A DNA stretch of 64,000 nt from Saccharopolyspora phatthalungensis (GTDB lineage Bacteria; Actinomycetota; Actinomycetes; Mycobacteriales; Pseudonocardiaceae). Location: the NCBI RefSeq assembly GCF_014203395.1, contig NZ_JACHIW010000001.1, positions 3,703,501 through 3,767,500 of the forward strand, written 5' to 3'. The position numbers and the translations under genes were made by a program. Positions 1 to 64,000 of the stretch are shown piece by piece. The notes beneath the pieces were generated by a model, which saw only the letters and a list, made by a program, of their open reading frames with translations, was not told the DNA's origin and did no database searches. The stretch's first letter is position 1. The number at the start of each line of letters is the position of its first letter.

Positions 1-86
1 CCTCGGCCAGTGAGCCCCGCGTCCTTGCGAAGGTCGCGCAGCTGCTGGCCGAGTGCCTGACGTGCCTGGTGAAGGGAGTGCGTCAC
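1..86 (-). CDS. XRE-family helix-turn-helix regulator, N-terminal fragment
   Basis: This is the first 28 or so codons of a gene that runs off the left edge. The GTG start is at 84-86. The visible residues (MTHSLHQARQALGQQLRDLR, then KDAGLTGR) match the first helix of the lambda-repressor-like HTH of actinobacterial XRE regulators. It begins 12 bases after the DUF6879 stop on the same strand, so the two are probably co-transcribed. XRE/DUF6879 (or XRE/DUF397) pairs are a common actinomycete arrangement. The DNA-binding domain cannot be checked beyond its first helix. Confidence 0.7.
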   Translation of the reverse strand, partial: MTHSLHQARQALGQQLRDLRKDAGLTGR

Positions 87-98
87 GAGGTCCCCGAT

Positions 99-632
99 CT
101 AGGCGGTGACGTACTCGGTCTCCAGGTAGCGACGGTGCGGGATCGCGAGCTCCCAGGCTCGATCGCGCACCGTGCGGCAGTGGTTCACGATGACAGGATC
201 GGTGCTGGCCGCGCCGCCGGCAAACCTGCCACCTGGCTCGAATACCGTGAACACGACGAGTTTGTCGTCGAAGAGCCAGAAGTCATCTGCCGACAACTCG
301 TCTGGGTTGATCAGATGTCGGGGAAGCCATCGGACATCTTCTCCTGCGGCGGTGTTGTGCTCGGCCACGGTGAGCCCCCATCGCGTGTAGTCGCGGTGGG
401 GCACCGTCACCACTCGTGTTCTCCGGATGACACGTCCGGCCTGAGTGGCGTTGCGGACGAGATCGAGCCACGGCTGGAACCACGCGAAGTCGTCGTGCTG
501 GCCGGTGAGGAACAGGTGAAACGGCCCCGATTCCTCCGGCGTGTGGTAGGTGTCCTGGACTTCAAGGTGGAACGCGTCGTGCTCGAAATCGCGGAAGAGC
601 GCGTCGAACGCTTCACCCTGTAGTAGCTCCAC
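99..632 (-). CDS. DUF6879 family protein
   Basis: This 177-aa soluble protein has a GTG start and overlaps the upstream gene by 20 bases. It has the layout of the DUF6879 family: an N-terminal LLQGEAFDALFRDFEHDAFHLE segment rich in aromatic and acidic residues, a central RWLPRHLIN turn, and a DDFWLFDDKLVVFTVFEP strand pair near residue 120. DUF6879 proteins normally sit beside XRE regulators in actinomycetes, as here, and their biochemical role is not established. Family membership is recognised from sequence style and context. No catalytic motif is seen. Confidence 0.7.
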   Translation of the reverse strand: MELLQGEAFDALFRDFEHDAFHLEVQDTYHTPEESGPFHLFLTGQHDDFAWFQPWLDLVRNATQAGRVIRRTRVVTVPHRDYTRWGLTVAEHNTAAGEDVRWLPRHLINPDELSADDFWLFDDKLVVFTVFEPGGRFAGGAASTDPVIVNHCRTVRDRAWELAIPHRRYLETEYVTA

Positions 633-942
633 TGACCCAAACCTCCTTGTTTTTCGGGACCTCGACGCAGGTTTCGTGTCCCGGGATGTCCATCTGAGCC
701 AACGCCTCGGCGTCGATCACTGGTTCGCCGGTGAGGATGAAGCTCCCGCGGCCGGTGTCGTCGAGGTGCGCGCCCAGGCATTTCCCCTTCTCGACGTGTC
801 CAAGTAGGCGGTGGGGAATCTCGACCCGTGTCGGGTGCCCGTTGACCTTCCACCCCTGCACGACGTATGTGCCGTGGTCGGTCGCGTACAAAGTCGGTGA
901 GCCACCACCCTGCGTCTCCTTGCCGAGGAACGTTAGCTGCAT
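613..942 (-). CDS. Conserved small protein of unknown function
   Basis: This 109-aa protein starts at the ATG at 940-942, because a GGAAGGGG ribosome-binding site lies just upstream. A GTG 15 bases earlier would place that site inside the gene. The sequence (QLTFLGKETQGGGSPTLYAT onward) is beta-rich and soluble, with a GHPTRVEIPHRLL segment and no membrane helix or cofactor motif. It is the first gene of a three-gene minus-strand set with the DUF6879 and XRE genes and overlaps the DUF6879 start by 20 bases. I do not recognise a characterised family. Small proteins like this often accompany DUF6879/XRE pairs. Confidence 0.6.
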   Translation of the reverse strand: MQLTFLGKETQGGGSPTLYATDHGTYVVQGWKVNGHPTRVEIPHRLLGHVEKGKCLGAHLDDTGRGSFILTGEPVIDAEALAQMDIPGHETCVEVPKNKEVWVSGATTG

Positions 943-971
943 GACTACCCCTTCCACCAGGGACGTGCGGC

Positions 972-1067
972 AGTTTGCTTGAACGGATAGATAGTGGCTT
1001 CACCTGCGACGATCCGTCAACAACTTACCGCAAGAGAAGGAGGTCTTCGAGCAAACTGGAGCAAACT
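972..1067. promoter_or_regulatory. Divergent intergenic region with three AGCAAACT octamers
   Basis: The 246 bases between the minus-strand trio and the plus-strand gene at 1189 carry three copies of the octamer AGCAAACT. One is on the minus strand at 972-979. Two are direct repeats on the plus strand at 1050-1057 and 1060-1067, ten bases apart and so on the same helical face. This spacing is typical of a regulator-binding site. The adjacent XRE protein is the obvious candidate binder, but that link is inference. No clear -35/-10 pair was identified. Confidence 0.45.
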
Positions 1068-1188
1068 TCTGGTCTCTTCTCATAGCTGGGCCGTAGCGTC
1101 TCTGTCAGTCGTGTTGATCAGTTGACGTGGCCTGGAACCGGTGCCCCCATCTTCGGCAGGGTCGCCGCTTCGACCTCAAGGAAGCGAC

Positions 1189-1548
1189 ATGCACGGGACA
1201 TCCATTGACGAGGAAGCACCACACATCGCCGCGATTCGGCGCAGCATGGATGAAGGCTTCCAGTTCCTCCACCTGCCCGACCTCGAACGCCAGGAACTCG
1301 CCGCCATCTACGCCGAGCGTCAGTACGGCGGGGTCGTGGAGAGCTACACGATCCGGGACACCGACAAAGCCATCGCTGCCCGATTCCGAGTGGAGGACTA
1401 CCCCGACGGCGACCCGTTGTGGCAGGCGCACGGAGCGGTTGAGGAGGTCATCACTGCGTTGCTGGAGCTGCCGCCGCCCGACACGCCCGCCGCGCCGAGC
1501 CGAACCCGTCGGCCGTCGAGTGCTCTGTGGGTTCCGGGTGCGGGATAG
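1189..1548 (+). CDS. Hypothetical protein
   Basis: This 119-aa protein starts at the ATG at 1189, preceded by an AAGGAAG ribosome-binding site. It is acidic and soluble (MHGTSIDEEAPHIAAIRRSM at the start; EDYPDGDPLWQAHGAVEEVI further on) and has a proline/arginine-rich C-terminal tail. No domain is recognised. It is the first plus-strand gene opposite the DUF6879 trio. About 520 bases separate it from the lanthipeptide genes, so it may belong to the regulatory module rather than the biosynthetic operon. Confidence 0.5.
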   Translation: MHGTSIDEEAPHIAAIRRSMDEGFQFLHLPDLERQELAAIYAERQYGGVVESYTIRDTDKAIAARFRVEDYPDGDPLWQAHGAVEEVITALLELPPPDTPAAPSRTRRPSSALWVPGAG

Positions 1549-2071
1549 TGCCGGACTCGGCCGAGGCTTGGCCTGGCCTTTTCACCGGATACCTGGTCCA
1601 TCGCGTGCGCCATGCCAATTCACGACGCCTCTACGCCGCCCTGCGCTACTTCGGGCTTGCAGACTGTGGCGCCGCCTGTGTTCCTGCGCCGCCACGCCCG
1701 AGTCAGCGGTACTGCCCCACCTGTTGGTTGCAGGGCAGTCCAGTCGACCGGCGATCGACGATCACGAGCCAGCGGAACGTCGCCGCACGAACGCCCGTCG
1801 ACGGCGGTACGCAGGCCACGTAGGGCTACGTCTCGTGCTGGTCACCGGTTTCCGTCGTGAGTCCCACCGAAAACCGTCCTGGGAGAGTATCCGTGTGAAC
1901 ACTTTCCGTGATGGGAGAGTCGCCGTGGCTGACTCGCCCGCTCAGGCCGCACGTGGGTCTCCATTCCTAGCGCTGACCAATGGAGTGATCGGGCTGGGCC
2001 GGGGCGATCAGATAGAGCGTCAACGTCGATTCAGTCCTGGAAATGACTGCGGCAATAGATGGAGTAACCAG
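1549..2071. other. Intergenic stretch upstream of the lanthipeptide operon
   Basis: These 523 bases contain no reading frame I can support. An open frame at 1527-1823 has a CPTCW motif, but no ribosome-binding site or family match. The last 200 bases before the methyltransferase presumably carry the operon promoter. No palindrome or obvious -35/-10 pair stands out. Confidence 0.4.
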
Positions 2072-3337
2072 GTGAATTCACTTCGTGAGATGAAAGCGGA
2101 TTCTGCTAGCGATGCCTCGCGGGCCGAGGCTCTGCGGGAGGAAATGATCGGCAAGCTCTGGGAGATGGGGGCGATCCGAAGCGATCGGGTCGCCGAGGTT
2201 TTCCGCGCGGTTGACCGGCGTTGGTACACGCTGGACACACCGTTGGAAGAGGTCTATGACCCGATGGGCGCCGTGCATGTGAAGTGGGACGAGCACGGTG
2301 TGCCGGTCAGTACGGTCTCCTCGCCGCAGCTTCAAGCCGGCATGCTGGAGCAGGCCGACATCCGCCCCGGCATGAATGTGCTGGAGATCGGGTCGGGCGG
2401 TGTGAATGCCGCGATGATGAGCTGGCTGGCCGGGCCGGGCGGAACGACCACCACTGTGGACATTGACCCCGATGTGACCGACCGCGCCCGCAGCCTGCTG
2501 GATCAGACCGGCTACTCGGGTGTGAACGTGGTGACCGCGGATGCGGAGAACGGCGTGCCGACGCACGCACCTTACGACCGGATCATCGTCACGGTCGGAG
2601 CGTGGGACATCCCGCCTGCATGGCTCGACCAACTCGCGCCGGAGGGCTGCATCGTGGTTCCTCTGCGAATGCGGGGCTTGACCCGCTCGTTGGCCCTGGA
2701 AAGGACCGGCGACCACCTGGAAAGCCAATCCGCCGACGTGTGCGGTTTTGTCAAGATGCAGGGCGCGGGAGCCAACGCGGAACAGTTGCTGTCCCTGCGC
2801 GACGAGAAAGTCCTGGTCCGCTTCGACGACGGTTGGCCCGGAGACCAGCCGCCCAAGTTGGACGGCGTGCTCGACACCTCGCGCGTCGATGTGTGGTCTG
2901 GCGTGACCATCGCCGGCACCGAGTCGTTCGACACTCTCCAGCTCTGGCTGGCCACCGTGTTCACCGGATTCGGTCGTCTGGCGGCTGAGGCCAGTCAGAA
3001 GGAAGCGCTGGTCGATCCCGACGTGATGTGGTTCGACCCGACAGCGGTCCAGGACGACTCCGTTGCCTACCTGACCGCGCGCCGTGCAGGGCCGGGGGTC
3101 TCCGAGTTCGGGGTGCACGCGTTCGGCCCGCACGCTGGCGTGCTGGCGGAGGCGATGGCCGAACAAGTGCGCGTCTGGGGCCACGATCAGCGCCACGGTC
3201 CGGGACCCGCGTTCGCGGTGTGGCCGAAGGACGCTCCCGCCGAGCGTCTGCCCGAAGGACTCGTCATTGACAAGCGGCACTGCCGCGTCACGGTCTCCTG
3301 GCCCACAGCTAATACCGCCGAGGACCAGGGAAATTGA
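2072..3337 (+). CDS. PCMT-like O-methyltransferase of FxLD lanthipeptide system
   Basis: This 421-aa protein resembles L-isoaspartate O-methyltransferase in its first ~230 residues. It has a VLEIGSGGVNAAMM SAM-binding loop near residue 103, an acidic VDIDPD strand end, and a C-terminal extension specific to RiPP enzymes. It precedes the precursor gene by 25 bases. In class I lanthipeptide clusters this enzyme type (LanSA, TIGR 'methyltransferase, FxLD system') methylates an aspartate in the modified core, leading to succinimide or isoaspartate. The GTG start at 2072 is chosen because GGAG lies 7 bases upstream; an ATG at 2090 is the alternative. Substrate assignment comes from the neighbouring FxLD precursor. 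Confidence 0.88.
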   Translation: MNSLREMKADSASDASRAEALREEMIGKLWEMGAIRSDRVAEVFRAVDRRWYTLDTPLEEVYDPMGAVHVKWDEHGVPVSTVSSPQLQAGMLEQADIRPGMNVLEIGSGGVNAAMMSWLAGPGGTTTTVDIDPDVTDRARSLLDQTGYSGVNVVTADAENGVPTHAPYDRIIVTVGAWDIPPAWLDQLAPEGCIVVPLRMRGLTRSLALERTGDHLESQSADVCGFVKMQGAGANAEQLLSLRDEKVLVRFDDGWPGDQPPKLDGVLDTSRVDVWSGVTIAGTESFDTLQLWLATVFTGFGRLAAEASQKEALVDPDVMWFDPTAVQDDSVAYLTARRAGPGVSEFGVHAFGPHAGVLAEAMAEQVRVWGHDQRHGPGPAFAVWPKDAPAERLPEGLVIDKRHCRVTVSWPTANTAEDQGN

Positions 3338-3362
3338 GGAACAACATAAGGAGAGTGATCAC

Positions 3363-3557
3363 GTGCCTCTGTCACTGGCACTAGCCGACGGGATTGACAC
3401 GGCACCGGCCCCTGAGACCGACGAGTTCACGCTCGATGTGAGCGTGGTGGAGGCGAGCCTGCCGTTGGCGAAGATGTCGTGCGACACCAGCGACAACTGC
3501 GGCGGGACGACCTGCGGCAGTGCTTGCACCAGCCAGGTCGCCCAGAACCCGTTCTGA
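3363..3557 (+). CDS. FxLD family lanthipeptide precursor
   Basis: This 64-aa precursor has a GTG start with a strong AAGGAGAG site 7-8 bases upstream. The leader is acidic and contains the diagnostic FTLD motif at residues 22-25, which LanB-type enzymes recognise. The core, roughly residues 37-64, has four cysteines (C40, C46, C51, C55) among Ser/Thr residues 39, 42, 43, 49, 50, 53, 56 and 57, ending SACTSQVAQNPF. Up to four (methyl)lanthionine rings are possible. Asp41 and Asp44 lie between cysteines and are candidate sites for the methyltransferase. Ring pattern and leader cleavage site cannot be read from sequence. Confidence 0.92.
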   Translation: MPLSLALADGIDTAPAPETDEFTLDVSVVEASLPLAKMSCDTSDNCGGTTCGSACTSQVAQNPF

Positions 3558-3600
3558 TTTCCCTTCCTCCCAATAAGAATGTCTGATGCAGGAGGCGGCA

Positions 3601-6600
3601 GTGGGCTCTCGGACCACCTTCTACCGGAGCACGGGTGTCGTGCTGGCGCGTGCCAGCACCGACCCCGGTGGACTGGAATTGCCCGACGACCTCGACGGTG
3701 ACAGCGCGGCTTGCCGGGAGTGGCTGGCGCGGCTGTGGCACCGCGCGGAGGTCCGGGCCGCGCTGAAGGTGGCCAGTCCGGTGCTGTCCCAGCAGATCGA
3801 CGCCGTGCTCGCTGGCGAGGTCATCGAGAACCGCCGGCTCGTGAGCCTGCTCGGCTCGGTCTCGTCGTATCTGCGCCGCTGGCAGCGGCGCGCCACCCCG
3901 TTCGGCCTCTTCGCCGGGGTGGCCGCCGCGTCAGTGGGTACCGCTCCCACTCCGCTACGCCACGAACCTCACCGGATCACGGCTCGGGCGGATGCGCGAT
4001 GGCTGGGCCGCATCGTCGACGATCTGGAACAGCGCACCGACCTCCTGAAACGGCTGTCCGTGGTGGTCAACAACGCCGGATTCATTCGTGGCGACCGGTT
4101 TGTCATACCGACCCGGCCAGACGAAACCCAGCCGGGGAAACCCGCCGCGCTGGACGTCGCAGTCCGCCTGTCCAAGCCGGTACATGCGGCGCTGGCCGCA
4201 GCAGACACACCGAGACCGCTCGCGGCAGTGGCCCACAGGATCGCCGAGAAAATTCCCCACGCCACATCCGACCGGATCTACTCCCTACTGACTGATCTGG
4301 TCTCCCGTCGAGCATTGATCACCAATCTGCGCGCACCAATGACCACTGTGGACGCGCTGGCGCATTTGATCGCCGAGCTTGAGGCCGCCGATGCGGGTGA
4401 TTTGCCAGACCTCGGAGACCTGATCAAACAGCTCTCCACCATCCGCGATGAACTGCCCTGCGATGCCCCCTCGGAGCCGTCCTCGCTGGCCGCGTTGGCG
4501 GGCGCCGCCGAGCGGATGCGGGAGGTGCGCGATGCCGAGAAGACCCTCGCCGTCGACGTCGCACTGCAAGACCAGCTCACGGTGCCCGACGTGGTGCTGC
4601 AGGAGGCTGAGTCTGCGGCCACGGCATTGCTGCGCCTGACTCAGCACCCGTTCGGCACACCCGCCTGGCGCGACTTCCACGCCCGCTTCCTTGACCGCTA
4701 CGGCGCGGGAACGCAGGTGGCCGTGCGTGACGTCATCGCCGACTCCGGGCTGGGGTTTCCCGCCGGCTGGCTTGGCGCCCCGCGGTTACACAGCCCTCAC
4801 CTCCTGACTGAACGCGATGGCACACTGCTGGCCCTCATCCAGCGCGCCACGGCGGACGGCCAACGCGAAATCACATTGACCCAGGAACTGATCGACCGTC
4901 TCCGGGTCGGCGACCACGACAACATGGTCCCTCCGGAACGAGTCGAGCTGGCCTTTCAACTCCACGCGCGTTCCTCCGACGCCCTGGCACGGGGACGGTT
5001 CCAGCTGTGGGTCACCGGAGCGATGCACGCCGGCAGCATGGCCGGCCGGTTCGCGCACGTGCTGCCAGACGCCGATCGACACCGCCTAGCCGGGACCTAC
5101 GAACCGGGCGGCGAGCACACCATCGCGGCGCAACTCTCGTTTCCGCCGCGTCGCGAGCACAACGAGAACATCACCCGCGTACCAGAGCTGCTACCGAAGG
5201 TCCTGTCGTTGTCCGAGCACCACGGCAACCATGGCTCGGAGATCGATATCGACGATCTCGCGGTTACTGCAGATCATCAAGGGTTGAGCCTGGTGCGATT
5301 GTCCACCGGGCAGCGGGTGCGGCCGTGGGTGCTGCACGCACTAGAGACGTCGGCGCAGACCCCGCCGCTGGCGCGATTTCTGGCCGAAGTCCCGTCGGCG
5401 CGCTGCGGCTTCTACGGACTGCTCGACTTCGGAGCCGCCCGGGAGATGCCCTTCCTGCCTCGCGTGCGCTACGGCCGCACGGTGCTGTCGCCGGCCCAGT
5501 GGAGACTGGGGTCAGTCGACCTGCCCCAGACCGACGCGGAAGAGTCCACTTGGGACATCGCGCTGGCCGAGTGGCGTGACCGGTGGCAGGTTCCCGCATC
5601 GGTGCTGCTGGTGGAAGGCGAGCAACGCCTCCCGCTGGATCTGGACGACCGGCACGACCGGATGCTGTTGCGACGTCGCCTGGATCGCAGCAGCAACGTG
5701 ATCGTGCGCGAAAGCGGTGACCATCAGGATCATGCCTGGGCGGGGCGCGTGTGCGAATTCCTCGTCCCACTGACCGCTGCCGGCCCCGTTGATAACCGTC
5801 CCCGGACGGCAGCGCACCACACCATCACACGCTCCGACGCGCACCTTCCAGGCAATACCGCAGTGCTTCGCGCCGACCTGCGCGGCCACCCTTGGCGCTT
5901 CAACGACATCCTCACCACGTACCTGCCGCACTTACTCCATGCCGTCGAGGACCACGCGGAACGATGGTGGTTTTCCCGGCATCACGACAGCACCCGCCCT
6001 GACAGCGACCAATACCTCGTGCTGTCTCTCCGGCTTCACGATCCCGGACAGTACGGGGCAGCCGCCGCGCGGCTCGCCGACTGGGCCGCACAGCTACGCG
6101 ACGCCGGTCTGCTTGCGGATCTCGCACTCGGCACCTACCAGCCGCCGGGAACCTTCGGCCACGGGCCAGCCAACGAGGCGGCGGCCGAAGAGGTCTTCGC
6201 GGCCGATTCCGCCGTGGCGCTGGCCCAACTCCACTGGGCCAGCGGAACCGGACCGCCCATCCAGGCTGCTGCGGCTGCGTCGATGGCCGACATCGCCGCG
6301 TCCCTGGCCCCCAGCCCCGAAGCAGGCTATCGCTGGCTGTGTGAACTCATCCCGCAGGAACACGGAAAGCTCGACCGCTCGCTACGCGAGGCCGCACTAC
6401 GTCTGACGGCCATCGGTTCTCTGCCCGAGCTGAGCATGATCCCCGCCGGTCACCCCGTGGCCACCGCGTGGCAGCGCCGGCGAGCCGCATTGGCCGCCTT
6501 CCGCGACCAGCATCGTCGCGGCCCCGAACCCGCAATCGTGTTGCGGACATTGCTGCACGACCACCACCTCCGTGGCGTGGGCGTCGATCCCGGTACCGAA

Positions 6601-6672
6601 CGTCTGACCAACCGGCTCGCGCGCGTCGTCGCCCAACGCCAGCTCGCGTTGCTGGGCAGGGGATACCCGTGA
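3601..6672 (+). CDS. lanB: Full-length class I lanthipeptide dehydratase (LanB)
   Basis: This 1023-aa enzyme dehydrates Ser/Thr of the precursor core using glutamyl-tRNA. Residues 1 to about 740 form the glutamylation (Lant_dehydr_N) domain, beginning TTFYRSTGVVLARAS and including the LRRWQRRATPFGLFAGV segment typical of the family. Residues ~757-1005 form the SpaB_C elimination domain, with HPWRFNDILTTYLPHLL and ERWWFSRHHDS. The length matches full LanB proteins (~1000 aa). The GTG at 3601 is preferred over the ATG at 3586 because AGGAGG lies 5 bases before it. The stop overlaps the lanC start (GTGA), indicating translational coupling. Confidence 0.93.
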   Translation: MGSRTTFYRSTGVVLARASTDPGGLELPDDLDGDSAACREWLARLWHRAEVRAALKVASPVLSQQIDAVLAGEVIENRRLVSLLGSVSSYLRRWQRRATPFGLFAGVAAASVGTAPTPLRHEPHRITARADARWLGRIVDDLEQRTDLLKRLSVVVNNAGFIRGDRFVIPTRPDETQPGKPAALDVAVRLSKPVHAALAAADTPRPLAAVAHRIAEKIPHATSDRIYSLLTDLVSRRALITNLRAPMTTVDALAHLIAELEAADAGDLPDLGDLIKQLSTIRDELPCDAPSEPSSLAALAGAAERMREVRDAEKTLAVDVALQDQLTVPDVVLQEAESAATALLRLTQHPFGTPAWRDFHARFLDRYGAGTQVAVRDVIADSGLGFPAGWLGAPRLHSPHLLTERDGTLLALIQRATADGQREITLTQELIDRLRVGDHDNMVPPERVELAFQLHARSSDALARGRFQLWVTGAMHAGSMAGRFAHVLPDADRHRLAGTYEPGGEHTIAAQLSFPPRREHNENITRVPELLPKVLSLSEHHGNHGSEIDIDDLAVTADHQGLSLVRLSTGQRVRPWVLHALETSAQTPPLARFLAEVPSARCGFYGLLDFGAAREMPFLPRVRYGRTVLSPAQWRLGSVDLPQTDAEESTWDIALAEWRDRWQVPASVLLVEGEQRLPLDLDDRHDRMLLRRRLDRSSNVIVRESGDHQDHAWAGRVCEFLVPLTAAGPVDNRPRTAAHHTITRSDAHLPGNTAVLRADLRGHPWRFNDILTTYLPHLLHAVEDHAERWWFSRHHDSTRPDSDQYLVLSLRLHDPGQYGAAAARLADWAAQLRDAGLLADLALGTYQPPGTFGHGPANEAAAEEVFAADSAVALAQLHWASGTGPPIQAAAAASMADIAASLAPSPEAGYRWLCELIPQEHGKLDRSLREAALRLTAIGSLPELSMIPAGHPVATAWQRRRAALAAFRDQHRRGPEPAIVLRTLLHDHHLRGVGVDPGTERLTNRLARVVAQRQLALLGRGYP

Positions 6673-7889
6673 TCGCCCAGCCCACCGACGACCTCACCGG
6701 CCAGCTCGTCGACCAGCTGACAACTTCGATGCCGCCTGCCGCCGACGAGTTCTGGCAGGTGCAGTCGCTGTCCCGGGGAACTGCGGGGATCGCACTTCTG
6801 CACATCGAACGAGCCCATACCAACGCGGGAACCTGGACTTCAGCCCACACGTGGGTAAAGGCCGCCACCGCGGACAGCGTCATCGACAGCAACGACGCAT
6901 CGCTGTATCTCGGTGCTCCCGCGATCTGCGCCATGCTGCACGCAGCAGCCGACCAGATCCCGGCCTACGCGGCAGCGTTGAACAGAATCTTGCCCGCCGT
7001 CATCGCCTCAGCCCACCGTCGCGTCGACGCCGCCCTGACACGGATCAACCGCAGGGAAACCGCAACCTTCGACGAGTACGACCTATTCCGCGGGCTGACC
7101 GGCATCGGACGACTTCTTCTGGAGCAAGAGCCGGGAAACGACGCACTCGCACGGATTCTCGACTACCTCGTACGACTGACCCACCCGCTGCAACTCGACG
7201 GCACCACGCTTCCCGGATGGTGGGTCTCCCACGACCCAGACCCCAAGCTGCCCGCCCCCGGAGGGCACGCCAACTTCGGCCTCGCCCACGGCATCAGCGG
7301 CCCGCTCGCTCTTCTCGCAACGGCCCAGCGGCGCGGCGTCACCGTGCCCGGCCAGCCCGAGGCCATCGAACGCATCTGCGCCTACCTCGACACCTGGCGT
7401 CACAACAGCGACAGCGGCTCCTGGTGGCCCCAATGGATCACCCGATCCCAACTCAACGCAGAAGCCTTACACCAGCACGAACCGCCCCGGCCGAGCTGGT
7501 GTTACGGCACCCCCGGCATCGGACGCGCCCACCAGCTCGCCGCGCTCGCTCTTCCCGACACAGCACGACAACGCATGGCCGAACAGACCGTGGCGGCGTG
7601 CCTGTCCGATCCGGCTCAACTCGCTCTGATCGGCGACACCAGCCTGTGCCACGGCTGGTCCGGGCTCTACCAAACTGCCTGGCGCACCGCCCAGGACGCG
7701 CTCACCCCCGCGATCAGCCTCCAGCTACCGCACCTGGCCCGCCAGCTCACTCGGCACGTCGATCTCCGCGCGACCGGCGAGGATGCCGGGTTCCTGACAG
7801 GCGCAGCCGGCCTCGGCCTCGCCCTGCACACCGCCAGCCGCAACGCTGCGCCTCTCTCCGGATGGGACTCATGGCTACTGATCAGCTGA
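6669..7889 (+). CDS. lanC: Lanthionine cyclase (LanC)
   Basis: This 406-aa zinc enzyme adds cysteine thiols to the dehydrated residues to close lanthionine rings. The LanC hallmarks are present in order: GLAHGISGPLALL, then WCYGTPGI with zinc ligand Cys278, then LCHGWSGL with Cys327 and His328. A FLTGAAGLGLAL repeat closes the alpha/alpha barrel. The length equals that of typical LanC proteins. The GTG start overlaps the lanB stop by four bases. The next gene begins inside its last codons, so the whole set is one operon. Confidence 0.93.
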   Translation: MIAQPTDDLTGQLVDQLTTSMPPAADEFWQVQSLSRGTAGIALLHIERAHTNAGTWTSAHTWVKAATADSVIDSNDASLYLGAPAICAMLHAAADQIPAYAAALNRILPAVIASAHRRVDAALTRINRRETATFDEYDLFRGLTGIGRLLLEQEPGNDALARILDYLVRLTHPLQLDGTTLPGWWVSHDPDPKLPAPGGHANFGLAHGISGPLALLATAQRRGVTVPGQPEAIERICAYLDTWRHNSDSGSWWPQWITRSQLNAEALHQHEPPRPSWCYGTPGIGRAHQLAALALPDTARQRMAEQTVAACLSDPAQLALIGDTSLCHGWSGLYQTAWRTAQDALTPAISLQLPHLARQLTRHVDLRATGEDAGFLTGAAGLGLALHTASRNAAPLSGWDSWLLIS

Positions 7890-8878
7890 ATTCCGATCGT
7901 CGCAAGAACATGCCCTGTTCTTCCGCGACGGCAACGCCTGCCGAGATCGCACAGGCCGTGCTCGCGGTGCTCAGCGGTACTCCACTCGACCAAGTTGCGG
8001 CCGAGAAAGACATCGAGTCTGCCGATCTGGCCGACGCATGCCAGACCTACCAGCAAGCCGGACTTGCCGCATTAGAAGCCCACGCCGAGCACGACTGGTA
8101 TCAGGTCTCCCTCGAACTCCCCACCGGGGACAGCGTCGAGCACACGATGACTGCCATCCTGGCCCCTCGGCTACAGCAACTACAGGACACCGGCGATATC
8201 ACCGCATGGTGGTTCATCCGCAAGACTCCTGGCCTACGCGTGCGAATCACACCTGGCAACACGGCCGCCGCCGTGGAACCCGTCCTCGACGAACTCGTCA
8301 CCTCAGGCGCGCTCGCTTCCTGGCGCCGAACCCGCTACGAACCCGAGGCCATGGCCTTCGGCGGCCAACCGGGAATGGCCATCGCACACAAGCTGTTCAG
8401 CGCGGATAGCCACCACATCCTGGCCTACCTCCGGCAATCGCAGCCCGCCATAGGCCGACGCGAACTCTCAATCCTGCTGTGCACAGCGATGTTCCGCGGA
8501 GCAGGACAGGAATGGTTCGAGTGCGGCGACATTTGGCACCGCGTCTCCCAAACACGGCCGAAGCCCGCCGACGTTGCCAGTTCAGCCGAACTGGCCACCC
8601 AGCTCGCCACGCTGCTCACCCACGATCCGCGGCCCGCCGGCCCGTTGTTTGGCAACGAAGGGCCGCTGACGGCCTTCGCGCCTTGGGCTAACGCGTTTCA
8701 CGACGCGGGATGCGTCCTGGCGACAGCTGGTAACGACGGAACCCTGCACAGGGGCATTCGCAGCGTCCTTGCCCACCATGTGATCTTCCACTGGAATCGG
8801 CTCGGGCTGACGCTGCCAACGCAAACCATCCTGGCCCACACCGCTGCCGGAGTAATCGCCGGAAGCGAGGTCGTGTGA
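7871..8878 (+). CDS. Stand-alone SpaB_C / thiopeptide-type bacteriocin biosynthesis protein
   Basis: This 335-aa protein has a short N-terminal region with a predicted three-helix segment (AEIAQAVLAVLSGTPLDQVA). A SpaB_C-like domain follows from about residue 75: DWYQVSLELPTGDS, AWWFIRKTPGLRVRI and a C-terminal FHWNRLGLTLPTQ. This fold is the glutamate-elimination half of LanB, although the full LanB next door already has its own copy. The start is the ATG at 7871, 19 bases inside lanC; an ATG at 7910 is a weaker option. Its stop overlaps the next gene. It may act as a second elimination or accessory scaffold subunit, which is inference. Confidence 0.82.
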   Translation: MATDQLNSDRRKNMPCSSATATPAEIAQAVLAVLSGTPLDQVAAEKDIESADLADACQTYQQAGLAALEAHAEHDWYQVSLELPTGDSVEHTMTAILAPRLQQLQDTGDITAWWFIRKTPGLRVRITPGNTAAAVEPVLDELVTSGALASWRRTRYEPEAMAFGGQPGMAIAHKLFSADSHHILAYLRQSQPAIGRRELSILLCTAMFRGAGQEWFECGDIWHRVSQTRPKPADVASSAELATQLATLLTHDPRPAGPLFGNEGPLTAFAPWANAFHDAGCVLATAGNDGTLHRGIRSVLAHHVIFHWNRLGLTLPTQTILAHTAAGVIAGSEVV

Positions 8879-9423
8879 GCAGCGTGCAGGCAGCCGCAGC
8901 AGCCTTACGGGTGGTGATTGCTCAACTTCCCAAGGACGTCGTGACACGACTCGACAGTGACCTTGCGACCGTGACGGACCTTCTCCGCGAAACGTTAGGC
9001 ACCAGCTGTCGCGAGCAGGAAGTGCTCTTCGAGGCCAACAGCCTGCGCTCCGGCCTCGTCGAGTCGCTGGCCGAGGTGCTGAACTGGGTCGAGCGAGCAC
9101 TTGAGGACAAGGCTGCTCAGCTCGCTGATCAGGGAGCGCCAGGTGAAGCGGCATTGCCAGGCGAAGTCAGCCGCAAGGTACAGGAACTGCGTGGTAAGCC
9201 GCCCCCGAAGACCTCGGACAAGGACATGAACCGGTATATGCGGGAGATCACCAGTCAGGGGTGGGCGGTCGAAAAAACCGGTGGCAACCACCTCAAGGTC
9301 TGGGGGCCGGCTGGCGAAGGACCGTACGTGTTCTCGTCGACTCCCAGCACCGCAACCAATAACCGCAAACTGCGCGCCCTCACCGAGCAGATCCGAAAGA
9401 ACAACCGGAAGGACAACACGTGA
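8875..9423 (+). CDS. Protein with HicA-like C-terminal domain
   Basis: This 182-aa protein starts with a GTG overlapping the previous stop. Residues 1-100 are helical and of unknown family. The last ~70 residues resemble the HicA mRNA-interferase fold: EITSQGWAVEKTGGNHLKVW, a conserved-looking His in the GGNHLKVW strand, then YVFSSTPSTATNNRKLRAL. HicA toxins are normally about 60 aa and paired with HicB; no HicB is recognisable here. Its tight coupling to the lanthipeptide genes suggests co-expression. Toxin activity is unproven. Confidence 0.6.
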   Translation: MSSVQAAAAALRVVIAQLPKDVVTRLDSDLATVTDLLRETLGTSCREQEVLFEANSLRSGLVESLAEVLNWVERALEDKAAQLADQGAPGEAALPGEVSRKVQELRGKPPPKTSDKDMNRYMREITSQGWAVEKTGGNHLKVWGPAGEGPYVFSSTPSTATNNRKLRALTEQIRKNNRKDNT

Positions 9424-9866
9424 CCTCTGAATCGCCCACGCCAACCGACACGCCTACGCAGTGGCTGATGGTCAGCGGCGGCGAGACCGAGCCGGCGGAC
9501 CTTCGCCTGTACGCGCAGCTGTCTGACCCGCACACCGGTCACGGAACCGAGACAGGCTCGGCGTGGTTCATCGGAATCACCCGCGTCTTCACCGGGTGCC
9601 CTGACCCACGTGCGGATCTGGAGAGGCTGGCGACTTCCTGGTTCGAGCGGTCCGGCTTGACTCCCTTGCTCGCGCAAGTCGACGCCGAAGCGCAGGCGGT
9701 GACCTTCTGGAAAGCCCTCGAAATCAGAGACGCCACAGAAGCCATCCGGTTGACGGTCGACGGCATCACCCGCGCCATCGAGCAGACCGACTTGGCTGGC
9801 GCCATTCCGCACACAGGATTCAGCGTCGAGGTGATCGCCGAGCGCGACATCGATGACGAGCGTTGA
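9420..9866 (+). CDS. Hypothetical protein in lanthipeptide operon tail
   Basis: This 148-aa protein has a GTG start overlapping the previous stop by four bases. After a polar N-terminus come alternating strands and helices (TGSAWFIGITRVFTGCPDPR, TFWKALEIRDATEAIRL). No catalytic motif, membrane segment or known family is seen. Its stop overlaps the next start by 14 bases, so it is translationally coupled on both sides. It could be a partner of the HicA-like protein, by position only. Confidence 0.6.
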   Translation: MTSESPTPTDTPTQWLMVSGGETEPADLRLYAQLSDPHTGHGTETGSAWFIGITRVFTGCPDPRADLERLATSWFERSGLTPLLAQVDAEAQAVTFWKALEIRDATEAIRLTVDGITRAIEQTDLAGAIPHTGFSVEVIAERDIDDER

Positions 9867-10104
9867 CGAGCTACTCGCTGCGCTGCAAGGGGTACGGGAG
9901 ACCTTGCCCCACGACGCAGCCGAGGAATACCGCACGAGGATGGATTCCGCAGAGCAGCAGGTCTTAGCAGTTCTCCGCACGAGCCGCGACGAAGCTCACT
10001 TACGGGGGATCGTCGCCAAGGCCCGGGAGGACGGCACAGAGCAGATCCGGAACTGCATGACCAAGCTCGATGAACTGATCGCAGCAGCAGGAAGCCATTG
10101 GTAA
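9853..10104 (+). CDS. Small alpha-helical hypothetical protein
   Basis: This 83-aa protein is almost entirely helical and charged (MTSVDELLAALQGVRETLPH onward; EQIRNCMTKLDELIAAAG near the end). It overlaps the preceding gene by 14 bases and ends the operon. The composition suggests a short coiled-coil or helical bundle partner. No family is recognised. The sequence downstream is eroded, so this gene marks the right limit of the intact lanthipeptide operon. Confidence 0.6.
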   Translation: MTSVDELLAALQGVRETLPHDAAEEYRTRMDSAEQQVLAVLRTSRDEAHLRGIVAKAREDGTEQIRNCMTKLDELIAAAGSHW

Positions 10105-10323
10105 AAGGGGATAGCAGACATCGCGGTAGTTCGAGCCAGACGCCGGCCGGGGGTGGCGACGCCAGCTCGCCCCTGACGACCTACGAGCCCACCTCCCACC
10201 TGTAAGTGCCCAGGTGAATTCGAGCCCCGAGCTGACAGATTCACTGGCGCCGGACAACTCGGCGAAACCGGTGTAGCGGCGTATGTGGCAGGACTGGCCA
10301 TACCTGATCGGTACGGTGCGGAT

Positions 10324-10456
10324 ATGGGACCGAGTTCCGACCGGGTGGGTCGGGTAGGCGTGCACGGGGTGGCACTGCTGGTTGTCGGCGAGCTTGGTTG
10401 GAAGTTCCGCGAACAGAACGAGTCCGACTGGGGCATCGACGCGATCATCGAGGTCT
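10324..10456 (+). pseudogene. DUF4365 protein, N-terminal remnant
   Basis: From the ATG at 10324, about 44 codons (RVGRVGVHGVALLVVGELGW then KFREQNESDWGIDAIIEV) match the start of DUF4365 proteins, including the conserved FREQ and SDxGIDAxxEV motifs of this nuclease-like fold. The similarity then ends abruptly. The expected LLALQIKSG-type strand is missing in all frames. The open frame continues to 10704 with unrelated sequence. It is a truncated remnant. Confidence 0.6.
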
Positions 10457-11273
10457 TTCCAGTCCTGCCACGGGTCGGCCACGTAGAAGATCGGGCGTGC
10501 AACGTGGCTCGCTGCCGGCGGCGGACAGCCGGAGTCGGGGCAGACGGCGTGCGCATGGCGGCCGTCATCGCCGACCGCCTTCCTGCTTGCGGTTGGCCGG
10601 CGGCCAGACGTAGCCGCAGTTGCATTCCGAACCAACCACCAGTGTTCGGGACGATTTCCCACGTGGTGCACATGTGTCCCGAGGGCGAGGTCAGCGCGGT
10701 GTGATCGGAATTGGGGTGGCAGGTGGGCGGGGGCTCTACAGCCGTTGACACGGCCGATCAACTCCAATCTTCCCTCGGGGACGTCGTCTCCTCTGGAGCA
10801 GGCGGTGGGAGAGGGACACCGCGCGCTCATCTGGGACTCAGACGCCACGGCGGCCCCAGTCAAGGGCGGGGTCTCGACAGAGCCAGCCGCCGTGGCTGAG
10901 TCCTGACCGATCCGTTCGGGGGCTGCCGTGAGGGCAGCGGATCGGACAGGACGATCGGGGGTTACCTGCCGCGGTTGATGACTCGACGGGCGATAGCTAC
11001 GACTGCCGACCACGGCGGCAGCAGCCGGTCGGGCTGGGGTTGCTGCCACCACGACGTGGTCTCAGCGATCGGAGGAATGCCGAGCAGGTAGGGCAGCACT
11101 CGTACCCAGCGTCGACGGACTCCGCAGGTGAGGTCGAGCTGTGCAGGCGTGGCTGAACCGCGGCCACAAGGGATCTGGCGCTGCTCCTCTTTCCTGGCAC
11201 TGGACCGCCGCGGCGATCGAACTGGAACTAGCGGCCCGTCCCGCGATCTCCGAACATTGCGGAGAATCGGACC
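10457..11273. other. Eroded intergenic stretch
   Basis: No intact gene is seen in these 817 bases. The minus strand has a start-less open frame (10962-11273) whose last 50 codons look protein-like (RRRWVRVLPYLLGIPPIAE, LLPPWSAVVAIARRVINRGR) and may be a C-terminal gene remnant. It follows the hydrogenase protease stop in the same frame. Patches at 10500-10700 on the minus strand also read like shifted coding sequence (CTTWEIVPNTGGWFGMQLRL) but match nothing I know. Confidence 0.4.
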
Positions 11274-11777
11274 TCAGCCGCTGATCGCGCGGACTACGGC
11301 GTGTTCGATCTCTTCCTCGATTCGCTTCGCGAGGGGTTCCACTACGTCCGAGACCTGTTGCGACAGACCGGAGCCAAGACCGGTCTCCGCACATTCGACT
11401 GCGAAGACGACCAGTTGTCGCGGCAGCCGGTCCAGTACGCGGGCGAGTTTGACCGCGTCGCCGAGGCCGAGTCCGTGCGAACTGGTCTCGCTGCCCGTCT
11501 GCCATGGCTGGTCGCCTTCGAGCTGCAGCCGGTGTACGCGGCCGGGGTGGGCGGGGTGGGCGTGTGCCGCGTCTACCACGATGGTGAGGTGGGTGTCCTC
11601 CCACATGGAGATCAGACGGGCGGGGTCGCCGTCGCACGCAGTGAGGATCGTTTCGCCTGGCAGCGGTCGGCTCCGCGCACGTTCACTCATCCGGGACACG
11701 ACGGCCCAGCCCACGCCGTCGTCGCGACGGTACTCGTTGCCGACCCCGATGACAGCGATCCGGGCAGGGACATGCAT
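11274..11777 (-). CDS. [NiFe]-hydrogenase maturation protease
   Basis: This 167-aa protein of the HyaD/HycI family removes the C-terminal peptide of the hydrogenase large subunit after nickel insertion. The signature GVGNEYRRDDGVG lies near residue 11, with the metal-sensing Asp following. A second acidic site, IVVDAAHA, is near residue 68, and SSHGLGLGDAV near residue 99 matches the family's conserved SxHxxxL segment. It is transcribed divergently from the hydrogenase structural genes, whose large subunit has exactly the tail this enzyme would cut. Confidence 0.9.
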   Translation of the reverse strand: MHVPARIAVIGVGNEYRRDDGVGWAVVSRMSERARSRPLPGETILTACDGDPARLISMWEDTHLTIVVDAAHAHPAHPGRVHRLQLEGDQPWQTGSETSSHGLGLGDAVKLARVLDRLPRQLVVFAVECAETGLGSGLSQQVSDVVEPLAKRIEEEIEHAVVRAISG

Positions 11778-11911
11778 GCGCTTCTCCCTTCACCCGTTCG
11801 TACCGGCCACCTCGGGTCATGGTGTGGGCCGCCGGTTGTGGCTGCCATGCGGGGTTGCCGGTGGGTCGCCATAATCTCGCCAGCGGCACTCTCGGCGCCG
11901 GGAGGTGGATG

Positions 11912-13081
11912 ATGACGGACAGCGGTGGCTCCACCGCAGTGATCGACTCGACTGGCCTGGACGCGTTGATCTCGGTTCTGGCCGGTCGGGGCCGAACTGT
12001 CATCGGACCCACCGTTCGCGATGGGGCCATCGTGCTGGCCGAGATATCCAGCGGCCACGAGCTCCCGTACGGCTGGGGCGTCGAGCTGGAGGCTGGCTAC
12101 TACCGGCTGCGTGCTCGCGAGGACGGTGCCGCGTTCGCGAACAGCGCGGGGCCGCAGTCGTGGAAGACGTTCCTGCACCCGCAACGGGTACGGGAGTGGT
12201 CCGCCGAACGCGGCGCCGACGGCGATTTCACGGTGACTGAGGACACCACGTCGCCCCCATCGTATGCGTTCTTCGGCGTGCGCCCGTGCGATCTGCGGGC
12301 CATCGCGGTGCAGGACCGGGTGCTCACCGGCGGACAGTTCACGGACCCTGCTTATCGCGGGCGGCGCGAGCGGGCCTTCCTGGTGGCGGTGGAGTGCACC
12401 GAGCCGGGTGCCACGTGTTTTTGCGCGTCCATGGACGCCGGGCCGGCCGCTGGTCCCGGATACGACCTGGTGCTGACCGAGGTGCTCGACGACGAAGGGC
12501 ATCGCTTCCTGGCCCGGGCCGGCAGCGCGGAGGGCGAGTCGGTGCTGGCTGAACTGCCGCGCCGCCCGGCCGACGACACCACCCGGGCCGCGGCGCACGA
12601 ACGAGTCACCGACGCCGCAGGGCGCATGGGCCGCACCATGCCGGCGGTCGACCTGCACGTGCTGATGCGCGACACGTTGGCGGCCGAGCGCTGGAACGAC
12701 GTCGCGTCACGCTGCCTGACCTGCGGTAACTGCACCATGGTCTGTCCCACCTGCTTCTGCACCACGGTCGAGGACATCACCGATCTCAGCGGTGACCATG
12801 CCGAGCGGTGGCGGCGCTGGGAGTCCTGTTTCGACTTGGAGTTCACCCACCTTCAGAGCGGCCCGGTCCGAGCCTCGCAGCGCAGCCGCTACCGGCAGTG
12901 GGCCACCCACAAACTCGGCACCTGGTACGACCAGTTCGGCAGCTCGGGGTGCGTCGGCTGCGGACGGTGCATCGTCTGGTGCCCGGTCGGCATCGACATC
13001 ACAGAAGAAGCCCACGCGCTGAACAACGAGAGAGCAGCCTCCGCATCGGAGTCCGCCGCATTCGACGAGGAGCCATCGTGA
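11912..13081 (+). CDS. hyhB: Hydrogenase beta subunit, 4Fe-4S dicluster protein
   Basis: This 389-aa iron-sulfur electron-transfer subunit is of the HydB/HyhB (sulfhydrogenase beta) family. After an N-terminal alpha/beta domain with FFGVRPCDLRAI and a CFCASMDAGP cysteine patch, two ferredoxin-type clusters appear: CLTCGNCTMVCP from Cys268 and CVGCGRCIVWCP from Cys347. It links the flavin subunit to the small subunit in cytosolic NAD(P)-linked group 3b hydrogenases. Of two adjacent ATGs, the one at 11912 has the better spacing to GGAGG. Its stop overlaps the next start by four bases. Confidence 0.88.
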   Translation: MTDSGGSTAVIDSTGLDALISVLAGRGRTVIGPTVRDGAIVLAEISSGHELPYGWGVELEAGYYRLRAREDGAAFANSAGPQSWKTFLHPQRVREWSAERGADGDFTVTEDTTSPPSYAFFGVRPCDLRAIAVQDRVLTGGQFTDPAYRGRRERAFLVAVECTEPGATCFCASMDAGPAAGPGYDLVLTEVLDDEGHRFLARAGSAEGESVLAELPRRPADDTTRAAAHERVTDAAGRMGRTMPAVDLHVLMRDTLAAERWNDVASRCLTCGNCTMVCPTCFCTTVEDITDLSGDHAERWRRWESCFDLEFTHLQSGPVRASQRSRYRQWATHKLGTWYDQFGSSGCVGCGRCIVWCPVGIDITEEAHALNNERAASASESAAFDEEPS

Positions 13082-13548
13082 CGGTCGTTCGGCACGGCTT
13101 TGCCGGCGCGCTGCCACCCGAGCATCGCGAGCGGCTGCTCGGACTTGCCCACGAGACTTCTTTCCCTGCTGAAATCCGCATTTTCGACGAGGACGGTGAG
13201 GCCGACCGGTTCTGGATCATCCGTTCGGGACGGGTCGCGCTCGATATCCACATCCCGGGCCGCGGCCCTGTTGTCGTGGAGACCATTGGTGATGACGAAC
13301 TGCTCGGCTGGTCCTGGATGTTCGAGCCGTATCGCTGGCACTTGGGGGCGCAAACGCGCAGCCCGGTGCGGGCGTACGAGTTCGACGCGAAGCAGGTGCG
13401 CGACGCACGCGATGCGGATCCCGCGTTCGGATTGGCGCTGACCGACTGCGTTGCCCAAGTGGTCGCACGGAGGTTGAAGGCCGCGCGCCTGCGCCTCCTG
13501 GACCTCTACGCGGTCGGAGGCACCGAGGACGGCGGTAGCAGGGCATGA
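13078..13548 (+). CDS. Cyclic-nucleotide-binding-domain (Crp-like sensor) protein
   Basis: This 156-aa protein consists of a single cupin-like cNMP-binding domain (FWIIRSGRVALDIHIPGRGP, then IGDDELLGWSWMF) and a C-terminal helix. It lacks the HTH of Crp-type regulators. It sits between the beta and gamma hydrogenase subunits, with four-base overlaps on both sides (GTGA, ATGA), so it is co-translated with them. The family relation suggests a ligand- or redox-responsive accessory subunit; no cyclic-nucleotide specificity can be inferred. Confidence 0.8.
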   Translation: MTVVRHGFAGALPPEHRERLLGLAHETSFPAEIRIFDEDGEADRFWIIRSGRVALDIHIPGRGPVVVETIGDDELLGWSWMFEPYRWHLGAQTRSPVRAYEFDAKQVRDARDADPAFGLALTDCVAQVVARRLKAARLRLLDLYAVGGTEDGGSRA

Positions 13549-14363
13549 CCGCCATGGTGGCTCTTCCATCGCCGTACCGCGTCGTGGAGCGCACCGACGA
13601 CACGCTGAACACCGCGACGATCGTCCTGGAGCCGGCGAATTCGGCGCTGCCCCCGTTTTCTCCAGGGCAGTTCGCCATGGTGTACGCCTTCGGCATCGGC
13701 GACATCCCGGTGTCGGTCAGCGGTATCCACGGGCATCGCTTGACGCACACCATCCGGGCCGTGGGGGCGGTCTCCAGTGCGCTGCACGGGGTGCGGCCTG
13801 GCCAGATGGTTGGTGTGCGCGGTCCGTTCGGCACCGGTTGGGACCTGCCCCGCAGCCGCGGACGCGATCTGCTGGTCGTGGCAGGTGGTATCGGGCTGGC
13901 GCCGCTGCGGACGGTGGTGCTTGAGGCGCTGGCCGAGCCCGAGCTGTACGGGCGGCTCAACGTCCTGATCGGAGCGCGTGCCCCCGGCGAGTTGCTCTAC
14001 ACCGCTCAGACGCGCAGCTGGCAGGCGGCCGGGGCCCGAGTCCTGGTCGCTGTGGACCGGCCCGATGAGGCGTGGACCGGTGATGTCGGGGTCGTCACCA
14101 CCATGCTCGACCGGGCGACCTTTGACCCGGAGGAGACCGCGGCGTTCCTCTGCGGACCGGAGGTGATGATCCGGGCCACTGCCCGCGACCTGGTCCATCG
14201 AGGCGTTCCACCTGACCGGATCCGCGTCGCGCTCGAACGCACCATGCACTGCGGCACCGGTCACTGCGGCCACTGCCAACTCGGACCGCTGCTGCTGTGC
14301 CGCGACGGTCCTGTCGTGAGCTGGACGTATGCCGAGTCCCTGCTCGCAGTACGGGAGCTGTGA
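13545..14363 (+). CDS. hyhG: Hydrogenase gamma subunit, FAD/NAD(P)-binding
   Basis: This 272-aa ferredoxin reductase-like protein (HydG/HyhG) has an N-terminal FAD domain ([20 protein letters not shown]), a nucleotide domain with [19 protein letters not shown] around residue 108, and FLCGPEVMI. The C-terminal cysteine cluster [17 protein letters not shown] would hold a [2Fe-2S] centre. It exchanges electrons between NAD(P)H and the iron-sulfur subunits. The ATG overlaps the previous stop (ATGA). The length and domain order match group 3b and dihydroorotate dehydrogenase electron-transfer relatives. Confidence 0.9.
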
Positions 14364-14364
14364 C

Positions 14365-15162
14365 ATGTCTGCTGAACCCGACCACCGCGCGAGGCGACCG
14401 AAACTGGCCGTGTGGAAGTTCGCGTCCTGCGACGGCTGTCAGCTGACCCTGCTGGACTGCGAGGACGAGCTGCTTGGCATCGCGGAGAACATGGAGATCT
14501 CCTACTTCCTCGAGGCATCCAGCGCGCCCGGGCCAGGACCATACGACCTGTCGCTGGTCGAAGGCTCGGTGACCACGCAGCACGATGCCGAGCGGATCCA
14601 GCACATCCGCAACGTCTCCAGTCGACTGGTGACCATCGGTGCCTGCGCCACTGCGGGCGGTGTGCAGGCGTTGCGCAATTACGCCGACGTGGCCGAGTTC
14701 CTCGCCGTCGTCTACGCCCGACCGGACTACATCGAGACCCTGGCTACCTCCACTCCGATCAGCGCGCACGTCCCCGTCGACTTCGAATTGCGCGGCTGCC
14801 CGATCGACCGCGGGCAGCTGATCGAGGTCATAGTGGCGTTTCTCGCTGGACGCACGCCGAACGTGCCCGCGCACAGCGTGTGCTTCGAATGCAAGCGGCG
14901 CGGCAATGTCTGCGTGACCGTCGCGCACGGCACGCCATGCCTCGGCCCGGTCACGCATTCCGGTTGCGGCGCGCTCTGCCCCACCTATGGACGCGGCTGC
15001 TACGGCTGCTTCGGCCCGTCCAACTCCACCAACTTCGGCGCGTTCATCCCGCTGTTGCGCCGAGACGGGATGAACACCCTCGACGTGGTACGGGTGTTGC
15101 GAACTTTCAACACCGCCGCCCCGGAGTTCGATGCAGCTTCGCGAAAGGAACTGCGCCAGTGA
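14365..15162 (+). CDS. hyhS: [NiFe]-hydrogenase small subunit (group 3b-like)
   Basis: This 265-aa subunit carries the iron-sulfur relay. The proximal-cluster ligands are visible: [14 protein letters not shown] near residue 20, [18 protein letters not shown] near residue 95 and ELRGCPID. The C-terminal part has further cysteines ([31 protein letters not shown]). There is no twin-arginine signal, so the enzyme is cytosolic. The start, two bases after the previous stop, is supported by GGGAG. The stop overlaps the large subunit start. Confidence 0.92.
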
Positions 15163-16571
15163 CCGACCATACGTCGAAGGTGCTGCGCGTCGGCGCTCTC
15201 GCTCGCGTCGAAGGCGAGGGCGCGCTGTATTTGTGCCTGCAGGATGGCGAGGTCGCGGAGGCTCGGCTGGCGATCTACGAACCCCCACGTTTCTTCGAGG
15301 CGTTCCTGCGCGGACGCTCCTACCGCGAGCCACCCGACATCACCGCTCGCGTATGCGGTATCTGTCCGGTCGCATACCAAATGAGCGCGTGCCGAGCAAT
15401 CGAGGACGCTTGCGGTGTCGTCGTGGGCGGCCAGCTGGCGGCACTGCGCCGGCTGCTGTACTGCGGCGAGTGGATCGAAAGCCAAACCCTGCACATCTAC
15501 CTGCTTCACGCACCGGATTTCCTCGGAGCGGACAGCGCGACCGATCTGGCCCGTACCCACCACGCCGATGTCGAACGCGGCCTTCGCCTCAAGCAGGCGG
15601 GCAACGCGATCGTCGAACTGCTGGGTGGGCGCGCGATCCACCCGATCAACGCGCGCCTCGGCGGCTTCCACCGCCTCCCCACCCCATCCGAGCTGCGCCC
15701 GTTGGCCGAGCAGTTGCGCCGCGCTCGGGACGATGCCGCGGCGACTGCGCGCTGGGTGGCGGATTTCGACTTCCCCGACGCCGGATGCGACCACGACTTG
15801 CTGGCTCTGGCCGAACCCGGCACCTACGCCATCGAATCGGGCACCCCGACGGTGATGATCAGCCCGAGCGGGGCCGGACTGCCCGCCGACACCAACCGCG
15901 CGCTGCCCACCCGCACCTTCGACGTCTGCGAGTTCGACGACCACGTCGTCGAGACCCAGGTGCCACACTCCACCGCGCTGCACTCCCGTCTCGACGGGCA
16001 CCGTCACCTGACGGGCACGCTCGCCCGCTACGCGATCAGTGGCCGCTGGCTGTCCCCGATCGCACTCGAGGCAGCCCAGGACGCCGGGCTCGGCAACCCA
16101 CGTGAGGGCGCGGTGTGCCGCAATCCATTCCGCAGCATCGTCGTCCGAGCGATCGAGGTGCTCTACGCGGTCGACGAGGCACTGCGCATCATCGACGCCT
16201 ACGAACCGACGCCGCGGGCCTGCGTCGACGTCCCCCCGCGCGCCGGCACCGGCTATGGAGCGACGGAGGCACCGCGGGGCATGCTGTACCACCGCTACAG
16301 CATGCGTGACGACGGAACGATCACCGACGCGAGCATCGTCCCACCGACCGCCCAGAACCAGGGCGCGATCGAGCACGACCTGCTTCGACTCGTACAAGAA
16401 CGCCTGGGCAGTGGGCAACCAACGGATGCCGAGTTGGCCTTCCTATGTGAGAAGGCCATCCGCAACCACGACCCGTGCATCTCCTGCTCAGCCCACTTCC
16501 TTAATCTCACCGTCCTTCGAGAAGGCCGATCGGCCTCGATCCGGGACGGCGGCCGTGACTCTCAGCGATGA
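15159..16571 (+). CDS. hyhL: [NiFe]-hydrogenase large subunit (group 3b-like)
   Basis: This 470-aa subunit holds the Ni-Fe centre. Both metal motifs are present: RVCGICPVA with Cys66 and Cys69, and DPCISCSAH with Cys440, Cys443 and His446. About 24 residues follow His446, the peptide expected to be removed by the divergent maturation protease. The gene order beta, (cNMP protein), gamma, small, large matches mycobacterial Hyh hydrogenase, which is induced by hypoxia. The GTG start overlaps the small-subunit stop. No hyp accessory genes are in the window, so Ni-Fe assembly must be encoded elsewhere. Confidence 0.93.
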
Positions 16572-16651
16572 CAGCGGCCGCTGGAACGCCGATGGCACGG
16601 ACTGGGCGGCACGAACACACGACCGCGGCTCGGCCGTTGAACTGGGAACGC

Positions 16652-17895
<1,244 letters not shown>

Positions 17896-17948
17896 TGTCT
17901 CACCGGACACGCGAAGGTCGGCCCCGGATCCGTCCAGCGAGGTTCAGC

Positions 17949-18170
17949 ATGAGCAGGGCGGACGAACTCGCCAGCACTTCAGTTGTCGCGGTGCGGCTCG
18001 ACGAGCTGGAGCAATGGCCGCCCTCCAGGAGATGTATCGCCGTGGTGTCCACCACCTCGCCATGATCGCCCGCGATGGCGTCTTGGGATTGGCGAGTGCG
18101 TCGGACCTGCTCTTTGGGATCGCGACCGAGCGTCCTGGTGGGCCGACATGCCGCGTCGTGGCGTGCTGAC
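17949..18170 (+). pseudogene. CBS-domain protein remnant
   Basis: Short in-frame pieces read as CBS motifs split by a frameshift: STSVVAVRLDEL in one frame, then LQEMYRRGVHHLAMIARDGV and LGLASASDLLFGIATERPG in another. An intact CBS-pair gene would be about twice as long. It lies between the dead kinase and a dead USP gene. Confidence 0.55.
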
Positions 18171-18195
18171 ATTAAGCGGGAACAGGAGAGGAGCG

Positions 18196-18960
18196 ATGCA
18201 ACGTCCGGTGCTGGTGCGTGTCGACGATTCACCGGAGGCGTCGACCGCCGCGTTGTGGGCGATGGATGAGGCGGTGTTGCGGCGTGCGCCAGTGCGTCTG
18301 TTGACCATCAGCGATACGGCTGGCCGTGACGAGGCGTGGGGCGTGGCGCGCAGCACTGGTGAGTGGTGTCGTCGCGGGCATCGGGAGGCCGACATCGTCG
18401 ACGAGGTCGTGTCTAGGTTCCCGTCGGAGGAACTTGTTCGGCGTTCGGCCGATGCCCAGCTGCTGGTCGTGGGCTCGCGTGGCAGGGGCGCGGTAGCGGA
18501 GGTGCTGCTGGGGTCGGTGAGCATGGCCGCCGCGATGGGCGCGCATTGCCCAGTGGTGATTCGCCAGCGGCGCACCTGCTTTGCCCCAGGGCTGGTTTGC
18601 TTTCTAGGAGGCGGCGGTTCGTTGGGCCTCCCTGCACGTGTGCACGTGCGGCGTCCGACGACTGGTCAGTACTCCTGGTGAACCAGCGCCGCCGACGCTT
18701 TGGTCCAGTGGGGACGATGTCCGGCGTGACCTCGTCGAGTGTCTGGCCGAGTGGGAGGAGAAGTTCCTGCGTGTGCCGGTGCGTGTGGACGTGCGGTGCG
18801 GGAATCCCGCCGTTGAGCTGACCCGCGCGGCTTCGGTGGCGCAGCTGCTGGTGGTCGGTCATCGTGGAGGGAGTCGGGCTGGGGGGCAACTGCGCACAGG
18901 GCCCTGCACCGCACCGAGTGCCCGGTGGCTGTGGTTCGCGGTGCCGGCTGGCAAGAGCCC
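18196..18960 (+). pseudogene. Tandem universal stress protein, frameshifted
   Basis: The ATG at 18196 follows AGGAGAGGAG. The first USP domain (RPVLVRVDDSPEASTAALWA through LLVVGSRGRGAVAEVLLGSV) is recognisable, although the glycine loop VGVDGS has become VRVDDS and the middle is shortened. The second domain continues only after a frameshift (DDVRRDLVECLAEWEEKFLR, AQLLVVGHRGGSRAGG) and decays near 18950. USPs bind ATP and support survival of hypoxia; this copy is unlikely to make a full two-domain protein. Confidence 0.7.
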
Positions 18961-18991
18961 AAACTCGATTCCAGGGCTAGGAGCAAGGCCG

Positions 18992-19639
18992 ATGAGCGAG
19001 GAAATCAAGGACACTTGGACACGGCCACCTGATGTCACCTCCCCGGCGTGGGAGGTCACCGACCGGTCTGTGACCGTCGACGATTTCGCCCTCGAACCGG
19101 ACTTCGACGCAATGGAGCATATGGTCGCCGATGTTCCGCCGGAGAAGATGTACACCACCCTAAGGCACCTCGATCTGCTCACCGTTCATTCGCGGGTGGC
19201 TGATCTGGCGATGTGGGTGCGTGACCTGCCGGAACGGCTCAAGCGGCGAGTGCCGCCACGGGTGCCGACCCGGTTGACCTTCGATGACCTGGTGGCCAGT
19301 GGGGAGTGGGTGCTGCTCGGCGAGCAGCCGGGACGGGAAGTCGTCTATGGCGCGGCGGGACGGTTCTGGACACCGATCGTGCGTATGGAATCGGTGTCGG
19401 CCGAGGACTTCGCCCAGTACCACAGGTCGCGGCGGGGCAAAATCGTGGCCTCGCTGTCCGTGCGCCCCTACGGGCGTCACAGCAGCCTGATGACCTACGA
19501 CATCCGCACGACGCTCGACGACCTGATTAGCCGCTGGGTGTTCGGCATGTACTGGCGCACGGTGTCGCCCTTCGTGCGAAGCATCATGCGAGCGACGCTT
19601 CGTACCGCGGCCAAGCAGGCGAGCAGCGCACAGAAATAG
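18992..19639 (+). CDS. SRPBCC (START-like) family protein, putative
   Basis: This 215-aa protein starts at the ATG at 18992 with AGGAG 8 bases upstream. The layout fits small-molecule-binding SRPBCC proteins: [20 protein letters not shown], then [40 protein letters not shown], a strand pair [14 protein letters not shown], and a final [20 protein letters not shown] helix. It ends five bases before the ATPase start, so the two are probably one transcript. The ligand is unknown. The SRPBCC call rests on pattern recall and is moderate. Confidence 0.55.
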
Positions 19640-19644
19640 TCGCG

Positions 19645-22380
<2,736 letters not shown>

Positions 22381-22390
22381 GCACACCGTC

Positions 22391-22758
22391 CATGGCGAAG
22401 TATGCCGAGCTCAGCGGCGGACGCGTCATTGCGCTGATCGCGTGCGGAATTCCGACTCTCCTCGATGTGGCGCTCACGATGCCAGGGGACGATGTTGCCG
22501 CCAACGCGAAACGGGAATTGCGGGAAGGCCGTCGATGAAACCCGCGCCCTGCTAGCGACGCGGGTCCCGGTGGAACAAAGAGTGGTGCGAGACCACGCCG
22601 CCCGGGCGCTACTGGACGCAGCGCACGAACAGGAAGTGGATCTGCGGGTTGTGCGGCATTTCGGGCACGGTGGGTTCGTCGAAGCGCTGCTGGGATCGGT
22701 GAGCCAGTACTGCGTGCACCACGCTCCGTGCCCAGTCGTCGTCCGCCACGCCGTCTGA
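22391..22758 (+). pseudogene. Universal stress protein, C-terminal remnant
   Basis: A USP C-terminal half is readable: DDVAANAKRELRE in one frame, then (after a shift) AVDETRALLATRVPVEQRVV, AARALLDAAHEQEVDLRVV and GHGGFVEALLGSVSQYCVHH ending CPVVVRHAV. The N-terminal ATP-loop half is missing and the VVGTRG strand has degenerated to RVVRHF. It is a fragment left downstream of the cation ATPase. Confidence 0.65.
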
Positions 22759-22769
22759 CGCAAAAGAAG

Positions 22770-22791
22770 GCGTGGCCCGTTCGGGACACGC
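22770..22791 (+). terminator. Hairpin, probable terminator
   Basis: GCGTG-G-CCCG and CGGG-A-CACGC pair across a two-base TT spacer with one G/A mismatch. The hairpin lies 12 bases after the USP remnant stop and before a convergent minus-strand fragment. No T-run follows, so Rho-independent activity is uncertain. Confidence 0.4.
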
Positions 22792-22881
22792 TACGTTAGT
22801 TCATTTTCCCTTGTGTGCCACGGTATTTCCCTGCGTCCTGCGAGTTCGTGTCAAGGCATGCGGATGGTGAGGATGCCGGCT

Positions 22882-23412
22882 TCATATTCGGCCTTGATGC
22901 GAGGAACGGCCGTCCGCGACCCCGCAGCGGATCTCGCCGTTGACCTGGCGCAGGTGCTCGACTTCCTGATCGGATTTGACGGTCCAACCCTTCGTGGTCA
23001 CGCCAAGCGCGTCGACGAGTGGTCCCAGCGCGGCCATTTTCTCGGCTACGGCACCGCAATCTCGTTCCACGACGATGAGCTTGGGCATCGTGACACGGGG
23101 TGTCGGCGGTGCTTCGCCGCGTGCCCAGTCCTGGACGGTGCCACCTTGGGTGGTCATTTCGTCCGGGGTGTCGTTGCAGCAGCGGTGCGGCGACGAGATC
23201 TCGCGTGTGCCGAGATGCTTCTTGGCCAGTTCGGCGAACCCGCGGGCCAGCGCGTGGAAGGCGTCGAAGTCGCTGCGGGTTTGCCACGGAGGCGCGGTCG
23301 CCGGAGCGAAGGCGCGCACGAACCGATGCATGTCCGTCGAGGACAGGTCGCGGACGGAGAGAGCGACTATGCCACCGTGCCGCTCAGCCGGAAGATGGTG
23401 CAGTCGTGACAA
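22882..23412 (-). pseudogene. narG: Respiratory nitrate reductase alpha subunit (NarG), internal fragment
   Basis: The minus frame reads DLSSTDMHRFVRAFAPATAP, PPWQTRSDFDAFHALARGFA, ELAKKHLGT, then DTPDEMTTQGGTVQDWARGE, TMPKLIVVERDCGAVAEKMA and ALGPLVDALGVTTKG. These match a central stretch of the molybdopterin-containing NarG in order, about 170 of its ~1230 residues. The LGTR-EI-...-DTPDEM part shows small shifts. Neither the N-terminal Fe-S motif nor narHJI genes are present. It is a relic of anaerobic nitrate respiration. Confidence 0.8.
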
Positions 23413-23437
23413 GCGCGGTGCGGGCCTGCCCAGGGGC

Positions 23438-23929
23438 TCACTGGTGGTGGCTGGCTTGCGCCAACTCGGCGAGAAGCTGTTCCGCTTCAGGCGCGGGAAG
23501 CCGCTTTTCGAGTAGCGGCAGGTAGACCTCTTCTTCTTTTGCGAAGTGGACCTTGACCAGTGTGTACAGGCCGTAGAGGACGCGTCGTAGGGCGGCCTGT
23601 CGTTCGTCGTTGAGCCCGTCCCGGTCCACCGCCTCGCGTAGTGTGCTCAGTTCTCGGGCCAGCCGGCCGACCTCGACGTGGTCCCTGGACATCGTTGCGG
23701 TCGCCTCGGCGGCCCCCATCACCCGGGCGATCACCGGGTACAGCGTCCGGTCTTCGGCTTCGGCGTGTGGGATGAGGTGATCGGTCAAGAAGAGCTGGAG
23801 GTCAGTGAGGGCGGTGCCGAGCGTCTCCGGCGTCGTTTGGCCCACGGTATCGGCGACTGTGCGCATTGTCTCGATGTGTGGCAGCAGGTGCGCGTGTTCG
23901 TCGTGCAGCTGCTGGGTCAGCGTGGTCAC
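23438..23929 (-). CDS. Hemerythrin HHE-domain protein
   Basis: This 163-aa four-helix protein has a GTG start and an AGGAGG site. The diiron ligands are visible in order: HDEHAHLLPHIE in helix 1, HLIPHAEAEDRTLYP in helix 2, MSRDHVEVGRLA in helix 3 and VHFAKEEEVYLPLL in helix 4. Such proteins bind O2 or NO, or store iron. The same domain occurs at the C-terminus of the ATPase at 37631-39976. A dormancy-island location fits oxygen or NO handling. It stands alone on the minus strand between two remnants. Confidence 0.85.
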   Translation of the reverse strand: MTTLTQQLHDEHAHLLPHIETMRTVADTVGQTTPETLGTALTDLQLFLTDHLIPHAEAEDRTLYPVIARVMGAAEATATMSRDHVEVGRLARELSTLREAVDRDGLNDERQAALRRVLYGLYTLVKVHFAKEEEVYLPLLEKRLPAPEAEQLLAELAQASHHQ

Positions 23930-24215
23930 GATCTCCTCCTCGGGTCGGTGTCGCAGGTCGAAGACGGTGGTGCCTGTCTCACGGCCCGGTGGCCGGCTGG
24001 CCCGGCCCAGCTCCAGGCGGGCAGGGGGGAGGCGACGGGCCGGATCGCCGCATTGTCGTGGCTATCGGAGGTTCGCCGGGGCGGCCGACCTGCGCCGGAG
24101 ATGATCCCAGAGCATCTCCGAAAGATCTCGCAGTCGTGCCCCTTGTCCCCAGGCTACGGAGCCTCGACGGCTCTCGCTCCATAAGGAGCGGTCCCGGATG
24201 CGGGCCTAGGAGAGG

Positions 24216-25333
24216 GTGGTGAGGATGGGGTTAGGGCGCCACGGTCGGGTCGGGGAAAGCTGCCGGATGAGCTGGCCGAAGCGGGCGGGTACGGCGGACC
24301 CGCCGCAGGCGTGGTCGCCCGGGGTGCGCCTTGGTCTGCTCCATGCCTCGGGCCTGGGGCCCGCCAGCTACTTTGCGGATCTGGCCGCGCCGCACGGCCG
24401 CCGCCACGTGCGGGTGTGTACCGGGACCGCGTGTTTCGCGGCTCGCGGTGGGCGGCATCTGGGCGAGGTGGAGCGTGAGCTGGGTGTCTCCGCTGGGTGA
24501 GGGCGGATGGTGCGGTGTCGCTGCAGGCGGTGCGCGGCCTGGTACTGCTACACGGGCCCGACGGTGCCGAGCCGTGCACCGGTGCCGGGCTGGCCGATCA
24601 GCTTGCTGGACGCGCCGTACCGCGGGCCCCGGGCATTCCGGCGGTTGATGCCACCGGGGAGCCGGTGCTGCTCGGTGGGGTGCTGGTGGGTGAGCCTGGC
24701 TGGCAGGTGTGGCCGCAGGCCGTGGCGGCGCGCTCGCCCGACGAGATTCGGGCCGAGGTAGAGGTGTCCGGGTTGCGGGGGCGTAGCGGGGCGGGGATTC
24801 CTGGTGGCAGCGAAGTGGGCGGCAACCGGTGGCCGCCTGAGGGCGGTGGTGGTCGCCAACGGGGATGAGGGGGATCCGGGGTCGTTTGCCGACCGGCTGC
24901 TGATGGAGGAGGACCCGGACCGGGTGCTGGAGGGGCTGGCGCTGGCCTGTTTCGCCTGCGGCGCCCGCGAGGCGGTGGTGCTGGTTCGCTCGGAGTACCC
25001 CAAGGCCCTGAGCCGGATGCGGGAGGCAGTCGAGCGCGCTTACGCCGACGGACACCCGGGGGCGCGGGTACACGGCAGCGAGATGACGCTGGATGTGCGG
25101 GTGGTGGCGGGAGCCGGTTCCTACGTGGCGGGCGAGGAGACAGCGCTGATCGACGGGTTGGAGGGAGGCCGGGGCTGCTCCCGTCCCCCGTATCCGACCG
25201 ACCAGGGATTGCGGGATGCGCCGACCGTGGTCAACAACGTCGAGACGCTGGCCGCCGTGCCCTGGATCGTGGCGCACGGCGGTGCCGCCTATGCCCGGCG
25301 CGGCGTACCGGCGCAGACGGGAACTGAGCAGCC
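24216..25333 (+). pseudogene. NuoE/NuoF-like fusion (NAD-linked dehydrogenase subunit), frameshifted and truncated
   Basis: A NuoE-like part (RVCTGTACFAARGGRHLGEV, then WYCYTGPTV in a shifted frame) supplies [2Fe-2S] motifs. A NuoF-like part follows: ARSPDEIRAEVEVSGLRGRS in one frame, then after a shift AAKWAATGGRLRAVVVANGD, DEGDPGSFADRLLMEEDPDR, and YPTDQGLRDAPTVVNNVETL. These are the NADH/FMN-binding segments. The similarity stops at about 25333, before the C-terminal 4Fe-4S motif, next to the IS110 region. At least two frameshifts plus truncation make it non-functional. It would have served an NAD-linked hydrogenase or formate dehydrogenase. Confidence 0.75.
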
Positions 25334-25384
25334 TATGAGGGCGAAGTCAATTGGTGATGTTTCCGGTTTTGGGTGTGCGGCAGT

Positions 25385-25412
25385 GTCCCCGCGGGTGTGC
25401 GGGGTTGATCAT
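25385..25412. repeat. Solitary CRISPR-repeat-like palindrome
   Basis: CCCCGC (25387-25392) and GCGGGG (25399-25404) form a perfect 6-bp stem with a 6-base loop, flanked by GTGT on the left and TTGATC on the right. Size, stem and flanks resemble 28-29 bp type I-E CRISPR repeats of actinomycetes. The 50 bases to the left are comparatively AT-rich, like a leader. No second copy lies at the expected ~61-base spacing and no cas genes are in the window. It could instead be a structural end of the adjacent IS110 element. Confidence 0.35.
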
Positions 25413-25617
25413 GGTGGGTGGTGATGTGGTGGGTGGCGTGACTGGCCGGGGTGGCGGGTGCCTGCGCCCACTCTCCGTGCTCGACCTAGCGAACAACCGG
25501 GTTTGTCCCAACAGCCCTCATCCGAGCTTGGGTGGAGGGTGGGCGGGGCGCCCCTGCTCAGTTCCGGGTTCTGCCCAAGGAGGAGTCGGGTTCGCCCCGC
25601 CCATGGCCAGTGTCGCG

Positions 25618-26949
25618 CTATGCGGCCTGCGGCGCCACCTCCTTCGTAGTGCCGGCGGCAACCGCCGGATCCCAGGCCACCCGGCGGGTGACGACCACGA
25701 ACAGCTGTCGCAGCAGTGCCGCTGCGAGGGCCGTGCGGGCTTGTCCCGGGCGCAGCGGGTTGGTTTCACGGGTGGTCAGGTGCGTATAGCGGGCGGTGTA
25801 GACCGGGTTGTGGGTCAGTGCGCCCCAGATGGCCCGCCAAGCGGCGGTGCGCAGTCCGGGGCGGCCGCGGCGGGAGACCGTGGTGATGCCGTGAAAGTTC
25901 CCGGATTCGTTGGCACGTGGGCACAACCCCGCATGCTTGACCCAGGTTCGGGCACAGTCGAAGCGCGCTGGGTCGCCGGTCTCGGCGAGGATGGCGGCGG
26001 CCCCGACGACCGACAACCCCGTGATGGTGGTGACCAACGTGGACAGTTCCAGGGTGTCGAGGACCTCGATCATGCGGGCCTCAACGTCGGCGAGCTGCCC
26101 CAGGGCATGGTGCCAGTCGTCGAGTGCGTAGGCCGCTCGTTCGCAGGCCGCGGCTTGCTCGGTAGCAACCCCGCCAGGTGTGCGAGCGGCGTCGAAGATC
26201 GCGCGCAGAATGCGCAGATTGCGGCGGCTGCCACCCCAGCGGGGAAGTTCGTCACGCACTGCCGCGGCAAAGGCATCAAAGCCCATCGCCATGATCCGGG
26301 CCGGGTCGGTGGACACCGCCATGGCCACCCGCCAGGTCAGCGTGTCCAAAGGCTTGCTCGCGGTGGACAGCACCGCAGGCCAGGCACACTCCAGCAGATC
26401 ACGCAAACGCTGCCGGGCCGACCCCGCGGCAACAAGCTGATCGGCACGGCGAGCCCCCAGATGCCGCAGGCGACACCAGTGCCCCTCCAGCACATAGGGC
26501 ACGTAGCAGCGCAGTTCCGTGACGCGTTTGGCGATGATCGTGGCGTCTTTGAAGTCCGACCGGTCGCGGGTGAAGTCCTCTTCCTCCCGGCCACGGTGCA
26601 CCAGCATCGGGTTCACGCACACCAGCTCAACTCCGCGAGCGCGGGCCCGGTCCAGCAGCGGCTTCCAGCGATGCCCGGTCGGCTCGCACCCCAGCACCAC
26701 ACCGGCGAACCCCGCCTTGGCGGCGACCGGCCCGGCCCAGTCCAGGATGTCATCGATCACCCACGCATCCCCGCTGAACATGCGTCGGCCCAGCACCCGC
26801 GAATCGTGATCGGCGACCACCGCCGCCTGTTTGGCCGAGGCCAGATCGACTGCGACCACCGCGAACTCGCGGCGCACGATCGATCGCAACCGGGTCAGCC
26901 GCTCGTTCCGACGACGATCACCGCGCGTAAGCGCCCTGACATGAGGCAC
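25618..26949 (-). CDS. IS110-family transposase
   Basis: This 443-aa transposase has an N-terminal DEDD RuvC-like domain (FAVVAVDLASAKQAAVVADH, GCEPTGHRWKPLL, FTRDRSDFKDATIIAKRV) and the C-terminal Transposase_20 domain (LVTTITGLSVVGAAAILAET, FVKHAGLCP-like WVKHAGLCPRANESG, RRGRPGLRTAAWRAIW). The GTG at 26949 is chosen for the GAGGAGG site upstream; the frame is open to 27027. IS110 elements lack classical terminal inverted repeats and use a structured non-coding RNA from a flank, so the ends are not visible. Element limits may lie near 25335 and 27060. Confidence 0.9.
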   Translation of the reverse strand: MPHVRALTRGDRRRNERLTRLRSIVRREFAVVAVDLASAKQAAVVADHDSRVLGRRMFSGDAWVIDDILDWAGPVAAKAGFAGVVLGCEPTGHRWKPLLDRARARGVELVCVNPMLVHRGREEEDFTRDRSDFKDATIIAKRVTELRCYVPYVLEGHWCRLRHLGARRADQLVAAGSARQRLRDLLECAWPAVLSTASKPLDTLTWRVAMAVSTDPARIMAMGFDAFAAAVRDELPRWGGSRRNLRILRAIFDAARTPGGVATEQAAACERAAYALDDWHHALGQLADVEARMIEVLDTLELSTLVTTITGLSVVGAAAILAETGDPARFDCARTWVKHAGLCPRANESGNFHGITTVSRRGRPGLRTAAWRAIWGALTHNPVYTARYTHLTTRETNPLRPGQARTALAAALLRQLFVVVTRRVAWDPAVAAGTTKEVAPQAA

Positions 26950-27069
26950 AGCATCCTCCTCGATAGCAACTGGTCCAGAACCCGAACACTCACAAGAAGG
27001 AGACCTGCGCAATGAACTCCGGATCAACCACTACCCGTACTTACTAGGCCGGAGTGCGAGGGGGGAACC

Positions 27070-27588
27070 GTGGCCGGCTATGAGGTTCTCGTGGTGGGAG
27101 TGGACGGATCGGACGCGAGCGCGCGAGCGCTGCGCTGGGCCCTCGCTGAAGGAAGGCAGCGGTGCGTTCCGGTGCACGCGGTCATGGCTTGGTCGCACGT
27201 TGTTCTCGCCGGAGCGGGCCCGATGTTGATGCGTCCTGGCCTGGCTCCGCACCACCTGCGGGAACAGCTTTGGGAAGACCTGAAGAACGTGGTGCGCGGC
27301 TGCATGGGCGGAACCACGACGCCGGAGGTCCGCATCGAACTCGTCGAGGGTGATTCTGCCGAGGTGATGGCCGAGCGGTCGGCTCACGCCACGATGCTGG
27401 TGTTGGGTGATCGTGGTCGCGGGAGGGGCGCCGACGCGATTTTGGGCAGCACGGCACTGCGGTGCATCCACAAGGCACGATGCCCGGTGCTGGTCTCCCC
27501 GAGGAAATCCCGGAGCGGGCCGAGCAACATGCGCAGGCCGACGCGGCTTCCCTCGATCCCGCGCTTGATTAGGGCGAGTCAGCGGTGA
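27070..27588 (+). CDS. Universal stress protein, single domain
   Basis: This 172-aa USP has the N-terminal strand and loop VLVVGVDGSDASARALRWAL and the ATP-binding end LGDRGRGRGADAILGST, which has the G-2X-G-9X-G-(S/T) pattern. The tail beyond CPVLVSPRKS is basic and extra. The GTG start at 27070 follows a G-rich stretch. It is followed after 35 bases by a tandem USP on the same strand, so the two are probably one transcript. ATP binding and a dormancy role are known for the family; the specific function is unknown. Confidence 0.85.
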   Translation: MAGYEVLVVGVDGSDASARALRWALAEGRQRCVPVHAVMAWSHVVLAGAGPMLMRPGLAPHHLREQLWEDLKNVVRGCMGGTTTPEVRIELVEGDSAEVMAERSAHATMLVLGDRGRGRGADAILGSTALRCIHKARCPVLVSPRKSRSGPSNMRRPTRLPSIPRLIRASQR

Positions 27589-27623
27589 GGGGAGATCGGG
27601 ATGAATGAGACCAGTCACAAGCA

Positions 27624-28487
27624 GTGGTGGTGGGGCTCGATCTGACGGAGCCGTCCCGACGAGCTGTGTGGTGGGCTGCACGCGAGGCATCCAGCCGACG
27701 TCATCCGCTGATGCTCGTGCACGTGCTCACGTGGCCGTTCGAAGAGCTCGCCCCGATCAAGGTGCCAGGCGAAGGTGACGTCCTGGAGCCGCTGCAGAAG
27801 ATCCTGCGGCAGGAACTCGCGGAACTGGTCGACGGCTGTTGGGAAATCGACGCGGAGCTGCAAGTGCACAGCAGCATGCCGTTCGGGGATCCGGCGGAGG
27901 TGTTGGAGGACTTGGCGGGGGAGGCCGAGGTGCTGGTGCTCGGCGGGCCGCGCATCGAGGAGGAGGCCGGGGTGCTGGGCTCGACGTCGGCGGAACTGCT
28001 GACGCGGCGTACCGGCGCTCCCATCGTCGTGGTCCGCGGCGACCGCGAGCAGCCCGATTCGGCGCCGGTCGTCGTCGGCGTCGACGGATCGCCGGCCAGT
28101 CGGCTCGCCATCGGGTTCGCCTACGACTTCGCCTCCCGTCACGGCGGCGAACTGGCTGCGGTGCACGCTTGGAGCGACCTGCCGCTGGACCCCTTCACCC
28201 GGGTGCAGCAGTGGGAGCTGCCTTGGGGCGAGGTGCGCGAAGAAGCCGAGGAAGTGCTCGCCTCCTCCCTGTCGGGCTGGGGCGAGCGGTATCCCGATGT
28301 CACCGTTCGGCGGGTGGTGACGCCGGAAAAGCCCGCCGAGGCGCTGTTCAGGGAAGCCGAGGGCGCGAGCCTGCTGGTCGTGGGCAGCCATGGGCGGGGA
28401 CGCATCCGCCGCAGCCTGCTCGGCTCGGTGAGCCACGCGGTCGTCAACCGAGCCTCTAGCCCGGTCGCGGTCCTACGCGCCGGGTAA
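27624..28487 (+). CDS. Tandem universal stress protein
   Basis: This 287-aa protein has two USP domains. Domain 1 (VVGLDLTEPSRRAVWWAARE) keeps the fold but ends VLVLGGPRIEEEAGVLGSTS, lacking the glycine-rich nucleotide loop. Domain 2 (VVVGVDGSPASRLAIGFAYD through LLVVGSHGRGRIRRSLLGSV) keeps the full ATP motif. Such one-active, one-degenerate pairs are typical of actinobacterial two-domain USPs. The GTG start is the first in frame; no good ribosome-binding site was seen. A strong hairpin follows at 28499. Confidence 0.87.
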   Translation: MVVGLDLTEPSRRAVWWAAREASSRRHPLMLVHVLTWPFEELAPIKVPGEGDVLEPLQKILRQELAELVDGCWEIDAELQVHSSMPFGDPAEVLEDLAGEAEVLVLGGPRIEEEAGVLGSTSAELLTRRTGAPIVVVRGDREQPDSAPVVVGVDGSPASRLAIGFAYDFASRHGGELAAVHAWSDLPLDPFTRVQQWELPWGEVREEAEEVLASSLSGWGERYPDVTVRRVVTPEKPAEALFREAEGASLLVVGSHGRGRIRRSLLGSVSHAVVNRASSPVAVLRAG

Positions 28488-28498
28488 CGGCGCCTACT

Positions 28499-28534
28499 GG
28501 CATTCCCCGTCCTGCTCCAGGGCAGGGGAATGCC
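28499..28534. terminator. Convergent hairpin terminator
   Basis: GGCATTCCCC (28499-28508) and GGGGAATGCC (28525-28534) form a perfect 10-bp stem around a 16-base loop. It sits 12 bases after the tandem USP stop and just before the stop of the convergent minus-strand USP, so it can serve both directions. Confidence 0.65.
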
Positions 28535-28536
28535 GC

Positions 28537-28673
28537 TCACGACGCTCCTCCCGCGGCACGGACGACAGCCACCGGGCACTGAGCGTGGTGCAAGACGCCC
28601 GCGGCCACCGAGCCCAGGAAAAGCCCGTCGAACCCGCCGCCGCCCCGGTGCCCGACGACGAGCAAGCACGCAT
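28537..28673 (-). pseudogene. Universal stress protein, C-terminal part cut off by IS21
   Basis: Reading leftwards from 28673, the frame gives CLLVVGHRGGGGFDGLFLGS, VAAGVLHHAQCPVAVVRAAG and a stop at 28537. This is the missing end of the USP at 31902-32605. Removing the IS21 element and one copy of the 7-bp duplication rejoins the two in frame as DAARDAC-LLVVGHRG. Confidence 0.9.
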
Positions 28674-28930
28674 TGTTTTTGCCGGTGTTTTCTGGACCCG
28701 TTGGTCCGGGTTGTTCAGGCTCCGGTGCCGGGTGTGTCCGGCGGGCTGGGCCGCCGGGGGCTGACGGTGTCCGGCGAGTTTTGGCCCCGCCCCTGGATGG
28801 GTGAAACTTCGCGGGTGCCGAGTGGTGTGCGCTCCGGTGAACGGGGTGGAGAGCTAGCGTTCTGCTCGCCGGGTGTTCATGGCTCCGCCTCCGACAAGGC
28901 TGGATCCGTGAGCAGTCGGCCCTTTTTCGT

Positions 28931-29179
28931 TTAGGGCCTTGGCTGAGCGGCGGCGGTGAGGGCCAGCTGGTCGAGGAACGCGGGCAGCCCGGCGATGGCG
29001 TGATCTCCGCGGGCGATGAGGAACACGCGCAGCTCGTGGTGCACCGCGGGGCTGGCGGTGCCGAGGAAGTCCGCGCAGACGCCGAGGAGCTCGAGCAGGT
29101 GCGACCGGCTCGGCCCCTCGGCCGGGTCAGCGACGGACAGGTCGTCGGGTGGTTCGTCGCCGATCCAGAGTTGCGGCAT
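28931..29179 (-). CDS. Third ORF of the IS21 element, unknown function
   Basis: This 82-aa acidic protein (MPQLWIGDEPPDDLSVADPA, then HLLELLGVCADFL) starts 8 bases after the istB stop on the same strand, so it is probably translated with it. It lies within the element limits. It contains a helical LIARGDHAIAGLPAFLDQLA segment but no nucleic-acid-binding motif. It is not part of the standard istA/istB pair. It may be a passenger or accessory gene. Confidence 0.55.
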   Translation of the reverse strand: MPQLWIGDEPPDDLSVADPAEGPSRSHLLELLGVCADFLGTASPAVHHELRVFLIARGDHAIAGLPAFLDQLALTAAAQPRP

Positions 29180-29186
29180 CAGCGGG

Positions 29187-30008
29187 TCAGCCGCGCGGGC
29201 GTTGCTGGGTGGCGCGCAGCCGGTAGGACTCGGCGCCGGTCTCGATGATGTTGCCGTTGAAGGTGAGCCGATCGACGATCGCGGAGCAGAGCCGTTTGTC
29301 GGTGAAGGTCTGGTCCCATTCGGAGAACGGGGCGTTGGAGGCGATGGCGATCGCGCTGCGTTCCTCTCGGTCGGTGAAGACCTGGAACAGCAGCTTCGCG
29401 CCGGCCTTGTCCAGGTCGAGGTAGCCGAATTCGTCCAAGCAGAGCAGGTCGACCTTGCTGTAGCGGTTGAGCACGCGGGTCAGCTGCCGGTCGTCGGCGG
29501 CCTCGGCGAGCTCGTTGACCAGGTTCGCTGTCGTGGTGTAGCGGACTTTCAGCCCGGATTCGGCGATCGCGGTGCCGATGCCGATCAGCAGATGCGACTT
29601 GCCGGTGCCGGACTGGCCGATCAGGCAGAGCGGCTGCCCGGCGTTGACCCAGCCTGGGGTGGTGAGGGTGTTGATGACCTCGGGAACGACGTTCGGGTTG
29701 GCGGCGAAGTCGAAGTCGTCGAGCCGCTTCGAGCGGGGGAAGTTCGCCTCGCGGACGCGGCGGATCTTGCGGCGTTCGTCGCGGTGCTCGCATTCGGCGT
29801 CGAGCAGGGTGAGCAGGAACGCCTTGTAGGACGCCTGTTCCCGCAATGCCGCGGCGGCGAGTTCCTCGAACCGGGAGCCGATGGTGGGCAACCGCAGCGT
29901 GCGGCAGGCCTGGTCGATCAGGGCGTCCATGCTGTCGACGCCGGGCGCGACGGCCGGAACGGTCGCCGCGGTGGCAGAGGTGGTGGGCGCGGGCAGGGTG
30001 GCGGTCAT
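29187..30008 (-). CDS. istB: IS21 helper ATPase IstB
   Basis: This 273-aa AAA+ ATPase clamps target DNA and activates IstA. Walker A, GQSGTGKSHLLIG, is at about residue 130. Walker B, VDLLCLDEFGYLDLDKAG, follows, then sensor-type ASNAPFSEW. The N-terminal ~90 residues carry the usual IstB helical region (LPTIGSRFEELAAAALREQA). The ATG overlaps the istA stop (ATGA), the classic translational coupling of this family. Confidence 0.95.
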   Translation of the reverse strand: MTATLPAPTTSATAATVPAVAPGVDSMDALIDQACRTLRLPTIGSRFEELAAAALREQASYKAFLLTLLDAECEHRDERRKIRRVREANFPRSKRLDDFDFAANPNVVPEVINTLTTPGWVNAGQPLCLIGQSGTGKSHLLIGIGTAIAESGLKVRYTTTANLVNELAEAADDRQLTRVLNRYSKVDLLCLDEFGYLDLDKAGAKLLFQVFTDREERSAIAIASNAPFSEWDQTFTDKRLCSAIVDRLTFNGNIIETGAESYRLRATQQRPRG

Positions 30009-31705
30009 GCGGAGGTGCCTTTCGTGCGGCGAAGCAGCTGGTCGTAGATCGCCACCGAGGGCAGCGGGGTCGAGGTCGCGGGCAGTTCCCGGCGCGAACG
30101 CAGGGAGATCACCGGTGCAGCGGTGCTCACCGGCGTGGGTGGGGCGTGCTCGCGGGGATCAGGGGTGTCGTCGATGATCTTCGGGATCACCGTGGTGTCG
30201 ATGCCGAGGTCGGACAGGTCGGCATCGTCGAGCAGCGGCTGGTCGCGGGCGGTGCTGGCGGCGGCCTTGCGGGCTTCGATCGCGACCAGCTCCGGGCTGG
30301 TCGACCCGGCGTCCAGCGCGGTGGTGATGCCGGTGATCACCGCCTCGGCGGGCAGGCGGCGGTGCAGCAGCAGGACCTCGATCAGCGCACGGGTCCCGTC
30401 GCCGTTGCCGTGCGCGGCGCGAGCGGCCGACCAGAACGCCTCGTGCGCCGAGGTGAAGGTGCCCTCGGCGCGGGCGGTGGCCAGCGCGGTGGACCCCGCC
30501 AGCGCGCCGGGCTTGCCGAGCAGGATCTCCAGGTAGTGATCCAGCTCGTCATGCGACTCGCCGCGGCGGGTGAGCCGGACGTGCCGGGCGATGATCGTGG
30601 TGCGGTCGAACACCAGCACCTCGTTGGCGCGCAACGAGACTCGCACTTTCCGGCCGATGAACCGCGCCGGCACCGAGTACTGCGACTGCCGCACGGTGAT
30701 CCGCGAATCCCGGCCGACCTTCGGGGTCAGCGTGCTGCCGGTGTCGAACTCCTCGAACGGGACCGGCGCGAGCAGCTCGGCCTCGTGGGCGAAGTTGAAC
30801 CCGATGCTGACCCGTTGTCCGTGCAGGATCCGCTCGTCCTCGGCCAGGTCGATCGCGGCGATCTTCTCATTCAGCTCGGTCAGGCTGGCGACCTCCGGGA
30901 CCGGGACCAGATGCGTGCGGCGGAACCGGCCGCCTTCCTGCTCGACGCCGCCTTTTTCGTGCGCGCCGTCTTTGCCCGGGATGCAGTAGAAGGCATCGAA
31001 ACCGAAGTGTGAACGGAATTTGACCCAGTTCTGGGACTCGACGCGAGAGCGGCCGAAGCAGACCCGCTGGACCGCGGGTCGCAGGTTGTCGTAGCGGATG
31101 TGGCGGGTCGGGATCCCGCCCAGCGCCCGGAACGCCTCGACGTGGCCTTCCATGAACGCCTCCTGCCCTTCGGACAGGAACACGCGGTGCACCGCGCGAC
31201 CGCTGAAACTGAGCCGCAGCGTGAACAGGTGACACTTCAGCACCGTGCCCGCGACGCGGACCCACACGTCGGCGAAGTCGACCTCGGCTTCCTCGCCGGG
31301 CTGATGCTGCTGGGGCACCATGCCCTGCAGGTGCCGCTGTTCCTCGCGCAGCTCGGCCACCAGCTCCGGCCGCCGCCGGGCGACGTACTCGTAGACCACG
31401 GTCCGGCCCGCTGCGGTGAACCCATGCTCTGTGATCAGCCGCTGGTAGATCCGCGCGGTCGTGTGCTTCTGCTTGCGCGGCGCCGACAGATCCGCGCGCA
31501 GCATCTCGTCGATCAACCCATAAGCCGGCTCCAGCACCGAGCGGCGCGGCGGCGGCTTCTTCCGTTCCTTGGGCACCGCAGACTCCAGCGCTTCCCGCAC
31601 CGTCCGGCGGTGCACCCCATACCGCTCGGCCAACGCCCGGACCGACAGGTCCGGCTCCAACCGCCGATCACGGCGTATGCGTGCGAACAACTCAACGCGC
31701 GACAA
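30005..31705 (-). CDS. istA: IS21 transposase IstA
   Basis: This 566-aa DDE transposase has an N-terminal HTH (LSVRALAERYGVHRRTVREA), an rve-type catalytic core (EEAEVDFADVWVRVAGTVLK with the first Asp, then RHIRYDNLRPAV, then a Glu-bearing KGGVEQEGGRFRRTHL) and the C-terminal beta-barrel region. The start is probably TTG at 31705 (MSRVELFARIRRD), with GGAG 6 bases upstream; the frame is open back to 31873, but that part overlaps the transposon end repeats. Confidence 0.92.
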   Translation of the reverse strand: MSRVELFARIRRDRRLEPDLSVRALAERYGVHRRTVREALESAVPKERKKPPPRRSVLEPAYGLIDEMLRADLSAPRKQKHTTARIYQRLITEHGFTAAGRTVVYEYVARRRPELVAELREEQRHLQGMVPQQHQPGEEAEVDFADVWVRVAGTVLKCHLFTLRLSFSGRAVHRVFLSEGQEAFMEGHVEAFRALGGIPTRHIRYDNLRPAVQRVCFGRSRVESQNWVKFRSHFGFDAFYCIPGKDGAHEKGGVEQEGGRFRRTHLVPVPEVASLTELNEKIAAIDLAEDERILHGQRVSIGFNFAHEAELLAPVPFEEFDTGSTLTPKVGRDSRITVRQSQYSVPARFIGRKVRVSLRANEVLVFDRTTIIARHVRLTRRGESHDELDHYLEILLGKPGALAGSTALATARAEGTFTSAHEAFWSAARAAHGNGDGTRALIEVLLLHRRLPAEAVITGITTALDAGSTSPELVAIEARKAAASTARDQPLLDDADLSDLGIDTTVIPKIIDDTPDPREHAPPTPVSTAAPVISLRSRRELPATSTPLPSVAIYDQLLRRTKGTSA

Positions 31706-31901
31706 CGACAACTCCGGCCTCCGACACGACCGCTTGGATTCAAGGCGCACATCGTTGCCCGTACCAACGGGGGAAGACCGGTCCTTCACACCATCGTGGG
31801 CGTGTCCACATCGGACACGGTGGGGCCAAAACCCACCGGACGAACTCAGCCGGGGCCAGAACTCACCGGACAACCGGGGCCGGAACTACCCGGCATAAAC
31901 A

Positions 31902-32605
31902 CACGCATCGCGGGCCGCGTCGGTCAAAGCAGCAACAGGGTGTCCCCGCTGGACCACCTCGCGGACCCCGACCTTCGGGAATTCCTCGCGCAGGGCAGCG
32001 GTTTGCTTGCCCAGCGACTGCGCGATTTCCCGTTCCACCTGTTCGCGGTCGGCGGGCGTCAACGGCACGGCGAGCAGGCCTTCTTCGTGCCACGCCTGCA
32101 TCGCGACCAGGTCGGCGCCCAGCCGTGCCGCGGCGGCGAACGCGAACCGCAGTGCTTCCTGGCTGCACGGTGAATCGTCCACACCCGCGACCACCGGGCC
32201 CACGGTGGTGGGGATGCCCTTGCGCACGATGACGACCGGGCAGGACGCATGGGTGGCCACGCCGACGCTCACCCCGCCCAGCAGAGCGTCGGTGAACCCG
32301 CCATGCCCACGCGCACCGAGGACCACCAACTGTGCTTTCGCGCTCTGGCGCAACAACACCTCGACCGGATGGCCGGTCGCGACTTCGGCGGTCACGGCAA
32401 GATTCGGCCGGTTGGCGCGGCATTTCGCCGCGGCCTTCTGCACCGCCTTCTCGGCGTAATCGGCGCGGGCCGGATCGTCGTTGATGATCACGACGTGCAA
32501 CGGTGCGTGGCGGCGATCCGCTTCCGCGGCGGCCCAAGAGGCGGCCGCGATCGAGCTGTCCGATCCGTCAATGCCCACCACGACGGGCTGATCCGGTGTT
32601 GACAT
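31902..32605 (-). pseudogene. Tandem universal stress protein, split by IS21 (N-terminal part)
   Basis: From the ATG at 32603-32605, domain 1 is complete (VVVGIDGSDSSIAAASWAAA through LVVLGARGHGGFTDALLGGV). Domain 2 starts normally (VVAGVDDSPCSQEALRFAFA) but is cut after AALTDAARDAC by the IS21 insertion. The missing end lies at 28537-28673. A truncated product ending VYAG within the element could still be made with one full domain. The original gene would have coded about 280 residues. Confidence 0.88.
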
Positions 32606-32614
32606 GGCACTCCC

Positions 32615-33256
32615 TCAACCTTTCGCGTCGCGGACGACAGCGATCGGGCACGGGGCGTGGTGCAGCACGCCGGCGGCCACCGATCCCAGCAGCAGCCCGG
32701 TGAACCCGCCGCGTCCACGGTGCCCGACGACCAGCAGCCGAGCATCTTCGGCTGCGGCGGCGAGCTCGGCGACCGGGTGTCCCCGCTGGGCGACCTTGCG
32801 GACAGGCACATTCGGGTAGGACTCGGCCCAGCCGGCGAGTTGCTCTGCCACCCCGCGCAATGCTTCGTCGCGCAGATCGGCCAGCTCGTACTCCAGGCGG
32901 GGCACGACCGGCGCGTACTCGATGTCCTGCCACACCTGCATGGCCACCAGCTCGGACTCATACCGGGACGCGGCGTCGAACGCGTATTGCAGCGCGGCGC
33001 CACTGTGCGGGGAGTTGTCCAGCCCGACGACGACCGGGCCGCTGTCGCGGAGCTCTCGGACCACAACGATCGGGCACCGTGCGTGGGTAGCCACCTTGGC
33101 GCTGACCGAGCCCAGCAAGGTCGCGGCCAGTGTGCTTCGTCCGCGTGAACCGACCGCTACCAGCTCGGCACCGTCGGAGAACTGCAGCAGAACGTCCGCG
33201 GGGTCGCCGGGCACGACGTCCGAGCTAACTAAGAGATGTTTCCCGAGGCTTGCCAT
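32615..33256 (-). CDS. Universal stress protein, N-terminally truncated
   Basis: This 213-aa product starts at an ATG at 33254-33256. Domain 1 lacks its first ~85 residues, including the VGVDGS strand; it begins near VVPGDPADVLLQFSDGAELV and keeps VAVGSRGRSTLAATLLGSVS. Domain 2 is complete (VVVGLDNSPHSGAALQYAFD through LLVVGHRGRGGFTGLLLGSV). The truncation coincides with a P-type ATPase fragment on the other strand, so it looks like a recombination scar. It stops 9 bases before the split USP on the same strand. Confidence 0.7.
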   Translation of the reverse strand: MASLGKHLLVSSDVVPGDPADVLLQFSDGAELVAVGSRGRSTLAATLLGSVSAKVATHARCPIVVVRELRDSGPVVVGLDNSPHSGAALQYAFDAASRYESELVAMQVWQDIEYAPVVPRLEYELADLRDEALRGVAEQLAGWAESYPNVPVRKVAQRGHPVAELAAAAEDARLLVVGHRGRGGFTGLLLGSVAAGVLHHAPCPIAVVRDAKG

Positions 33257-33570
33257 GACCGTGGTTGACATCGCCGTCGTGGGCGTACCGGCTGAGCTGA
33301 TGTTCGATCGCCGGGAAATCCGGGGCTCCGCCGCGGCGATCACCGACCTGCGCCGGCTAGGGATCGAGGCTGTGGTGATCATTGGAGACAACGCCCGCAC
33401 CGTCGCCGCCATCACCGGGCAGGTAGGGGTGCGTCGAGTGCTCGCCGAGGTGTTGCCCTAGCACAAGGCCGACGAGATTCGCCGCCTGCAGACAGCAGGC
33501 CGCCGGATCGGCATTGGTCGGCGACGGCATCAACGACGCCCCTGCGCTGGCCTGCGACGCCATAGGCTCA
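33257..33570 (+). pseudogene. Heavy-metal P1B ATPase, C-terminal cytosolic fragment
   Basis: The frame reads RGSAAAITDLRRLGIEAVVI, IGDNARTVAAITGQVGVRRV, LAEVLP, a TAG stop, then HKADEIRRLQTAGRRIGI. In a shifted frame VGDGINDAPALACDAIGS follows. These are the P-domain end and hinge (GDGxNDAP) of CopA/CtpA-type metal pumps. The phosphorylation site and membrane part are absent. The stop and the frameshift confirm decay. Confidence 0.7.
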
Positions 33571-33733
33571 CACCACCACTGTCGACCGAACCCGGCATGG
33601 CCGAGCCAAGGCACCGAAACCGGCAGCCAGTCGGCCAGCTCACTGTTCGCCCCACGGCATCGCTAGGGCCGAGTGGCCTTATGTGTCGAAGCTGGCCCGG
33701 GGTACCGAGGAGACAGGCAGCGGGAGGTTTGGC

Positions 33734-33952
33734 ATGGAGTCGAGGGGGCGGGTTGTCGTCGGAGTGGATGGCTCCGAATTGTCGCTGACGGCCGTTCGAT
33801 GGGCTGCTGGAGAAGCCGATCTGCGGCCCGCCAAGCAACTGCACGTCGTGATGGCGTCCGGTGACCCGATGTGGGACGACGAGGCATGGGAAATCCTCAG
33901 GCCCGTGGTGGACCAGATCGCAGGCGACCACCCGAGCCTTGAAGTCTCCTAG
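33734..33952 (+). pseudogene. Universal stress protein, N-terminal fragment
   Basis: From the ATG at 33734, after GGGAGG, 72 residues match the N-terminal half of a USP (RVVVGVDGSELSLTAVRWAA, KQLHVVMASGDPMWDDEAWE) and end at a TAG after HPSLEVS. The sequence after the stop, to about 34060, keeps faint USP character (LLIHSDRSVAG) but no frame. The ATP-binding C-terminal half is lost. Confidence 0.65.
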
Positions 33953-34232
33953 GCCGACTCGGGGCGTCTTCGACGACGTGCTGCAAGGCACCTGCTCATC
34001 CACTCCGATCGCTCGGTCGCCGGCGACGCCCCACCAGAATCCTCACTCGATACCAGGAGGGGGTAGGGGATTTGTTCGCGGCTCGCCGCGAACAGCGCAT
34101 GGTGTGGGGTCGTTGGACCCTGATGCGGTGCTGGCTCCGCCCTTCATCGTGGGGCGTCGACCCGAGCAGCGGGGAAGGTCGCCGTGGTTCGCTGGGCCTC
34201 GCTGCTCCGCTGGAGGAGTACGGGGAACGAGG

Positions 34233-35345
34233 ATGCGACAGCGGGTCCGCACGATCGCGCAGTGGGCGGTGGTGCTGGGTGGACTGGGGGTCCTGGGGTG
34301 GCAGCTGCCCGTACTGGCGAGCGAGGCGGGGCGCCTTGGTGCGGAACTCGCGCATCTCCGATGGGGATGGGTCGGCGTGGCGGTCCTGCTGGGTGTCGGG
34401 TCCTTGGCCGCCTACGGGGAGCTGCACCGGTGGCTGTTGATCGCTGGTGGCGTGCGGTTGCCGGTGCGGACCGTCCAGGCGATCAATTTCGCGGAGAACG
34501 CGCTGTCGACCACCCTGCCGGCGGTGGGCAATGCGGTCGGGTTCGTCTATGCGACCTACCAGCTGCGCAAGCGCAACGTCGATGTCGCTTTGGCAGCGTG
34601 GTCGGCGGTGTTGTCCGGGGCCATTGCGACGGTTTTGTTGATGCTGCTTGGTATCGCTGGTGCAGGCGGAACCGGGCAAATCTCGCCGCTCGTCGCTGGT
34701 GCGCTTTCAAGCGTCGTCGTCCTCACTGCATGGGTGTGCTGGGCGGTGGTGACCCGCCCCTCGGCGCTGCGCCGATGCCTGCTGGCCTTGACCTGGCTGG
34801 GACGGCGGCTTCCGGGCCGCTGCCGAACGTGCCGACGCGCCTGGACGACCGATCCCGACGCAACCGTGCGACGCCTGGCGGACCGGATCGGACTGCTCCG
34901 CCCCAGCGGGCCCCAGTGGGTGGCCGTTGTCGCGCTCGCGGCGCTGAGCTGGATCCTGGACTACCTCAGCTTGTGCTTGAGCGTCGTGGCACTCGGGCAT
35001 CCGATTCCGTGGTCGACGCTCGTGCTGGGATACCTGGCGGTGCAGGGCGCCATCGCGTTGCAGATCTTCCCCGGCGGAGCAGGCCTGGCCGAGGGTGGTT
35101 TGCTGGGTGTGCTGATCGCGTCGGGGATTCCGGCTGCACCTGCCATGGCGACTGTGCTCGTTTACCGGGCCATCAACTGGCTCGGCCTGGCGGCGCTGGG
35201 CTGGGTCGTTTACGCCGTCCAGATCCACCTCGCCCCTCGGCGCGAACACATGCATGCACCGGAAGCACCCGCCGTCCCCGCGTCACCGAGGCGCACAACG
35301 CGATCCCGGTCAAACGGTCTGGCGAACTACCGCATTACGAACTGA
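34233..35345 (+). CDS. YbhN/LPG-synthase-like (UPF0104) integral membrane protein
   Basis: This 370-aa protein has about eight hydrophobic segments, among them AVVLGGLGVLGWQLPVLAS, WVGVAVLLGVGSLAAYGE and PLVAGALSSVVVLTAWVCWAV. It also has NFAENALSTTLPAVGNAVGF, a helix pair typical of the lysylphosphatidylglycerol synthase transmembrane family, and FPGGAGLAEGGLLGVLIAS near the C-terminus. No aminoacyl-transferase domain is attached, so it belongs to the stand-alone flippase-like group. The start is the ATG at 34233. The role is probably lipid translocation, inferred from family only. Confidence 0.75.
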   Translation: MRQRVRTIAQWAVVLGGLGVLGWQLPVLASEAGRLGAELAHLRWGWVGVAVLLGVGSLAAYGELHRWLLIAGGVRLPVRTVQAINFAENALSTTLPAVGNAVGFVYATYQLRKRNVDVALAAWSAVLSGAIATVLLMLLGIAGAGGTGQISPLVAGALSSVVVLTAWVCWAVVTRPSALRRCLLALTWLGRRLPGRCRTCRRAWTTDPDATVRRLADRIGLLRPSGPQWVAVVALAALSWILDYLSLCLSVVALGHPIPWSTLVLGYLAVQGAIALQIFPGGAGLAEGGLLGVLIASGIPAAPAMATVLVYRAINWLGLAALGWVVYAVQIHLAPRREHMHAPEAPAVPASPRRTTRSRSNGLANYRITN

Positions 35346-35379
35346 GGGGTGCGGGCGTGTCGCCTGCCTGTCGTGGCAT

Positions 35380-35565
35380 GTGCGATTCGTGCGCGACCAT
35401 CACCGCAAGGTCAAGCGTGTGGCGCTGTCGGCGGACAGCAAACTGTCGAGTCTGGTAGCGCATATCGCCAAGCGCTTCGTGCAGGCCGATGTGAACAGTT
35501 TCGGATACGACGAGATCGACGATGCGATCACGTGGGCGGCAGGAACTACTGGGCGAGGCACCTGA
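35380..35565 (+). pseudogene. SpoIIAA-like (STAS/SEC14-type) protein, C-terminal remnant
   Basis: The frame gives VRFVRDHHRKVKRVALSADS, KLSSLVAHIAKRFVQADVNS and FGYDEIDDAITWAAG. This matches the last helix-strand units of SpoIIAA-like domain proteins of ~125 aa. The N-terminal half is missing and the upstream codons overlap the end of the membrane protein in another frame. Confidence 0.5.
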
Positions 35566-35661
35566 GACGTCTTGGGGACGGGGGCCGATGTGCTCTAGCT
35601 GTCCCCTCCTCGGCTCGCGATCATCTTCCTCGTAGAGCTCGGTGCATCTCGGGAGGTTCCG

Positions 35662-35928
35662 ATGCTGAGACGCTACGAACGGCGCCTTCTCGAGGAGATC
35701 GAGCGGCAGCTGCGTTCCCAAGACCCGGAGTTCGCGCGCAGGATGGCCCATGTGCGTCCGTTCACAAAGGTCTTGGCGTGGTTCACGGTTCGCCGGGCTC
35801 TCGGGGTCGTGGCGGCCTTCCTCGCCCTGCTGTGCGTCGTGTTCAACGAAGGTGCCGAATTCTTCGTCGCCGGGACTCTCGCCGCAGCACTGTTCGCGTC
35901 CGAGAGCTGGCAGATCCAGGCCGAATGA
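35662..35928 (+). CDS. DUF3040 membrane protein
   Basis: This 88-aa protein matches the DUF3040 family: an amphipathic start MLRRYERRLLEEIERQLRSQ with the DPEFARRM signature, then two transmembrane helices (ALGVVAAFLALLCVVF and EFFVAGTLAAALFASES). These small actinobacterial proteins are of unknown function and usually occur in stress gene sets. The next gene's alternative ATG overlaps its stop (ATGA), implying co-transcription with the DUF1876 gene. Confidence 0.85.
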   Translation: MLRRYERRLLEEIERQLRSQDPEFARRMAHVRPFTKVLAWFTVRRALGVVAAFLALLCVVFNEGAEFFVAGTLAAALFASESWQIQAE

Positions 35929-35942
35929 CAAGGGGGTTCGCG

Positions 35943-36212
35943 ATGCCCACGACAGAGCACTGGTCGGTCGACATCTACCTCACCGAGGAAGAAGACCGGA
36001 CTTACGCCCAGGCGCAGTTGCACACCCGGGACGCGACCGATCTGCGGGGCACCGGGCTGGCCAAGCGGGACCCCCAAGACGTCAACGTTCCGGAGGTCGG
36101 TGCCGAAATCGCCGCGGCCCGGTCGTTGTTCGAACTTGCCCATCACCTGCTGCGCGCCGCGACTGCCGATGTCGAACAGCTGACCGGCGAGCCTGCGCAC
36201 CTGCACAGCTAG
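35943..36212 (+). CDS. DUF1876 dormancy-associated protein (Rv1738/Rv2632c-like)
   Basis: This 89-aa protein has the DUF1876 pattern: EHWSVDIYLTEEEDRTYAQA, then LRGTGLAKRDPQDVNVPEVG and a closing helix AAARSLFELAHHLLRAATAD. Rv1738, a DosR-regulated member, is structurally similar to ribosome hibernation factors. The start at 35943 is chosen because AAGGGGG lies 7 bases upstream; an ATG at 35925 overlaps the DUF3040 stop. It probably helps shut down translation in dormancy, by homology. Confidence 0.88.
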   Translation: MPTTEHWSVDIYLTEEEDRTYAQAQLHTRDATDLRGTGLAKRDPQDVNVPEVGAEIAAARSLFELAHHLLRAATADVEQLTGEPAHLHS

Positions 36213-36302
36213 AGCTGTGGCTGCTGGGACGCAAGAATCTCATTGCTGCAGTTGAGGAGACCGGCCGCTTTTACGGCAGGATCTTGATGAAGGGGGGAAG
36301 CC

Positions 36303-36587
36303 ATGGAAATGCCGCTCGTGAACAAGTGCACCGCAACAGATTGCGCGTTCAACCGGAACGAGACCTGCCACGCGCTGGCGATCACCATCGGCGATCCGTT
36401 GCACGCCCAATGTGACACCTTCTGCAGTGCCTCCGTCGCCGGAGGCGATCCCGATGCCGTCGGTCACGTCGGTGCCTGCAAGATGACGGACTGCCGCTAC
36501 AACGTCAACCTCGAGTGCCAAGCCCCCGGCATCACGGTGGGTTATGAGGAAGACATCGTGGACTGCCTGACGTACCAACCCGTCTGA
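36303..36587 (+). CDS. DUF1540 cysteine-rich protein
   Basis: This 94-aa protein is made of two DUF1540 repeats: CTATDCAFNRNETCHALAIT with a closing CDTFC, and CKMTDCRYNVNLECQAPGIT with a closing DCLTY. The C-x4-C-x7-C-type cysteine spacing suggests zinc or other metal binding. The function of the family is not known. It lies between the DUF1876 gene and the convergent USP gene and has its own ribosome-binding site (AAGGGGGGAAGCC). Confidence 0.85.
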   Translation: MEMPLVNKCTATDCAFNRNETCHALAITIGDPLHAQCDTFCSASVAGGDPDAVGHVGACKMTDCRYNVNLECQAPGITVGYEEDIVDCLTYQPV

Positions 36588-36615
36588 TGCTCGTAGCCAG
36601 CCCGGTGGTATGTGA

Positions 36616-37512
36616 TCAGTGAACGACAGCGACGGGACATGGGGCGTAGTGCAGCACTGCGTGGCTGACCGAGCCGAACAACGCCGTCCGTATGATGCCG
36701 CGTCCGTGCGTTCCGACGACGAGCAGATCGGCGTCGACGGCGGCCGCGAGCAACGCCTCTGCGGGGTGTTCGACCGCCATGACTTCCTGGTGCACCACGA
36801 GATCCGGGTAGCGTTCGCCCCAACCGGCGAGGGATTCGGACAGTTCCCGGCGGCAGGCCTCGATCGTGTCGGAGTCGAACCGCCAACCCCGGTTCGGCGG
36901 CAGCATGTCCGGCGGCTGCTCGGTGTAGGCGAGGATCGCCGTCAGCTCGGCGTCGTGGCGGGCGGCGAAGTCGCAGGCGAACTCGATCGCACGCGCGCTG
37001 CACTCGGAGCCGTCCACACCCACGACGACCCGGTCGAACTCCGGTGTGAGGGCCTGCGCACGCTCCGGCTCGCCGCGTACCACGATGACCGGGACGTACG
37101 CGGTGCGCACCACTTCGGCGGCAGTGGAGCCCAGTAGCACTCGTCGGGTGCGGCTGAGCGTCGGCGAGCCGAGCACGAGCACACTCGCGCGGGCAGCGGC
37201 GTCGGTCAGCACAGTGGCGGGATGCCCCAAGCGCACCTCGGTCCACACGTCCAGCCCGGGCAGCTTCTGGCGGCACTCAGCGGCCATGTCCTCCACCGCC
37301 CGCTCTGCCGCATCACGCATCGGTTCGAGCGTGACCGCCTCACTGGGCAAGTGGATCCGGGTCAGTTCCTCCAGCGGAACGGCGAATGCGTGCACCAAGA
37401 GCAAGGGTTGGCCGCGTGTGGTGGCCTCAAGCGCCGCCCACCACACCGCCCGCTGCGACTCGGCGGACCCATCGAATCCCGCGACCGCCGCGTCCGCCTG
37501 CAACGGGCGCAT
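36616..37512 (-). CDS. Tandem universal stress protein
   Basis: This 298-aa two-domain USP begins at the ATG at 37510-37512; the frame is open to 37617. Domain 1 (AAVAGFDGSAESQRAVWWAA) ends VLVLGSPTLSRTRRVLLGST with a poor nucleotide loop. Domain 2 (VVVGVDGSECSARAIEFACD) keeps the canonical LLVVGTHGRGIIRTALFGSV. It resembles the USP at 27624 in having one degenerate domain first. It follows the hemerythrin ATPase by 118 bases on the same strand and may be the last gene of that operon. Confidence 0.87.
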   Translation of the reverse strand: MRPLQADAAVAGFDGSAESQRAVWWAALEATTRGQPLLLVHAFAVPLEELTRIHLPSEAVTLEPMRDAAERAVEDMAAECRQKLPGLDVWTEVRLGHPATVLTDAAARASVLVLGSPTLSRTRRVLLGSTAAEVVRTAYVPVIVVRGEPERAQALTPEFDRVVVGVDGSECSARAIEFACDFAARHDAELTAILAYTEQPPDMLPPNRGWRFDSDTIEACRRELSESLAGWGERYPDLVVHQEVMAVEHPAEALLAAAVDADLLVVGTHGRGIIRTALFGSVSHAVLHYAPCPVAVVH

Positions 37513-37630
37513 GCCCTCCACCCCCCACAACTCCGCCGTACCGCCAGGATGCGCGCGCTGCACCGGGGATGCAGACCAGCGCTCCGATTGCTGGATGTGA
37601 CGAGAGCGGGTCTCCATCCACCAGGGCGGG

Positions 37631-39976
37631 TCAGATGTTGTGGTCGGGGTCGGCGAGTGCGAAATAGGTCTCCTCTTCCTGGGCGAAGTGCAGGCGGAGC
37701 ACGGCGTGCAGGCCGTACAGGGTGGCGAGGAGGTCCTCGATCTGGTCGTCCCCGATGCGCCCGCAGGACTCGGCCAGCGTCAGGTGAGTCCCGATCCTCC
37801 TGCTCAGCCGGTCGATCTCGGCGTGCATGCGGCTCATCGTCGCGGTGGCTTCGGAGCCGCCCAGCGGAGCGGCGAGGGCCGGGTAGAGCTGGGTCTCCTC
37901 GGCTTGCTCGTGCGGGACCAAGCGCTGGTCCAGGAAGTCCCGAGTCCGGCGCAGCGCGACGAGTGCCTTCATCGAGCCGGGGACTTGGGAGAGGAGGTCC
38001 GCAGTGTCGCGGATCAGGGGCAGGGTTTCGCGTAGCTTTTCCTGTTCAGCGTCGAAACGGTGCAGCAGGTCCTCCGTGGAGTGCGGCACGGTGAGCTCAC
38101 CTCGACGACTGCCGCGCAGCGCACGCAGCGCGTTGGCGATGACCGCGACGTCGATGCCCTCCTGCAGCAGCGCGCCTGCCGCCGGCGGCAGCCAGCCGAC
38201 GGCGGCAACGCCCATGGCGATGATGGACAGGCCCATGCCGACGGCGGCGCTTTGCACCGCGATGCCGCGTGCTCGGCGGGCGATGCTCATGGCGTCGGCG
38301 AGGCGATCGAGTCGGTCGGTGGTGAGCACGATGTCGGCGGCCTCCGACGAGGCGGTCGAACCCCGGGCGCCCATCGCGATTCCCACCGTCGCGGCCGCCA
38401 GGGCGGGGGCGTCGTTGACCCCGTCGCCGACCATGACGGAGGTCGCCGTTTCGCTTTCGGCGCGGACGCAGGCCACCTTCCCCTCGGGTGTTTGCTCCGC
38501 GTGCACCCAGTCCAGTCCCAGTACGGTGGCGACTTCTCGGGCGGGTTCGGCGCGGTCGCCGGTGAGCATGACCAGGCGGTGCAATCCCGCGTTCCGCAGC
38601 CGTCTGAGGGTTCTGGGGGCATCCCTGCGAAGGGGATCGCGCAGCAGCAAGGCGCCCTGCAGTTCGCCTTCGCAGCTGACCCAGGCGATGGCGGTGGCGT
38701 CGAGCATGGCTCGGTTGAGCGCGACGTCGGCCCAACGGGGTCTGCTCTCCGGTAGTGCGAGTCTGCCGACTTCGACGCGCCTGCCGTCGACGATGCCACT
38801 CATTCCCCGTCCGGGTTGTTCCGACGCGTCGCGCGGCGGGACCAGCGCGAGGTGCTGTTTGCGGGCGTGCGCGACGATGGCGTCGGCGAGGACGTGTGGG
38901 GATGCCTGGTCGAGTGAGGCGGCGATCCGGAGCACCTCCGATGCGTCGACGGTCGGTGCTGCGATGACGTCGACGACGGCCGGGCGTCCTGCGGTCAGGG
39001 TGCCGGTTTTGTCCACGATCACGGTGGTGGCGTGGCCGAGGTTCTCCAGTGCTGCGCCGTCGCGGATGATCACGCCGATCCGGGAGGCCCGGGACATGCC
39101 GGACACGATCGCCACCGGCACCGCCAAAAGCAGCGGGCACGGAGTGGCGACCACCAGCACGGCAACGGCGCCAACAGGGGAGCCGGTGATCAGCCAAGCG
39201 CCACCGGCCAGGAGCAAGGCCAGGGGCAGGAACCACGTCGCATACCGGTCGGCGAGGCGAACAACGGGTGCGCGCTCGGCACCGGCCTCCCGTGCCAACC
39301 GCACGATTCCGGTGTAAGTGCTTTCCTCGGCCGTCGCGCCGGCCCGCAGGTCGAACGCGGAGCCGGCGTTGACGACCCCGCTGCGCACGGGTTCTCCGGC
39401 GGTGCGTTCGACGTGGGCGGACTCGCCGGTCAGCACCGATTCGTCGAGGACTGCGGCACTGCTTGCGACCTGGCCGTCCACCGGCACGACCTCGCCGGGG
39501 TTCACCAGCAGCAGGTCGCCGACACGCACTTGGTCCACGACTACCGTTTCGAGCGCGTCACCCGCGTATCGATGGGCGAACCGCGGCGCGTGTTCCAGCA
39601 AGGCGCGCAGATCGTGGGAGGCCCGGCGCTGCGCCGCGGAGTCCAAGGCTTGCCCGGACGCCAACATGACCGCGATCAGCGATCCGGCGAGGTACTCGTG
39701 CACCACGAGGGTGCCACCAAGTGATAGCACGGCGATGAGATCGACCCCGGTACGTCCGCGCCACAGCGCGAGCGCCATCCACGTCAGCGCGGGCACGATC
39801 GCAACCGCGGTTCCGACCACCCACGCCGCGTCGGCCGTGCTGGCGGCGCCGACCGCCCAGGCGATGACGCCGAGCAGCAACGCGCCCGTCGTGACCGCGA
39901 GGAGCGTTGGCTCAAGCCACGGCCGAAAGCGGCGTGCAACGTTCTGCCAACTGGGTGCTGAGCGTGGTTCGGACAT
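37631..39976 (-). CDS. P1B-type metal ATPase with C-terminal hemerythrin domain (P1B-5-like)
   Basis: This 781-aa pump shows TGES at 183-186, the membrane metal motif TPC at 278-280, phosphorylated Asp322 in DKTGTLT, and GDGVNDAP before two last membrane helices. From ~residue 625 a hemerythrin domain follows (HSTEDLLHRFDAEQEKLRET, LVPHEQAEETQLYPAL, MSRMHAEIDRLS, HFAQEEETYFAL) with full diiron ligands. There is no N-terminal metal-binding domain. TPC plus hemerythrin defines P1B-5 ATPases, which have been linked to Ni2+ and Fe2+ export. The start at 39976 is set by GGAGG 10 bases upstream. Confidence 0.88.
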   Translation of the reverse strand: MSEPRSAPSWQNVARRFRPWLEPTLLAVTTGALLLGVIAWAVGAASTADAAWVVGTAVAIVPALTWMALALWRGRTGVDLIAVLSLGGTLVVHEYLAGSLIAVMLASGQALDSAAQRRASHDLRALLEHAPRFAHRYAGDALETVVVDQVRVGDLLLVNPGEVVPVDGQVASSAAVLDESVLTGESAHVERTAGEPVRSGVVNAGSAFDLRAGATAEESTYTGIVRLAREAGAERAPVVRLADRYATWFLPLALLLAGGAWLITGSPVGAVAVLVVATPCPLLLAVPVAIVSGMSRASRIGVIIRDGAALENLGHATTVIVDKTGTLTAGRPAVVDVIAAPTVDASEVLRIAASLDQASPHVLADAIVAHARKQHLALVPPRDASEQPGRGMSGIVDGRRVEVGRLALPESRPRWADVALNRAMLDATAIAWVSCEGELQGALLLRDPLRRDAPRTLRRLRNAGLHRLVMLTGDRAEPAREVATVLGLDWVHAEQTPEGKVACVRAESETATSVMVGDGVNDAPALAAATVGIAMGARGSTASSEAADIVLTTDRLDRLADAMSIARRARGIAVQSAAVGMGLSIIAMGVAAVGWLPPAAGALLQEGIDVAVIANALRALRGSRRGELTVPHSTEDLLHRFDAEQEKLRETLPLIRDTADLLSQVPGSMKALVALRRTRDFLDQRLVPHEQAEETQLYPALAAPLGGSEATATMSRMHAEIDRLSRRIGTHLTLAESCGRIGDDQIEDLLATLYGLHAVLRLHFAQEEETYFALADPDHNI

Positions 39977-40014
39977 GAGCGGCACACCTCCAACGGCCGG
40001 AGCTGGCTCCGGCG

Positions 40015-40269
40015 TCATGACCAAGAGGTGAGGAAGTCGACTGCGGAGTCCATTGTGGTGAGTTTGTCGTAGTCTTCTTCGTCGATGCGGATTCCGCTGG
40101 CATTGCCGAGGGTTTCGACGAAGGTGAGGAAGTCCAGGGAGTCCAGTTCGAGTGCATCGCGGAAGTCTTCGTGGTCGTCCAGCTCGTCGAGGTCGGCTCC
40201 GGGCATGGCCTTCAGCAGCGCATCACGCACGAGGCCGCGGGCGTGCTGTGGTGTGGTCGGCTGGGGCAT
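40015..40269 (-). CDS. Acyl carrier protein
   Basis: This 84-aa acidic protein has the phosphopantetheine site ELDSLDFLTFVETL, with the modified Ser near residue 45. Helix 1 is ARGLVRDALLKAMPGADLDE and the final helix is TTMDSAVDFLTSW. Its ATG shares one base with the stop of the E2 gene (TGATG), so the two are tightly coupled. An acyl carrier beside 2-oxoacid dehydrogenase genes is unusual. It may accept the acyl group made by E2 or by the acyl-CoA synthetase, which is inference. Confidence 0.85.
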   Translation of the reverse strand: MPQPTTPQHARGLVRDALLKAMPGADLDELDDHEDFRDALELDSLDFLTFVETLGNASGIRIDEEDYDKLTTMDSAVDFLTSWS

Positions 40270-41567
40270 CACAGTTCCTCCGGGTGTTGCAGGAACGTGT
40301 CGATGGTGGTGAGGAAGCGGCCGCCGGTGGCGCCGTCGGTTGCGCGGTGGTCGCCGGACAGCGTTGCGGTGACGATCGGGCGGATCCCGATCAGGTCGCC
40401 GACGGCCCATGGTCGATGCACTACCGCGCCGAATCCGATGAGTGCCACCTGCGGTGGGTAGATCACGCCTTGTACGGATTCGACGCCGAGATCGCCGAGG
40501 TTGGTCACGGTGATGGTGGCCGGTGTGGTGTCTGAGGAGTGTAGGTGGGCGGTGCGGGCGCGGGAGACCAGTTCGCGCAGGCGGCGCATGATTTCGGTGA
40601 GGGGCAATTGTTCAGCGTCGACGATGCTGGGGGTGAGCAGACCGCCGCCGTGCAGCGCTACTGCGACGCCCAGGTGCACTGCGTCCGCGGGTTCGAAGTG
40701 GTCGTTGATCCAGTGGCCGTTGAGATCGGGGACGTCGCGTGCGGCGAGGGCGGTGGCCTTGAGCAGCAGCGCGGCGGGCACGATCCGGTCGGCTACCAGG
40801 GCGCGGCGGTTGCGCTCGCGCAGCCATTCCAGTGCAGTGCTGAGTTCGATGGTGCTGGTGAGGTAGTAGTGCGGGATCTCGTGTTTCGACTTCGTCATCA
40901 GCGCCGCGATTGCTTGCCGCATGGCGGTAGATCCGCGGCTCACGCTCGGTGCTGGCGCAGTGGTGGTCGGCTCTTGCGCGGCGGCGCGGACATCGCGTGC
41001 TCGAACGGCTCCGTCTGCGCCGGTTCCGGTCACCAGACTCGGGTCGACGCCGAGTTCGGCGGCCAGCCGTCGCGCGTACGGCGAGATTCGTTGTCGCGCG
41101 GCAGCGGGTGCCGTGAGGTGCGGTTCGGTGCGTTGCTGGATTGCCGCTTCCACGTCGGCGTGCGTGATGGCACCGCCGTGGCCGGTGCCATGGACGGCCG
41201 CGAGGTCGATGCCGTGCTGCGCGGCGAGTTTGCGCACTGGGGGAGTGGCGAGAGCGGCCTTGTGCTTGCGCGGCGGCGGGGGCTTCTCCGCCGCGGGTTC
41301 GGCTGGTGCGGGACCGGACGGAGCTCCCTGGGCTCCTGCGGAAATCACTGCGAGCGGGGTTCCGACCGGCACCGTCTGGCCGGGCTCCACCAGAAGGCGG
41401 TCGATGATGCCGGTGTCGAAGCATTCGACTTCGATGGTGGCCTTCTCGGTGTCCACGGCCGCGACGAGGTCTCCTTTGTGGACGGTGTCGCCAGGGTGGA
41501 CGAGCCATTCGACCAGGGTGCCCCGCTCCATGTCCGCGCCCAGGGATGGCATCCGGAATTCGGCCAT
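40269..41567 (-). CDS. 2-oxoacid dehydrogenase E2, dihydrolipoamide acyltransferase
   Basis: This 432-aa protein has an N-terminal lipoyl domain with VDTEKATIEVECFDTG (lipoyl-Lys near residue 43). Two peripheral subunit-binding motifs follow (residues ~105-140, VRKLAAQHGIDLAAVHGTG; ~165-200, ARRLAAELGVDPSLVTGTG). The C-terminal catalytic domain ends with SGDHRATDGATGGRFL, which carries the His-Arg-x-x-Asp-Gly motif. Only one binding domain is usual in E2. The substrate (pyruvate, acetoin or branched-chain) cannot be set from sequence. No E3 (lipoamide dehydrogenase) gene is in the window. Confidence 0.92.
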   Translation of the reverse strand: MAEFRMPSLGADMERGTLVEWLVHPGDTVHKGDLVAAVDTEKATIEVECFDTGIIDRLLVEPGQTVPVGTPLAVISAGAQGAPSGPAPAEPAAEKPPPPRKHKAALATPPVRKLAAQHGIDLAAVHGTGHGGAITHADVEAAIQQRTEPHLTAPAAARQRISPYARRLAAELGVDPSLVTGTGADGAVRARDVRAAAQEPTTTAPAPSVSRGSTAMRQAIAALMTKSKHEIPHYYLTSTIELSTALEWLRERNRRALVADRIVPAALLLKATALAARDVPDLNGHWINDHFEPADAVHLGVAVALHGGGLLTPSIVDAEQLPLTEIMRRLRELVSRARTAHLHSSDTTPATITVTNLGDLGVESVQGVIYPPQVALIGFGAVVHRPWAVGDLIGIRPIVTATLSGDHRATDGATGGRFLTTIDTFLQHPEEL

Positions 41568-41568
41568 T

Positions 41569-42549
41569 TCAGCCCACCGCCCGCTGTGCTGCGGCCACCA
41601 CGTCATCGGCTTGCGGTAGCGCGGCGTCTTCGAGGTGTTTGGCGTAGGGCATGGGGACTTCCGCGGTGCACACTCGTTGCACCGGGGCGTCGAGGTCGTA
41701 GAAGGCGTGCTCGGTGATGCGGGCGGTGATTTCGGCGGAAAGGCTGCCGCTGCGCCATCCTTCGTCGATCACGACGGCGTGGTTGGTGCGGCGTACGGAG
41801 TCGACGATGGTTGTCTCGTCCAGCGGTCGCAGCGTGCGCAGGTCGATGACGTCGGCTTGGATGTTGTTGGCGGCGAGTTGTTCGGCTGCGGTCAGCGTGG
41901 TTGGCAGGGTGCCGCCGTAGGTGATCAGCGAAACGTCGTCGCCGCTGCGGCGGATGGCCGCGGTATCGATGTCCACCGGTTCGGCCGGTTCGTCGAGCTC
42001 ACCCGCGGCGTTGTACAGCGAGCCGTGTTCGAACATCAGCACCGGGTCCGGACACTCCAGTGCGGGGCGCAGCATGCCGCGGGCGTCCGGCAGGGTGGCC
42101 GGGGCGATGATGCGCAGCCCGGGGATGTGGGCGTACCAGCCCTCCAGGCTGTGGGAGTGCTGAGCGGCGAGCTGGCGCCCGGCTCCGGTGGTCATGCGGA
42201 TGACCAGGGGAACGCCCAGCTGCCCACCGGACATGTGCAGCAAGGTGGCGGCGTTGTTGAGGATCTGGTCCAGGGCCAGCAGGCTGAAGTTGACGGTCAT
42301 GATCTCCACGATCGGACGCATCCCGGCCAGTGCCGCACCGATACCCGCGCCGACGAAAGCCGATTCCGACAGCGGGGTGTCCCGGATGCGTTCCGGGCCG
42401 AACTCCTCCAGCAGACCAAGGCTGACGGCGAAGCATCCGCCGTAGCGACCGACGTCCTCGCCCATGAGGAACACCCGCTCGTCGTCGCGGAGCGCTTCGC
42501 GCAGCGCCTCGCGGATGGCCTCGCGGTAGGTGGTGTGCGTGGTGGTCAT
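41569..42549 (-). CDS. 2-oxoacid dehydrogenase E1 beta subunit
   Basis: This 326-aa protein starts [20 protein letters not shown] and continues [20 protein letters not shown], then [31 protein letters not shown] and the C-terminal transketolase part [17 protein letters not shown]. The length and motifs match E1-beta of pyruvate, acetoin or branched-chain complexes. It starts four bases inside the end of E1-alpha (ATGA overlap) and ends one base before the E2 start. Confidence 0.93.
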
Positions 42550-43538
42550 GGCCGCTCGGTGTAGACGAATCGGGTCAGGTCCTCGACCGGTTCCAGCGGA
42601 CCGGCCTGAGCCTCGGACACCGCATCGTCGAGCTCGCTGTCCACTTCGGACTCCAGCTTTTTAACCGCCTCGTCGGCTAGTTCACCGTCGTCGTACATGC
42701 GGGCGGTGAGCTTGTCGATCGGGTCGAACTGCTTCCAGTGCTCCACCTCGGTTTTGTCCCGGTAGCGTTCGGCGTCGTACATCGAATGCGCTCGGAACCG
42801 GTAGGTCCGCAGTTCCAGGAAGCACGGGCCCGGACTGGCGCGCATGGTCTCCACCGCGCGGTTGCCCGCAGCCGCAACGGCTTCCACATCCATGCCATCG
42901 ACCGCCCAGGACGGCATTCCGTAGGAGCTCGCCCGCAGCGCCAAGTCGGTCTCGGCCTGCGCCCTGGCCAGCGCGGTCCCCATGGCGTAAAGGTTGTTCT
43001 CGCAGCAGAACAGCACCGGCAGCCGCCACAGCGCAGCCAGGTTCAGGCATTCGTGGAACTCGCCTTCGGCGACGGCGCCATCACCGAACAAGCACGCGGT
43101 CACTTGCGGACGGCTCAACATCGCGTCGGCCAGCGCGAGCCCCAACGCGATCGGCAGCCCGCCGCCGACGATCGCGTTTCCGCCGTAGAACCGGCGGGAG
43201 GCGTCGAAGAGGTGCATCGATCCGCCGCGTCCTCGGCTGCATCCGGTGGTTCGGCCGAACATCTCCGCCATCACCGAGACCATCGGTACGCCGCGGGCCA
43301 GGGCGTGGCCGTGTTCGCGGTAGGTGGACACCACGGCGTCGTCGGGGCTCAGCGTCTGCAACAACCCGACCGCGACGGCTTCCTCGCCGATGTAGAGGTG
43401 CATGAATCCGCGGATCTGCGCGGCGCTGTAGAGCTCGACGCAGCGCTCCTCGAAACGTCGGATCCGCACCATTTGCCGCAGCAACTCGGTGCGCTGCTTG
43501 GTCTTTGCGCTTGCTGCCGGTGATCTGCGCCGGTTCAT
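42546..43538 (-). CDS. 2-oxoacid dehydrogenase E1 alpha subunit
   Basis: This 330-aa thiamine-diphosphate subunit carries the TPP-binding motif [20 protein letters not shown] through [15 protein letters not shown] around residue 160. The phosphorylation-loop-like segment [16 protein letters not shown] and [14 protein letters not shown] near residue 50 are typical. [20 protein letters not shown] places it in the pyruvate/acetoin branch (AcoA/PdhA) rather than AceE. It overlaps the synthetase stop by four bases. Confidence 0.93.
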
Positions 43539-45307
43539 CGCGCCTTCTCCAATGTGGACAGATCTCCTTCGGGTAGCCCCAACTCCCGCGACTTGAGCAA
43601 GCGGCGCATGACCTTGCCGCTGCGGGTGTGCGGGAGATCGGCGTCGAAGTCGAGTTCCTTCGGTGCCACCGCACCGAGCCGACGCCTGCCGAAGGCCAGC
43701 AGCTCCGTCCGCAGCTCGTCGTTGGGGGCGTGCCCGGGGCGTAGCGACACGAATGCCTTTACCAGTTCCCCGGCCACCGGGTCCGGCTTGCCGATCACCC
43801 CGGCCTCGGCCACCGCCGGATGCTCCATCAGAACGCTTTCCACCTCGAACGGCCCGACGAGGTGTCCAGCGGATTTGATCACGTCGTCTGCCCGGCCGAC
43901 GAACCAGTAGTAGCCGTCGGAGTCCCGCGCCGCGATGTCCCCGGTCAGGTACCAGCCATCGGCGAAGCTCGCCGCATACCTGGCCTCGTCGTGCAGGTAA
44001 CCGCGGAACATCGAGGGCCACCCTGGCCGCAACGCGAGTTCGCCCTCGACGTCGGCACCGGTCAGTTCGTGTACCTTCCCGTGCGCGACGCGGGCCCGGC
44101 CGTCCTCGCCGCGCTCCAGCAATCCGACCTCGACGCCGGGCACCGGTCGCCCCATCGAGCCGGGTCGGACCTCCTCGGCCGGATAGTTGCTGATCATGAT
44201 CGCGCCGGTCTCCGTCTGCCACCAGTTGTCGTGGACCGGCAGCCCCAGCACCTCCTGGCCCCAGACCACGACCTCGGGATTGAGCGGCTCCCCGACGCTG
44301 GCCACGTAGCGCAAGGCGGACAGGTCGTATCGCGAGGCCAACTCCGGTCCGTGCCGCATCAACATCCGCAAAGCGGTCGGCGCGGTGTACCAGACGGTCA
44401 CCCGCTGCTCGGCGAGCACGCGGTACCAGCGCCGTGCGTCGAACTCACCTTCGTCGCTGACCACGGTGGCGCCGTGCGTCAGGGGAGCGATGATCCCGTA
44501 GGAGGTCCCGGTGACCCAACCCGGATCGGCGGTGCACCAGAACACGTCATCCGGACGCAGGTCCAGCGCATACGCCGCGGTGGTGTGATGTGCGACGACC
44601 GCGCCGTGCACATGCACGGCTCCCTTGGGACGGCCCGTGGTGCCGCTGGTGAAATGCAGCAACGCCCAGTCCTCCGGCGACGTCGGCGGGATCTCGAACT
44701 CGGTACCGGCCTGAGCGAGCGCGTTCGCGAAGCCGATGGTTCCGGGTTCGGCTGCGCCGTCTCCCACCAGCAGCACGTGCCGCAGCTGTGGGAGATCCGC
44801 GCGGAGCTGCCGGATCTTGTTTCGGTAAAGCCGAGGCGTCGTCAGCAGCGCAGCTCCTTCGCCGATCTGCAACCGGTCGTAAACGGGTTGCGGACCGAAC
44901 GCAGAGAACAGCGGTGCAAGCACGCAGCCCGCCTTCAAAGTCCCGAGGGCTGCCACGTACAGCTCGGGAACTCGCCCGAGCAAGGTGTACACCCGCTCGC
45001 CCTTGCCGACCCCGAGATCGCGCAGGACGTTCGCGAAGCGGTTGGTCCGGTCCCGCAACTCGCCGTAGCTGATTTCCGTCACGCGGTCCTGCTTGTCCAC
45101 GCAACGCAATGCCGCGACATCCGCCCGCCCGCCAAGGGCGTGCCGGTCCACCGCCTCGTAGGCGATGTTCAGGCCCCGGCCGCCGGGCAAGCCGGACAGC
45201 TGCGAGCGCGCGGCCGTCCAGTCGAATGCACGTCGGACCTGCTCGTAGTCGGGCATGTTCGACCAGGCACGCAGCTCGGTCGGCTTGCTGATCGGCTCCC
45301 ACCGCAT
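43535..45307 (-). CDS. Acyl-CoA (acetate) synthetase
   Basis: This 590-aa AMP-forming ligase has motif A3 ([19 protein letters not shown]), [40 protein letters not shown] and [20 protein letters not shown]. The catalytic C-terminal Lys is in [11 protein letters not shown]. It is closest to acetate/propionate-CoA ligases but shorter than standard Acs (~650 aa). The ATG at 45305-45307 follows GGAGAAGGGG. As first gene of the E1/E2/ACP operon it could recycle free acetate to acetyl-CoA alongside the dehydrogenase. Confidence 0.9.
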
Positions 45308-45448
45308 CGGGCCCCTTCTCCGGTTCACCTGACCAGGCAAGCCCGGCGGACATCGCAGCCGCTAGAGGCCAACGGCTCTCACGGGCAGCGGTCGTTCCGA
45401 AGGAGAACTGAAGTGCGAACGGACTGTTTGAGGGCATGCTTTCGCTGA

Positions 45449-45472
45449 CTGGGACCAACGACCGCATCCCAG
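45449..45472. promoter_or_regulatory. Inverted repeat in divergent promoter region
   Basis: The 231-base gap between the synthetase operon (minus) and the AhpD-like gene (plus) contains CTGGGA (45449-45454) and TCCCAG (45467-45472) with a 12-base spacer. The arms resemble the GGGAC/GTCCC halves of DosR-type sites, but spacing and centre do not match that consensus. It is a candidate operator only. Confidence 0.3.
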
Positions 45473-45538
45473 GCCGGTCGGCCAACGCATCCTGAACCGA
45501 GAGGCACGTGTTCTCAAGGCAGGTTGGGAGGAAGCAGT

Positions 45539-45892
45539 ATGGCCAGTTACGGTTCGGCAGTCCGGGACGAGCTGCGCGTTCCCACTCGTGAACTGCGGCA
45601 GGCGATACCGGGGGTGTATGACGGCTACAAGCAACTGCACGACGCCGCGCTTGCCCCGGGTGTGGTGGACGCCAAGACCAAAGAGCTGATCGCCCTGGCC
45701 ATCGCGGTGAGCAAAGAATGCGACGGCTGCATCGCCGCGCATGCCCACGCCGCCGTCCAACGCGGTGCGACACCGGCGGAGGCCGCCGAGGTGATCGGCG
45801 TCGCTTTCCTGATGAACGGCGGTCCCGGCACCGTCTACGGCGCACGGGCCTACGCCGCCGTCATCGAGTTCCACACCGCGCGCGCTCAATGA
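45539..45892 (+). CDS. AhpD-like / carboxymuconolactone decarboxylase family protein
   Basis: This 117-aa helical protein has the redox motif SKECDGCIAAHAHAAV, i.e. E-x-x-C-x-x-H style with the C-x-x-C of AhpD-like alkylhydroperoxidases. GVYDGYKQLHDAALAPGVVD precedes it. The start at 45539 follows GGGAGGAAG. It is divergent from the operon encoding a lipoylated E2. In mycobacteria AhpD takes electrons from lipoyl-E2, so a redox link is plausible but unproven. Confidence 0.85.
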   Translation: MASYGSAVRDELRVPTRELRQAIPGVYDGYKQLHDAALAPGVVDAKTKELIALAIAVSKECDGCIAAHAHAAVQRGATPAEAAEVIGVAFLMNGGPGTVYGARAYAAVIEFHTARAQ

Positions 45893-46162
45893 AGTCGGGG
45901 CTGATCATGGTTCCGACGACCCGGCAGTTCGGCGCCCTGATGAGCTGACTTCCGGGCGACTGATGCCAGCGCACTTGCCGAGATCGGCGAGCGGCCCGAT
46001 CCCCGGGAACGCTTGCCATTCCTATGCGGATTCCGTCCACTCCAACGGCCCTGCCTGACGCTTGCGAAGAGCGCGCGACAAAGTGGCTAACGCCTCTACC
46101 TCCCGGGTTCGAGGCGTACCAGCCTGCACTGCGCGTGCTGGTGCTGTTGGAAGGTGACCGCG

Positions 46163-46417
46163 ATGATGTGGGGTTATGGGCCGGGGATGGCGTGGATGGT
46201 ATTCATGCCGCTGGTGTGGCTCGTGCTGGTCGGATTGATCGTCTGGGCTGTCGTCTGGCTGGTCCGGGGCGGCCTCCGCGGTGCGGGCAACCATGATCGG
46301 CGAGACACGCCGGAGGAAACCCTGGATCGGCGATTCGCCGCCGGCGAGATCGACGAGGAGACCTACCGCCAAGCGCGGGAAGCGCTGACCCAACGTCACC
46401 GGGCTCCGCCGCGATGA
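46163..46417 (+). CDS. SHOCT-domain membrane protein
   Basis: This 84-aa protein begins with a transmembrane helix (MAWMVFMPLVWLVLVGLIVW) and ends with a SHOCT motif (TPEETLDRRFAAGEIDEETY), a short oligomerisation unit. GGAAGG lies 8 bases before the ATG pair. Its stop overlaps the next start by four bases. In actinomycetes this pair is common, but its function is unknown. Confidence 0.8.
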   Translation: MMWGYGPGMAWMVFMPLVWLVLVGLIVWAVVWLVRGGLRGAGNHDRRDTPEETLDRRFAAGEIDEETYRQAREALTQRHRAPPR

Positions 46418-47100
46418 CCGCGGTGCACGGCCGTTTGCTACCGCTGACCGTTCTCGTCCTCGCCGTCACGGCCCTGATCGCCTCGGTAATCTGGATCGTT
46501 GGCGGGGCGAACGTGTGGTGGGCAGGAAGTACCACCGAGCCCGCGCCGCCCGGCTACGGAATGCCCATGATGCCGGGAAACGGTGGCCTGCCGGGCCAGG
46601 GTGTGCCCGGGGTCGTGGCGGTGCGCACCTTCGCCGATGCACGCCGCGCCGCGGACGAGTTCGGACAGCAGCGCGACCTGCACGCCGGCGAGATCATGCA
46701 GTTCAGCAACGGTTACTACGCTGAACTCCTCGACTCCCGAGGCCGTGGTGCCACCGAGGTCCTCATCGACCCCGCCAGCGTCTCGGTGTTCTTGGAGCCG
46801 GGGCCGGCGATGATGTGGAATACCGCCCACGGGACGATGCCCGCGCCTGCTCAGACAGGTCCGTCCACCGTGACCACCGAGCAAGCCCAGCAGATCGCCG
46901 ACCAATGGCTGTCGCAGAACCACACCCGCCTGCACGCGACCGACCCCACCGCATTCCCCGGCTACTACACTCTGCACACCGTCCGCGACAATCAGATCGT
47001 CGGGATGATGTCGGTCAACGCCCGGACCGGCGCCGTCTGGTACCACACCTGGCACGGACAGTTCATCGCCATGCAGGAAGCCCCCGCCCAGCAGCCCTAG
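46414..47100 (+). CDS. Membrane-anchored extracytoplasmic protein, unknown function
   Basis: This 228-aa protein has an N-terminal membrane anchor (PLTVLVLAVTALIASVIWIV), a Gly/Pro/Met-rich linker (GYGMPMMPGNGGLPG) and two similar alpha/beta units. The second unit, VTTEQAQQIADQWLSQNHTR then MMSVNARTGAVWYHTWHGQF, resembles PepSY-type small domains. The ATG overlaps the SHOCT gene stop. The Met-rich linker hints at metal contact, which is speculation. No enzymatic motif is seen. Confidence 0.65.
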   Translation: MTAVHGRLLPLTVLVLAVTALIASVIWIVGGANVWWAGSTTEPAPPGYGMPMMPGNGGLPGQGVPGVVAVRTFADARRAADEFGQQRDLHAGEIMQFSNGYYAELLDSRGRGATEVLIDPASVSVFLEPGPAMMWNTAHGTMPAPAQTGPSTVTTEQAQQIADQWLSQNHTRLHATDPTAFPGYYTLHTVRDNQIVGMMSVNARTGAVWYHTWHGQFIAMQEAPAQQP

Positions 47101-47121
47101 CGGACGCGGGCGATGCCGGAT

Positions 47122-47815
47122 TCAGGGGAGCCCGCCGGTGCGGTGCCCCAGCGGGTTGATCAGTCCCGTCGTCCCCCCGAAGAATTCCATTGCCTGGTGC
47201 CGACGGCCGCAGGCGAGGACCCAGGCGTGCACGACCGAGCTGAGGGTGGATCCGTGGCTGGTGCGCTGGAGGTAGTACTCGATGTTGTCGGGAATGCTAG
47301 GAACGGGGTAGTCGAGCCGGGTGAGGATTTCGGCGAGTTCTTCGGCCGACAGGAGGTAGAACAGCATCAGCACATCGGCTTGCTTGGATGCCTGGTAGCG
47401 GTTCGGGTCGTCGCTCGGCGCCGAGGATGCGGTCGAGGCGTGTCGCGCGTCAGACTTTGTGGCTCAGAGTTATGTAGGCTCCTGGATGTCGCCGTAGCGT
47501 CGGCGGTAGGCGTTCCAGTCGAGTTCGGCGAGGCGGTCGTAGCCTTCGAACTCGCTGATGATGCCGTTTCCGTGGAACGGCACGAACATGCGTTGCGCGA
47601 TGCGCTTCCAGCGGTCGATCTCGCCATGCCGGATTTCCAGTTGGTCGGTGAGTTCGTGCCTGCGGTCGTCGGTGAGCTCGTGCAGGACGTGCACGGCGGT
47701 GCGGCACAGCCAGGCGGGCATGATGTTGGTGTAGGCGTTGTTGTCGATTCCCGGTCGATCCCGGGGTATGCGGTGTAGTACTCGTCCGGGCTGACGCGAC
47801 CAAGGCGCGCGGTGT
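47122..47815 (-). pseudogene. GH65 glycoside hydrolase/phosphorylase, degraded fragment
   Basis: Successive minus frames read LGRVSPDEYYTAYPG, then IDNNAYTNIMPAWLCRTAVH, IAQRMFVPFHGNGIISEFEG, YDRLAELDWNAYRRRYGDIQ, and after a further shift DVLMLFYLLSAEELAEILTR, IEYYLQRTSHGSTLSSVVHA. This is the catalytic (alpha/alpha)6 barrel of family 65 (maltose, trehalose or kojibiose phosphorylases), with the PDEY acid segment. At least two frameshifts and loss of both ends make it non-functional. Confidence 0.8.
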
Positions 47816-47825
47816 TCGCCGAGCG

Positions 47826-47985
47826 CCTGGCAGAAAATGTACCCGGACAGCGAGGCGTTGTGCGTGGTGAACGGGATTGGCCAGTGCTGCCTGGTCGATC
47901 ACGCCGCGAACGCACGGCTGATCGTCGTGGGCAGCCGGTGACAGGGCGGCATGACCGGGATGCTATTGCACATGGCGCCGGTGTC
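47826..47985 (+). pseudogene. Universal stress protein, C-terminal remnant
   Basis: The frame gives MYPDSEALCVVNGIGQCCLV, DHAANARLIVVGSR, a TGA where GGA is expected, then QGGMTGMLLHMAPVS. This is the end of a USP domain (VVGSRGQGG). It abuts the GH65 fragment head to head. Confidence 0.6.
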
Positions 47986-48085
47986 CGGTGCTCGTCGCTC
48001 GCGCACCCGTGACTCACGGCTCGGCGCTACTGGCCTGGCGCGGGATTCCTTGCTTGGTATCGCGAGTTCTCCGCCTCTCGCAGCA

Positions 48086-48540
48086 CGACATCCTTGGCGC
48101 ACCACTATGTGGCTTACCGGGCGTTCGTCCGAGCGAAGGTCGCGTGCCTGCCACGCGCGGGGTGTGTCGGAGGCGGCTGCGGACGCCGAGCGGCTGGCCG
48201 CCACGGCTTTGCGGCATCTGCACGCCGGGCAGATCAGGCTGATCCTGGTGGGAGGACTGCCGGGCACCGGTAAAAAAGCTGTGGCCGGAGCGCTGGCCGA
48301 CCGCATGGGAGCGGTCCTGCTTCGCACCGACCAGATCCCCCGCGAACTTCCCGGTGCCGCCCAACGGCAACTTGCCGCGCACGCAGGATACGGTCGCGGC
48401 CTGCATGAGAGCGGCGACGTCCACGACACCTGCCGTGAAATGCTGGCCCGCGCCCGAACCTGCTCGCACACGGAGGTGCACGGACTTCCTCGGGGGCCTT
48501 CGCCTCTAGCTCGAGCCGCTGGCTTGTGGTCGGCTGCCCG
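48086..48540 (+). pseudogene. Rv2004c-like APH/P-loop fusion protein, remnant
   Basis: One frame gives TSLAHHYVAYRAFVRAKVAC (linker of aminoglycoside-phosphotransferase/ATPase fusions). After a shift the next frame gives AERLAATALRHLHAGQIRLI, LVGGLPGTGKKAVAGALADR with a P-loop, RTDQIPRELPG and AGYGRGLHESGDVHDTCREM. The DosR-regulated protein Rv2004c has this order. The kinase-like N-terminus and the C-terminal end are missing. Confidence 0.65.
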
Positions 48541-48563
48541 TAGTAACCGAAGGGGAGGTTCCC

Positions 48564-48983
48564 ATGAGCTTGCGTGAGTTTTTGAGTTCGCCGGTGAGCT
48601 GCCGACCGGAGGTTTCGCTGGCAGAAGCAGCCTCACAGATGGACAGCCACGGCGTCGGGAGTGTCGTTGTCGTCGATGACGCCAACCATGTCGTCGGCAT
48701 CGTCACTGACCGTGACATCGTGGTCCGCGGTATCGCGAGGGAACTCTCGCCCAGCACTCCTGTGCGCGAAGTGATGACGAGCGACGTCGTTTCCCTGTCC
48801 GAGGACGCGGATCTCTTTGACGCCGCGCAGCAGATGGCTTCGGGTGAATGCCGCCGAATGCCGGTCGTTGACGCTGAGGGCAACCTCAAGGGTGTTGTGA
48901 GCTTGGATGATCTGATGGTGATCTTCTCGCGGCAGACCGGCAGTCTGGCGCAGGTCATCGCGGCAGAGCACGTGGCTCATTGA
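48564..48983 (+). CDS. CBS-domain-pair protein (Hrp1-like)
   Basis: This 139-aa protein consists of two CBS motifs: PEVSLAEAASQMDSHGVGSV then VGIVTDRDIVVRGIARELSP, and VREVMTSDVVSLSEDADLFD then RMPVVDAEGNLKGVVSLDDL. The size and plan match Hrp1 (Rv2626c), a strongly DosR-induced protein, but the zinc-binding cysteines of Hrp1 are not evident. The ATG follows AGGGGAGG. It probably senses adenine nucleotides or a metal, by family. Confidence 0.85.
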   Translation: MSLREFLSSPVSCRPEVSLAEAASQMDSHGVGSVVVVDDANHVVGIVTDRDIVVRGIARELSPSTPVREVMTSDVVSLSEDADLFDAAQQMASGECRRMPVVDAEGNLKGVVSLDDLMVIFSRQTGSLAQVIAAEHVAH

Positions 48984-49008
48984 CTCCTCGGCGGCGAGCG
49001 GGTGCTAC

Positions 49009-51448
49009 ATGTTTGAGCGGGCTGTGGTGTGCTGGTTCGAGGATCTTTCCTCGGCTGATACGGCACTGGTGGGTGGTAAGAACGCTTCCTTGGGAGAGAT
49101 GATCGGGAACCTCTCGGTGCACGGGGTGCGGGTGCCCGGTGGGTTTGCCACCACGGCCCAGGCATATTGGGATTTCCTCGACGCCAACGACCTGCGGGGC
49201 CGCATCCGCGAGCAGATCACTGCATGGCGCGAGGGCACCGACCTGGCTGAGGCGGGCGAGGCCATCCGCGGGATGATCGGAAGTGCCGAGCTGCCGCCGC
49301 ATCTGGTGGATGCGCTCACCAGTGCCTACCGGCAGTTGGGTGACCGTGTGCGCCGCGGCGATCCTGATGTGGCGGTGCGCAGCAGCGCCACTGCCGAGGA
49401 TCTTCCCGAGGCCAGTTTCGCCGGTCAGCAGGAGACCTTCCTCAACGTCACGGGAGAATCGGCGCTGCTGGAGGCCTGCAAGCATTGCTATGCCTCGCTT
49501 TTCACCGATCGGGCTATCTCCTACCGCGAACACCACGGCTTCGACCACCTGAAGGTCGCCCTGTCGATCGGCGTCCAGGAAATGGTCCGCTCCGACCAAG
49601 CCGGCGCCGGGGTGATGTTCACTCTCGACACCGACAGCGGCTTCCCTCGGGTCGTGCTCATCAACGCCTCGTGGGGTCTGGGGGAATCCGTGGTCGCGGG
49701 CAAGGTGGACCCCGACCAGTACCTGGTCTTCAAGCCCCTGCTGGAGTGCAGCGAGTTGGTCCCGGTGATCTCCAAGCAGGTCGGCCGCAAGCAATCCAAG
49801 ATCATTTACGGCAGGTGCGGCGGTGAGCCGACAGCGACCGTGCCGACCACGGAGCAGGAGCAGGCGTCGTTCGTTCTCGGCGATGACGAGATCCTCCAGC
49901 TCGCGCGGTGGGCGACGCTGATCGAGCAGCATTACGGCCGCCCGATGGACATCGAATGGGCCAAAGACGGCCGAGGTGAACTCGCCGTCGTGCAAGCACG
50001 ACCGGAGACCGTGCACGCCCGGCGAGAAGCGTCGACGCTGCGCTCCTACCGCCTGACCACCCGCGGTACGCGGCTGGTCAGCGGGCTGGCCATCGGCGAT
50101 GCCATCGCCGCCGGCACGGTCTGCAACCTGCGCAGCGCCGAGGAGATCGACCGGTTCGAATACGGCTCGGTGCTGGTCACCGGCGCCACGGACCCGGACT
50201 GGGAGCCGATCATGAAACGGGCGGCGGCCATCGTCACCGACCGTGGCGGGCGCACTTCGCATGCCGCGATCGTCAGCCGGGAACTGGGGGTGCCCGCCGT
50301 CATCGGGACCGGCAACGCCACCAGCACCCTCAGTGAGGGCCAGCAGATCACCGTCTGTTGCGCTGAAGGCGAACACGGGGCACGTGTACGCGGGGCTTCT
50401 TGGCTACGACGAGCATGAGATCGAACTCGGCGCGATTCACGCCACGAAAACCAAGGTCATGTTCAACGTGGCGGACCCGTCGGCGGCCTTCCGCTGGTGG
50501 CGGCTGCCCGCCGATGGCGTGGGGCTGGCCCGCATGGAGTTCGTCATCGCCAACCACATCAAGATCCATCCCATGGCGCTGGTCCGGTTCGACCAGCTCA
50601 CCGACGCCCACACGAGGAACCGGATCAGTGAGCTGACCCGCGGCTATGCCGACAAGACCGAGTTCTTCATCGAGCGCCTGGCATACGGCATCGCCCGCAT
50701 CGCCGCCGCGTGGTGGCCGAACCCGGTGATCGTGCGGACGAGTGACTTCAAGACCAACGAGTATGCCCGGCTCATCGGCGGCGAGGCGTTCGAGCCCGAG
50801 GAGGAAAACCCCATGCTGGGCTGGCGGGGCGCCAGCCGCTACTACGGCGCGGGTTATCGGGAGGGTTTCGGCCTGGAATGCCGGGCACTGCGCCGGGTGC
50901 GAGACGGCATGGGACTGACCAACACGATCGTGATGATCCCGTTCTGCCGCACCCTGGACGAGGCCGATCGTGTCCTGGCCACCATGGCCGACTACGGCCT
51001 GCGCCGCGGTCGCAACGGTCTGCAGGTCTATGTCATGGCCGAGATCCCGTCCAACATCATTCTCGCCGAGGACTTTGCCGACCGTTTCGACGGTTTTTCC
51101 ATCGGCAGCAACGACCTCACCCAACTCACCCTCGGCGTCGACCGGGACGCCGAGCAGTTGGCACCCCTGTTCGACGAGCGTGACCCGGCTGTCCGACGAA
51201 GCATCGAAACCTTGATCAACTCCGCGCACCACAAGCACCGCAAGGTGGGCCTGTGCGGCCAACGCCCCAGCGACGACCCGGACTTCGCACGACTGCTCGT
51301 CCGCGCCGGCATCGACTCCATCTCGGTCACACCGGACAGTTTCCTTGCCGTGAAGGACAACATCGCCGTCGCCGAACGCGAACTGCGACAGGAGCCGTCG
51401 ACCGATGGGGAGGCAACGACCATCGCGGAAGCCGCACGCATCCACTGA
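49009..51448 (+). pseudogene. ppsA: Phosphoenolpyruvate synthase, one-base frameshift
   Basis: The first frame (49009-~50376) encodes the ATP-grasp domain (LVGGKNASLGEMIGNLSVHG, VAVRSSATAEDLPEASFAGQ) and the phospho-His domain (DRGGRTSHAAIVSRELGVPA). The second frame (~50377-51448) resumes exactly with TGHVYAGLLGYDEHEIEL and the PEP-binding barrel (PVIVRTSDFKTNEYARLIGG, FSIGSNDLTQLTLGVDRD, VGLCGQRPSDDPDF). Total length 2440 bases equals 813 codons plus one, and removing one C near 50376 restores an 812-aa enzyme. It is either a very recent lesion or a sequencing error, since both halves are otherwise perfect. Confidence 0.88.
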
Positions 51449-51507
51449 GATCCGCGCGGGTGCTTGCGGTTGGGCGACTGCGAGAGTGGCAGGTGATACT
51501 CGAAGGC

Positions 51508-53628
51508 ATGAGCCAGCCAGGGCACCACGCGTCGCGTTGGCCGACCCAGGTACGCCGTCGGGACGGCCGGTTGGTGGACTTCGACGTCAAGCGGATCGAA
51601 GCAGCGATCGCCCGCGCCGCGCGCGAAGTCGGCCACGGGGACGGGCACTTGGCCGGGAGCATGGCTGAAGCGGTGGCTGACGGGTTGGGCGGCCAGCTTC
51701 GCCACCGGGTTCCGACGGTTGAGCAGATCCAGGACGCGGTCGAGCGGCGTTTGGTCGCTGAGGGTCAGCACGAGATCGCCCGCGCCTACGTCGTGTATCG
51801 CCAGCGGCGCGCGGAACTGCGCGAAGCCAAAGCGCTCCTACGGGTGCGCGATGAGCTGAAGCTCAGCCTGGCCGCGGTGACCGTACTGCGGCAGCGCTAC
51901 CTCCGCCGCGACGCGCATGGTCATCCGGTGGAATCGACGGGAGAGATGCTGGATCGGGTGGCGACGTTCGTCGCGGCGGCCGAGGACACCTACCAAGCCG
52001 GGGCGTCGGAGCAGTGGGCGCAGCGGTTTTCCACGTTGCTGCGCAGCCTGGACTTCCTGCCGAACTCGCCGACGTTGATGAACGCGGGCACGCCCCTCGG
52101 GTTCCTGTCCGGCTGTGTGGTGCTGCCCGTGGAGGACTCGCTGCGGTCGATCTTTTCCGCCCTGCAATACGCCTCGATCATTCAACAGGCCGGTGGCGGA
52201 ACCGGGTATGCGTTCTCCCGAGTGCGTCCTGCCGGTGACCTCGTGGCCAGTACCGGCGGTACCGCGAGCGGCCCGGTGCCGTTTCTGCGGGTCTTCGACA
52301 CTGCTGCGGACGTGGTGCGCCAGGGCGGCCGCCGGCGAGGCGCCAATATGGCCGTTCTTGACGTCTCCCATCCGGATATCTACGAATTCGTCACCGCCAA
52401 GGCGGCAGACTCGGCAGCATTGGAGAACTTCAACCTCTCCGTCGCGGTCAGCAATGCTTTCCTTCGTGCTGTCGAGGCCAACGGCACGCACCGGTTGGTC
52501 AATCCGCGCACCGGGCGAACGACGGCCCGAGTGCCGGCAGCGGACCTCTTCGACGCCATGTGCGAGTCCGCGCATCGATGCGGCGATCCCGGTCTGCTGT
52601 TCCTGGACACCATCAACCGCGCCAACCCGCTTCCCCACCTGGGGCGCATCGAAGCGACCAACCCGTGCGGGGAGGTGCCGCTGCTGCCCTACGAATCCTG
52701 CAACCTCGGCTCGATCAACCTCGCCCACTGCACCGCCGACGGGCGTATGGACTGGGACCGCCTGACCAACATCGTCGAGGTGGCGGTGCGGTTCCTCGAC
52801 GACGTCATCGACGTCAGCCGCTATCCGTTCGACGAACTCGAACAAGCGGCCAGGGCGAGCCGCAAGATCGGGTTGGGGTTCATGGGCCTGGCCGAAATGC
52901 TCGCCTCCCTCGGCGTGCCCTACGACAGCGCCCAGGCCGTGCGACTCGCAGGCCGGATCGCCCGCCACGTTCAGGACACGGCCCACGCAGCCTCAGCGCG
53001 GCTGGCCGAGTCCCGCGGCGCCTTCCCCGCCTTCGCCGACAGCGCTCCGGCCAATTCCGTCGCCGTGCGCAATGCGCAACTCACCTCGATCGCGCCCACC
53101 GGCACGATTTCCCTGATCGCCGGCACCACCGCAGGAATCGAGCCGATGTTCGCCATCGCCTATGCCCGCAACGTCCTCGACCGACACCTGCTGGAGAGCA
53201 ATCCCTGCTTCGAACGGCTCGCGCGCGACCGCGGTTTCTACAGCGACGCCCTGCTGACCGAGATCGCCCGCACCGGCGGGGTGCGCGGCAATCGCCGCAT
53301 CCCCGAGGACGTGCGCGCCGCCTTTCCTACCGCACTGGAGATCGCCCCCGAGTGGCATTTGCGCATGCAAGCCGCGGTCCAGCGGCACGTCGACGCCGCC
53401 GTGTCCAAGACCATCAACTTGCCCACCAGCGCCACCGTGGACGATGTCCGGAAGATCTTCCTGGAAGCCTGGCGAGCCAAAGTCAAGGGCATCACCGCTT
53501 ACCGCTACGGCAGCCGCCCACACCAGGTCCTCACCCTCGTCTCCCCGGAAGACCGCGCCGCCGAACCGCCATTGCGCGTCGATACCACCTTCGTGGGTGG
53601 CTGCGCCGCGCACACCTGCGAATTCTGA
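51508..53628 (+). CDS. nrdZ: Adenosylcobalamin-dependent (class II) ribonucleotide reductase
   Basis: This 706-aa enzyme reduces ribonucleotides without oxygen. It has an N-terminal ATP-cone (RRRDGRLVDFDVKRIEAAIA), NSPTLMNAGTPLGFLSGCVV with Cys ~202, GGGTGYAFSRVRPAGDLVAS, and the active-site segment NPCGEVPLLPYESCNLGSIN near 385-400. It ends with a redox pair, GCAAHTCEF. The length and C-terminus match NrdZ (Rv0570), a DosR-regulon class II enzyme. The ATG at 51508 has AAGG just before it; a GTG at 51493 is possible. It lies 59 bases after the PEP synthase. Confidence 0.92.
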   Translation: MSQPGHHASRWPTQVRRRDGRLVDFDVKRIEAAIARAAREVGHGDGHLAGSMAEAVADGLGGQLRHRVPTVEQIQDAVERRLVAEGQHEIARAYVVYRQRRAELREAKALLRVRDELKLSLAAVTVLRQRYLRRDAHGHPVESTGEMLDRVATFVAAAEDTYQAGASEQWAQRFSTLLRSLDFLPNSPTLMNAGTPLGFLSGCVVLPVEDSLRSIFSALQYASIIQQAGGGTGYAFSRVRPAGDLVASTGGTASGPVPFLRVFDTAADVVRQGGRRRGANMAVLDVSHPDIYEFVTAKAADSAALENFNLSVAVSNAFLRAVEANGTHRLVNPRTGRTTARVPAADLFDAMCESAHRCGDPGLLFLDTINRANPLPHLGRIEATNPCGEVPLLPYESCNLGSINLAHCTADGRMDWDRLTNIVEVAVRFLDDVIDVSRYPFDELEQAARASRKIGLGFMGLAEMLASLGVPYDSAQAVRLAGRIARHVQDTAHAASARLAESRGAFPAFADSAPANSVAVRNAQLTSIAPTGTISLIAGTTAGIEPMFAIAYARNVLDRHLLESNPCFERLARDRGFYSDALLTEIARTGGVRGNRRIPEDVRAAFPTALEIAPEWHLRMQAAVQRHVDAAVSKTINLPTSATVDDVRKIFLEAWRAKVKGITAYRYGSRPHQVLTLVSPEDRAAEPPLRVDTTFVGGCAAHTCEF

Positions 53629-53647
53629 CCTGGCAATGGTGAGGTCC

Positions 53648-55000
53648 ATGGCACGTCAGCAACTGGGGGCACTGGACGTGGCGTTCCTGTGCCTGGAGCG
53701 GGAGACCACACCGATGCATTTTGGTGCTCTGCTGGTGTTCGGCGCTCCACCATCAGGGGAGGTCCGCAGTGTGGCGACGCTGCTCGGTGAGCGGGCGGGG
53801 CGGCTGGCAGCGCTGCGTCAACGTGCCCAGCCGACGTGGTGCCCTCCGGGAGGGGCGGTGTGGACCGAGGCCCCGGACTTCCGCATCGAGAACCACCTCG
53901 CCGTGCACCACCTCAAGCATTCGGACGAGTTGGCCGCCGTCGTTGCCGAGGCCATGGCCCGCCCTCTGGAACCGGCCCACCCCCTCTGGCACCTGGACGT
54001 GATCGGGTTGGCGGACGGTCGTTTCGCCGTGCTGGCCACGCTGCATCACGCCGTCTGCGACGGGCCCGGGGCAGTCGAGCTGGGTCTGGGATTGTTCGAC
54101 GGGTTCACCGCGCCGGTACGGCCATCGGCATCGTGCAGCGGGGACCGCCCAAGCTTGCGGACTGCTGCGCGCTCGGCCAGTGCGGCGCTGACCCACCCAG
54201 CCCGGTGGATCGATGGCGCCACGAAGATCGCCCACCTGGGAAAGCGAATCTACGAGTCGGCGGGAATCGTCTCCGCCGTTCTCGGCGGCATGCGGCTGCC
54301 TGACCCCGGCTCGCCCCTGGTGGGCACCCACTCGGCCCGGCGGGGGGTCGCGATGTCTCGATTGAGCCTGTCCCGTTTCCAGCACGTTCGAGCGCTGCAC
54401 GGCGGCACCATCAATGATGTCATTTTGGCACTGGTGACCGGAGCACTACGTGAGTGGCTCAAGCGGCGGAACCGCACGTTGCACGGACGCACCGTGCGGG
54501 CATTGGTGCCGGTCAACCGCCGCCAGTCGCCATCCTCGGCGTCCGGCCGCAACCAGCTGTCCGGGTATCTGTGCGAGCTACCGGTGGGAGAGCCCGATCC
54601 GCTTCAGCGACTGCACGAGATCCGCTCGATGATGAACAGCAGCAAGGCGGCGGGGCCGTGCCGAGGACCTGGCGCGTTCCCCGTCGTCGCCGAACACCTC
54701 CCACGCGTCGTGCACCGGATCGTCACGCCCGTGATCGCCCGCGGCGCTCCGTTGTTGTGCGACCTCGTCGTCTCAAATGTCCCACTGCCCGCCATCACGC
54801 TGGCCGTGCAAGGCGCGGAACTGCACGAGGTGTATCCCTTCGTGCCACTTGCCCCCGGACACATCATCGGCATCGCCGCCTGCAGCTACGGAGACGCCAT
54901 GTGCGTGGGCGTCAATACCGACCCGCAAGTCATGGCCGATCTCGCGGACTTCGCCGACTCGCTACCGCAGGAACTGGACAAGCTCGCAAGACACACCTGA
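53648..55000 (+). CDS. Wax ester synthase/diacylglycerol acyltransferase (WS/DGAT)
   Basis: This 450-aa acyltransferase makes triacylglycerol or wax esters from acyl-CoA. The catalytic HHAVCDG (HHxxxDG) is near residue 132, with HPLWHLDVI (PLW motif) before it and TINDVILALVTGAL (ND motif) after. The ending NTDPQVMADLADFADSLPQE is typical. Tgs1 (Rv3130c) is DosR-induced and builds storage lipid in dormancy. It begins 19 bases after the reductase stop; the start is the ATG at 53648, with an in-frame ATG at 53636 as alternative. Confidence 0.92.
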   Translation: MARQQLGALDVAFLCLERETTPMHFGALLVFGAPPSGEVRSVATLLGERAGRLAALRQRAQPTWCPPGGAVWTEAPDFRIENHLAVHHLKHSDELAAVVAEAMARPLEPAHPLWHLDVIGLADGRFAVLATLHHAVCDGPGAVELGLGLFDGFTAPVRPSASCSGDRPSLRTAARSASAALTHPARWIDGATKIAHLGKRIYESAGIVSAVLGGMRLPDPGSPLVGTHSARRGVAMSRLSLSRFQHVRALHGGTINDVILALVTGALREWLKRRNRTLHGRTVRALVPVNRRQSPSSASGRNQLSGYLCELPVGEPDPLQRLHEIRSMMNSSKAAGPCRGPGAFPVVAEHLPRVVHRIVTPVIARGAPLLCDLVVSNVPLPAITLAVQGAELHEVYPFVPLAPGHIIGIAACSYGDAMCVGVNTDPQVMADLADFADSLPQELDKLARHT

Positions 55001-55150
55001 ACACCAGAGTGGAAGTGAGCACAATTCTTGGCCACGGCGAGCAATGTCAATAACGAGCTCTGAACTGGTGCGAGGCGTGACATGGTCGCAGGGGAACATT
55101 CGGCCTGACCTGGACGTTGTTTCTGATGAATCGCTCGGGGGTGGAGTGCA

Positions 55151-56173
55151 GTGTGGTGGTTCAGGAACTCGTCCAAAGCCAAACCGGATAATGCAGCGTT
55201 CGCCCCAGCCGTTCAGGTGCCGGAGGCGTCGGAAATTCTCACCGTGACGGCATCCGACGGGGTGCAGCTGCACGCGGAAATCGTCGACTGCGGTGCCGGC
55301 GACGTGACCGTCATCTTCTGCCACGGCTACATGATCGACTCGCGGAGCTGGCACTTCCAGCGCGCGGCCCTGGCAGACCAGGCGCGGCTGGTGCTGTGGG
55401 ATCAGCGCGGACACGGCCGGTCCGGTTGGGCAACACCCGCCAACGCCACCATCGACCAGGTCGGCCAGGACCTGTTCGCGGTCATGCAAGCGACCGCGCC
55501 ACACGGTCCGGTGGTGCTTGTCGGCCACTCGATGGGCGGCATGGCCATCCTCGGGCTTGCGGAGTCCCATCCGGAGCTGTTCGGTGACCGTATCGTGGGT
55601 GCCACTCTCATCGCCACCTCAGCCGGTGGCCTGTCCGGTGTCACCCTGGGTCTGCCCGAACCGGCGGCCCGCCTGCTTCACCAAGCCGTTCGGACGAGCT
55701 TGTCCCTGCTGCGCAGGCAGTCGCACATGGTCGACACCGTTCGCCGCGTCACCAGCCGCACTTCGTTTCGGCTCACCCAGCGCTACCTGTTCGGCTCGCA
55801 GGTCCTGCAGCCCGTTGCCGAGCTGACCGCGCGTGCGATGGCCTCGACCCCGATCGCGGTGATCGCTGAGTTCTTCCCCGAACTCGACACGTTCGACAAA
55901 CGCACGGTCGTGTCGGCACTCGGGAAGGTGCCCACCCTGATTCTTGTCGGAGACCGCGACACCATTACTCCGATAAGCCACAGCGAAGCACTCGCACGGG
56001 AAATCCTGGGTGCCGAACTGGTCGCTGTTGCCGGCGCGGCCCACCTGCTGATCCTGGAGTCGCCACAACGCGTCAACGAGCAGCTGCAACGGCTCGTCGC
56101 AGGCGTCGCCCAGCACAAGACGCCACCTTCGCCAAGCGAGCACGCAAGTCGGGCAACAGACGCGCCTACCTGA
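55151..56173 (+). CDS. Alpha/beta hydrolase
   Basis: This 340-aa hydrolase has the oxyanion HGYMIDSRSW, nucleophile GHSMGG with Ser127, the acid in ILVGDRDTITPISH and the base in AGAAHLLILESPQ. There is no signal peptide. It follows the acyltransferase on the same strand after 150 bases. A lipase or esterase acting on the stored neutral lipid is an attractive guess, but the substrate is not evident from sequence. Confidence 0.87.
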   Translation: MWWFRNSSKAKPDNAAFAPAVQVPEASEILTVTASDGVQLHAEIVDCGAGDVTVIFCHGYMIDSRSWHFQRAALADQARLVLWDQRGHGRSGWATPANATIDQVGQDLFAVMQATAPHGPVVLVGHSMGGMAILGLAESHPELFGDRIVGATLIATSAGGLSGVTLGLPEPAARLLHQAVRTSLSLLRRQSHMVDTVRRVTSRTSFRLTQRYLFGSQVLQPVAELTARAMASTPIAVIAEFFPELDTFDKRTVVSALGKVPTLILVGDRDTITPISHSEALAREILGAELVAVAGAAHLLILESPQRVNEQLQRLVAGVAQHKTPPSPSEHASRATDAPT

Positions 56174-56330
56174 CTCGGCATCGCGGAATCCGCTGGCGTA
56201 GGTGCGTGCTCACTGCTCAAGTCCTGGATTCCGCCGACATGTCGCACCGACGCCAGGCAGCCCGTCGAAAGCAGCCGCTCAGGAATTGCGCGGACCGGAT
56301 AGCTTCCGTGCCTGCCGATCCTGGCGCCCG

Positions 56331-57170
56331 TCAGTCGCTCGCACTCGGGATGCGGACGACGGCAACGGGGCAGTGGGCGTGATGCAGCACCCCGCTGGCA
56401 ACGGAACCGAGGAGCATCCCTTTGAATCCGCCTCGCCCACGGTGACCAACGACGACGAGCTCGGCCTTGCGGGACGCCTCGGCTAGCGCCGAGACGGGAT
56501 GACCGTGCTGGGCAACCTTACGGATTCGCACGTCCGGGTACTTCTCGCCGTGCCCGGCCACTTGCTCGGCGAGGCGTCGTCGCATCGCCTCGTCGATGTC
56601 TGCCGGGCTGGGCAGTGTTATCGGTGTGGCGAAGACGTCATCGTGCTCGGGTCTTCGCCACACCTGCATCACGACGAGACCGAGTTTCCGCACGGCGGCG
56701 GCTTCGAGGGCGAACTCGAGCACATGCCGACTCAGGGGGGAGGTGTCCAAGCCGACGACGACAGGGCCGGTGGCCCCGGCTTCCGTGCGTGCGACGACGA
56801 CCGGGCACGAGCTGTGGATGGCCACGCTGCTGCTCACCGACCCCAGATGTGTACCGGCGAAGCCACCACGCCCGCGGGATCCGACGACGATCATGTCGGC
56901 TCGGGTGGAGTGGCTGATGAGGACTTCGGCAGGGTGTCCGGGAACGACTTCCTCGGTGACGGTCACCTGCGGTGACTGCATTCGGCAACGGTCCGCCAAG
57001 TCCTGCACGATTTGCTCGGCATCAGCGGTACGCGCCCAGTTGTTGTCGACCATCACCAGGTGCAGTGGCCGAAGCCGTAGGTGCGCGTCCTCTGCCGCCC
57101 AGGAGGCAGCCGCCGCCGAGTGCGAGGAACCGTCCACCCCCACAACGATGGAACGTGCTCGATCTGTCAC
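56331..57170 (-). CDS. Tandem universal stress protein
   Basis: This 279-aa USP has both domains intact: SIVVGVDGSSHSAAAASWAA to MIVVGSRGRGGFAGTHLGSV, and PVVVGLDTSPLSRHVLEFAL to LVVVGHRGRGGFKGMLLGSV. Both nucleotide loops fit the G-2X-G-9X-G-S pattern, unlike the copies at 27624 and 36616. The GTG at 57168-57170 follows GGGGAG by 7 bases. Domain 2 resembles that of the split copy (32605) and the truncated copy (33256), suggesting local duplication. Confidence 0.9.
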   Translation of the reverse strand: MTDRARSIVVGVDGSSHSAAAASWAAEDAHLRLRPLHLVMVDNNWARTADAEQIVQDLADRCRMQSPQVTVTEEVVPGHPAEVLISHSTRADMIVVGSRGRGGFAGTHLGSVSSSVAIHSSCPVVVARTEAGATGPVVVGLDTSPLSRHVLEFALEAAAVRKLGLVVMQVWRRPEHDDVFATPITLPSPADIDEAMRRRLAEQVAGHGEKYPDVRIRKVAQHGHPVSALAEASRKAELVVVGHRGRGGFKGMLLGSVASGVLHHAHCPVAVVRIPSASD

Positions 57171-57327
57171 GGTCGACTCCCCGCGCTCAAGGCTTACCGC
57201 TACGGCGTGCGGACGGTGAATGCGCGCTGGCACCGCTCGTCCTGGCACACCGCGAATACCCCTGCGGTGTCGGAAGTGAAACAGGAGCCCCGGGTCAGCA
57301 CAGCTCGCTCGATGGGTGGCAGGAGCG

Positions 57328-58374
57328 TCAGTGGGCGATCCGAGCGGCGGAGCCGTGGATGACGATGCGGTCGTGGGTCACGCGCGCCCCTGTGCCGAGA
57401 AACAGCGACGCCAACCACAGTCCTGTCGTCACGTGCTCGGTGACAGAGGGTATCCGAAAGATGCTGTCGCCGGATGCCAGCGCCGCGAACGGGAGGATCT
57501 GGTCGGCGGTGAAGCGGTCCGTCGTGGCTCCGCTGGCGATCTCGTGCAGCAGCTGGCGAGCGACCGTTGCGCCGATGTGCTCGGCTCGCCGGTGTGGGGC
57601 GCCGGCGCCGTCCGCTCCTAGGCGCACCCCGTGGGTGAGGTCGGCGAACAGTGCGAATGCTGCACCTGGCTGTGCTGCGGTGAGATCGTTGCGTTGCTCG
57701 ATTTCGACGTCGAATCCTTCCGCGGCGAGGACGCCGCCTGCGGCGTTGGCCATCCGGGCGGATACGTGTCGGTACTCGAGGTGCGAGGACAACGCGATCC
57801 CCCACAGGCTGCGCACGTTGCCAGGCTGGTCAAGGGTCACGGGATGGAGCCCGTGTGGGGCAGGGTGCACGATGAGACGGATGATGCCTCCCCCGATGGG
57901 GGTGTAGCCAGGGCGGACCAGTTCCAGCTCCGCGTCCACGCCGACGCGGCCGACCAGGGGCAGGAGCACATGCTGGAGGTGAAACACCGAGGGCGCGGAG
58001 TCCTGGAACAGGCCGCCGCGAATCTCGAGTTCGACTCCTCGCCCGCGGCAGACAAGCAGTGGGAGCACGGCCAATGCCAGTGCGGTCGCCGATCCGGCCG
58101 TCCCCACGTCCCAGGCGTAGCGTCCCTCGGGAATCAAGCGACCGGGAGAGAATGCGAGCGTGCGCGATCCGACTGTGGCGCCCTCCAGCGCGCCCCCAAC
58201 GAGGTCGCGAACGGCCTCCACGGCACGCACGTGTTGCGGACGCAAACCAGGATGGGGGCGGCGGGCTCGCGCATTCCATATCCTCACCGGCTGGCAGGTG
58301 AGCCCCGCGTAGGCCACGGCCTGGCGCACGACGCTGCCACTGCCGCTGTACAGCGACCCATCAATGCCGATCAC
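57328..58374 (-). CDS. rtcA: RNA 3'-terminal phosphate cyclase
   Basis: This 348-aa enzyme adenylates RNA 3'-phosphates to form 2',3'-cyclic ends. The family signatures are present: DGSLYSGSGSVVRQAVAYAG at the start, RPQHVRAVEAVRDLVGGALE near residue 45, WDVGTAGSATALALAVLPLL near 90, HLQHVLLPLVGRVGV, GYTPIGGGIIRLIV, and the C-terminal TADQILPFAALASGDS. The GTG start is at 58372-58374. Neither rtcB nor the RtcR regulator is adjacent. RNA repair during stress would suit the island. Confidence 0.88.
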   Translation of the reverse strand: MIGIDGSLYSGSGSVVRQAVAYAGLTCQPVRIWNARARRPHPGLRPQHVRAVEAVRDLVGGALEGATVGSRTLAFSPGRLIPEGRYAWDVGTAGSATALALAVLPLLVCRGRGVELEIRGGLFQDSAPSVFHLQHVLLPLVGRVGVDAELELVRPGYTPIGGGIIRLIVHPAPHGLHPVTLDQPGNVRSLWGIALSSHLEYRHVSARMANAAGGVLAAEGFDVEIEQRNDLTAAQPGAAFALFADLTHGVRLGADGAGAPHRRAEHIGATVARQLLHEIASGATTDRFTADQILPFAALASGDSIFRIPSVTEHVTTGLWLASLFLGTGARVTHDRIVIHGSAARIAH

Positions 58375-58585
58375 GAGCCCTGAACCAGCCGAATCGGTCG
58401 CGGTGCGCTCGACCGCACCTGTCTCGGTCCCGGACCGGGTGAGTCATAGCCACGAGTGTGCTGACGTCATCCTGGATTGGCAGGGGGAATTGGTCACCGC
58501 TGGGCCCGTGGACTTCCGCCTCTTCATCGTGCCTCCGCTCGATGTGGAGCCTGGATGCGGAATCGGATGGGAAGGAGGGGCAACC

Positions 58586-59014
58586 GTGCCGACGGCGAAC
58601 ACTCCGCTCTTCGACCACGCGGTGCAGACGGCGAGCACGTGGGTGCACGACGTCAGCCACGAGTTCGACACCGACGACCGGCACTTCGCCTACCGGGTTC
58701 TGCGCGCGTGGTTGCACGTGCTGCGGGATCGGCTGCCGGTGGAAGCCGCCGCGCATTTCGCCGCGCAGCTTCCGGAACTGCTGCGGGGCGTCTACTACGA
58801 CGGCTGGAATCCCAGCGCGGTGCCGGAGAAGTACGACGCTCAGCAGTACCTGTCCCGATTCGCGCGGGAGGCGAACATATCCGTCACGGACGTGCACCGG
58901 GCAGCCCCAGCGATCACTGCGGTGGCTCTCCGGCACCTTTCGCCCGGACAGGTCGACAAGGTGCTCGACCAGCTCCCGGAAGACATCCGCGCACTGCTGC
59001 GCCCGGCGGCCTGA
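58586..59014 (+). CDS. DUF2267 protein
   Basis: This 142-aa helical protein matches DUF2267: TASTWVHDVSHEFDTDDRHF then AYRVLRAWLHVLRDRLPVEA, HFAAQLPELLRGVYYDGWNP and LRHLSPGQVDKVLDQLPEDI. The GTG at 58586 is chosen for its AAGGAGG site, although the frame is open to 58364. DUF2267 proteins are common in stress clusters and their role is unknown. It precedes the hibernation factor by 30 bases, so the two are probably co-expressed. Confidence 0.85.
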   Translation: MPTANTPLFDHAVQTASTWVHDVSHEFDTDDRHFAYRVLRAWLHVLRDRLPVEAAAHFAAQLPELLRGVYYDGWNPSAVPEKYDAQQYLSRFAREANISVTDVHRAAPAITAVALRHLSPGQVDKVLDQLPEDIRALLRPAA

Positions 59015-59044
59015 AGCCGACCGACGGGCTGGATTGGAGTTGTG

Positions 59045-59845
59045 ATGGTGGCTCGACCACGAGCTTCGCCGGATGTTCCGGTCGACGTGCAGGTCAGCGA
59101 TGAACCTATTAGCGAGATCTCCGACTACGCCGAGCAGCAAGTCCGTTCCGTCTTTCGCTTCGCGCACGAGCCCGTGCTGTACGCGCGGGTGCGTGTGTCG
59201 CGTCATCGGGATCCGGCAGCGTCACCGAGAGCAACCGCGCAGGCCAACCTCGATGTCAACGGGCGGCTGGTGCGGGCACAGGTTTCCGCGCCCACCTCCG
59301 AGGAGGCCATCGACCGCTTGCAGGAACGCCTCCAGCGCAGCCTGGAGCGAGTCGCCCGGCATTGGCAGGCGCGGCGGGGCAGGACGACATCGGCGCAACC
59401 GCACGAGTGGCGTCACGGTGACGAGTCGGCGCACCGCCCCCCGTACTTCCCGCGCCCGGTCGACGAGCGCGAAGTGATCCGCCACAAGACCTTCGCCCTC
59501 GCACGCTGCGGCGTGGACGAGGCCGAGTTCGACATGGACGTCATGGACTACGACTTCCACCTGTTCACCGAGCTCGGCACCGAGCAGGACAGCGTGCTGT
59601 ACCGCACGCCGAGCGGATACCGCCTGGCGCAGATCGACCCGGACCCAGACCACCTTGCCGAGCACGCCGTCCCGGTGACCGTCAGCGAACGGCGCGCGCC
59701 TGTGCTCAGCACCGCCGAAGCCGCCGAGCGATTGGGTGCGATGGACCTTCCATTCCTGTTCTTCCTGGACGGCGAACGCGGCCGTGGAGCCTTGCTCTAC
59801 CACCGCTACGACGGCCATTACGGACTGATCACGCCTTCGGACTAG
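59045..59845 (+). CDS. Ribosome hibernation factor-like S30AE protein (Rv0079-like)
   Basis: This 266-aa protein has an N-terminal S30AE-like unit (EISDYAEQQVRSVFRFAHEP, LDVNGRLVRAQVSAPTSEEA) followed by two S30AE_C-type dimerisation units. The first is REVIRHKTFALARCGVDEAE ending YRTPSGYRLAQIDP. The second is VLSTAEAAERLGAMDLPFLF ending HYGLITP. DosR-regulated Rv0079 has this plan. It would bind and silence ribosomes. The ATG at 59045 is 5 bases from GGAG; a GTG at 59042 is adjacent. Confidence 0.87.
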   Translation: MVARPRASPDVPVDVQVSDEPISEISDYAEQQVRSVFRFAHEPVLYARVRVSRHRDPAASPRATAQANLDVNGRLVRAQVSAPTSEEAIDRLQERLQRSLERVARHWQARRGRTTSAQPHEWRHGDESAHRPPYFPRPVDEREVIRHKTFALARCGVDEAEFDMDVMDYDFHLFTELGTEQDSVLYRTPSGYRLAQIDPDPDHLAEHAVPVTVSERRAPVLSTAEAAERLGAMDLPFLFFLDGERGRGALLYHRYDGHYGLITPSD

Positions 59846-60039
59846 CAGACCGGTCCGGGCTTGCGCGGGGACTTCTGGCCCCTTTACGGCTCGGTACCCG
59901 GCCGTGATGCTGAAAGCGCTGGGCAAACCCGGTGACCTTCCGGGGGCAGATGGTTTCGCGAAGGCTTGTTGGCCTTGCTTGACCCAACGTCATAAGACGG
60001 GGAGCCGCCCCCGGGCAGGCCTTGTCGGAGGAGTCCACC

Positions 60040-60426
60040 GTGGTGGAGAAGGGTTTCGCAACACCCGAGGCTCGCCGGGCGGCAGCACACGTAGCCGTGG
60101 AAGCACTCGTGCAGCCCGATCGGAGTGTGAAACTGCGGGTGCAGTGCGCCGAGAGCCACCACGTGGCGACCGTCTACGACACGGATGTGGGTCTGGTCTA
60201 CGTCGCGCGGAGCGGGCCGCACTCCCATGGTTCGAGGGACTTCGTGGACGTCGCACACCACGATGCGGTGCCCGGGGTGGAAGTCGTGGACGTGCTCGAT
60301 CCGGGAACAGGCGCGATGGCGGACGACGCGCTGCCGGCCACGTGCGAATGCGGACCGCGCCGGGTGTCGCGGTCCGAGTTGCTCCGGGCAGTCGAGTCGG
60401 GCCAGCACCGGCTGTTGGTTTCGTAA
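60040..60426 (+). CDS. Conserved protein of unknown function, dormancy-island type
   Basis: This 128-aa protein starts at GTG 60040, 6 bases after GGAGGAG. The first part is a beta-rich unit with histidines (CAESHHVATVYDTDVGLVYV, SGPHSHGSRDFVDVAHHDAV). The second has a cysteine pair and helix (ATCECGPRRVSRSELLRAVE). The combined Cys/His pattern suggests a small metal site. No characterised family is recalled. Confidence 0.6.
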   Translation: MVEKGFATPEARRAAAHVAVEALVQPDRSVKLRVQCAESHHVATVYDTDVGLVYVARSGPHSHGSRDFVDVAHHDAVPGVEVVDVLDPGTGAMADDALPATCECGPRRVSRSELLRAVESGQHRLLVS

Positions 60427-60532
60427 CCGGGTGCACGGTGTTGTGTCTCGGGTTTCTCGTAGTTGCCATGCGCGGCTACCGCATACTCGTTGCGGCGAGC
60501 GCCGAGATCGCTGGGACCACGGAGCAGCCACC

Positions 60533-60982
60533 ATGACCGCGAACATCTTCACGACCGACCCTGCCGAGCATCCCGACGTCGCTCGCCTGCTCGATCTTCT
60601 GGAACTGCTGCCGCACTCCCGCGGCAGTGCTTCGCACGCACTGGACGAAGACTTCGTCCGCGAACTCCGCCGTGTCCTCGGTGCGGAGCTGATGGTGGTC
60701 TGGGACAACATGTTCCAGACCTGGTCGGAAGACATCCCGCACGCCCCGCACAGCTGGATCCCCCTCCAGCGGCTCGTGGACTACCTCCTTGAGATCGTGA
60801 CCCACCCCAGTCCAGAGCTGCATCCCGTGTTCGACCGAGTGAGACCGATCTCGGCCGACGACGGGCGGTCCGCGGCCGGGGTTATCGGGCGCTTCTGGGA
60901 AAACGACGTGGCTACGACGGCGTGGCACCTGTACGTCTCGATGGAGGCCGCAGAACGACGCTCGCTTCGCATCGCTCCATGA
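60533..60982 (+). CDS. Hypothetical protein
   Basis: This 149-aa soluble, acidic protein has an ATG start at 60533 without a strong ribosome-binding site. It is helical with many aromatic residues (ARLLDLLELLPHSRGSASHA, VVWDNMFQTWSEDIPHAPHS, VIGRFWENDVATTAWHLYVS). No motif or family is recognised. It is separated by 106 bases from the Cys/His protein upstream. Confidence 0.55.
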   Translation: MTANIFTTDPAEHPDVARLLDLLELLPHSRGSASHALDEDFVRELRRVLGAELMVVWDNMFQTWSEDIPHAPHSWIPLQRLVDYLLEIVTHPSPELHPVFDRVRPISADDGRSAAGVIGRFWENDVATTAWHLYVSMEAAERRSLRIAP

Positions 60983-61075
60983 ACCGACGCTGCCACTCGG
61001 CGCTGCGGAAACCCGGACCTGGTCAACCTGCACATGCGGCGGCGCCGACGTCCGGGTATTGGTTGCGGTTGCCGG

Positions 61076-61372
61076 TCATGCGGTCGCTTGGAGTTGCTGG
61101 CGAAATTCGTCGATCATCTGCTGGTAGCGAAGTTCGTAGATCGCGTGCACGTCCCAGCTCACCAGATCCATGTAGGGCTGGAGAAGATCGGTCAGCTCGT
61201 GCGGGTCGTCGGTGTCGACGAGGAGGAAACCCGAGCCACCGCCAGCCAGGTTGTACCAACCACGGATCTTGTCCGGCTTGTTGGTACCCGCCTCGTGCTG
61301 TTCGAGAACGCGACGCCGCACGTCCTCCGCACGCGTGTTCTCATGCCACCGGAAGCGGCAGTACCACAACAT
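61076..61372 (-). CDS. DUF3303-like small protein
   Basis: This 98-aa protein has a ferredoxin-like fold pattern (MLWYCRFRWHENTRAEDVRR, KIRGWYNLAGGGSGFLLVDT, DDPHELTDLLQPYMDLVSWD) resembling DUF3303 proteins, which bind no known ligand. The ATG is at 61370-61372. It is an isolated minus-strand gene between plus-strand neighbours. Confidence 0.6.
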   Translation of the reverse strand: MLWYCRFRWHENTRAEDVRRRVLEQHEAGTNKPDKIRGWYNLAGGGSGFLLVDTDDPHELTDLLQPYMDLVSWDVHAIYELRYQQMIDEFRQQLQATA

Positions 61373-61740
61373 GATCGTCCCCCAAAAGAAGTTGATTTAG
61401 CCGAGGAATCGCGGATCGACCCGGATCGCCCTCCACGCTATCCGCAGGCCCGCCCCACCGCAGCCTGGCCGACGCGCCGGTCCTTCCCCGGGCACGCCCG
61501 AGATTCGCCGAGTGGCAAGAGTCCGAGGGCTCGGGACGCACCTAGTCGTGGAATCTGCGGCATGGGCTTTCTGCTCTATCGCGGCATCTTCTGAACTTCC
61601 AGGATGGGAAAACTGACGTGAGCCGCTGCTTCCTGCCGCTTGGCTCGTGGACGGGCTGCCTGTGTCGCCGTCGTCGATACGGCGTCTCCTGGTGAAGCCG
61701 GCACGTCAGATTTGCCCAGGCACGACGGAGCTCAGATGCG
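61373..61740. other. Intergenic stretch without recognisable gene
   Basis: These 368 bases separate the DUF3303-like gene from the PRPP synthetase. No supported reading frame, repeat or RNA motif was seen. The 5' end holds the divergent promoters by position. No ribosome-binding site is obvious before the PRPP synthetase ATG apart from CGGAG 8 bases upstream. Confidence 0.4.
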
Positions 61741-62676
61741 ATGACAGCCCAGATCGTGGCGGGAACGGCCAACCGCCCGCTCGCCGAATCCATCGCGGAG
61801 GTATCGGGGGCACGCTTGGCCGGATGTTCGGTCGAGCGATTTCCCGACGGCGAGCTACGGCCGGTGGTCGACTGCGCCTGCGGCGCGGATGTCTACGTGG
61901 TCCAGCCCACTGGGCCTCCGGTCAACGAGAACGTGGTGGAACTCCTGCTGCTGCTCGACGCGTGTCGGCGCGCGGACGCGGCACGGGTGACCGCAGTGGT
62001 GCCGTACTTCGGGTACGCGCGCCAGGATCGGCGTAGCCGAGCGGGCGAATCGGTGGGTGCCCGGGTGGTCGCCGACGCGATAGCGGGTGCGGGAGCGGAC
62101 CGGCTGATCGTCGTGGACCCGCACACGAAGTCGCTCGAGGCCATGTGCGGAATACCGGTCGAGATGCTGACCGCGGTGCCGGGGCTGGCGGCTGCGGGAG
62201 CGGAGCGCGTAGTCGGCGAAGCGGTGGTCGTAGCACCGGATCTCGGTGCGGTGAAGCTCGCAGAGCATTACGCCGCTTTCCTGGGGGCGCCGGTGGCCGT
62301 GGTCCGCAAGACCCGACAAACCGGTTCGACCGTGCGTGCCGAAGAACTGGTGGGCGATGTCGCGTCGAGGCCCGTGCTCGTCGTGGACGACATGATCAGT
62401 ACCGGCGCCACCATAGAAGCAGCGGTCCACGTCCTGCTGGAAAGAGGCGCATTGCCCGAGATCACCGTGGCAGCCACGCATGGCCCCCTACTTGGCCCCG
62501 CCGCCGACCGGCTCGTCGCACTACCACTGCGCACCCTGCTCGTCACCGACACCCTGACTCCGGGTGAGCTGACCACCCTCCGGCCGGAGGTTCATTCCGT
62601 TGCACCGCTGCTTGCGGATGCCATCAGCCGTCTGCACCAGAACCAGAGCGTGGACGATCTCCTCGCTTGGAGCTGA
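61741..62676 (+). CDS. prs: Ribose-phosphate diphosphokinase (PRPP synthetase)
   Basis: This 311-aa enzyme transfers diphosphate from ATP to ribose 5-phosphate. It has VERFPDGELRPVVDCACGAD, YVVQPTGPPVNENVVELLLL, the YFGYARQDRR flexible-loop strand, VVDPHTKSLEAMCGIPVEML and the PRPP-binding VLVVDDMISTGATI near residue 214. The length is slightly below that of housekeeping Prs, and some loop residues differ from the housekeeping form, so this may be a second, stress-linked copy. A strong hairpin follows. Confidence 0.88.
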   Translation: MTAQIVAGTANRPLAESIAEVSGARLAGCSVERFPDGELRPVVDCACGADVYVVQPTGPPVNENVVELLLLLDACRRADAARVTAVVPYFGYARQDRRSRAGESVGARVVADAIAGAGADRLIVVDPHTKSLEAMCGIPVEMLTAVPGLAAAGAERVVGEAVVVAPDLGAVKLAEHYAAFLGAPVAVVRKTRQTGSTVRAEELVGDVASRPVLVVDDMISTGATIEAAVHVLLERGALPEITVAATHGPLLGPAADRLVALPLRTLLVTDTLTPGELTTLRPEVHSVAPLLADAISRLHQNQSVDDLLAWS

Positions 62677-62678
62677 AG

Positions 62679-62728
62679 GAGCGCCTTGCCCGGAGCCGGG
62701 GCAACCCCCCGGCTCCAGGTCGGCGCTC
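62679..62728. terminator. Strong bidirectional hairpin terminator
   Basis: GGAGCCGGGG (62692-62701) and CCCCGGCTCC (62707-62716) form a perfect 10-bp stem with a 5-base loop. Outside it, GAGCGCC (62679-62685) pairs with GGCGCTC (62722-62728). It lies between the PRPP synthetase stop and the convergent Hsp20 remnant, serving both. Confidence 0.75.
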
Positions 62729-62734
62729 GCAGCT

Positions 62735-62865
62735 CTACTTGATTTCGATCTTGCGTGGCTTGGACTCCTCGGCCTTGCGCACGCGCACCGAAAGCACCCC
62801 GTCTTCGAGCGTGGCCTCGATGTTCTCGGTGTCGACTTCGCCGGGAGTGGAACGACGGGATGCTT
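62735..62865 (-). pseudogene. Hsp20/alpha-crystallin, C-terminal remnant
   Basis: The last 40 codons of a small heat-shock protein remain: RSTPGEVDTENIEATLEDGV, LSVRVRKAEESKPRKIEIK, stop at 62735. This is the GVL-motif strand and the C-terminal IxI-type tail. The rest of the alpha-crystallin domain is lost. An Hsp20 (Acr) is a hallmark of the mycobacterial DosR regulon. Confidence 0.75.
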
Positions 62866-62940
62866 GCGTTCGACACGAGTTGCCAGCTTGGTGCTCTGCT
62901 CGGGATTCAGGTGGTGGGTGTGGGTGTTGACGAGCCTCGG

Positions 62941-63123
62941 GTGCCGTGGGAGCTGACGAATGAGAAGCTGTGCGCCCGCATCACCGAGGCGTACCGCGTA
63001 CGCAACATGGCACGTGCGTCCGGGGATGCGGCCGAAGCTGTTCTCGTTGAAGAGGCCATGGATTGGTTCCTCGACCTGCTGTCCGAGCGCATGCGTGGGC
63101 AGGAGCTCGATGAGGGCCGCTGA
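62941..63123 (+). CDS. Short helical hypothetical protein
   Basis: This 60-aa helical product (PWELTNEKLCARITEAYRVR, NMARASGDAAEAVLVEEAMD, WFLDLLSERMRGQ) starts at GTG 62941. The same frame is open further up, to 62755, with other possible starts, but that part overlaps the Hsp20 remnant and looks non-coding. The amphipathic pattern supports a real protein. The start and family are unknown. Confidence 0.45.
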   Translation: MPWELTNEKLCARITEAYRVRNMARASGDAAEAVLVEEAMDWFLDLLSERMRGQELDEGR

Positions 63124-63156
63124 CGAACCCCGTTGCCCGGTTGGTCAACGAGTCGA

Positions 63157-63376
63157 CTACTGGCCGTCCTTCTGGACGTAGGAACGCGTAGGAACGGACG
63201 AATGCTTCGGCGTTCTCTTCGAGGACGTCGTCGATCTCATCCAGCATGGATTCTGTTTCATACTCCATTTCCTCCCGCCGCAGCTGGCCTGTCGGGCTCG
63301 GTTCAGGCAGGTCGTCGTCGCGGTGCGGGTAGCCGGTGTTTCCCGGACAACACCGGTCCGACTCGTTCCGGATCAC
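63157..63376 (-). pseudogene. pup: Pup-like (prokaryotic ubiquitin-like) gene, disrupted
   Basis: From the ATG at 63376 the frame reaches SMLDEIDDVLEENAEAFVRS, the Pup helix with the DEIDDVLEENAE signature. A 10-bp tandem duplication (63177-63196) then shifts the frame. Without one copy the reading continues SYVQKDGQ and stops at 63157, giving a 69-aa protein, the usual Pup size, ending DGQ where GGE/GGQ is normal. The start overlaps the sigma factor end by 74 bases. As sequenced, the C-terminal ligation residue is lost and the frame runs on to 62981. Confidence 0.75.
63177..63196. repeat. 10-bp tandem duplication within the Pup-like gene
   Basis: CGTAGGAACG occurs twice head to tail (63177-63186, 63187-63196). 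Deleting one copy restores the Pup C-terminal frame, so the duplication is the inactivating event unless it is an assembly artefact. Confidence 0.85.
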
Positions 63377-64000
63377 GCAACTCCTTCAGCGCCTGCTTCT
63401 CCAGTTGGCGGACCCGGTCGGTGCTCAGACCCACGCGGGCGGCAACGTCTTGGACGGTGGCCGGCTGCCCGGTCTGCAGGCCGTACCGCAAGCTCAGGAT
63501 GAGGGATTCGCGAGGCGGCAAGGTGTCGACGAGGATGCGTATTTCCCGTGCGAGTTCGTGGTATTCGACGACGTCGAGCGCGTGGAGCACGTCGGTGTCC
63601 GGGATCAGGTCGCCGACGGTGGCTTCGCCGTCGTCACCGACCGGGGTGTCCAGGCTGAGCGAGATGTGGGCGAGTGCGCGGAGTTCGGTGACCTTGGCTG
63701 CGGTGATCCCAGCGGCTTGTGCCAGTTCGTCGACCGTTGGTTCTTCGCCGAGGCGCGCGCGGAGGTGCTCTTCGCAGCGGGCGAGCCGGGTCAGTTCCTC
63801 CACCTGTCGGTTGGGGAGCCGGATCGCTCTGGCGCGTTGTGCCATGCCCCGCCGGATGCTTTGGCGGATCCACCACATCGCATAGGTGGAGAACTTGTAT
63901 CCCTTGGTGTAGTCGAATTTCTCGACCGCATGAATGAGGCCCAGGTTTCCCTCCTGCACCACGTCGAGGTACGACATGCTCTGCCGTGCGTGCCTTTTCG
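63303..64000 (-). CDS. Sigma-70 family RNA polymerase sigma factor, C-terminal part
   Basis: The gene enters from the right edge. Visible parts are region 2 (YLDVVQEGNLGLIHAVEKFD, YTKGYKFSTYAMWWIRQSIR), region 3 (RLPNRQVEELTRLARCEEHL, PTVDELAQAAGITAAKVTEL) and region 4 (LPPRESLILSLRYGLQTGQP, ATVQDVAARVGLSTDRVRQL, EKQALKELRDPE), followed by a ~20-residue basic tail. The strong region 2 places it among primary or primary-like (SigB/HrdB group) factors. The ATG at 63977 lies inside region 2 and is not the start. Confidence 0.9.
   Translation of the reverse strand, partial: KRHARQSMSYLDVVQEGNLGLIHAVEKFDYTKGYKFSTYAMWWIRQSIRRGMAQRARAIRLPNRQVEELTRLARCEEHLRARLGEEPTVDELAQAAGITAAKVTELRALAHISLSLDTPVGDDGEATVGDLIPDTDVLHALDVVEYHELAREIRILVDTLPPRESLILSLRYGLQTGQPATVQDVAARVGLSTDRVRQLEKQALKELRDPERVGPVLSGKHRLPAPRRRPA

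Follow-up and report, generated by a model that had tools for sequence, protein, structure and literature searches.

A full-length LanB without elimination-site arginines and a standalone, predicted syn-type glutamyl lyase in an FxLD lanthipeptide operon of Saccharopolyspora phatthalungensis

The FxLD operon and its precursor

The 64,000-nucleotide stretch of Saccharopolyspora phatthalungensis DNA analysed here (the window) carries, on the plus strand between positions 2072 and 8878, five genes in the order LanSA methyltransferase, LanA precursor, LanB, LanC and standalone glutamyl lyase (GL). The first three genes lie 25 and 28 nt apart; LanC overlaps LanB by 4 nt and the GL gene by 19 nt. 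By its sequence matches we regard this as a genuine class I FxLD lanthipeptide operon of the lanthimiditide type, covered by known families, and the FxLD operon itself is one more member of a described class. A sequence-only reading of the same DNA had recognised an FxLD lanthipeptide operon with a PCMT-like enzyme and a precursor, and both genes exceed the NCBI FxLD cut-offs: the PCMT-like gene at 2072–3337 scored 514.3 bits against TIGR04364 (cut-off 320) and the precursor 57.2 bits against TIGR04363 (cut-off 30; E 1.2e-15). The LanB and LanC that it placed in the operon were likewise borne out by Pfam, LanB having both Lant_dehydr domains and LanC matching LANC_like. Profile searches of the own genome returned five TIGR04363 precursors and four TIGR04364 methyltransferases above cut-off, so the operon is one among several such clusters there.

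The right-hand limit of 10,104 drawn in that reading proved too far downstream, since 8875–10104 holds three genes resembling a separate module. These genes (D1–D3; 182, 148 and 83 aa) overlap one another and have no Pfam or NCBIfam match. With a 4-nt overlap between them and the GL gene, they may be co-transcribed with the operon. We rejected them as part of it because no homologues were found at E < 0.1 among 108 other loci and because the same trio, its order unchanged, is found in two other genomes of the host family (L256, L257), with no GL within those 3.5-kb loci. The lack of a transporter or leader protease in the window, also claimed before, held for the three types searched in the own genome: with 150 of the 252 candidates scored for ABC_tran, all 10 for Peptidase_S8 and all 51 for Peptidase_S9, none of the listed matches falls in the window. 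There were no Rfam matches in 1500–10500, and neither a sigma-70-like promoter match nor a plus-strand terminator-like match in 1700–10400.

The precursor gene (3363–3557, plus strand) starts with GTG, 9 nt downstream of a Shine-Dalgarno-like AAGGAG, and encodes 64 aa (...DEFTLDVSVVEASLPLAKMSCDTSDNCGGTTCGSACTSQVAQNPF). The FTLD leader motif, the four cysteines (40, 46, 51 and 55) and the two aspartates (D41 and D44) noticed earlier are all present. Its closest database proteins are 95% and 84% identical, the latter named an FxLD family lantipeptide; all 25 database matches are 53–74 aa long and several bear this name.

LanSA (fxlM; METHYLTRANSFERASE), encoded at 2072–3337 on the plus strand, is a PIMT-like O-methyltransferase of 421 aa whose Pfam PCMT domain spans residues 23–228 and is followed by a C-terminal extension. 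Against PDB sequences it matched 11 PIMT-type entries, 1dl5 being the best and none being named as a lanthipeptide enzyme. Relatives of LanSA were also found on Streptomyces plasmids. The earlier proposal that this enzyme modifies an Asp of the core is in line with the methyltransferase family and with published chemistry, but it had left both aspartates in play. We consider D44 (codon 3492–3494, plus strand) the probable target, because only this residue lies within the conserved TxD[G/N]C motif (here T42-S43-D44-N45-C46); D41 falls outside the motif and was discarded, being variable (some relatives have S, Q, P or N in its place). The TSDNC core carries the conserved Asp of the TXDGC-type motif of lanthimiditides, and Asn at the n+1 position is a published variant (PMC13001092). 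A precursor with [TS]x[DE]xC was found at 83 of the 86 loci with a full-length LanB, 82 of them with D and one (L055) with E, an Asp count that is partly built in, as the recovery pattern itself requires [TS]x[DE]xC. The E of L055 was taken from the first of two pattern matches, and TSDNC is also present there. Three loci read by hand gave TDDNC (L081), TDDGC (L058) and TDNGC (L125), that is, [TS]xDxC in two of three; in L125 an Asn replaces the conserved Asp, though the cluster has a LanSA gene. OlvSA is described as acting on the cyclised peptide only and as forming a methyl ester that passes through an aspartimide to 70–80% isoAsp (PMC13001092), and by analogy the same chemistry would be expected at D44.

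LanB, the glutamyl lyase and their distribution

The LanB gene (3586–6672, plus strand) encodes 1028 aa with a glutamylation domain and an elimination-like C-terminal domain (Lant_dehydr_N, 672 bits; Lant_dehydr_C, 77 bits), and matches NisB, MibB and MadB, with which it shares the two-domain architecture and the glutamylation residues. Residues were mapped with a profile built from 12 LanBs that aligned over most of NisB. The protein keeps the equivalents of NisB Y80, R83, R87, T89, D121 and D299, and of a glutamylation-site Arg that we take to be R464 in NisB numbering. The set from R83 onward is that given in the MadB paper (PMC12241602). The picture differs in the elimination site. In the profile alignment to NisB (4wd9) and in family alignments, V812-L813-S814 (6019–6027, plus strand) occupy the place of NisB R784-L785-R786, which bind the glutamyl gamma-carboxylate, and T856 (6151–6153, plus strand) that of R826, so that V, S and T stand at R784, R786 and R826 and the pair R786 and R826 of canonical anti-eliminating LanBs is missing. 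The loss of R826 does not depend on gap placement, because residues 842–866 contain no Arg at all. The catalytic H961 is retained as H991 (6556–6558, plus strand), as is the equivalent of R966, and R816, two residues past S814, could in principle substitute for a lost Arg. R784/R786 and R826 are given as important for elimination in NisB (PMC9486935), and the NisB R784A variant produced 7 dehydrations in vivo (PMC4341554).

The standalone lyase (7871–8878, plus strand) was absent from the sequence-only reading, as was the arginine loss in LanB. It is a SpaB_C/Lant_dehydr_C protein (TIGR03891, 188 bits) with a fold resembling the elimination domains of MadB, MibB and NisB. It bears the syn-type signature R117 K118 ... 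R123 R125, of which K118 to R125 (codons 8222–8245, plus strand) are taken, from their identical spacing, as the equivalents of CoiSA(ED) K46, R51 and R53, whose roles are described in PMC9486935 (section 8). In the profile alignment K118 falls on NisB Y776 and A162 on R826, which corresponds to the definition of a syn lyase by a Lys in place of the anti-type Tyr and a hydrophobic residue in place of Arg826 (PMC9486935, section 9). The effects of R51A and R53A in CoiSA(ED) were mild, and with the lyase of CoiB inactivated CoiSA(ED) carried out elimination at all three Thr (PMC9486935).

We surveyed the distribution of the arginine loss in two rounds. The first covered 40 picked regions, including the own genome, and 69 loci from one scan, with the duplicates L093, L103 and L118 removed; it yielded 86 LanBs, 55 without R786 and 31 with the R784/R786 pair, in proportions favouring the arginine-less clade, as the scan patterns derived from five arginine-less LanBs. 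Because of this bias we added 100 places, the best-scoring 60 and 40 not already covered or repeated, from searches with a 176-residue LanB fragment against 220 family and 296 class genomes. A phylum-wide LanB search, with 2 candidates scored per genome, gave few useful matches. The combined survey found a full-length LanB in 180 of 209 loci and 160 distinct sequences: 86 have both R784 and R786, 72 have lost both and two (L108, L136) keep R784 only, so that R786 is lost in 74 of the 160. A GL was present in the same locus for 73 of the 74 LanBs without R786, compared with 57 of the 86 with the pair. All 73 are separate genes, whereas 20 of the 57 are fused to LanSA, and K118, R123 and R125 are present in 72 of the 73, the remaining one being gapped there. 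The single exception, L159, has a LanC interrupted by a transposase gene near a contig end; two other contigs of its genome carry GL matches, C14 (45% identity) and C9, the latter also with another LanB locus (L176). The loss of the other residues is less uniform, since among the 74 the H961 equivalent is kept in 64, that of R826 in 60 and both in 55. In the six-member clade of the window, R784, R786 and R826 are lost in 6 of 6 and H961 also in one, and this clade is, on its residues, the strongest case for lost elimination.

A tree of the glutamylation domain only (the 55/31 set) split the two groups on one branch with an SH-aLRT of 100. In a FastTree phylogeny of the 160 LanBs, 73 arginine-less sequences form one clade and L233 stands alone beside the intact L229, which requires two changes, a minimum of two losses of R786. 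At the arginine pair L233 carries Gly and Trp, and at H961 Gln; it is accompanied by a GL with RKHPCWRLR. The tree has five changes in the presence of GL where LanB is intact and a single one, L159, where it is arginine-less; because these changes are few, the co-occurrence of arginine loss and GL is consistent but does not amount to a large independent sample. A general decay of the C-terminal domain was not seen: when its divergence is set against that of the N-domain, arginine-less and intact LanBs are nearly alike (median ratios 1.07 and 1.03). The similar ratios show that the domain is still constrained, perhaps for structure or substrate handling.

Other parts of the machinery differ along the same line. 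Directly ahead of the catalytic Y80, 84 of the 86 intact LanBs have an Arg and none of the 74 arginine-less ones does (S in 56, A in 10, G in 4, T in 2, I and F in 1 each). That this change led to the loss of the arginines was rejected, as L229 retains them with a Ser at that position. LanC (6669–7889, plus strand; 406 aa; LANC_like, 142 bits) has C278, C327 and H328 in invariant columns, which we take, by NisC, to be the zinc ligands, and an invariant D138 that is presumably the catalytic residue, again by NisC. In an alignment of 155 LanCs the groups differ at five positions, namely 134 and 137, just ahead of D138, and 186, 188 and 189. The LanC of the window bears the clade-specific F134, Y137, V186, H188 and D189, near the invariant D138, W184 and W185; such residues are possibly tuned to another Dhb geometry. 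In the precursors, a Cys directly ahead of the Asp motif occurs in 46 of 54 beside arginine-less LanBs, in 1 of 18 beside intact LanBs with a GL and in 8 of 11 beside intact LanBs without one, and an ending [D/N/A]-P-x in 47 of the 54 vs none of the 29 precursors beside intact LanBs. These group-specific differences in precursor, LanC and the residue before Y80 hint at a distinct product type.

Proposed pathway and alternatives

Taken together, the residues suggest a LanB reduced to glutamylation, its ability to eliminate apparently lost. We propose, with a probability of about 0.58, that LanB glutamylates, a separate GL eliminates mainly or wholly, LanC cyclises and LanSA modifies D44. LanB would bind the FTLD leader and esterify Ser/Thr of the core with glutamate from Glu-tRNA. 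The GL at 7871–8878 would then perform the eliminations, mainly or wholly, since the arginines that serve the glutamyl group are lost from the LanB elimination site. LanC would form thioether rings between T42 and C46, T50 and C55, and C51 and S57, pairs predicted from a spacing like that of CoiA1 (Thr43/Cys47, Thr50/Cys55 and Cys51/Thr57; PMC9486935, Discussion), and C40 is possibly part of a fourth ring. LanSA would finally methylate D44 within the first ring, yielding succinimide and, for the most part, isoaspartate. As syn elimination of Thr gives (E)-Dhb, the T42 and T50 rings are predicted to be D-allo-L-methyllanthionine, an unusual handedness for such rings. More broadly, a widespread actinobacterial clade of full-length LanBs may have given up anti-elimination, with LanB only transferring glutamate, a separate syn lyase performing every elimination, a co-evolved LanC accepting (E)-Dhb everywhere and all methyllanthionines of these isoAsp-bearing peptides being D-allo-L; we hold this extension tentatively, as somewhat less probable than its opposite. 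If it is true, the arginine-less clade would be a third lineage beside olv and coi.

Results that count against the proposal include the 7 dehydrations of NisB R784A and the mild effects of R51A and R53A in CoiSA(ED), but the main counter-evidence is the retained catalytic His, H991 in the window and His together with R826 in 55 of the 74. The retained His would fit a C-terminal domain that still anti-eliminates through a rebuilt pocket, the GL serving one position only as published for coi, and the retained R966 equivalent and the normal rate of divergence of this domain also speak for such a pocket. It would, however, have to work without R786 in 74 of 74 LanBs, without the arginine pair and the R826 equivalent in every member of the window's own clade, and in L233 without H961 as well, and we consider it unlikely. 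Far less probable is that LanBs of the clade use an aminoacyl donor other than glutamate, with the aminoacylation site and the elimination pocket both changed. The residue before Y80, Arg in nearly all intact LanBs and never in the 74, would suit this idea; against it, the two arginines to which binding of the glutamyl carboxylate is ascribed are retained in the GL, and L229 combines Ser before Y80 with intact elimination residues. That the cluster is a non-functional relic, as the absence of listed ABC_tran, S8 or S9 matches in the window and of a sigma-70-like promoter match might suggest, is scarcely credible given five open frames, tightly spaced or overlapping, in an arrangement repeated in many genera.

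Related clusters and gene surroundings

As far as the sources describe it, the olv system of Streptomyces olivaceus, with OlvA(BCSA), resembles the present operon in being class I, in its LanSA, in a TxDGC-type Asp within a methyllanthionine ring and in an extra N-terminal Cys/Lan ring, but it has no extra GL and OlvB is described as a canonical anti-type dehydratase (via PMC13001092, PMC9486935, PMC7268733). The coi cluster of Streptomyces coelicolor shares with the present operon a LanSA, a syn-type GL and a similar spacing of ring-forming residues; there, however, the GL is fused to LanSA, CoiB keeps the catalytic His and Arg, and the extra N-terminal Cys is absent (PMC9486935, PMC9011353). 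The split LanB of spt (SapT), SptBa and SptBb, also relies on a separate syn-type lyase for elimination, but its LanB lacks the elimination domain, which the LanB of the window has, minus the key arginines (PMC9011353). MadB keeps the equivalents of R786, R826 and H961, whereas the LanB of the window keeps only the His (PMC12241602).

In the closest paper, full-length LanBs are all predicted to be anti-eliminating (PMC9486935, section 9); our survey contains a large set of them without the key anti-elimination arginine. Within the open-access full texts searched we found no published statement of this loss, and so no description of a full-length LanB that, like the present one, has been stripped of the arginines of its elimination site and belongs to a type with a syn-type lyase beside it in 73 of 74 cases. 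If the proposal is confirmed, a handful of residues in LanB could serve to predict ring stereochemistry, and the clusters would be natural tests of a question raised by coi, that of a cyclase closing rings on (E)-Dhb at every position.

The own genome (G000) contains further clusters of this kind. L042 (C1:3814500–3833500) has a second arginine-less LanB. In L077 (C1:5466500–5485500) LanB is short, its elimination domain being absent, and the GL is joined to part of a LanSA, whose end sits in a different frame; we count this arrangement in favour of the proposed pathway. L076 (C2:1466500–1485500) is fragmentary: its LanSA lies in two frames, and its LanB is a piece of <200 aa.

ABC transporters and proteases are among the commonest proteins of lanthipeptide clusters overall (Walker 2020). 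We called the flanking genes of the 86 first-survey clusters by a simple GC3 rule and obtained 27 families common to at least 4 loci. Pfam, run on representatives of 10 of the 27, returned regulators, an S-adenosyl methyltransferase, a phosphotransferase, an amino acid permease, a relaxase and an S9 peptidase, three families having no match; there was no ABC transporter among these 10. One of the three unmatched families, a protein of ~375 aa without a known domain, lies directly after the GL in 26 of the 86 loci, 22 of them arginine-less (e.g. L084:15148–16275), and no member of this family was clustered for the window. Near six arginine-less clusters (L092:6469–8334 and five other loci) we observed an S9 prolyl-oligopeptidase gene, a candidate leader protease.
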